Assembly (NCBI GenBank): GCA_000961745.1
Contig: LAEA01000165.1
Location: 1-32,286 of the forward strand
Length of the DNA: 32,286 bases
Source of the DNA: Rhodospirillaceae bacterium BRH_c57
GTDB lineage: Bacteria; Pseudomonadota; Alphaproteobacteria; Rhodospirillales; Rhodospirillaceae
Direction: 5' to 3'
The notes below the pieces were generated by a model that was given only the letters and a program-made list of their open reading frames with translations, ran no database searches and was not told where the DNA came from. Positions 1 through 32,286 of the stretch are shown one piece after another. The first letter of the stretch is position 1. The number at the start of each line of letters is the position of its first letter. The position numbers and the translations under genes were made by a program.

Positions 1-1
1 C

Positions 2-133
2 TCATGGCATGTGCGCGCGGAGGATGGGATTGACCTGATCGGTGAAGGAACCCACGACCGCGTGGTTGTCATCTGGGAACGCTTCAACGCGAAGATCACC
101 GAAAAGGCAGCAAGGGCAGCGGCCCCCCGATGA
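2..133 (+). CDS. C-terminal fragment of a probable thioesterase-family protein (5' end outside window)
   Basis: An open frame enters from the left edge and ends at the TGA at 131-133, leaving 43 residues. The fragment includes the run GEGTHDRVVV followed by a charged, Ala/Lys-rich tail. From memory this resembles the final beta-strand of hot-dog-fold thioesterases of the fluoroacetyl-CoA thioesterase-like group, which carry a similar GEGTHERF segment. The stop overlaps the ATG of the following PAS-LuxR gene (ATGA), so the two are probably translated from one message. The visible part is too short for a firm family call and its substrate cannot be told. Confidence 0.5.
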   Translation, partial: SWHVRAEDGIDLIGEGTHDRVVVIWERFNAKITEKAARAAAPR

Positions 134-681
134 CTACGCCGCAAGACACCCTGGATGCACTGGATATTGGCGTGGTGCGGTTCGACCGCCACCTGCGCCT
201 TGTCTCCTGGAATCGCCCCTTGTTCGTCATGCTGGAGTACCCACGTCACATGGCCGGAATCGGTACGTCATTCCTCTCCTTTGTGGACTACAACATCGCG
301 CGCGGCGAACATGGCCGGGCATCGCGCGACAACATCATCCGGCAACGGCTCGCGAGACGCTTTGCCTGCTATTCCCGTGTGCGACCTGACGGCTCCCTAC
401 TGAATGTAAGAAGTCGGCGAATGGGGGATGGCGGCTTCCTGAAGACCTTCACGCTGTCGTCGCCGACGCCTGCTCCAGCCCCCCTGTCAAAACGGGAGCA
501 GGAAGTGTTGCAGTGGGCCGCTCAAGGCAAGACGGCCGCCGAGACAGCCATCATTCTGGGCGTTACCGAAAGGACGGTCGAATTCCACGTCGGTAACGCC
601 GTCGTCCGCTTGCAAGCGGTAAACAAGGTGCACGCTGTCGCCTTGGCGCTGTCCGAAGGACTGATACCAAAGACTCTATAA
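130..681 (+). CDS. PAS domain-LuxR-type HTH transcriptional regulator
   Basis: A 183-residue protein with two parts. Residues about 8-110 resemble a PAS fold (start DTLDALDIGVVRFDRHLRLVSWN), the type found in short PAS-only sensors. Residues about 119-178 form a GerE/LuxR helix-turn-helix with the usual LSKREQEVLQWAAQGKTAAE start and the recognition-helix region TERTVEFHV. It probably senses a small ligand or redox state through the PAS domain and binds DNA through the HTH; the signal and targets are unknown. There is no receiver domain. The ATG overlaps the stop of the upstream thioesterase-like gene and no good ribosome binding site of its own is visible, which suggests translational coupling. 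A hairpin follows its stop. Confidence 0.85.
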   Translation: MTTPQDTLDALDIGVVRFDRHLRLVSWNRPLFVMLEYPRHMAGIGTSFLSFVDYNIARGEHGRASRDNIIRQRLARRFACYSRVRPDGSLLNVRSRRMGDGGFLKTFTLSSPTPAPAPLSKREQEVLQWAAQGKTAAETAIILGVTERTVEFHVGNAVVRLQAVNKVHAVALALSEGLIPKTL

Positions 682-692
682 ATTGAATGGAA

Positions 693-720
693 AGGGGCGG
701 CAGGTCGCGACGCTGCCCCT
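693..720. terminator. Hairpin between convergent genes, possible shared terminator
   Basis: The 9-base arms AGGGGCGGC (693-701) and GCTGCCCCT (712-720) pair with one G-U and a 10-base loop. It lies between the stop of the PAS-LuxR gene and the stop of the minus-strand inositol-phosphatase gene. On the minus strand it is followed by TTTCCATT, a weak T-rich tail. It could terminate both transcripts; neither side has a strong U run. Confidence 0.45.
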
Positions 721-727
721 AGCCGCT

Positions 728-1522
728 TCACGCCTTGGCCGAAACCAGACTGCGAATTTCATCGAGGATGGGCTGGTCCGGGGCCAGGATGAGGGCGCCT
801 GAGCGCAACAGCGGTGAATAGTCGTTCCCGTTGCTCAATCCGGCGACCCCGCCGGCTTCCTGGTGGGCCAGAACGCCGGCGGCGTGATCCCACGGCATCA
901 GGCGGCGGAACACGGCAAAGTGCATCCGTCCCTCGACCAGGGCCATGTAGTCGTGGGCGGCGCTGGCATGGTGGACGTGCTTGGCATAGCGGCCGCGCAG
1001 GGCCTTGACCGGCGAATATCCGGCCGAACCGATCAGATCAGCCAGCCGCATCCCCTGCCCTGCCACCCGCAGGCGTTCGCCGTTGAGCCAGGTTCCACTG
1101 CCGGCCTCGGTGGTGATGGTGATGCCCCGGATGGGATCGTGCAGCCAGCCCTGGACCGTGTGTCCACCGACGACCAAGGCGACCAGCGTGGCGAACAGCG
1201 GCTTGCCGTGGGCGAAGTTGCTGGTGCCATCGACCGGATCGACCACCCACACCGGGGCGTCGCCCTTCAGGCGGTCGAGCACACCGGCGTCGCCGTGCAC
1301 GGCTTCCTCGCCAACCACCACCGATCCCGGAAGTTCGGCCGTCAGCCGCGCGGTCAGAACACGTTCAGCCTCCACGTCGGCATCGGTCACGAGGTCGTGC
1401 GGATGGGACTTGGCGCGGATCTGGTCATCGCGCAGGGTACGGAAGCGCGGCAGGATTTCTTCCTGGGCCACGGCGGCAATGAGGGCGCTGATGCGATCGG
1501 GATCGGGATAGGTCATGGGCAC
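728..1522 (-). CDS. Inositol monophosphatase family protein
   Basis: A 264-residue protein of the Mg2+-dependent, Li+-sensitive phosphatase superfamily (SuhB/IMPase/CysQ relatives). All metal-site motifs are visible: GEE at residues 71-73, DPVDGTSNF at 95-103 and WDHAAG at 211-216. The length is normal for the family. Family members act on inositol-1-phosphate, histidinol phosphate or related monophosphates, and the substrate cannot be chosen from the sequence. Its neighbours give no pathway link. The first start is GTG at 1522; an ATG two codons later (1516) is equally plausible because neither has a clear Shine-Dalgarno sequence. Confidence 0.85.
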   Translation of the reverse strand: MPMTYPDPDRISALIAAVAQEEILPRFRTLRDDQIRAKSHPHDLVTDADVEAERVLTARLTAELPGSVVVGEEAVHGDAGVLDRLKGDAPVWVVDPVDGTSNFAHGKPLFATLVALVVGGHTVQGWLHDPIRGITITTEAGSGTWLNGERLRVAGQGMRLADLIGSAGYSPVKALRGRYAKHVHHASAAHDYMALVEGRMHFAVFRRLMPWDHAAGVLAHQEAGGVAGLSNGNDYSPLLRSGALILAPDQPILDEIRSLVSAKA

Positions 1523-1563
1523 CGTTTAACCGGATTCGGACCGGGCAGGAAGCCAAAAGCGGT

Positions 1564-1833
1564 TCAGGGCGCGTGGAGGTCGCGGTCGCGGTGATAGACC
1601 TCGGACAGCAGGTCGAGCAGCCGGCGGGCTTCAGGGTTGTGATCGCGCTGCTGCATCAGCCAGCGGGTCACGAAACAGGCCCAGGTCACGGCCTCGGCCT
1701 TGCCGCGCAGTTCATAGGCGGCGGCGATCTCGTCCAGGGCGGTGTGGGTTTCCAGCCGCGCCATGACGTTGAGCTGTTTCTTGGTGAATTGATTGCGCGA
1801 ACGCCAGCGGCTCTGGGATTTTGCGGTCGCCAT
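1564..1833 (-). CDS. Small unknown protein, possible ribbon-helix-helix DNA-binding protein
   Basis: An 89-residue basic protein not recognised as a named family. The N-terminus is rich in Lys, Arg, Ser and Gln. Residues about 20-62 show a short strand-like segment (QLNVMARL), an amphipathic helix (THTALDEIAAAYELRG), a turn (KAEAV) and a second helix (TWACFVTRWLMQQ). That order resembles a ribbon-helix-helix (CopG/Arc-like) fold, but the resemblance is weak and only inferred by eye. The ATG at 1833 directly follows a 32-bp dyad that also carries its GGGGGGAAG ribosome binding site, so autoregulation is possible. It lies 71 bp downstream of hflX on the same strand and 41 bp upstream of the phosphatase gene. 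Confidence 0.65.
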   Translation of the reverse strand: MATAKSQSRWRSRNQFTKKQLNVMARLETHTALDEIAAAYELRGKAEAVTWACFVTRWLMQQRDHNPEARRLLDLLSEVYHRDRDLHAP

Positions 1834-1834
1834 G

Positions 1835-1866
1835 ACACTTCCCCCCTACTAGTAGAAGGGAAGTGT
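1835..1866. promoter_or_regulatory. 32-bp dyad over the ribosome binding site of the small unknown gene
   Basis: The arms ACACTTCCC (1835-1843) and GGGAAGTGT (1858-1866) enclose a second perfect dyad, CTACT-AGTAG (1846-1855); only the CC/AA pairs between them do not match. It begins one base upstream of the ATG at 1833 (minus strand) and contains the purine-rich ribosome binding site. It could be a repressor operator or an mRNA hairpin that hides the start. The palindrome GTGTACAC (1863-1870) overlaps its outer edge. Confidence 0.6.
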
Positions 1867-1873
1867 ACACGGT

Positions 1874-1909
1874 TTACGGGGAAAAGTCAGCTTACGGGAA
1901 AAAGTCAGC
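1874..1909. repeat. Two tandem 18-bp direct repeats over the hflX stop codon
   Basis: The units TTACGGGGAAAAGTCAGC (1874-1891) and TTACGGGAAAAAGTCAGC (1892-1909) differ at one base and lie head to tail. The second contains the hflX stop codon (TCA on the plus strand at 1905-1907). They lie immediately upstream, on the minus strand, of the dyad in front of the small unknown gene, so they may be binding sites for a regulator or a recent local duplication. Confidence 0.7.
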
Positions 1910-3209
1910 GCGTCTCGAAGCGGGCGGCATCGGCGGCGTCCAGGCGGACCAGCAGCGCGATGGCATCTTCGCCGTCTTCGCGCGACAGGATCTCGCCCTT
2001 GCGATAGAGCCACGACAGGGTGGCCCCGTCGCTGACCGGCACAGAAACCTCGATGGTCACCCGCGCCATGCTCAACCGTTCGTCGATGAGGTCGAGGAGG
2101 TCACCGACCCCCTGCCCCGTGTGCGCCGAAACCGCAATCAGGCGGTCGTCACGGCGGGCCTGCGCGGTCACTTGAACGGCGTCGTCCGGAGGCAAAAGAT
2201 CTATTTTATTCAAAGCCTCTATGAGGCCTTTTTCAACCTGATCCTCAAGCCCAAGTTCCTTGCGCAGAACGCGTTCCACGTCGGCTTTTTGGGCCTCGCT
2301 GTCGGGGTGGGCGATGTCGCGCACATGGATGATGACATCGGCCTCCAGCACTTCTTCCAGGGTAGCGTGGAAGGCCGCGACCAGTTCGTGCGGCAGGTCC
2401 GAGACGAACCCCACGGTGTCCGACAGGATGATCTTGCGCCCGCTGGGCAACTCCAGTGACCGCATGGTCGGGTCCAGGGTGGCGAACAACAGGTCCTCGG
2501 CAAACACCGTCGCCTTGGTCACCCGGTTGAACAGGGTGGACTTGCCGGCGTTGGTGTAGCCGACCAGGGCGACGATGGGATAAGGCACCCGCCGGCGCGA
2601 CGCGCGATGAAGCTCGCGGGTGCGCTTGACCTCGTCCAGTTCGCGGCGCAGTTTGGCGATGCGCTCGCCGATCAGGCGACGGTCAAGCTCGATCTGGGTT
2701 TCGCCAGGGCCGCCGACGAACCCCAGGCCGCCGCGCTGGCGCTCCAGGTGGGTCCAGCTTCGGACAAGACGGGACTTCTGATAGCTAAGATGGGCCAGTT
2801 CGACCTGAAGCTGGCCTTCGCGCGTGCGCGCCCGCTCGCCGAAGATCTCCAGAATCAGGCCGGTGCGGTCGATGACCTTGGCCTCGAACGCCTTTTCCAG
2901 GTTGCGCTGCTGCACGGGCGACAGGTGGCAGTCCATGACCACCAGCTCGGCGCCGTGCTCCTTAATGAGCGGCACGAGGCGCTCGACCGCGCCGGTACCC
3001 AGGTAGGTGGCCGGCTTGTACTTGCTGACGGGGATGACCTCGGCCAAGGCGACGTCAAGGTCGATGGCTTCGGCCAGACCGACTGCTTCATCCAGGCGGG
3101 CTTCAGGAAGGCGAGCATCCACGGGCCCTCGGCGGAGGGCGGGATGAATGACAAAAGCGCGCGAACGCGCCAGTCGATCGGTGTCTGTCAAAGTTCCTCC
3201 GTACCGCAC
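1905..3209 (-). CDS. hflX: GTPase HflX, ribosome-associated
   Basis: HflX is a GTPase that binds the 50S subunit and splits or rescues stalled ribosomes under stress. The 434-residue frame has the N-terminal HflX domain (about 20-195) including the QVELAHLSYQ helix and the conserved GGLGFVGGPGETQIE segment (about 160-174). The G domain follows, with G1 GYTNAGKST (about 217-225), G3 DTVGF, G4 NKID and G5 SAHTG. The first start is GTG at 3209. A TTG at 3191 preceded by GGAGGA (428 residues) is a good alternative because the GTG lacks a ribosome binding site. It lies 40 bp after hfq, the usual hfq-hflX order. Confidence 0.95.
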   Translation of the reverse strand: MRYGGTLTDTDRLARSRAFVIHPALRRGPVDARLPEARLDEAVGLAEAIDLDVALAEVIPVSKYKPATYLGTGAVERLVPLIKEHGAELVVMDCHLSPVQQRNLEKAFEAKVIDRTGLILEIFGERARTREGQLQVELAHLSYQKSRLVRSWTHLERQRGGLGFVGGPGETQIELDRRLIGERIAKLRRELDEVKRTRELHRASRRRVPYPIVALVGYTNAGKSTLFNRVTKATVFAEDLLFATLDPTMRSLELPSGRKIILSDTVGFVSDLPHELVAAFHATLEEVLEADVIIHVRDIAHPDSEAQKADVERVLRKELGLEDQVEKGLIEALNKIDLLPPDDAVQVTAQARRDDRLIAVSAHTGQGVGDLLDLIDERLSMARVTIEVSVPVSDGATLSWLYRKGEILSREDGEDAIALLVRLDAADAARFETR

Positions 3210-3249
3210 TGCGGCACCGGGGCGCCAAGCCCCGGCACGACAGTGGGAA

Positions 3250-3504
3250 TCAAGCCTCGGCCTCTTCCTTGGTGGCGGGCTCGAACAACTGAATCGGGGT
3301 GGACGGCATCACCGTCGAAATTGCGTGCTTGTAAACAAGCTGGGTATGTCCGTCGCGCCGCAGCAAAAGCGAAAAGTTGTCGAACCAGGTGACGATCCCC
3401 TGAAGCTTCACACCGTTGACCAGGAACACGGTAACCGGCGTCTTGTTCTTGCGGATGTAGTTGAGAAACACATCCTGCACGTTCTGGCTCTTTTCGTTAG
3501 ACAT
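3250..3504 (-). CDS. hfq: RNA chaperone Hfq
   Basis: Hfq is a hexameric Sm-like protein that helps small RNAs pair with mRNAs and affects nif gene control in many alphaproteobacteria. The 84-residue product has the Sm1 region ([25 protein letters not shown]) and the Sm2 motif YKHAIST in place of the enterobacterial YKHAIS. The frame is open much further upstream, but the start is placed at the ATG at 3504 because the family begins [11 protein letters not shown]-like and the upstream translation is non-homologous. It follows the HAD gene by 73 bp and precedes hflX. Confidence 0.97.
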
Positions 3505-3577
3505 CAGCTTTTGCCCTTTCGGTGCTCTTGTTGCCCCCTGGGGGAGACGGATCCCGATGATCGGAACCTTCTCGTTA

Positions 3578-4255
3578 TCATTGTTCGACCCGCTTGGGAA
3601 CTGGCAGGTTGCGGACGAAATGATGAAAGTCTTCGCAACCGCGAAAAACCAGCCGCGGTGCACAACCGGGAAACGCTTCTGCCCCCGGTGGGTTCGGATG
3701 AATGAGGATGCCGGGGCACCCGGAGTCGGCGCCACACTGCATATCGACCAAAGTATCCCCGGCAAACCACACGCTTTCCCCCGCAGTCAGCCCCGACCCC
3801 TGCAAGGCCAAATGAACCGGGTCGGAGGCCGGTTTGTCGCGCGCCGCGTCCCCTGCCCCAACCAGCCGGCCGAAGTAGCGATCCCAGCCAAGGGCGGCCG
3901 CCTCGGTGCGCAAAAAGGCGCTGGTCTTGTTGCTGACCACCCCCAGATAGAGGCCGCGATCCACAAGATCGGCCAGCATCACCTCGGCTCCGGCGAGCGG
4001 AACCAGCATGTCCAGGTGGATGGCGGCAAAGGTGTCCTGGAACACCGTGCGGGCGTCGAGCCAGCGCTCGCCGAACAACTCGGGAAAGGCCTCGCGCATG
4101 GATCGGCCGATGCGTGCGTGGCATTCCTCGACCGTCCACGGCGTGTGCCCCATGGCGTCCAGAGTGGTGTTCATGGCCTGGATGATGCTCGGCCAACTGT
4201 CGATCAGGGTGTTGTCCCAGTCGAATAGGATGCCTGCCGGCGCGGTCGTCGTCAT
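3578..4255 (-). CDS. HAD-superfamily phosphatase (phosphoglycolate-phosphatase-like)
   Basis: A 225-residue hydrolase with all four HAD motifs: FDWDNTLID near the N-terminus (nucleophile and acid/base Asp), VVSNK in the middle (motif II), the Lys in DKPASDP (motif III) and GDTLVDMQ (motif IV). The helical cap sits after motif I, as in the Gph/PGP subfamily. Likely substrates are small phosphomonoesters; the sequence does not say which. The ATG at 4255 overlaps the TGA of the upstream aminotransferase gene (ATGA), so I prefer it to the upstream in-frame start at 4282. The two proteins are probably made in fixed ratio. It sits between the aminotransferase and hfq. Confidence 0.88.
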
Positions 4256-5139
4256 GAACCCAAATGCCCTTCTGCATCCCAACCGGCGGATTTCCCACTC
4301 ATGTGGTCGATATAGAGCGCCCGCAGGCGCCGCGCCACCTCTCCGGGATGGCCATTACCGATCACCACGTCGTCAATCTGCACCACCGGCAGGACCAGCG
4401 ACGTGGTCGAGGTGATGAAGGCTTCGCGCGCGGCCTTGGCCTCTGCCACCGTGAAAGGGCGCTCGGTCACGGGAATTCCGGCCTGTCGGGCGATGTCGAG
4501 GACCACGGCGCGAGTGACGCCGGGCAGGATGGCCTGGCCCAGCGGATGGGTCACCAGGGTACCATCGGCCTCGATTATCCAGGCGTTGGAGGCGCTGGCC
4601 TCGGTGACGGAGCCGTCGGGGGTGGTCAGCCAAGCCTCGTATGCTCCGGCCTCGGCCGCTTGTTGCTTTGCCAGAACGTTCGGCAGCAGGGCGATGGCCT
4701 TGATGTCGCAGCGCGCCCAGCGGGCGTCGGCCATGGTGAGGACGCGGATGCCGTTCTCGACCTGATCGGCCCGAGGTCCGACGCGGGGCCGCGCCGTGAT
4801 GACCAGGGCCGGTGGCACATGGCGCGGAAACGGGTGGTTGCGGGGCGCCACGCCGCGCGTGACCTGCACATAGACGATGCCGTTCCGCACCCGGTTTTTT
4901 TTCACCACCTGACGCAGGACGTGCACCAAGGCACGGCGGGGCATCGGCTCGTCGATGAACAGAGCCGCGAGGCTGCGGTTCAGGCGGTCGAGGTGCAGGC
5001 CGAGATCGACGGGCAGCCCGTTGCGCAGGGCGATCACCTCGTACACCCCGTCGGCGAACTGGTAGCCCCGATCCTCGACATGGACCGATGCCTGGGCATG
5101 CGGCACATAGCGGCCGTTGACGTAGGCGAACCGGCTCAT
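4252..5139 (-). CDS. PLP-dependent class IV aminotransferase, probable D-amino-acid transaminase
   Basis: A 295-residue fold-type IV PLP enzyme. The likely Schiff-base lysine is K147 in DIKAIALLPN, with the conserved Glu at about 180 in VTEASASN and the phosphate-binding ILPGVTR segment near 215. The N-terminal VNGRYVPHAQASVHVEDRG stretch with the DRGYQFADGVYEV run is typical of D-alanine aminotransferases and relatives such as aminodeoxychorismate lyase and BCAT. D-amino-acid transaminase is the best guess, because this gene commonly sits between trkA and hfq in relatives. The start codon abuts the trkA stop (no gap), and its stop overlaps the HAD start, so it belongs to the same transcript. 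Confidence 0.88.
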   Translation of the reverse strand: MSRFAYVNGRYVPHAQASVHVEDRGYQFADGVYEVIALRNGLPVDLGLHLDRLNRSLAALFIDEPMPRRALVHVLRQVVKKNRVRNGIVYVQVTRGVAPRNHPFPRHVPPALVITARPRVGPRADQVENGIRVLTMADARWARCDIKAIALLPNVLAKQQAAEAGAYEAWLTTPDGSVTEASASNAWIIEADGTLVTHPLGQAILPGVTRAVVLDIARQAGIPVTERPFTVAEAKAAREAFITSTTSLVLPVVQIDDVVIGNGHPGEVARRLRALYIDHMSGKSAGWDAEGHLGS

Positions 5140-6516
5140 CTAGAAGTACTCCAGGCGTACCGAGAACATCTTCTCGACCTTCTTGACGGCATCGGCGGCG
5201 GCGAACAGAACCACCCGGTCCCCCCCCTGCACCACCGTGGTGCCGCGTGGGATGATGACCTCGCCCTGACGGACCAAGGCGCCGAGGACGACACCGTTGG
5301 GCAGCTTGACCTCGCGGATGGGTTTACCGACCAAACTGGACGTTTCCAGGGCATCGGCTTCGATCAACTCTCCGAACCCCTCGTGCAGAGAATGCACCGA
5401 ATGGATGCGCCCGCGCCGCACATGCTGAAGGATGTGGGACACCGTGATGGCGCGCGGATTGACCACCACGTCTACGCCCAGGGTACCCATCAAACTGTTG
5501 TAGGTGGTCTTGTTGAGCAGCGAGATGGACCGCCGCGCCCCATACCGTTTGGCCAACAGGGCGGCGAGGATGTTGGTCTCGTCGTCGTCGGTCACGGCAA
5601 CACAGCTTTCGGCCATGCCGACGCCGCCCTCCTCCAGGATCTCGGGATCCAGGGCGTCGCCGTTCAGGACCACGGTGCGGTTGAGGGTCTTGGCAACGAA
5701 CTCGGCCCGCTCGCGGTCCAGTTCGATGATCTTGGCCGAGATTTCGGGGTGCTCGGCCTCGATCTGCTGGGCCAGGAACAGCCCGATGTTGCCGCCGCCG
5801 AGAATGACCACCCGGCGCGTCTCGGACTCCTCGTGGCCGAAGGCCGACATGGCGCGCATGACGTGGTCACGCGAGACCACGAAATAGACCTCGTCGCCCG
5901 GCAACATCTGATCGTCGGCCGACGGCACGATGGCGCGGTCGTTGCGCACGATGCCGACCACAACAAGTTGCAGGTCCGGGAACAGCACCGACAACTGGCG
6001 CAGCGGCGTGTTGACCACCGGCGTCTCGGCATGGCAGCGCACGCCAACGAGTTGCACCATGTTGTTGGCCAGCGGAATGATGTCCAGCGCGCCCGGCACC
6101 TTCAGGCGCCGCGTAATGGCGCGTGCCACCTCGATCTCGGGCGAGATGATGACGTCGATGGGCATGTTCTCGCGCGAGAACAGGTTGCCCCACATGGGAT
6201 TGAGGTAGGACTGGTTGCGCACGCGGGCGATCTTGGTCGGCACGTTGAACAACGAGTGGGCCACCTGACAGGCGACCATGTTGACCTCGTCGGCATGGGT
6301 GACGGCGATCAGCATGTCGCAGTCCCCCACCCCGGCCTGCTCCAGCACGTCGGGGTGCGAGGCGTGGCCGACCACGGCTTTGGCATCCAGGCTGTCCGAT
6401 ATCTTGCGGATCAGTTCGGGCCGTTGGTCGATAACGGTGATGTCATTGTTTTCGCCTGACAGGTAGCGGGCGATGTTATAGCCGACCTGACCGGCGCCGC
6501 AGATGATGACCTTCAT
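5140..6516 (-). CDS. trkA: Trk system potassium uptake protein TrkA
   Basis: TrkA is the peripheral NAD(H)/ATP-binding regulator of the Trk K+ channel complex at the inner membrane. The 458-residue protein has two RCK repeats: the first nucleotide-binding motif GAGQVGYNIA lies at residues 7-16 and the second, ILGGGNIGLFLA, near 235. Each is followed by an acidic residue ending beta-2 and by a TrkA-C domain (about 140-220 and 370-455). Length is normal. It follows ntrX by 4 bp and its stop touches the aminotransferase start, so it is co-transcribed with the ntr genes, as in many alphaproteobacteria. Confidence 0.95.
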   Translation of the reverse strand: MKVIICGAGQVGYNIARYLSGENNDITVIDQRPELIRKISDSLDAKAVVGHASHPDVLEQAGVGDCDMLIAVTHADEVNMVACQVAHSLFNVPTKIARVRNQSYLNPMWGNLFSRENMPIDVIISPEIEVARAITRRLKVPGALDIIPLANNMVQLVGVRCHAETPVVNTPLRQLSVLFPDLQLVVVGIVRNDRAIVPSADDQMLPGDEVYFVVSRDHVMRAMSAFGHEESETRRVVILGGGNIGLFLAQQIEAEHPEISAKIIELDRERAEFVAKTLNRTVVLNGDALDPEILEEGGVGMAESCVAVTDDDETNILAALLAKRYGARRSISLLNKTTYNSLMGTLGVDVVVNPRAITVSHILQHVRRGRIHSVHSLHEGFGELIEADALETSSLVGKPIREVKLPNGVVLGALVRQGEVIIPRGTTVVQGGDRVVLFAAADAVKKVEKMFSVRLEYF

Positions 6517-6520
6517 GGTT

Positions 6521-7918
6521 TCACCCCTTGGACCTCTCGTCGCCCGTCACACCCAGGGACTTGAGCTTGCGGTGCAGGGCTGATCGCTCCATGCCGACGT
6601 ATTCGGCAGTGCGCGATATGTTGCCGTTGAACCGGGTGACCTGAGCGATGAGGTATTCGCGTTCAAACATTTCGCGCGCGTCGCGCAGCGGCAGGGACAT
6701 GATCTCGCCGGACTTCTCCATGCGCAGCACGGCCGGCGCCTGGGCGCCGATTTCGGCCGGCAGCATGTCGGCCCGGATGATCTCGCGGGCGTCACCCGGC
6801 GCCATGATGAGCAGCCAGTCCATGACGTTGCGGAGTTGCCGCACGTTGCCCGGCCAGTCATAGGCCCGCAGCGCCGCCAGCGCATCATCGCCCAGGCGGC
6901 GCGGCACCGTGCCGGCCGACCGTGCGGCGCGCTCCATGAAGTGTTCGGCCAGCAGGGGAATATCCTCCCGCCGCTCCTTCAGGGATGGCAGGCGTAGCGG
7001 CACCACGTTGAGGCGGTAGTACAGGTCCTCGCGGAAGTCGCCGCCGGTCATGGCCTCTTGCAGGTCGCGGGTGGTGGTGGCGATGACGCGCACGTCAACT
7101 TCCACCCGTGTCGTGCCGCCGACTCGCTCGAAGGTCTGCTCCTGAAGCACGCGCACGATCTTGCCCTGGGTTTCCAGGGGCATGTCGGAAACCTCGTCCA
7201 GCAGCAGGGTGCCGCCGTCGGCCTGCTCGAACATGCCGATCTTGCGGGCCGAGCCGGGGCCATCGGCGCCGTGCTCGGTGCCGAACAGTTCCATTTCCAT
7301 GCGGTCAGGGTGCATGGCCGCGCAGTTAACCACCACCAGCGGCCCCTTGGCGCGCTTGGATCGCATGTGCAACATGCGGGCGGCGACTTCCTTGCCCGAC
7401 CCCGCCGGCCCGGTAATCAGTACCCGCGAGCCCGAGGGCGCCACCCGCTCCACCGCCTGGCGCACCTGGAGGATGGCCGGCGAGGCCCCAAGCAAGTCGA
7501 TGGTTCCGCCAGCCTGGCTGCGCAGTTCCTCGTTCTCACGGCGCAGCCGGGCGGTTTCCATGGCCCGCTCGACGATGACCAGCAGGCGGTCGGACTTGAA
7601 CGGTTTTTCGATGAAGTCGTAGGCGCCAACCTTGATGGCCTGCACGGCCGTCTCGATGTTGCCATGGCCGGAGATCATCACCACCGGCACGACGGGGTGC
7701 TCGGCCTTGATCCACTCCAGCAGTTCCAGGCCGTCCAGCCGGGAGCCTTCCATCCAGATATCGAGAATGACCAAGCCAGGCGCCCGGTCATTGATCAGGT
7801 CCTGGGCGGCGTCCGCATGGGGCGCCTCGCGCGTCGCGAAACCTTCGTCTTCCAGGATGCCGGCGATCAGCATCCGGATGTCGGCCTCGTCGTCGACGAT
7901 CAGAATGTCACGCGCCAT
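6521..7918 (-). CDS. ntrX: Two-component response regulator NtrX
   Basis: NtrX is the partner of the NtrY kinase and is linked in alphaproteobacteria to nitrogen and redox or cell-envelope control. The 465-residue protein has a receiver domain (D9, D10, phospho-acceptor D53, K103 region EKPFKS), an AAA+ domain with Walker A GPAGSGKE and Walker B LLLDEVSDMP, and a Fis-type HTH (about 420-460). The sigma-54 contact loop GAFTGA is missing: after ELFGTEHG the sequence reads ADGPGSARKIG. This is usual for NtrX and argues against classical sigma-54 activation. The ATG at 7918 is chosen because the receiver starts there. It overlaps the ntrY stop by 11 bp. Confidence 0.95.
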   Translation of the reverse strand: MARDILIVDDEADIRMLIAGILEDEGFATREAPHADAAQDLINDRAPGLVILDIWMEGSRLDGLELLEWIKAEHPVVPVVMISGHGNIETAVQAIKVGAYDFIEKPFKSDRLLVIVERAMETARLRRENEELRSQAGGTIDLLGASPAILQVRQAVERVAPSGSRVLITGPAGSGKEVAARMLHMRSKRAKGPLVVVNCAAMHPDRMEMELFGTEHGADGPGSARKIGMFEQADGGTLLLDEVSDMPLETQGKIVRVLQEQTFERVGGTTRVEVDVRVIATTTRDLQEAMTGGDFREDLYYRLNVVPLRLPSLKERREDIPLLAEHFMERAARSAGTVPRRLGDDALAALRAYDWPGNVRQLRNVMDWLLIMAPGDAREIIRADMLPAEIGAQAPAVLRMEKSGEIMSLPLRDAREMFEREYLIAQVTRFNGNISRTAEYVGMERSALHRKLKSLGVTGDERSKG

Positions 7919-10196
7919 GAACCGCACCGCCTTCCGTCGTCTTGGCGTTGACCCTGGCACCACCGCCGTGGGCGGGGTTCGCGGCCGGGGGATGAAATGC
8001 CATGGAAATGCGCGCACCACAGTCCGGGGCATCTTCCAGTATCAGATCGGCCCCATGGTCTTCCAGGATTTTCTTGACGATGGCAAGCCCCAGGCCGGTT
8101 CCCTTTGCCCGCGTGGTCACATAGGGCTCGGTCAGGCGGCCCCGGTCGGGCGGCAGGCCTTTGCCATTGTCCTGCACGGTGACCACCACCCTACGGCGTG
8201 CCCCGCCCGCCTCCAGTTCCTCGGCCAGGGTGACCGAGATGCGGCCCGGCGGCAAGCTTTCGCCGGCCCGGCCGTCGATGGCCTCGACCGCGTTCTTGAG
8301 CAGATTTGTCAGGGCACGGCCGATTTGGCCGTTATCGCACATCACCACGACCGGGTGGTCGGGCAGCGCCGTTTCGAACTTAATGGCCGGATAGGCCGTA
8401 CGTTGCAGGAACACGGCCTGGGTGACCAACCTGTTGAGGCTTTCCGGCTGCAACACCGGGCTCGGCATCCGGGCGAAGGACGAAAATTCATCGACCATGC
8501 GGCCGATGTCGCCGACGTGGCGGACGATGGTGTCGGTGCACTGCACGAACACCTCGGGATCCTCGGTGATCTGCTTGAGGTAGCGCCGCTTGAGGCGTTC
8601 GGCCGAAAGCTGGATGGGGGTCAGCGGATTCTTGATCTCGTGGGCGATGCGCCGCGCCACGTCGGCCCAGGCCGCCTTGCGCTGGGCCGACTGCAACTCG
8701 GTGATGTCGTCAAAGGTCAGAATGTGGCCGATGACGTCCAGACCCTGGCTTTCCACCACCACGCGGACCAGAAAGGTCAGGGCGCGGCCGTCGCGGACCA
8801 GTTCCACCTCGCGCTGCACGGACTGGTCGGGCCGCTGACCGGCCAGGGTCACCAGTTGCAGAAACTCGGGCACCGCCTCGGAGAGCGGGCGGCCGATCCA
8901 CTCGTCCATGTCAGTGTGCAGCAGGGTCGAGGCCGAACGGTTAGCCAAGGTGATGGCGCCCTCGGGATCGGTCGAAACCACCCCGGCCGACACGCCGGCC
9001 AGCACCGTTTCGGTAAACCGTCGCCGCTCGTCGAGTTCGAGGTTGGCATCAAGCAGCTTGTCCTGCTGGCTGGCAATGCGGCTGGTCATGCGATTGAAGG
9101 CGCGTGACAGCACGGCGATTTCGTCGCTGGCGGCCGTCTCATGCACCCGCACCTGAAGATCACCCATCCTGACCCGCTCCGAGGCGTCGATCAGTTCGGC
9201 GATGGGGGTTGCGAGGCGCGTCGCCAGGGTCAACCCGACCCACACGGCCACCGACAGCAGCAACAGCGTCACGATAATGAAAATCAGGGAGAACGTGATC
9301 TCCAGGTTCGAGCGGCCTTCCTGCAAGGCCTGATACTGCTCCACCGCGCTGTCGGTGCGGGCGATGTGTTGCAGCACGCTCTGGTCCACGAACCGGCCGA
9401 CGTACAGGTAGGCCGATGGAATGACGTCCAGCTTGACCAGGGCCCGCACGCGGTCCTGGGATTCGCCGGTCAGCACGGCCACCTCGCCCTGGTCGGCGCG
9501 TTCCAGGGACCAGTACGGCACTTCCTCGAAATGCAGGGCGAAGGTATAGCCGGCCCGCGCCATGACCTTGCCGCCGGTATCGAACACCACCGCCTCGGTC
9601 AGGCCGCGCAGGTTGAGCTGGGTGTTGAGGTAACGTTCCAGGGCCTGCGGCGTGCTGAGGATCTGCGACCAATTGCGGTTGAGGTCATTGGCCACCGACA
9701 GCACCTGCCCGGCGATGACCTGCTGGTGTTCCTTGAGATAGGCCTGGGCGACGGCGCGCGATTCCTCCAGCGCCGTGCTCACCCGCTCGCCGAACCAGGC
9801 CTGGACGCCGACGTTGAAGAACAGAGCCGAAAAAACCGCAACCAGAATGGCAGGCGCCACCGCCAACGCACTGAAAAGCCCGACGAACCGAAGATGCAGG
9901 CGCGACCCTGCCCCGCCGCTGCGGCGGGCGATCCACACCTGAACCAACTGCCGGGCGACCACCGCGCCCAGGATGGTCAACAGGACAAGGTCGAGGTTGA
10001 GCAGGAACAGGATGGCCTTGGACTCGGGCTCGACCGGGGCCAGCCCGGTCATCACCGCATAGGTCGCCACGCCCGAGGTCAGCGCCGCTACCGTCAGGGC
10101 GACCGCCAGCTTGCGGCCGAGCCGCGCGCGGCGCGCCCTCAGGCCAAGCTTCATCAGGGTCCGGCGCAGGCTGACCGCTGTTTGCTGGTTGCTCAT
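7908..10196 (-). CDS. ntrY: Membrane sensor histidine kinase NtrY
   Basis: A 762-residue kinase that phosphorylates NtrX. Transmembrane segments are visible at about 30-52, 60-83, 103-128 and 302-325. An extracytoplasmic loop of about 170 residues lies between the third and fourth. A HAMP linker follows (about 325-380), then a PAS domain (about 390-500), the dimerisation/phosphoacceptor motif [15 protein letters not shown] with H519, and the ATPase domain with N, G1 and G2 boxes (LLKNAVEA, DNGKGLPP, KGTGLGLAIV). The stop lies inside the ntrX start, so translation is coupled. It follows ntrC by 37 bp, a gap that contains a small tandem duplication. Confidence 0.95.
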   Translation of the reverse strand: MSNQQTAVSLRRTLMKLGLRARRARLGRKLAVALTVAALTSGVATYAVMTGLAPVEPESKAILFLLNLDLVLLTILGAVVARQLVQVWIARRSGGAGSRLHLRFVGLFSALAVAPAILVAVFSALFFNVGVQAWFGERVSTALEESRAVAQAYLKEHQQVIAGQVLSVANDLNRNWSQILSTPQALERYLNTQLNLRGLTEAVVFDTGGKVMARAGYTFALHFEEVPYWSLERADQGEVAVLTGESQDRVRALVKLDVIPSAYLYVGRFVDQSVLQHIARTDSAVEQYQALQEGRSNLEITFSLIFIIVTLLLLSVAVWVGLTLATRLATPIAELIDASERVRMGDLQVRVHETAASDEIAVLSRAFNRMTSRIASQQDKLLDANLELDERRRFTETVLAGVSAGVVSTDPEGAITLANRSASTLLHTDMDEWIGRPLSEAVPEFLQLVTLAGQRPDQSVQREVELVRDGRALTFLVRVVVESQGLDVIGHILTFDDITELQSAQRKAAWADVARRIAHEIKNPLTPIQLSAERLKRRYLKQITEDPEVFVQCTDTIVRHVGDIGRMVDEFSSFARMPSPVLQPESLNRLVTQAVFLQRTAYPAIKFETALPDHPVVVMCDNGQIGRALTNLLKNAVEAIDGRAGESLPPGRISVTLAEELEAGGARRRVVVTVQDNGKGLPPDRGRLTEPYVTTRAKGTGLGLAIVKKILEDHGADLILEDAPDCGARISMAFHPPAANPAHGGGARVNAKTTEGGAVHGA

Positions 10197-10213
10197 GCGT
10201 TTTCTCTCGGCGA

Positions 10214-10233
10214 GCCCTATTTCACGCCACGCC

Positions 10234-10247
<14 letters not shown>
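10214..10247. repeat. 17-bp tandem duplication over the ntrC stop codon
   Basis: GCCCTATTTCACGCCAC (10214-10230) and GCCCTACTTCACGCCGC (10231-10247) match at 15 of 17 positions. The right-hand unit contains the last codons and TAG stop of ntrC; the left-hand unit lies in the ntrC-ntrY gap. It looks like a local slippage duplication. No function is evident. Confidence 0.6.
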
Positions 10248-11666
<1,419 letters not shown>

Positions 11667-11670
<4 letters not shown>

Positions 11671-12869
11671 TGCTCTGTACTCTTCCCCGGAAGGTCTGCC
11701 CACGCCAGGGCCGGGGCTCTGGTATGGACGATGGGCAGCATCACTTTGAACACGGTGCGGCGCGGCTGGCTGTCGAACTCGATGACGCCGCCGTGGTCGC
11801 TGATGATCTTGGCGACCAGGGCGAGGCCGAGGCCGCTGCCGGTGCGCTTGGTGGTCACGAACGGGTCGAACAGGTGCGGGCGCAGGTCCTCGGGGATGCC
11901 TTCGCCATTGTCCTGGACGGTCACCACCAGCGGCAGGTTCATCATCGTGCCCGACCCCGGAAGCTGCACCCGGATGCCATGCTGGTAGGATGTCGTGAGA
12001 GTTATTTCCGCAGTGTCCTGCGGACAGGCTTCAGCGGCGTTCTTGACCAGATTGAGGAACACCTGAATAAGCTGGTCGCGGTGCCCCCACACCGGCGGCA
12101 GCGACGGATCGTAGCGCTCGGTGAAGCGGACGTGGCGGGCAAAGCCGTTCTCGGCCACCCGGCGGACGTGCTCCATGACCTGATGGATGTTGACCGGGTC
12201 ACGCTCCAGGGGGCGTTGGTCGGTAAACACCTCCATGCGGTCCACCAACTTTACGATTCGGTCGGCCTCGTCGCAGATGAGCTGCGTCAGGGTGCGGTCC
12301 TCGGGCGCGGCGCTGGTTTCCAAAAGCTGCGCCGCGCCGCGAATGCCCGACAGCGGGTTCTTGATCTCGTGGGCCAGCAGCGCGGCCATGGCGGTAACCG
12401 ACCGGGCGGCGTTGCGATGGGCCAGTTGCTGGCCGATCTTCATGGCCAGGGTGTGCTCCATCAAGGACAGCACCACCCCGCCCGATCGGTCAACCAAGGG
12501 CGAAACCTGAGCGGTCACCGTGCGCGTTCCGGTGCGCAGAGACTCCAGGACCGTGCCGTACTCGGATACCGGGCTGCGATGCTCTAGGGCCTGAAAGACC
12601 AGGGTGCAGACGGTGGAGTCGCCCGGAATCAGCACATCCAGGCGCTGCCCGCACAGGTGCTGGGCCGAACTGTCGAACAGTTGCTCCCCGGCGCTGTTGA
12701 CAAAGCGGATCACGCCGGCGACGTCGATCACCAGCACCGCCTGAGGCAAGCTGGCCAGCGCGGTGCCAAGCGCGCCCTCGACGCTGTAGTCGCCGTTTGT
12801 CGGCGCCGGGGCGGCGGCCCCTGGCCGAGGCATCTGGCCGGGCATCCTGGGGGGCATCCGGGGGGGCAT
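11667..12869 (-). CDS. ntrB: Nitrogen regulation sensor kinase NtrB
   Basis: NtrB is the soluble kinase/phosphatase that acts on NtrC under control of PII. The 400-residue frame has a PAS domain (about 35-135), the phospho-acceptor H167 in [21 protein letters not shown], and an ATPase domain with N box [12 protein letters not shown]1 DNGEGIPE and G2 GSGLGLAL. No membrane segment is visible, as expected. The N-terminus is odd: four ATG codons 12 bp apart (12869, 12857, 12845, 12833) encode a repeated MPxx unit, so the real start is uncertain. The first ATG overlaps the dusB stop (TGATG), which favours coupled translation from there. Confidence 0.96.
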
Positions 12870-13873
12870 CAGGCGGCCTCGCGGTCGACGATGGGGGCGA
12901 AGAAAGCGGTGATGGCGGCCTGGGCCTGCATGGCGTCGTCCTCACGGTTGAACTCTTCGCGGAAGGTTGCCGCCCCAGGCAATCCGTGGACGGCCCAGGC
13001 AACGTGCTTGCGGGCCACGCGCAGACCCTTGTAGGTGCCGTAATGCTCCAGCAGCATCTCGACGTGTTCACGGAGAATGGCATGCCGTTCAGCCGGAGCC
13101 GGGTCGGCTTCCGCCGTGCCGCCGGCCAGTGCGCGGGCCACCTGACCGAGCAGCCATGGCCGCCCCTGGCAGGCCCGCCCGATCATCACCCCGTCGGCGC
13201 CCGAAGCCGCCAGAGCCGCCCGTGCATCGGCAACCCCCGTGATATCGCCGTTGACCACCAGCGGCAGGGGCGTCGCCTCGCGCACCGCCCGCACGGCGGT
13301 CCAGTCGGCGTGGCCGGTATACATCTGGCAGCGCGTCCGGCCATGGACCGTGATCAGCGCAATGCCGCTGCGCTCGGCGATGCGGGCCAGGGTCGGGGCG
13401 TTGCGGTTGGCGTCATCCCACCCCAGGCGCATCTTCAGGGTTACCGGCACGTCCACGGCGCGCACCACGGATTCGAGGATGCGTCCGGCCAGGACCTCGT
13501 CGCGCATCAGGGCGGATCCGGCGTAGCCCTTGACCACCTTCTTGACCGGGCAGCCCATGTTGATGTCGATCAGCGCCGCCCCCCGGTCGGCATTCATGCG
13601 CGCCGCCTCGGCCATCATGCTCGGCTCATTGCCGGCAAGCTGGACGGCCATGGGGAATTCGTCGGCGCACGGCGTGCTCATGCGCAGGGTATCGCGGTGG
13701 GCGCGCACCATCTGGCTGCTGGCGATCATTTCCGAATAAACCAGACCGGCCCCGAAACGACGCACCAATCGACGGAACGGCATGTCGGTGACCCCGGACA
13801 TGGGGGCCAGCAACACGGGAGCATCAATGGTGAGGGGGCCGATACGCAACGGCGCAAGCGCAAGGGTCATCAT
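12869..13873 (-). CDS. dusB: tRNA-dihydrouridine synthase B
   Basis: An FMN-dependent enzyme that reduces uridine to dihydrouridine in the tRNA D-loop. With the ATG at 13873 it has 334 residues, close to the family norm. Visible motifs are LLAPMSGVTD at the start of the barrel, the catalytic Cys at about 108 in DINMGCPVKKV, the KMRLGWD segment, HGRTRCQMYTG, and the phosphate-binding VNGDITG and DGVMIGRACQGRPW segments. A longer frame opens with GTG at 13921, but its extra residues are not family-like. It leads the ntrBC-ntrYX cluster, the arrangement seen in many proteobacteria (dusB-ntrB or dusB-fis). Confidence 0.93.
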   Translation of the reverse strand: MMTLALAPLRIGPLTIDAPVLLAPMSGVTDMPFRRLVRRFGAGLVYSEMIASSQMVRAHRDTLRMSTPCADEFPMAVQLAGNEPSMMAEAARMNADRGAALIDINMGCPVKKVVKGYAGSALMRDEVLAGRILESVVRAVDVPVTLKMRLGWDDANRNAPTLARIAERSGIALITVHGRTRCQMYTGHADWTAVRAVREATPLPLVVNGDITGVADARAALAASGADGVMIGRACQGRPWLLGQVARALAGGTAEADPAPAERHAILREHVEMLLEHYGTYKGLRVARKHVAWAVHGLPGAATFREEFNREDDAMQAQAAITAFFAPIVDREAA

Positions 13874-13941
13874 GGACTCGGCATCACGGGAGGCGCAGGG
13901 GCGCGCTACATCAGGGGACACGCAAGGGCGCGTTTGGCTGC

Positions 13942-13971
13942 ATAATAAATAGGCATGGCTTGGAAAGGCAA
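13942..13971 (-). promoter_or_regulatory. Possible promoter for dusB-ntrBC
   Basis: On the minus strand, TTGCCT (13966-13971) and TATTAT (13942-13947) are separated by 18 bp and lie about 70 bp upstream of the preferred dusB start. Both hexamers match the sigma-70 consensus only moderately, but the stretch is clearly AT-richer than its surroundings and is the only plausible promoter position ahead of the operon. Confidence 0.3.
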
Positions 13972-14003
13972 ATCCTAAACGTGCAGCCCGAAAATTAGGC
14001 AGG

Positions 14004-14804
14004 TCAACCGACCAGCACGCCGGAGACGAATTTCACCCCAGGATAGGCCAGGGTCAGCACCAGATAGGCCAGCAGCACGAACCGCGCGGCGGCCCGGCCC
14101 CGCACCCCCGTGAAGTGCTTGGCGGCGAGCAGCCCGCCAATAATCACAAAGGCCAGGATGCTGAGCAGGGTCTTGTGGTCAAGGGTCAGCAACTGGCCGC
14201 TCTCCAGCCACTCGACGGCCATACCGGAAATCAGCCCCAGGCCAAGCACGACCTCGGACAGGCCCAGGAGCAGCGTGGACGTCCGCTCGGCATCGGCAAC
14301 CGATGGCAACTGGCGGGTCAGCCGGTTGGGTTGCTTGCGCTTGAGCGCCCGTTCCTGAAGGAAAGCCGCCAACGCCGACACCGCCGCCAAGGTCAGCAGC
14401 GCATAGGTCAGCACGCCCACGGTGATGTGGATGCGTACCCAGCCGGTCGGCGCAGCCTCGGCCAGCGGTGCGCCCAGGGCATGTTGCCACACCGTGGCGA
14501 TCAGCCCCAGCACCAGCAGGTATGGCGCCAGCAACGGCAGCAGCCGCCACAAGGTCGGCACCACGGCCGAACCGATGGCGAACAATAGGATGGTCGCGGC
14601 GATGCTCACCCACAAGGCCGGGGCAAGCCCGCTGACCCAGGCGCCGCCGAGGATGGCGATGCCGATGACCGCCGGCCCGACAAAGGCCAGCCCGACCGAG
14701 GCCCAGAACGCGGCATCGCGCCGCAAATCGGGCCGCAGACCGAGAATGGTCGCCGGTACCATGGTCAGAAGCGCAGTGACGCTATGAAGGAGTCCAGGAA
14801 GCAT
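14004..14804 (-). CDS. CcsA/YpjD-like cytochrome c assembly-family inner membrane protein
   Basis: A 266-residue integral membrane protein with about eight hydrophobic segments (for example 34-60, 62-80, 85-105, 128-150, 180-200, 210-228, 237-258). It resembles the CcsA/ResC/CcmC haem-handling superfamily in the small YpjD (CorE) subgroup. Histidines in membrane context are visible in WVRIHITVGVLTYAL and LDHKTLLSILAF, as expected for haem ligands. No WGxWWxWD tryptophan-rich motif is evident, which separates it from true CcmC/CcmF. Its role is not well established in the family. It is transcribed alone, divergently from ispDF. No good ribosome binding site was seen before the ATG. Confidence 0.75.
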   Translation of the reverse strand: MLPGLLHSVTALLTMVPATILGLRPDLRRDAAFWASVGLAFVGPAVIGIAILGGAWVSGLAPALWVSIAATILLFAIGSAVVPTLWRLLPLLAPYLLVLGLIATVWQHALGAPLAEAAPTGWVRIHITVGVLTYALLTLAAVSALAAFLQERALKRKQPNRLTRQLPSVADAERTSTLLLGLSEVVLGLGLISGMAVEWLESGQLLTLDHKTLLSILAFVIIGGLLAAKHFTGVRGRAAARFVLLAYLVLTLAYPGVKFVSGVLVG

Positions 14805-15006
14805 GGGCCGATCATAGCCGTTTCATCGCGAAACACAATCACCCTGCCGCAGCACAGAAGAGCGCTTAAAAATTCTATATATCGTTTATTTTCAGCGCTC
14901 TGATAAAAGTATTTTATGTCGTTTATCAACACGTCTGCGGGACTCCCTGTCCGCCGCCTGCTCTGTTAGGGTATCCGCCCTGCCCCCGGTTCATTCGAGG
15001 CTCCTC
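14805..15006. promoter_or_regulatory. AT-rich divergent intergenic region with an inverted repeat
   Basis: The 202-bp gap between the divergent CcsA-like gene and ispDF holds the most AT-rich tract of the window (about 14866-14930). The inverted repeat AGAGCGCT (14859-14866) and AGCGCTCT (14894-14901) brackets part of it, and the partial repeat TCGTTTAT occurs at 14882-14889 and TCGTTTAT again at 14919-14926. Several TATTTT and TATAT boxes could serve as -10 elements, but no pair with a convincing -35 was found. A GAGG ribosome binding site precedes the ispDF ATG. Confidence 0.5.
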
Positions 15007-16164
15007 ATGAAAGTTGCCGCCCTGATCGTCGCCGCCGGCCGAGGCACCCGCTTTGGCGGCGGCCTTGCCAAACAGTACTGTCTTCTGGACGGGCGCCCGG
15101 TGCTGCGCCACAGCTTGGCCATTCTCGCCGCGCATCCGGCCGTGAGCGCGGTGCGAGCCGTCATCCATCAGGATGATCGCGCGCTGTACGATGCCGCAGC
15201 GTCGGGCCTGAACGTGCTGGACCCCGTGCCCGGCGGAGCAGAGCGCCAGGAGTCGGTGCGCCTGGGCCTGGAAAGTCTTGAGGGCATGGGCTTTGATGCG
15301 GTGCTGGTGCATGACGCCGCGCGCCCGTTCCTAAGCCGTGCGCTTGTCAGCCGGGTGCTCGACGGACTGGCCGATGCCGATGGCGCGGTGCCGGGCCTGC
15401 CGGTGGCGGATACCCTCAAGCGCGCCGCAGCCGATGGCACCATCACGGCGACCGTCCCGCGCGACAGCTTATGGCGGGCGCAGACCCCGCAAGGCTTCCG
15501 GTTTGATACGCTGCTGAACGCCCATCGCGCCGGCACTGGACAGGCCCTGACAGACGACGCCGCCGTCATCGAGGCGACAGGCGGCCGGGTGTGTTTGGTT
15601 CAAGGCGACGAGGCCAACCGCAAGATCACCCTGCCCGACGACATGACCGCATTCGACGGCGCGGCCCCTGCCCTGCTGCTGCCACGGGTCGGGTTTGGCT
15701 TCGACGTACATGGTTTTGTGGAGGGTGAGTCGGTGACCCTGTGCGGCGTGGAGGTGCCCCATACGGCGCGTCTGTCAGGCCATTCCGACGCCGACGTCGC
15801 GCTTCACGCCCTGGCCGATGCGCTTTACGGCGCTGTCGGGGCCGGCGACATCGGCCGCCATTTCCCGCCATCCGACATGCGCTGGAAAGGCGCCCCGTCC
15901 GCGCTGTTCCTGACCCACGCCCGCGACATGGTGCGCGCCCTGGGCGGCCGCATCGCCCATGTGGACGTCACGATCATCTGCGAATCCCCCAAGGTCGGAC
16001 CCCACCGGGCCGCCATGGTGTCGCGCGTGGCAGACCTGCTGGAGTTGCCGGAGGAACGGGTCAGCGTCAAAGCCACCACCACCGAGGGGCTGGGCTTCAC
16101 CGGCCGACGCGAAGGCATCGCCGCACAGGCCGTGACAACCGTCCTGATGCCTGAGACGCACTGA
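15007..16164 (+). CDS. ispDF: Bifunctional IspD/IspF isoprenoid biosynthesis enzyme
   Basis: This fused enzyme carries out two steps of the methylerythritol phosphate pathway: CTP-dependent formation of CDP-methylerythritol (IspD) and cyclisation to MEcPP (IspF). Residues 1-220 are IspD, with the nucleotide-binding AAGRGTRFGGGLAKQY (10-25) and VHDAARPF (101-108). Residues about 226-385 are IspF, with metal ligands D233 and H235 in GFDVHGF, H259-D261 in SGHSDAD, and the KATTTEGLGFTGR end. Total length of 385 matches alphaproteobacterial fusions. A GAGG ribosome binding site precedes the ATG. A repeat-rich non-coding region follows. Confidence 0.96.
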   Translation: MKVAALIVAAGRGTRFGGGLAKQYCLLDGRPVLRHSLAILAAHPAVSAVRAVIHQDDRALYDAAASGLNVLDPVPGGAERQESVRLGLESLEGMGFDAVLVHDAARPFLSRALVSRVLDGLADADGAVPGLPVADTLKRAAADGTITATVPRDSLWRAQTPQGFRFDTLLNAHRAGTGQALTDDAAVIEATGGRVCLVQGDEANRKITLPDDMTAFDGAAPALLLPRVGFGFDVHGFVEGESVTLCGVEVPHTARLSGHSDADVALHALADALYGAVGAGDIGRHFPPSDMRWKGAPSALFLTHARDMVRALGGRIAHVDVTIICESPKVGPHRAAMVSRVADLLELPEERVSVKATTTEGLGFTGRREGIAAQAVTTVLMPETH

Positions 16165-16169
16165 GCATC

Positions 16170-16226
16170 TAGGCGCTAACATACGCCGGGCTCTGCCCGG
16201 ACCCGCCAGGAGACGCAGTCTCCTGG
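16170..16226 (+). repeat. Double-hairpin intergenic repeat, copy A
   Basis: TAGGCGCTAAC (16170-16180) is followed by a hairpin CCGGGC-TCT-GCCCGG (16186-16200), a CCCG linker, and a second hairpin CCAGGAGAC-GCA-GTCTCCTGG (16206-16226). It starts six bases after the ispDF stop. A second copy, in opposite orientation, lies at 16585-16651, and two further relatives occur at 24619-24655 and 24690-24725. It may end ispDF transcription, but there is no T run. Confidence 0.7.
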
Positions 16227-16309
16227 ACCTCGGGTGTTGGCCTCAGTAGAAAGCCGCGCGCAGCGCATTAACAGGCTGCTGAAAATCTCTTTCAAGCAAA
16301 CCCTGATCG

Positions 16310-16344
16310 TCGCACCCGCGCAGGCGGGTGCCCAGGGGCCGCAG
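16310..16344 (+). repeat. REP-like hairpin, left member of an inverted pair
   Basis: A 35-bp unit containing the perfect hairpin GCACCCGC-GCAG-GCGGGTGC (16312-16331) and a CCAGGGGCCGCAG tail. Its inverted partner lies at 16393-16427. The stem differs from the partner at two positions on each arm, and both sides change together so that pairing is kept. Confidence 0.75.
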
Positions 16345-16392
16345 ATATAACCGTTTACCGTCAATGGCTTAAAGAGCCTCATAGGACTGTTT

Positions 16393-16427
16393 CTGCGGCC
16401 CCTGGGTTCCCGCCTGCGCGGGAACGA
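16393..16427 (-). repeat. REP-like hairpin, right member of an inverted pair
   Basis: Reverse complement of the unit at 16310-16344 except for compensating stem changes: the hairpin is GTTCCCGC-CTGC-GCGGGAAC on the plus strand (16406-16425). The two units can also pair with each other over 35 bp, with a 48-bp loop between them, giving a long cruciform or transcript stem. Confidence 0.75.
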
Positions 16428-16584
16428 TGGGTCTAGTTTTGGTGAATCGAAATCAACCAGGGAATTCTTTCACAAGCTCCTTCGCGGGAAGGACGAAATT
16501 GAAGTTGTGTTTTTCAGCACACTGTTAATGCTGAGAGAGCATCTGCCTGCGGCGCAAGGCGTGGAAACGCTCATTTCATGGGTC

Positions 16585-16651
16585 CCAAGGGCCGTTCGGC
16601 CCTTGGCGGGCGCGGGCAGAGCCCGCTTTCCTTCACCAAAGTTAGCGCCTA
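16585..16651 (-). repeat. Double-hairpin intergenic repeat, copy B (inverted)
   Basis: On the minus strand the order is TAGGCGCTAAC (16641-16651), hairpin GCGGGC-TCT-GCCCGC (16612-16626), a short CCCGC-containing linker, and hairpin CCAAGGGCC-GAAC-GGCCCTTGG (16585-16606). The order and the 11-base lead are the same as in copy A; the second stem has a different sequence but is still perfectly paired. Confidence 0.7.
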
Positions 16652-16727
16652 TAAGGCGCGGCCTTCTGGACCTCGGCCTTTTGCGATGGGGTGGACGCCC
16701 AGGCCTTCCTCAAACTCAGCAGGGCCC

Positions 16728-16880
16728 CTACGTTCTGCCGGTCGAGTTGGTGCCGCTCAGGCTGATCAAGCGGGCGCGATTGAACGCGGCGTCGATGCGG
16801 CCCTGGCGCCGCTCATGCCTTCGCCGCCACATCCGGTACGGATAGGCCAGGATCATGGCGATAATCAGAAGTTCAAGCAC
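16728..16880 (-). CDS. Probable small single-pass membrane protein (50 residues)
   Basis: A short frame starting at GTG 16880 and ending at TAG 16728-16730. It is preceded by GAGGGGG five bases upstream of the start, a strong ribosome binding site. The product begins with a hydrophobic stretch (LELLIIAMILAYPY) followed at once by a very basic segment (RMWRRRHERRQGR), the pattern of an inner-membrane peptide with its C-terminus in the cytoplasm. It lies 52 bp after cutA on the same strand, so it may be the last gene of that unit. No named family is recognised. Conservation of the frame has not been tested. Confidence 0.5.
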   Translation of the reverse strand: MLELLIIAMILAYPYRMWRRRHERRQGRIDAAFNRARLISLSGTNSTGRT

Positions 16881-16932
16881 GCTGCCCCCTCGGTCGCGAG
16901 TCCACCTACCCTATCCGGTGCTATACAGTCGG

Positions 16933-17241
16933 TCAATTGTCCTGAATCCACGATAGAAATGCTGGCGCTCCGGCCGTGATGGGCAGCGCGACGACGCAGG
17001 GACAGTCGTAGGAGTGCAGCTCGTTTACCCGTTCGGCCAGCGCCGTGACCTTGTCTTCGGTCGTTTTGGCGATGAAGGCGACTTCACCGTCCTGTTGCAC
17101 GGCGTCCTGCCAGCGATAGATCGACGTGATCTCTCCCAGCACGTTGACGCACGCGGCAAGCCGTTCCTCGACCAGCGCCCGGCCGATGCGCAATGCCTCG
17201 TCGCGGTCGCTGGCAGTCATGTAAACGATGCACGGGCTCAT
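16933..17241 (-). CDS. cutA: Divalent-cation tolerance protein CutA
   Basis: CutA is a small trimeric PII-like-fold protein linked to divalent metal tolerance; its exact cellular role is unsettled. The 102-residue product has the conserved LAACVNVLGEITSIYRWQ segment (about 29-46), the EVAFIAKTT strand, and the ending HSYDCPCVVALPI followed by FLSWI. The length is normal for the family. The ATG at 17241 has a GGAGAGAG ribosome binding site and overlaps the TGA of the upstream glycosyltransferase-like gene (ATGA), so the longer start at 17295 is rejected. Confidence 0.93.
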   Translation of the reverse strand: MSPCIVYMTASDRDEALRIGRALVEERLAACVNVLGEITSIYRWQDAVQQDGEVAFIAKTTEDKVTALAERVNELHSYDCPCVVALPITAGAPAFLSWIQDN

Positions 17242-18320
17242 GGATTCTCTCTCCGGGCGCCCGTCGCGGAGATATGACGGGCCGTGGCGGGACAAAATTC
17301 TCTAATGATTTCCGCTGCCTGATGGTTGCCGTCCGGCCGCGCCAGCGGACCCCGGCGGGCCTGCATCAACATATGTAGGTGATTTTCCAGACGGCCGGTC
17401 GAGAACGTTTCGGCATCGACACCAAGGCACGGCACATGCCCGGACAGCCACCGGACCATGCCGGCTGTCTCCGGCCAGTCCGGGCGATCACGGTAGAGTA
17501 GCGGCGCCCCCGCGCAGGCGGCCTCGACAAAGGTCCCGTAACCGGGCTTGGTGATGACGGCGTCAACCGAGGCAATGGCGTCGGACACACCCATTGAAAT
17601 TTCGTCCGGCATCAGCCAGCGCCAGCCCGTGACCTTGGGCCACCGTGGCAGGTCTTCGGCGATCCCACCCAATGCCACCAGGGCGACGCGCTCACCCTCG
17701 TCCAGCCCCAGTTCTACGCGGCGACACCTGCCCGGCCGACCAACCGGGCCGACGGTGCGGAGGTTGGGCAGATCCATGGCAACAGCCGGGGTCGTTGCAA
17801 TCATGGCATCGGCCGCGCCATAGACCTTCTTCATGGTGGCCAGCACGGCCGCAACGGCGGGCGAATGGTCATCGTAGGCGGAAAGGATTTCCCGCCACGT
17901 GAAGGGACCGAGGCCAATGTTCGGGATTGCCAGTTTCTGCGCCGCAGCCAGCGTCGCGTAGGAAATGCAGCTTACCACCACATCCGGTGCGCTTTCGACC
18001 AGGACGGCAGCGTCCTCGGCGACCACGGCGTCCCACCGGGCGTGTGCTTGCACGTAGGCCGTCAGGCTTTCGGCCACACGGATGCCGGTTGACGATGTCA
18101 TCAACATCCCGAAATCCGTCGTGGCACCGTGCACCACCACGCGGCACGGTCGCCCCCACCGGGTGCGCAACAGTGCCTCGGGGATCGTGGTGAGGAAGGT
18201 GACGTCGATGGCCGCCTGCTGGTCCAGCGCCTCAAGGACCGCGAGCATCACGGCGGCGTGCCCGAATCCATGCGGCGTTATGGCCGCCGTGACGCGCAGG
18301 GGGCGGGACAGTACGGTCAT
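17238..18320 (-). CDS. Glycosyltransferase-like protein (GT-B fold, MurG/GT28-related)
   Basis: A 360-residue protein that begins with TAAITPHGFGHAAVMLAVLEAL, a glycine/histidine-rich acceptor-side loop like those of GT-B glycosyltransferases and of the N-terminal domain of arabinokinase-type proteins. The C-terminal half has VALGGIAEDLPRW and VDAVITKPGYGTFVEAACAGAPLLY (split by position about 255-280), which matches the donor-nucleotide site of the MurG/GT28 group. No signal peptide or membrane segment is seen, so it is probably cytoplasmic or peripheral. Donor and acceptor are unknown. The ATG at 18320 lies 10 bp after the upstream stop; an in-frame TTG at 18338 is the alternative. It is coupled to cutA by an ATGA overlap. 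Confidence 0.7.
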   Translation of the reverse strand: MTVLSRPLRVTAAITPHGFGHAAVMLAVLEALDQQAAIDVTFLTTIPEALLRTRWGRPCRVVVHGATTDFGMLMTSSTGIRVAESLTAYVQAHARWDAVVAEDAAVLVESAPDVVVSCISYATLAAAQKLAIPNIGLGPFTWREILSAYDDHSPAVAAVLATMKKVYGAADAMIATTPAVAMDLPNLRTVGPVGRPGRCRRVELGLDEGERVALVALGGIAEDLPRWPKVTGWRWLMPDEISMGVSDAIASVDAVITKPGYGTFVEAACAGAPLLYRDRPDWPETAGMVRWLSGHVPCLGVDAETFSTGRLENHLHMLMQARRGPLARPDGNHQAAEIIREFCPATARHISATGARRENP

Positions 18321-18330
18321 TGTAAGTGGC

Positions 18331-18852
18331 TCAGGCAACCATGTTCAGTGTCTCGGCCGGGCGGGCAAAGGGAAACGCCGGGCTTGCGCTCAGACCCTGA
18401 GCATAGGCAAAGGTCGCGCGGCGCAGCAGGCCCGCGAGGGAGCCATCCGGCGCCTGGGTGCCGCCGCCCATGGTGAAAACCCCGAACTCTGCTCTGCGGG
18501 CGGGTCCGGACGGGGTGTTTCTCGTCTCGCCATCGGTTGTAGGGCCGGCTGCAAGGGCGTCATTGCTGCGGTTCGGTCCTGTGTCATCAATGCGATAAGA
18601 CAGTCCGCGCACGAACATCTGCCGCAGCATGTCCTGCGTGCCATCGGACAGCAGCGAGAAGAACATTGGTCGTGCCGGGGGCGCCAGTGCGGACGGCGTG
18701 CCGTGTGGCGTGGCCTCGTCAGGAGTTCTGTCCTCGGCCAGGCGGCTGCCGAACCCCTCGCCCGCCGGCGTGACCGCGCGCGGGCCTCGGATCGGCGTAA
18801 GGCCGGGCGGCACGGGCCTGACAGCGGCGAGAATTGGTTGCAGGAGATCCAT
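18331..18852 (-). CDS. Unknown protein, Pro/Ala/Gly-rich, 173 residues
   Basis: Not recognised as any family. The protein is rich in Pro, Ala, Gly, Thr and Arg, has no cysteine, no signal peptide and no membrane segment. The middle part (about 63-88, FFSLLSDGTQDMLRQMFVRGLSYRI by position) is the only stretch that looks ordered, and a second short helix (LAGLLRRATFAYAQG) lies near 140-154. The rest looks disordered. GAGGAAGAAGG lies upstream of the ATG but 11-15 bases away. It is the first gene of the unit that continues into the glycosyltransferase-like gene, 10 bp on. Being open in a high-GC region, it could be less certain than its length suggests. Confidence 0.6.
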   Translation of the reverse strand: MDLLQPILAAVRPVPPGLTPIRGPRAVTPAGEGFGSRLAEDRTPDEATPHGTPSALAPPARPMFFSLLSDGTQDMLRQMFVRGLSYRIDDTGPNRSNDALAAGPTTDGETRNTPSGPARRAEFGVFTMGGGTQAPDGSLAGLLRRATFAYAQGLSASPAFPFARPAETLNMVA

Positions 18853-18950
18853 CGCGGGCGCGCCTTCTTCCTCTTGAGGTTTAAGTGTAACCTAGGAAGG
18901 TCTGCGCTGCATATCCGCCGTAAGGCCCATCCCGTACCATGGGAAGAAAT

Positions 18951-19027
<77 letters not shown>

Positions 19028-19037
19028 ACCGTGCGTG

Positions 19038-19108
19038 AGGTCCGTGTGACCGGACCTTAAGACACCGCCCCGTTGGGGCGGGCTTGGGGGACCCCGGCAC
19101 CGCCGGGG
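19038..19108 (-). other. Leader of the tRNA-Pro transcript with three stable hairpins
   Basis: Between the predicted transcription start (about 19108) and the tRNA lie three perfect hairpins: CCCCGGC-loop-GCCGGGG (19092-19108), CCGCCCC-loop-GGGGCGG (19065-19081) and AGGTCCG-loop-CGGACCT (19038-19057). They fill most of the roughly 80-nt leader. They might guide 5' processing, or act as a partial terminator for transcripts from upstream; neither is shown. Confidence 0.6.
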
Positions 19109-19114
19109 AGGCGC

Positions 19115-19143
19115 ACTATAGCCATACCCTGTATGGGATGCAA
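19115..19143 (-). promoter_or_regulatory. Sigma-70 promoter of tRNA-Pro
   Basis: On the minus strand TTGCAT (19138-19143), a 17-bp spacer and TATAGT (19115-19120) form a good housekeeping promoter pointing at the tRNA. The spacer is largely a palindrome, CCATAC-CCT-GTATGG on the plus strand (19122-19136), an arrangement seen at repressor-controlled promoters. Confidence 0.65.
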
Positions 19144-19206
19144 CGCCCTAAAAAGGTCTTTTCCGTTTCTTTTTCCAGGCTCTGTTCAAGCCCTGAAAAA
19201 GCCTGC

Positions 19207-19731
19207 TCAACGGGCCGCGAGCATGTCCCGCACGGCACACAGTTCGGCGATGACATCGCGGATTTCCGCCCGTGCATGGTCACTCAGCACACCACGCGCC
19301 GCTTTATCCTCGATGGCTTCGATGGGGTCCGCAAACCCGGTCGTCGCATCAGCCGACGCCAGTTCGGCCGCCACCGGCGGCGGTGGCGGCGCGTCTTCTC
19401 CGGCAGCCTGCCCCTTGATGGCCCCGTCGCGCAGCAGTTTCTGCACGCCCTTGATGGTGAAGCCGTCGTCGTACAGCAGACCGCGGATACGGCGCAGCAG
19501 GCCGACGTCTTCAGGACGGTAGTAGCGCCGCCCGCCGCCCCGCTTCATGGGACGGATCTGGCTGAACTTGGTTTCCCAGAAGCGCAGGACATGCTGCGGT
19601 ACGTCAAGGTCGTCGGCCACCTCGCTGATGGTGCGGAAAGCCGCCTCGGACTTGGTGGCTGAGCGACGGTTCTCGTCGTCCTTCGGAGTGTCGAGGCCCG
19701 GATTCGTCGGGGCCTGCGCAGAGGTCGCCAT
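19207..19731 (-). CDS. MerR-family transcriptional regulator encoded after ihfA
   Basis: A 174-residue protein with a MerR-type winged HTH at about 30-105: [20 protein letters not shown] (32-51), then FWETKF and the wing [17 protein letters not shown] coiled segment follows ([14 protein letters not shown]), then a Pro/Ala-rich linker with a run of six prolines near 115 and a short helical end. There is no cysteine-based metal site. This HTH gene directly after ihfA is a conserved alphaproteobacterial pair; its targets are not established here. The ATG overlaps the ihfA stop by one base (TGATG), so the two proteins are co-translated. Confidence 0.9.
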
Positions 19732-20045
19732 CAGGCTTCGATCCTGTTGCTGGAGCCGGAATTGATCTGGGCCTTGAGGAGTTGGGACGGCCGGAAGACA
19801 AGAACCCGCCGTGGCAGGATCGGCACTTCCTCGCCGGTCTTGGGATTGCGGCCGATCCGTTGGCCCTTCTCGCGCACCGAGAAGCTGCCAAACGACGATA
19901 TCTTGACCGCTTCACCCTCGGCCAGCGCATTGGAAATCTCGTCGAGGACCATTTCCAGAAGCTCGGCGGATTCGTTCCGCGAGAGCCCTACTTCCTGGTA
20001 CACCGATTCGCTGAGCTGAGCGCGGGTGATCGTTTGTCCAGACAT
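19731..20045 (-). CDS. ihfA: Integration host factor subunit alpha
   Basis: IHF alpha pairs with IHF beta to bend DNA at specific sites, helping sigma-54 activation among other processes, which links it to the NtrC genes in this window. The 104-residue protein has the HU/IHF core: [20 protein letters not shown] (6-25), the [20 protein letters not shown] segment (51-70) and the arm [21 protein letters not shown] (about 71-91) with the IHF/HU proline. The frame is open upstream, but the ATG at 20045 fits the family start. A perfect IHF consensus site lies about 65-75 bp upstream. Confidence 0.96.
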
Positions 20046-20108
20046 GGCGCTACATCCCACAAGGCCTGTTGAACCTTGACGGTAACTCCGGGACGGTAAA
20101 CCCGTCAA

Positions 20109-20121
20109 TATCAGAGAGTTG
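20109..20121 (+). promoter_or_regulatory. Candidate IHF binding site upstream of ihfA
   Basis: TATCAGAGAGTTG matches the Escherichia coli IHF consensus WATCARNNNNTTR at every defined position. It lies in the 157-bp fabH-ihfA gap, next to the inverted repeat TTGACGG/CCGTCAA (about 20075-20107). Chance matches of this degenerate motif are expected about once or twice per window of this size, so the support is the location. Confidence 0.4.
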
Positions 20122-20202
20122 CGTGATGGCCTTGACGCGGAGAAGAAGTTAGGAACGGGACCGCAACGGCCGGCCAAAACAGCCGCTGTCGGGTCATAGG
20201 CC

Positions 20203-21177
20203 CTACATGCGGACGAGAGCGGAACCCCAGGTGAATCCGCCGCCCATGGCCTCCAGAAGCACCAGTTGACCGGGCTGGATTCGGCCATCGGCCACCGCCT
20301 CGGCCAAGGCCAAGGGAATCGACGCCGCCGAGGTATTCGCGTGGCGATCCACGGTCACCACCACCTTGTCCGGCGAGATGCCCAGCTTTTTGGCCGTGCC
20401 GTCGAGGATTCGCTTGTTGGCCTGGTGCGGCACCAGCCAATCGATGTCGTCGCTGGTCAGGCCGGTCGCCTCCAGGGCCTCCTGCACGACGGCCGCCAGA
20501 TTGACCACCGCATGGCGGAACACTTCCCGGCCGTGCATGCGCAAATGGCCGGTCGTGCCGGTCGAGGACGGGCCGCCATCGACATACAGAAGATCGTTCT
20601 GCCGCCCGTCGGCGTGAAGGTGGGTGGTCAGGATGCCCCGGTCGTCGGTGGTCCCCTCGCCCTGCTCGGCCTTCAGGACGACCGCCCCGGCCCCGTCGCC
20701 AAACAGCACGCAGGTGCCACGGTCGGTCCAGTCGAGGATTCGGGAGAACGTCTCCGCACCGATCACCAGCGCGGTGCGCGCTTGGCCTGCCTTGATGAAA
20801 TTGTCCGCCACGGTCAGAGCATAGACGAAGCCCGAGCACACCGCCTGCAGGTCGAACGCCGGAATCCCGACGCAACCAAGCTCCCGCTGCACGGCAGCGG
20901 CGGTAGCCGGAAAGGTCTGGTCGGGCGTTGCCGTCGCTAGAATGATCAGATCGACGTCACGGCCATCGACTCCGGCCGCCGCCAGCGCGTTGCGGGCAGC
21001 TCCCAGGGCGAGGTCTGAGGTCTTTTCCCCGTCCCCCGCCAAATGACGCTGTCGAATGCCGGTGCGCTCGACAATCCACTCGTCGGTGGTGTCGATCATC
21101 CGGGATATCTCTGCGTTGGTGACGATGCGTTCGGGAAGACAGGCGCCGGTACCGACGATGACGGAGCGGATAACCAT
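20203..21177 (-). CDS. fabH: 3-oxoacyl-ACP synthase III
   Basis: FabH starts each fatty acid by condensing acetyl-CoA with malonyl-ACP. The 324-residue thiolase-fold enzyme has the full catalytic triad: C114 in LQAVCSGF, H251 in VPHQANKRI and N281 in [10 protein letters not shown]. The [14 protein letters not shown] segment (about 31-44) and the ending [16 protein letters not shown] are also typical. The ATG overlaps the plsX stop by one base (TGATG). The plsX-fabH pair ties phospholipid and fatty-acid initiation together. Confidence 0.97.
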
Positions 21178-22238
21178 CAGGCTTGTGCTGCCTTAGCTTC
21201 ATCAAGGTCGTCCGGCCCCTGGCGCGTTTCGCCCAGGTGACGGCACTCTTCCTTGATCGTTTCGTTGAGGTCGTGGGCGATCAGGTTGACCGCGACGCCG
21301 ATGGCGTTGGCAAAACCGACCGCGTCGGTCCCGCCATGGCTCTTCACGCAGATACCGTTCAGGCCCAGGAACATGGCGCCGTTGTAGCGACGTGGGTCGG
21401 TACGCTGCCGCACGCGGTCCAACGCCCCCTTGGCCAATAGGTAGCCGAGCCGGGCCAGCAGGCTGGAGCGGAAGGCACTTTTCAGGAACGAGCTGTACAA
21501 CTTGGCCGTCCCTTCCGCCGTCTTCAGGGCCACGTTGCCGGTGAAGCCGTCGGTGACCACCACGTCCACCGTGCCGGCGCCGATATCGTCGCCTTCGATG
21601 AAGCCGTGGAAATCCATGGTCGGCGGTGCAGACTCCCGCAGGGTGATCGAGGCCTGACGCAGGGACTCGGTTCCCTTGAGTTCTTCGGAGCCGATGTTGA
21701 GCAGCCCGACGCGCGGACGCTCCAGCCCCAGCAGGCAGCGCGCGAACACTTCGCCCATCACCGCGAACTCGACCAGGTTGTTGGCCGCGCATTCGGTGTT
21801 GGCGCCAAGGTCAAGCATGACGCTTTCCCCACGCCGGGTGGGCAGAAGCGTCGCAATGGCCGGACGGTCGATGCCCGGCAACGTGCGCAGGTTCAACTTG
21901 GCCATGGCCATCAGGGCGCCGGTGTTTCCGGCCGAAACGACACCCGCCGCCTCGCCTTCCTTCACCGACTTGATGGCCAGCCACATGCTGGACTTCCGCC
22001 CGGTGCGGACTGCCTGGGACGGCTTGTCGTCGTTGGTGACGACGTCGGCCGTATGACGGACAGTGCAATACGCCCGCTGCTTGTCAGTGAGCAGCGGCTC
22101 GATCTTCGCTTCGTCCCCAAACAGCAGGAAGTGCACGTTCGGGTACCGTTTGCGCGCGATCTTGACACCTTCACAAACCATATCGGGGGCGAAATCGCCC
22201 CCCATGGCATCAAGAGCGAGTATGAGCGGAGCGTTCAA
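21177..22238 (-). CDS. plsX: Phosphate acyltransferase PlsX
   Basis: PlsX makes acyl-phosphate from acyl-ACP for the PlsY step of phospholipid synthesis. The 353-residue protein has the N-terminal [12 protein letters not shown] motif, [13 protein letters not shown] (about 99-111), the [18 protein letters not shown] stretch (about 139-156), [17 protein letters not shown] (about 232-248) and the end [12 protein letters not shown]. Translation appears to start at TTG 22238, preceded by GAGGGGG; no ATG or GTG gives the usual N-terminus. It follows rpmF by 111 bp and overlaps fabH by one base. Confidence 0.96.
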
Positions 22239-22349
22239 CCCACGACCCCCTCGACCGCATTAGCTCTGTTGGCAGCATGAGAACTGTGTCCACGGGCAGG
22301 CCGCCGCCTATAAAGCCGGCGACCTTGCTCACGGAGACGAAAGGCGTCC

Positions 22350-22532
22350 TCAGACCGCTTCCGCGGCAACAACCTCACGGCCATCATAGTGACCGCAGGA
22401 CCCGCAGACATGATGCGGGCGCTTGAGTTCACCACAGTTCTTGCACTCGGCATGGGCACCGGCGCTGACGGCGTGATGCGAACGACGCATGTCACGACGC
22501 GACTTGGACACTTTCTTCTTCGGAACAGCCAT
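22350..22532 (-). CDS. rpmF: 50S ribosomal protein L32
   Basis: A 60-residue basic protein starting [20 protein letters not shown], the L32 signature. It has a zinc ribbon with C30, C33, C43 and C46 (CKNC and CGSC), so it is the zinc-binding (C+) form; no cysteine is missing. The frame is open upstream to 22703, but the ATG at 22532 is the family start. It has its own promoter candidate (TATAAT at 22576-22581) and lies between yceD and plsX as in many bacteria. Confidence 0.98.
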
Positions 22533-22575
22533 TTTTCCGCATCTCTCGGTTAGGGCGTGATCGGGAGCCAGCCTT

Positions 22576-22602
22576 ATTATACAAAAATGTAACGCACCGC
22601 AA
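22576..22602 (-). promoter_or_regulatory. Probable rpmF-plsX-fabH promoter
   Basis: A consensus TATAAT -10 box (22576-22581, minus strand) with a weaker TTGCGG -35 box (22597-22602) at 15-bp spacing. Transcription would begin near 22570, about 35-40 bp ahead of the rpmF ATG. The short spacing is a weakness; the perfect -10 in a GC-rich background is the main support. Confidence 0.5.
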
Positions 22603-22632
22603 GGCATCCCTGGAACGACGCGTAGGACTACG

Positions 22633-22772
22633 TTTACTTCCGCTTGCGCCCGGCTGCAAGCGGGGCCTTTACTTTCGCTTGCACCGCGCCGCGCACGGCG
22701 CATTTACTTCCCCTTGCGAAGCGCCGCGCACGGCGCTTTTACTTCCGCTTGCGAAGCGCTGCAAGCGCGGCA
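22633..22772. repeat. Four tandem 35-bp repeats covering the yceD stop codon
   Basis: Units begin at 22633, 22668, 22703 and 22738, each starting TTTACTT and exactly 35 bp long. The last unit contains the 3' end and TAA stop of yceD; the others extend into the yceD-rpmF gap. Units 1 and 4 resemble each other (29 of 35), as do units 2 and 3 (29 of 35). Each unit holds its own hairpin: for example CCGCTTGC/GCAAGCGG in unit 1 and GCGCCG/CGGCGC in units 2 and 3. Read on the minus strand, every unit ends in codons for Lys-Arg-Lys or Lys-Gly-Lys plus TAA. Confidence 0.85.
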
Positions 22773-23266
22773 AAAGGACTTGCCGAAGCGGGATCTTCAT
22801 CGGGCGGCGGCTGGAACTCGGCTCCAGGCGCGCGCGGAAACGGATTGATGGCCAACGCGAACTGCTCAGCCACAACTTCACCGACGTCGATCACCCCCTC
22901 CACGATGGGTTCAGGGGGGTCCTCGGCTTCGGCATCCAGTTCGACTTCCACGGCGTCGGGGACCGGCGGCGCGAAGGTGAAGACCATCTCAAAGTCGCTG
23001 GTCACATCCGAATGCACCGGCACCAGGGTCACGCCGCAGGTCTGGGTGACGCGGGCGGTCAGGTGGCCGGTCAGGCGCACCAGCTCGCCACGGGCAAACG
23101 GCTTGGCGTGCACCTTGGCTTCCAGGGCTTCGACGGCATCCAGGCCGAACCGCTTGGCGAGCGCGGCACGCTCCATGGCATCGGCCTCGATCATGAGGTG
23201 GCGCCCCTCGTTGGGCAGGCGTTCCACCGGAAGCGGGCGTGGAAATTCGGGTGTGATATCGGTCAT
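22739..23266 (-). CDS. yceD: YceD/DUF177 family protein, probable 23S rRNA accumulation factor
   Basis: A 175-residue acidic protein of the DUF177/YceD family, which lies next to rpmF in most bacteria and has been linked to 23S rRNA maturation. Typical features are the C-x-R/Q-C-like strand VTQTCGVTLVPV (about 82-93), the acidic stretch around 110-120, and VIDVGEVVAEQFALAINPFPRAPG (about 124-147). The C-terminal end FAALAALRKRK lies in the last unit of a 35-bp tandem array and may have been shaped by it. The ATG overlaps the stop of the upstream chaperone gene (ATGA). Confidence 0.9.
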   Translation of the reverse strand: MTDITPEFPRPLPVERLPNEGRHLMIEADAMERAALAKRFGLDAVEALEAKVHAKPFARGELVRLTGHLTARVTQTCGVTLVPVHSDVTSDFEMVFTFAPPVPDAVEVELDAEAEDPPEPIVEGVIDVGEVVAEQFALAINPFPRAPGAEFQPPPDEDPASASPFAALAALRKRK

Positions 23267-23823
23267 GACGGTATCTCGTTGTGGTCGGTCACCGTAGGCG
23301 GCTCAGCAAAGCCCAGACGCCCCGCGGTCAGGTCCGCGAAGGGCTGCACGGTCAGCCGCCCGCTCTGGGCGATGGTGTAGTCCGCCACGGCCCGCACCTG
23401 CTCCTCGGTCGGCTCGGACAGACGGAAGAGGTTGCGGCGCAGGGCGGACTCCAGAGCCTCGCGGCCGGCGGCCATCCCATGCTCGTAGGCTGCGGCACGG
23501 CCGTAATAGGCCTTGGCCATGCGTTTGACGTGCTTGCCAACGCCCAGGTCGCCGACACCCATCTCGCGCAGATTGCGGTCCATGTCCTTGAACATGGTGT
23601 CGAAAAGTTTCTGGGCAAGGACCGGCGCCTCCCCGCCTTCGGCCTGCAAGCGCCGGATAACCAGAAACGCGTGCAGACAGATGAGATCGAAGCGACCGTC
23701 AACGGTGTCGGGTACGCCGAGGCGGGTGTAGAACGCGGGCTTGCGCGCCTGGTCGACCAGTGCGCCATAGATGGCATAGGCGCTGTCGGCCCACTTGCGG
23801 CCCCTGAACAGACGAAGAAACAC
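23263..23823 (-). CDS. Ubiquinol-cytochrome c chaperone family protein (CBP3-like)
   Basis: A 186-residue protein of the family that includes mitochondrial CBP3/UQCC1, which assists cytochrome bc1 complex assembly. Recognisable stretches are AIYGALVDQARKPAFYTRLG (17-36), the VDGRFDLICLHAFLVIRRLQ helix (about 41-60), and LFDTMFKDMDRNLREMGVGD followed by KHVKRMAKAYYGR. The family usually sits just before yceD in alphaproteobacteria, as here. Start at GTG 23823, preceded by GAGGA at good spacing. The stop overlaps the yceD start (ATGA). Confidence 0.9.
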   Translation of the reverse strand: MFLRLFRGRKWADSAYAIYGALVDQARKPAFYTRLGVPDTVDGRFDLICLHAFLVIRRLQAEGGEAPVLAQKLFDTMFKDMDRNLREMGVGDLGVGKHVKRMAKAYYGRAAAYEHGMAAGREALESALRRNLFRLSEPTEEQVRAVADYTIAQSGRLTVQPFADLTAGRLGFAEPPTVTDHNEIPS

Positions 23824-24003
23824 CGGGTCGTCCTCACGGTTGGCGGCGACGAAATGCAGTACGCCACGGGATTGGCTGGTTCATTTAGGGCACAATGGGC
23901 CTCGGGGCAACGACGCATTCCATTGGAGAGCGCAACTCAACCGGTGCGGGGCGCTTCCCTCCGGGCCATGGGGTGCGTTATAAACAGGACCAGGAAACGA
24001 TAC

Positions 24004-24068
24004 GTCCCGCTTCGGGACCCGTAGAATGTCCCGTTCCGGGACTCGTTGACAATGTCCCGTTGCGGGAC
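24004..24068. promoter_or_regulatory. Three GTCCCG-N3-CGGGAC palindromes upstream of bamE
   Basis: Perfect 15-bp dyads lie at 24004-24018, 24028-24042 and 24054-24068, with identical 6-bp arms and variable centres (CTT, TTC, TTG). Centres are 24 and 26 bp apart. They sit in the 265-bp divergent region between the bc1 chaperone gene (minus) and bamE (plus), ending 20 bp before the bamE ATG. TATAAA (23979-23984) and TAGAAT (24022-24027) are possible -10 boxes close by, but no good -35 was found. Repeated operator sites are the likeliest reading. Confidence 0.65.
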
Positions 24069-24088
24069 TGGAAGACCTGAGGACAGCC

Positions 24089-24574
24089 ATGCCCCCCAAG
24101 CACTCCTTGCCCAAGCACTCCTTGCGCAGCCTGTTTCCGGTGCTCGCGGTTCTGGCCCCGCTGGCGGTGATCTTGCCGGCGTGCTCGCCCGACGTGACCC
24201 CGCGCGGCAACCTGCCCACCCAGTCCGTGCTGGACCAGGTGGTGGCCGGCGAGACGAGCCGCCCGCAGGTGGCCTCTCTGCTGGGTTCGCCGTCATCCAC
24301 GTCGCTGTTCGACAATGGCGAGGTCTGGTACTACATCGGCGGACGGACCACCCAGTACGGAGTCTACTCGACCAAGGAACTGGAGCGGTCGGTGATCGCC
24401 ATTCGCTTTGATCCGGCTGGAAAAGTCGACCAGATGACGCGCCTCAACAAGGAGGACGGCACGGAGGTCGTCCTGGTGGAACGCACCACCCCCACGGCCG
24501 GCAACGAACTCAATGTCATCCAGCAGATGCTCGGCAACGTCGGGCGCTTCAATAAGGACGGCGCCGCGCAGTAA
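24089..24574 (+). CDS. bamE: Outer membrane lipoprotein BamE/OmlA family
   Basis: BamE is a small lipoprotein of the beta-barrel assembly machine in the outer membrane. The 161-residue precursor has a basic N-region, a hydrophobic core and the lipobox LPAC with the lipidated C32. Downstream are the typical VLDQVVAGETSRPQVASLLG helix region, GEVWYYIGGRTTQ, and IAIRFDPAGKVDQM. GAGGACAGCC precedes the ATG. The signal peptide has an exact tandem duplication of 15 bp (24095-24109 and 24110-24124) that gives PKHSLPKHSL. A terminator follows the gene. Confidence 0.93.
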   Translation: MPPKHSLPKHSLRSLFPVLAVLAPLAVILPACSPDVTPRGNLPTQSVLDQVVAGETSRPQVASLLGSPSSTSLFDNGEVWYYIGGRTTQYGVYSTKELERSVIAIRFDPAGKVDQMTRLNKEDGTEVVLVERTTPTAGNELNVIQQMLGNVGRFNKDGAAQ

Positions 24575-24580
24575 TACCGG

Positions 24581-24767
24581 CCGGCGGATGAGATGATCCT
24601 CAGTTCCGCTGTCGCGGACGGGCGCTGCCCGAAACCCGCTGGGGCGGTGCCCCAGGCCCCTTTTCTTTTTTCAATAAAAACAAGAAGGTCTGGAGCTTTC
24701 TCCAGGCGAGTTAGGGCGGCAGCCCTGGCCGCGTCAGCCGCAGGCCAAGGATCATTTCATCTGCCGG
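24581..24767. repeat. 187-bp element with 20-bp terminal inverted repeats between bamE and hppA
   Basis: CCGGCGGATGAGATGATCCT (24581-24600) and the reverse complement of 24748-24767 agree at 18 of 20 bases. Weaker similarity runs further inward, so each half looks like one copy of a repeat in opposite orientation. Each half carries a double hairpin: 24619-24631 with 24639-24655, and 24714-24725 with 24690-24705. The element fills the space between the convergent bamE and hppA genes. No clear target duplication was seen. Confidence 0.6.
24639..24671 (+). terminator. Rho-independent terminator after bamE
   Basis: CTGGGGC-GGT-GCCCCAG (24639-24655) is followed by GCCCC and a T-rich run (24661-24671). 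It is the second hairpin of the double-hairpin repeat copy C, whose first hairpin is CGGGC-GCT-GCCCG (24619-24631). It lies about 65 bp after the bamE stop. Confidence 0.75.
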
Positions 24768-24779
24768 GCAGTATAACAA

Positions 24780-24807
24780 AGAGCCCCGGCACGACCGCCG
24801 GGGCTCT
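24780..24807 (-). terminator. Rho-independent terminator of hppA
   Basis: Perfect 11-bp arms AGAGCCCCGGC (24780-24790) and GCCGGGGCTCT (24797-24807) with a 6-base loop lie 24 bp after the hppA stop. On the minus strand the stem is followed by TTTGTTAT. The strong stem and T-rich tail make this a good terminator for hppA. Confidence 0.8.
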
Positions 24808-24831
24808 CATTATTGCGGCTTTTCGTCAGAT

Positions 24832-26919
24832 CTACGCGGCGACCAGGGCAAGCAGCAGGATGGCCACGATGTTGGTGATCTTGATCATCGGGTTGATGGC
24901 GGGGCCGGCGGTGTCCTTATAGGGATCACCGACGGTATCCCCGGTCACCGCAGCCTTGTGGGCGTCCGAGCCCTTGCCGCCGTGGTGGCCGTCTTCAATA
25001 TACTTCTTGGCATTGTCCCATGCCCCGCCGCCCGAGGTCATGGAGATGGCCAGGAACAGGCCGGTGACGATGGTGCCCATGAGCATGGCCCCCACCGACA
25101 CGAAGGCCGACTGCTGGTCGGCCACCAGCCAGATCACCCCGAACAGAACCGGCGGGGCAAGGACCGGCAGCAGTGACGGCACGACCATTTCGCGGATCGC
25201 GGCCTTGGTCAGCATGTCGACGCAGCGGCCGTATTCGGGCTTGCCGGTGCCTTCCATGATGCCGGGGATTTCCTTGAACTGGCGGCGCACTTCGACCACC
25301 ACGGCCCCTGCCGCGCGTCCCACGGCCTGCATGCCCATGGCGCCGAACAGGTAGGGCAACAACCCGCCGATGAACAGGCCGATGACCACATAGGGATCCT
25401 GGAGTCGAAACGTGATGTCCAATTCCGGGAAGTAGTGACGCAGGTCCTCGGTATAGGCCGCAAACAGGACCAGCGCGGCCAAACCGGCCGACCCGATGGC
25501 ATAGCCCTTGGTCACCGCTTTGGTGGTGTTGCCCACGGCGTCCAGGGCGTCGGTGATCTTGCGGACGTCCTCGGGCAGATTGGCCATTTCGGCAATGCCG
25601 CCAGCGTTGTCGGTCACCGGACCATAAGCGTCCAGCGCCACCACCATCCCGGCCAGGGCCAACATGGTCGTTGCCGCCACCGCAATGCCGAACAAGCCGG
25701 CCGCAGCATGGGCGATGAGGATGCCGGCGGCGATGACCAGGACCGGCAAGGCCGTCGCCTCCATGGAAACCGCAAGACCCTGGATCACGTTGGTGCCGTG
25801 GCCGGTGGTCGATGCACTGGCCACCGAACGAACCGGACGGTATTCGGTGCTGGTGTAATATTCAGTGATCCAGATGAGCAGGCCCGTTACCACCAAGCCG
25901 ACCAGGGCGCAGGCAATCAGGTTCCACGGGCCGACCACGTCGCCGCCACCGACCTGGGCATAACCCTCGCCGAAGCCGAACAGCAGGAAGGTCACGAACA
26001 CGATCAGCACGGCCGATATGCCCGCCGTGGCGATGAATCCGCGATACAGCGCGTTCATGATGTTCTTCTTTGGCCCGAGGCGCACGAAGAACGTCCCGAT
26101 GACCGACCCGATGATGCACACAGCCCCGATCATCAGGGGATAGAGCATCATCAGTTCCTGCGCCGTGCCGGCAAAGAAGATGGAGGCCAGCAACATGGTT
26201 GCGACCACCGTCACGGCATAGGTTTCGAACAGGTCGGCCGCCATGCCGGCACAGTCGCCGACGTTGTCGCCGACGTTGTCGGCGATGACCGCCGGGTTGC
26301 GCGGGTCGTCTTCGGGGATGCCGGCTTCGACCTTGCCGACCAGATCGGCGCCGACGTCGGCGCCCTTGGTGAAGATGCCGCCGCCCAGACGGGCGAAGAT
26401 GGAGATCAACGAGGCGCCGAAGCTCAGGGCCACGAGGCCTTCAAGGATGGGGCGGGCCTCCATTCCGGTGCCACGCAGGATGATGTAGTAGATCGCCACC
26501 CCCAGCAGCCCCAGGCCGACCACCAACATGCCGGTCACCGCGCCAGAGCGGAACGCGACTCCAAGGGCTTGCTCCAGGCCGGCGCTGCGGGCGGCTTCGG
26601 CGGTGCGAACGTTGGCGCGCACCGAAACCAGCATGCCCACATACCCCGCCACCCCGGACAGGATGGCGCCGATGAAATAGCCGACGGCAACGTGAAAGCC
26701 CAGACGCAGGCCCAGCAGGATGCCGATGATAACGCCAACGATGGCGATGGTGCGGTACTGACGGTTGAGATACGCCGAGGCACCTTCCTGAATGGCCGCT
26801 GCGATGCGGCGCATTTCATCAGTACCGGTTCCAGCGGCAAGTACGGAGCGAACGGCATAGGCGCCATAGCCAAGAGCCAAGACGCCGCAGGCGATCACGA
26901 ACACGTAGGCAGCGGCCAT
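24832..26919 (-). CDS. hppA: Membrane-bound K+-independent H+-pyrophosphatase
   Basis: This integral membrane pump couples pyrophosphate hydrolysis to proton export across the inner (or intracytoplasmic) membrane. The 695-residue protein has about 16 hydrophobic segments. The pyrophosphate-binding motifs are [11 protein letters not shown] (188-198), [19 protein letters not shown] (204-222) and, near the C-terminus, [17 protein letters not shown]. The sequence GNTTKAV places lysine at residue 467, the residue that marks K+-independent enzymes (K+-dependent ones have alanine). The start is ATG 26919 with a perfect AGGAGG ribosome binding site, not the open frame up to 26997. It has its own terminator. 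Confidence 0.97.
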
Positions 26920-27139
26920 ACCCTCCTCCTGTAAGGTGATCGGTCGGGTCGGCGAAAAGCGTGACAGAAGAAACACAACCGCGCAAGGTCCGCACAAAGC
27001 GCATCCTATTCAAAACGGATTAGGACTTCATGGGGATTGCGCAGCGTGACCTTGATGGGAGAACTATCGAGCGACTCAAAATATTCACTGTGTCTAATTT
27101 AGTTCGGCCCGCCTAGAACAGGCCGCGACTCGCCAGGGG
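26920..27139. other. Intergenic region upstream of hppA
   Basis: This 220-bp gap between the FliL-like gene and hppA (both minus strand) should hold the hppA promoter. A near-perfect inverted repeat TCCTATT/ATTAGGA (about 27004-27025) and a weak GC-rich hairpin CGGCC/GGCCG just after the FliL-like stop are visible. No -35/-10 pair was convincing. No coding frame was found. Confidence 0.4.
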
Positions 27140-27607
27140 TCAGCGTTCGAAAACGGCCTGAAACATCACTTCTTCGACCATGTCCGCGCCCAACAGCCGG
27201 TCGGCCACGTCCTGAAGCCGGGTCTTGAGGGCCATCAGATCCAATGTCTGCCGCCGTTCGAGCTGTTCGGGCACCATTTCGTACAGCACCCGCATATAGA
27301 CGTCGTGCAGGCGGGCATGGTGCATCGTGACGTGGGCGCCTTGCCCCGGCGTCACCCGCAGGCGCAGGCCGATGTACATGCTGCGTTCGATCTGGCCGTC
27401 ACGGATGACCGGGATGAGGAACGGCGCGATGTGCTGGAAGACCGGTTCGACTCGGGGGACGGGCGGCGGTGCCGCAGGCTCCGTCTCGCTCACCGCCGGC
27501 TTGATAAGGCCCGTGTAGTCGGGCAGGTAGCCGAAATGGATCAGCCCCACCCCGCCGCCGGCCAGCGCAAAAACCAGCGCGACCACAATTGCGAGCAAGC
27601 GGATCAT
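27140..27607 (-). CDS. FliL-like single-pass membrane protein
   Basis: A 155-residue protein with one N-terminal membrane segment (LLAIVVALVFALAGGGVGLI, about 3-22), a Pro-rich linker (about 45-55) and a C-terminal domain that runs FLIPVIRDGQIERSMYIGLRLRV, then alternating helices with VYMRVLYEMVPEQL and LKTRLQDVADRLLG. The layout resembles FliL, a flagellar stator-associated protein, but the resemblance is limited and no flagellar genes are nearby. Its position after thiL, 14 bp downstream, suggests it is the last gene of the rib-nusB-thiL unit. It could be a stomatin-like or unrelated membrane protein. Confidence 0.6.
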   Translation of the reverse strand: MIRLLAIVVALVFALAGGGVGLIHFGYLPDYTGLIKPAVSETEPAAPPPVPRVEPVFQHIAPFLIPVIRDGQIERSMYIGLRLRVTPGQGAHVTMHHARLHDVYMRVLYEMVPEQLERRQTLDLMALKTRLQDVADRLLGADMVEEVMFQAVFER

Positions 27608-27621
27608 TCTCGACGTCCCCC

Positions 27622-28602
27622 TCAGAAATGCCGAAAGCCCTGCCCCAGGCCTTCAATCAATGCGCCGTCGGCGCCGCGCAGACGGACGCCGGTCTGGGCC
27701 GTGCAGTGGCCGATGACCGTTACGGCCACCCCAGCCGCCTGCCCCGCAGCCAGCAGCGCATCCCGGCGGTGCGGCGGCACGGCGATCAACAGTTCATAAT
27801 CGTCGCCGCCCCCGGCGACAACCTCCAGCCAGTCATCCCTGCCCTGCAAGGCCGCCACGGCGGGCGCGATCGGCAAGGTGCCGACGGTCACCTCCGCTCC
27901 TACGCCCGACGCACGGCACAGGTGCCCCAGGTCCTGGAGCAGACCATCGGAAACATCCATCGCGGCCGAGGCGATCCCCCGCAGGGCCACGCCCATGCCC
28001 AGGCGCGGTTGCGGCAGCCGGTAGCGGTCGGCCAGCCACGCCACGGACTCGGCATCAAGCCCCCCGTCCAGCTCTCCGCGTGCCGCGCGCAGCCCGAAGG
28101 CGCCATCGCCCAAGGTGCCGGTGACAGCCAATAGATCGCCCGCCGCCGCTCCGGCGCGGCGCAGGGCCTGGCCGGTCGGGAGGGTGCCAAGGGCCGTCAG
28201 CGAAAACACCGCCGGTCCGGGTGTGGCGACGGTGTCCCCGCCCAGGATCGGCACGGAAAACGCCTCGCCATCCTCACCCAGACCACGCGCAAAGGCCTCG
28301 GCCCAGGCATCGGTACAGGTGCGGGGAAAGGCGCAGGCGGCGAACAGACCGACCGGTTCGGCCCCCATGGCGGCCAAGTCGGACAGGTTCACGCGCACCA
28401 GCTTGCGCGCCACCAGATCAGGCGGATCGTCGGGCAGATAGTGAACACCGGCGACGATGGCGTCGGTGGTGATCACGATCTGGCGGCCGGGCGGAACGGT
28501 CAGGACCGCCGCGTCGTCCCGCAGCCCAAGGGCTGCGGGATCGCCGCGGGTCAACGGCGCGAACAGCGCCGCGATTTGTTCAAACTCACCCCGCCGGGTC
28601 AT
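27622..28602 (-). CDS. thiL: Thiamine-monophosphate kinase
   Basis: ThiL phosphorylates thiamine monophosphate to the active diphosphate using ATP. The 326-residue protein has the PurM/ThiL motifs GLRDDAAVL near 27-35, the TTDAIVAGVHY segment (about 46-56), NLSDLAAMGAEP (about 73-84), the GGDTVATPGP loop, MDVSDGL near 215 and GGDDYELLIAVP near 260. The ATG at 28602 overlaps the end of nusB by 17 bp and begins the family's N-terminal EFEQIAALFAPL; the longer frame to 28824 is an artefact of the nusB region. The nusB-thiL pair is common in bacteria. Confidence 0.95.
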   Translation of the reverse strand: MTRRGEFEQIAALFAPLTRGDPAALGLRDDAAVLTVPPGRQIVITTDAIVAGVHYLPDDPPDLVARKLVRVNLSDLAAMGAEPVGLFAACAFPRTCTDAWAEAFARGLGEDGEAFSVPILGGDTVATPGPAVFSLTALGTLPTGQALRRAGAAAGDLLAVTGTLGDGAFGLRAARGELDGGLDAESVAWLADRYRLPQPRLGMGVALRGIASAAMDVSDGLLQDLGHLCRASGVGAEVTVGTLPIAPAVAALQGRDDWLEVVAGGGDDYELLIAVPPHRRDALLAAGQAAGVAVTVIGHCTAQTGVRLRGADGALIEGLGQGFRHF

Positions 28603-29173
28603 TGCCACCCCGGTTGGGGGACGGCTTGCCGGTGCCAGGCTTGGTCTGCATCGGCCGCGCCGGACGGGCCGCGTCCATCTGATCGGGCCGCACTTCACGG
28701 GCCAGACGGTCGAGCACGGCGTTGACCATGCCGGCCTCCGGCGCGTCATAGAAGGCGCGGGCCATGCCGACGTATTCGGAAATCGCCACGCGCGGCGGGA
28801 CTTCCTCGCGCTCCAGCAGCTCATAGATCCCGCAGCGCAGGATATTGCGCAGAATGGGCTCCAGGCGGTCGGCTTCCCAGCCGCTGGACAGCGACTTGGC
28901 GATCACCTCGTCGAGGCGGTCGCGCATGGCCGCAGCGCCGCGCACCAGGACCGAGAACATCTCGGCGTTCAGTTCGATCAGGGGAACGACTTCCTCGGTT
29001 TCGAGGTCGAGGTCCTCCTCGATCACTTCGCCGCCAATAGCACCGCTGAGAAAATCCTTGACCACATCGTCAATGCGGTTGCCGGACATGTCCATCTGAT
29101 ACAGCGCCTGAACGGCGGCCAGCCGCGACGCGCCACGGCGCAGCGCGGAGTTTGATTTTTGCTTTTCGATCAT
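28586..29173 (-). CDS. nusB: Transcription antitermination factor NusB
   Basis: NusB binds boxA RNA with NusE (S10) to prevent early termination in rRNA operons. The 195-residue protein has the N-terminal RRGASRLAAVQALYQMDMSG helix (12-31) and the C-terminal WEADRLEPILRNILRCGIYELL and PPRVAISEYVGMARAFYDAPEAGMVNAVLD regions. It has an extended Pro/Arg/Gly-rich tail after about residue 165, which overlaps the thiL start by 17 bp. It follows ribH by 10 bp in the common rib-nusB order. Confidence 0.95.
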   Translation of the reverse strand: MIEKQKSNSALRRGASRLAAVQALYQMDMSGNRIDDVVKDFLSGAIGGEVIEEDLDLETEEVVPLIELNAEMFSVLVRGAAAMRDRLDEVIAKSLSSGWEADRLEPILRNILRCGIYELLEREEVPPRVAISEYVGMARAFYDAPEAGMVNAVLDRLAREVRPDQMDAARPARPMQTKPGTGKPSPNRGGNDPAG

Positions 29174-29183
29174 GGCTTTGGCC

Positions 29184-29639
29184 TTACAGGCCCAATTCCC
29201 GCTTGATGTTGATCATGCGCAGACAGGCTTTCGCAGCCTTGCCGCCCAGGTTCTTGCCGTCCACGCGGGCCCGGTCCATCGCCTGCTGCCGCGTCTGGCA
29301 GGTAAGGATTCCGTTGCCGACCGCAAGGGAGTAATCCAGGGCAAGTTTCTGGATCCCGCTCATGGCCTCGCGACAGACGTGTTCGTAGTGGTCCGTCTCG
29401 CCCTTGATGGCGCAGCCGAGCACCACATAGCCGGCGAAACGCGTGTCGGTGGCGCGCAACTCCATCGCCCGGATGGCAAAGCGCACCACGGACGGAAGTT
29501 CCAGGACGCCCGGCACGATGACCCGCTTGTAGCCGGCCCCCTGCGCGGTCAGTTCCTGCACCGCCCCCTTCACGAGGTGGTCGGCGATGTCCTCGTAGAA
29601 GCGCGCTTCGACGATGAGAATACGCGGTCCCCCCGCCAT
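29184..29639 (-). CDS. ribH: 6,7-dimethyl-8-ribityllumazine synthase
   Basis: RibH condenses the DHBP product of RibB with 5-amino-6-ribitylaminouracil, the last but one step to riboflavin. The 151-residue product has VEARFYEDIADHLVKGA (10-26), VPGVLELPSVVRFA (about 42-55) and the GCAIKGETDHYEHV stretch with the catalytic histidine near residue 88, followed by GNGILTCQTRQQA. Lengths are normal. Its ATG follows the ribB(X) stop by 3 bp, so it is co-transcribed. Confidence 0.96.
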   Translation of the reverse strand: MAGGPRILIVEARFYEDIADHLVKGAVQELTAQGAGYKRVIVPGVLELPSVVRFAIRAMELRATDTRFAGYVVLGCAIKGETDHYEHVCREAMSGIQKLALDYSLAVGNGILTCQTRQQAMDRARVDGKNLGGKAAKACLRMINIKRELGL

Positions 29640-29642
29640 GCT

Positions 29643-30758
29643 TCACTCCTCCCCGGTCTTGATGTCCCGCCGCTCGACGACTTTCAGCCCGTAGCCGTCC
29701 AGCCCGATGATGTGCTTCTCGGTGTTGGACAAGAGGACCATGTCGCCCACCCCCAGGTCCAGCAGGATTTGCGCCCCGACGCCGTAATCGACCAGACGCT
29801 CCTCGTGGCGCGGTTCGCCCAGGCGTTCGCGTAAGGAGTCGGACAAGGTGGCGCGGTTGGGCTCGCGCAGCAGCACGACAACGCCCCGGCCCTCTTCGGC
29901 GATCATCCGCATGGCCGCCTGAAGCTGCCCCTGGCGACCGCCGTGGACGTCTCCCAGCACATCGTCGAGGACATGCAGGGCGTGCATCCGCACCGGAACA
30001 GGCCCACCGCTGGTGATGTCGCCCTTGACCAGGGCGATGTGCTCGGCATAGGCCAGGGTGTTGACGTAGACCGACATCTTCCAGGTGCCGCCATGGACGG
30101 ACTCGAACTCGGCCTCGACGTCCTTGCGGACCAGGCGTTCGGTGCGCCGGCGATGGGCGATCAGGTCGGCGATGGTGGCAATCTTCAGGCCGTGCCGCTG
30201 GGCGAATGTCACCAGATCGGGCATCCGGGCCATGGATCCGTCGTCGTTCATGATCTCGCAGATCACCCCGGCCGGATTCAAGCCAGCGAGACGGGAAATA
30301 TCCACCGCCGCCTCGGTGTGCCCGGCTCGCACCAGGACGCCGCCGTCGCGCGCCATCAGCGGGAAGACGTGGCCGGGCGTGGCGATGTCGTGCTTGCCCT
30401 TGGTCGGGTCGATGGCCACAGCGACGGTGCGGGCGCGGTCGGACGCCGAAATGCCTGTGGTCACGCCTTCGGTCGCCTCGATGGACACCGTGAAGGCGGT
30501 GGCCAGCCGGGACTGGTTGTGGGCCTGCATCATCGGCAGGTCAAGCTGACGGCACCGCTCGCCGGTCAACGACAGGCAGATCAACCCACGGCCGTGGGTG
30601 GCCATGAAGTTGATGGCGTCGGGCGTGGCCATCTGGGCCGGAATGACGAGGTCGCCCTCGTTCTCCCGATCCTCGTCATCGACCAGGATGAACATGCGGC
30701 CATTGCGGGCCTCTTCGATGATTTCCTCGATCGGCGACAGGTAATCACTGTAGACCAC
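29643..30758 (-). CDS. ribB: 3,4-dihydroxy-2-butanone-4-phosphate synthase fused to a degenerate GTP cyclohydrolase II domain
   Basis: The 371-residue protein has an intact RibB domain (about 1-205): [10 protein letters not shown] (27-36) for metal and substrate binding, [12 protein letters not shown] (54-65), GHTEAAVD and the ICEIMNDDG stretch. The C-terminal half (about 210-365) aligns with GTP cyclohydrolase II, but the zinc-binding cysteine cluster is gone. Where RibA has CLTGDALFSLRCDCG-like sequence, this protein reads [14 protein letters not shown], and the EGRNIGL motif is replaced by EPNRATLSD. It is therefore probably a RibBX-type protein that makes DHBP only. A separate RibA must exist elsewhere if the pathway is complete. 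It follows ribE by 5 bp. Confidence 0.93.
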
Positions 30759-30763
30759 GGGTT

Positions 30764-31354
30764 TCAGTCCTTGTCCATCAGCCGGGCCACGTAGCGGGCC
30801 AGCATGTCGATTTCCATGTTCACCTTGGCGCCCGGAACGAGGCCGCCGAAAGTGGTCACCTGCTGCGTGTGCGGGATGACGTTGATGCCGAAGCGGGCGT
30901 CGTCAACCTCGTTGACGGTCAGCGACACGCCGTCGAGTGCCACCGACCCCTTGGGCGCGACGAATTTCTTGAGGGCCTGCGGCGCCTCGAACGTGTAGCG
31001 GACCGATTCTCCGGCCGGCTCGACGGCAACCACCGTCGCCACGCCATCAACATGGCCGGACACGATGTGGCCGCCCAACTCGTCGCCGACGGCCAGCGCC
31101 CGCTCGAAGTTCACGGCGGTCCCTTCGGTCCAGGTGCCCAGGGTGGTCTTGGACAGCGTCTCGGCCGAGGCATCGACGGCGAATGTATGGTCGCCCTTGG
31201 CGATGACGGTCAGGCACACGCCGTTACAGGCGATGGACGCGCCGATTGCCACGCCGGCCATATCATAGGCGGTGGCGAATTCAAACCGGGCGTCGTCGCC
31301 CTTGCGCTCAACGCGCGCGACCTTGCCCAGGTCAGTGATGATTCCGGTAAACAT
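30764..31354 (-). CDS. ribE: Riboflavin synthase, alpha subunit
   Basis: This enzyme dismutates two lumazine molecules into riboflavin. The 196-residue product has the two lumazine-binding repeats: the first begins MFTGIITDLGKV and contains CNGVCLTVI, the second begins near HIVSGHVDGVATV and contains ALDGVSLTVNEV. The repeated GVxLTV motif is the family signature. The ATG overlaps the ribD stop by one base (TGATG). Often annotated ribC or ribE. Confidence 0.96.
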   Translation of the reverse strand: MFTGIITDLGKVARVERKGDDARFEFATAYDMAGVAIGASIACNGVCLTVIAKGDHTFAVDASAETLSKTTLGTWTEGTAVNFERALAVGDELGGHIVSGHVDGVATVVAVEPAGESVRYTFEAPQALKKFVAPKGSVALDGVSLTVNEVDDARFGINVIPHTQQVTTFGGLVPGAKVNMEIDMLARYVARLMDKD

Positions 31355-32286
31355 CAGCGCCTCTCGTAGACTTCAACCACGTCACCGCCGACGTCTTCAA
31401 CGGCAAGCCTAGCAAAATCCGGGCAGTCGGCCAGCCGGTCAAGCCCCAAATCAGCCACCGCCGGAAGTCCGTCGCCGCCAATCACCTTGGGCGCGCGGAA
31501 CCACACCAACCGATCAACCAGACCGCTCGCCAGGAACGACGCGGCCACGCGGCCGCCGCCCTCGATCATCAGGCGAGTGATGCCACGGTTGGCAAGGTCA
31601 TGCAGCACGGCCTGGGGCAACGGGCGTCCATCGCGCCCCCCCGCCACCGTGAGCCCTTCAACCAGCGCAGACACCGATGCGGTCTGCCCATCGGCACCAT
31701 AGAGCCAAACAGGCGCCGTTGCGGCCGAGGCCAGCATCGCCGCGTTTTGAGGAACCGGCGTGCGCCCCAACAGCACCACGCGAACCACCGGGCGAGGGTC
31801 CACCCCCGGCATACGGCAAGTCAAATCCGGGTCATCAGCAATGACGGTGCCGCTCCCCACCAGAACGGCGTCGTGCCGGGCGCGTTCCAGGTGGGTCCGC
31901 GCCCGCGCTGCCGGGCCGGTGATCCACTTGCTTTCGCCCGAACGGGTGGCGATACGGCCATCCAGCGAAGTGGCGATCTTGAGGGTGACCAGCGGGCGCC
32001 CCTCCTCCACGCGCTTGAAGAATCCGGCGTTCAGGCGCCGCGCCTCGGCCTCGCGCAGGCCCACGTCAACCGTGATACCGGCCACCCGCAGCCGCTCCAC
32101 CCCTTGGCCGGACACCCGAGGATCGCTGTCGGTGCAGGCGACCACACACCGTGTAATTCCGGCTGCCACCAGGGCGTCGGCGCAGGGCGGCGTCTTGCCG
32201 TGGTGGCTGCAAGGCTCCAGCGTGACATAGGCGGTGGCGCCACGCGCGGCGGCCCCGGCGCGGGCCAGAGCCTCAGTCTCGGCATG
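31354..32286 (-). CDS. ribD: Bifunctional deaminase-reductase RibD (5' end outside window)
   Basis: RibD deaminates the pyrimidine intermediate and then reduces its ribose side chain. The 310 visible residues begin exactly at the zinc motif: HAE at positions 1-3, then EPCSHHGKTPPC with zinc cysteines C26 and C35. The C-terminal reductase domain has ATSLDGRIATRSGESKWITG, the DAVLVGSGTVIADDP stretch, and IEGGGRVAASFL. The frame stays open to the right edge, so the start and any FMN riboswitch ahead of it are outside the window. It overlaps ribE by one base. Confidence 0.96.
   Translation of the reverse strand, partial: HAETEALARAGAAARGATAYVTLEPCSHHGKTPPCADALVAAGITRCVVACTDSDPRVSGQGVERLRVAGITVDVGLREAEARRLNAGFFKRVEEGRPLVTLKIATSLDGRIATRSGESKWITGPAARARTHLERARHDAVLVGSGTVIADDPDLTCRMPGVDPRPVVRVVLLGRTPVPQNAAMLASAATAPVWLYGADGQTASVSALVEGLTVAGGRDGRPLPQAVLHDLANRGITRLMIEGGGRVAASFLASGLVDRLVWFRAPKVIGGDGLPAVADLGLDRLADCPDFARLAVEDVGGDVVEVYERR

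Follow-up and report, generated by a model that had tools for sequence, protein, structure and literature searches.

Tandem repeats that carry stop codons have been described in the Beggiatoaceae, where intergenic TAACTGA direct repeats lie head to tail and sometimes extend over the end of the upstream gene (PMC4679880). Template switching, which leaves a reverse-complement footprint, has been proposed as a process that creates hairpins (PMC8794818). A literature search for bacterial tandem duplications spanning a stop codon revealed no direct precedent among the papers listed. Here, we describe an array that copies the 3' end of yceD, located in a 32,286-nt stretch of DNA from Rhodospirillaceae bacterium BRH_c57 (the window). 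The array is real and most likely stems from an ordinary copying accident in this lineage, in which a hairpin-forming gene end was repeated in tandem. It adds an example to a known class, and nothing points to a new type of element.

Structure of the yceD array

The array comprises four 35-nt units on the minus strand, which are aligned in exact register and extend from the end of yceD into the gap preceding rpmF. The features of the locus, from yceD to rpmF, are:

22739-23266, minus strand: yceD (large rRNA accumulation protein, DUF177; Pfam PF02620, E 1.4e-14)
22739-22773, minus strand: unit 1 (U1, type A), the final 35 nt of yceD, TAA included; hairpin CGCTTGC/GCAAGCG
22704-22738, minus strand: unit 2 (U2, type B); hairpin AAGCGCCG/CGGCGCTT, with a left arm reverse-complementary to the right
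22669-22703, minus strand: unit 3 (U3, type B); hairpin GCGCCG/CGGCGC; starts with ATG in the rpmF frame
22634-22668, minus strand: unit 4 (U4, type A); hairpin CCGCTTGC/GCAAGCGG; identical to unit 1 at positions 21-35
22576-22603, minus strand: rpmF promoter-like motif, CTTGCG - 16 nt - TATAAT, recognised by conservation; downstream of the array
22350-22532, minus strand: rpmF (ribosomal protein L32; Pfam PF01783, E 3.1e-27)

U1 encodes the C-terminus of YceD (...PFAALAALRKRK*), and U2 to U4 (22634-22738) occupy part of the yceD-rpmF gap. All units terminate in AAG-(CGG/GGG/CGA)-AAG-TAA, with the consensus GCAAG-SGR-AAGTAA present in all four. The segment GCAAGSGRAAGTAA is near-constant from U1 to U4, while the left halves vary. 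U1 and U4 share 28 of 35 positions and U2 and U3 share 29, with the remaining pairs identical at 24-26 of 35. TRF located the array at 22633-22753 with a period of 35 and a score of 144, whereas 1000 dinucleotide-shuffled versions of the 1 kb around it scored 69 at most. The locus thus displays head-to-tail copies of one unit, above chance and within the size range of minisatellite units (~10-60 bp). Unit alignment, TRF and the shuffles uphold the first-pass annotation in its description of four exact-period units that copy the 3' end of yceD, each closing with Lys-Arg/Gly-Lys codons and TAA. The same annotation distinguished two unit types, pairing 1 with 4 and 2 with 3, and this grouping agrees with the alignment; the types do not alternate as it had proposed, as their order along the array is A-B-B-A. 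Its statement that extra units never lie in frame applies to one or two units and fails for the three that are present, which amount to 105 nt, a multiple of three, leaving the frame beyond the yceD stop open to the TAA of U4.

The source assembly (3.9 Mb) is fragmented, with 274 contigs and a completeness of 81.7%, and tandem repeats are prone to misassembly. An assembly artefact is nevertheless barely credible, as the units have diverged enough to be distinguishable and their total of 140 nt should fit within a short-read pair.

The junction of U2 and U3 creates AAGGGGAAGTAAATG, in which an ATG preceded by a purine-rich stretch lies in frame with rpmF (22350-22703, minus strand). The resulting open frame of 117 amino acids would lengthen L32 at its N-terminus. 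This ATG is probably incidental.

Distribution in the genome and among relatives

The genome search proposed in the first-pass annotation, where wide dispersal of the unit was held to speak for a common repeat, recovered neither the array nor the unit end at any other place in the 3.9-Mb assembly (81.7% complete). Genome-wide, two-mismatch matches to the unit end were not above a reversed-pattern control. Exact matches to the type-B hairpin in the assembly fell only within the array, and no plasmid-borne copies were found. A dispersed intergenic repeat of the REP, RPE or DUS type is ruled out by the lack of copies at other sites of the assembly.

Other tandem arrays occur in this genome. In a 346-kb sample, TRF revealed several of unrelated sequence, with 26-40-bp units, that apparently lie outside genes, as judged from open frames only. 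They include a 40 bp x 5.4 array (GCCGACGCTGGGCTGTCGTCACGGGGGTGGTGTTGTCTCC) at 14713-14930 of locus L102 and an array with 33/66 bp units at 2557-2860 of L105. Units of 33 bp with the sequence GCTCCCA occur at three places (L105 2557-2860, L105 16219-16312 and L103 5834-5914), and these arrays possibly form one dispersed family. Within the window, a 26 bp x 2.6 array whose units contain TCCCG...CGGGA inverted repeats is located at 24004-24068, upstream of a bamE-like gene. The yceD array is one more short tandem array of this genome, notable only for the stop codon in its first unit.

Of 72 further genomes compared from the family, 60 contain yceD homologues, which are 30-54% identical. The yceD-rpmF gaps of 80 relatives from the same family and order were compared with that of the window, 81 in all, and the 35-bp array was not found in the gap of any of the 80 relatives. 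Their gaps measure 78-240 nt (median 112), and the gap of the window measures 206 nt. Smaller private duplications were observed in the gaps of individual relatives: L080 (16 bp) and L083 contain duplications around the CTTGC box, and L093 presents one of 22 bp downstream of it.

Upstream of rpmF, a CTTGC box with a TA-rich box after it was scored in the gaps of the window and of loci L003-L031 and L047-L101. Across the order, this pair occurs in 73 of 81 gaps, compared with 2.0 expected in shuffles. The spacing between the two boxes is near constant, with 72 of 78 scored sites sharing one value. From its conservation and position, we read this motif as a putative rpmF promoter. The distance from the yceD stop codon to CTTGC is 3-80 nt (median 16) in relatives and 135 nt in the window; subtraction of the 105 nt of the three extra units leaves 30 nt, which is within the family range of 3-80. 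Therefore, three units were inserted between the yceD stop codon and the motif, and the motif itself was left untouched.

The location of the motif bears on the proposal, made in the first-pass annotation, that the array functions as a contingency (VNTR) locus, with switches in unit number altering the YceD tail or the expression of rpmF. That annotation foresaw that loss or gain of a unit would leave yceD closed by TAA, and this holds true, as every unit displays TAA in the same register, so that the gene would remain closed at any unit number. However, stop-codon preservation is a property of any tandem duplication that includes the stop codon. In addition, frequent slippage is disfavoured by the 6-11 differences per 35 positions between units, unequal exchange would mostly restore a nearly identical tail (KRK or KGK), and rpmF has a conserved promoter-like motif of its own downstream of the array. 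A contingency locus is thus highly improbable.

Hairpins and folding of the array

When folded alone, the units form hairpins with 7 (U1), 8 (U2), 6 (U3) and 8 (U4) Watson-Crick pairs, using two different stems. The minimum free energy (MFE) fold of the whole stretch, in contrast, pairs U2 with U3. The earlier view that each unit carries its own hairpin is therefore valid for isolated units, but not in the sense that the hairpins are independent. Fold z-scores against dinucleotide shuffles were -1.7 for the sense and -1.6 for the antisense strand; the stability is only weakly greater than that of the shuffles, which speaks against a strongly selected fold. In U4, the seven changes relative to U1 are all located outside the type-A stem.

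A search for intrinsic terminators, defined by a GC-rich hairpin with a T-run after it on the coding strand, identified no site on the minus strand, and the array hairpins lack a U-run after them on the sense strand. Two terminator-like sites were detected on the plus strand, at 22638-22665 and 22686-22701, where 1.3 +/- 1.3 are expected by chance. No Rfam family reached its gathering score. The best of three matches was Scr3202 (25.8 bits versus a gathering score of 52), and the other two were microRNA models, also below gathering; a known RNA family is consequently ruled out.

The array could act at the 3' end of the yceD mRNA as an RNA element under selection, with hairpins that would stabilise this end or separate the transcript from rpmF transcription. 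The presence of a hairpin in every unit alone, albeit with two different stems, and the sparing of the type-A stem by all seven U4 changes are in line with such a role. The absence of a sense-strand U-run, the modest z-scores on both strands, the lack of an Rfam family at gathering score and the little room available in relatives, where a median of 16 nt separates stop codon and motif, all argue against it, and we consider it unlikely. A variant in which a gene-end duplication has since turned into a working 3' RNA element, the template-switch hairpins setting the end or stability of the yceD transcript ahead of a separately promoted rpmF, is quite unlikely. Alternatively, the plus-strand hairpins, followed by TTTACTT or TTTTACTT, might act as terminators of antisense transcription that proceeds from rpmF toward yceD. 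The two plus-strand sites fit this arrangement, but they are no more numerous than expected by chance, their T-runs are short and broken up, and an antisense promoter would also be required; we regard antisense termination as very unlikely.

The suggestion that the array is a special element that varies the hairpin count ahead of rpmF is likewise unsupported, as the putative rpmF promoter lies downstream and no terminator-like site exists on the sense strand. Transcripts initiated at this promoter would exclude the array, because the motif is located downstream of it. A regulatory role for the array is conceivable, but nothing supports it.

Proposed origin of the array

The array is likely to be a lineage-specific minisatellite that arose by slippage duplication of the hairpin-forming end of yceD, acquired its type-B units by template switching and has no selected function. 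We consider U1 the ancestral copy: many relatives share the FAALAAL-like motif encoded by its left half, from which U4 retains GCTTGCAGC. The 35-nt 3' end of yceD, comprising the stop codon as well as a 7-bp inverted repeat, would have been duplicated in tandem into the spacer upstream of the putative rpmF promoter, with slippage of replication at the hairpin as the probable cause. The duplication would have been tolerated because each copy brings its own TAA and the rpmF promoter-like motif stayed intact.

The differences between U2 and U1 point to the next step. Eight of the nine lie within positions 1-14, and AAGCGC at positions 1-6 of U2 is the exact reverse complement of positions 15-20 of U1, giving a perfect 8-bp stem. 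In a post hoc test involving few units, so long a stem appeared in 0.9% of random U1 mutants with nine changes and in 0.17% when the same positions were changed. U2 thus displays a clustered change identical to a nearby segment in reverse complement, as expected of a template switch. A short switch of this kind may have replaced the left arm of one copy by a reverse-complement copy of its right arm, generating the type-B hairpin, and the type-B copy would then have been duplicated, U2 giving rise to U3. The array most likely remained without a selected function. The near-constant GCAAGSGRAAGTAA and the stem-sparing changes of U4 may be signs of selection on structure, or else of recent homogenisation. 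The genome of the window is the sole member of its genus (g1) among the 73 family genomes compared, and a single genome per genus gives no measure of the age or the neutrality of the array.

Discussion

The yceD array provides a compact natural example of a gene end copied in tandem together with its stop codon, and it may also exemplify a template switch that creates a new hairpin in a single step. If the units did affect transcripts, they would represent an RNA element born from a coding end. The comparison also revealed a promoter-like motif before rpmF that is conserved across the order.

Among known systems, bacterial minisatellites and the VNTR loci used in MLVA typing share with this array head-to-tail units of tens of bp that are partly diverged, confined to one site and built from local sequence. 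They differ in that the first unit of the yceD array is the coding end of a gene with its stop codon. A stop codon within a tandem repeat and an overlap with a gene end are common to the array and to the Beggiatoaceae TAACTGA repeats, although the latter are 7-bp units at many loci, whereas the yceD array has a 35-bp, gene-derived unit at one locus (PMC4679880). Template-switch (quasipalindrome) mutations present the same clustered change, which turns one arm into an exact reverse-complement copy of the other; here, however, the change is observed between tandem units of one genome rather than between ancestor and descendant (PMC8794818, PMC7202029).
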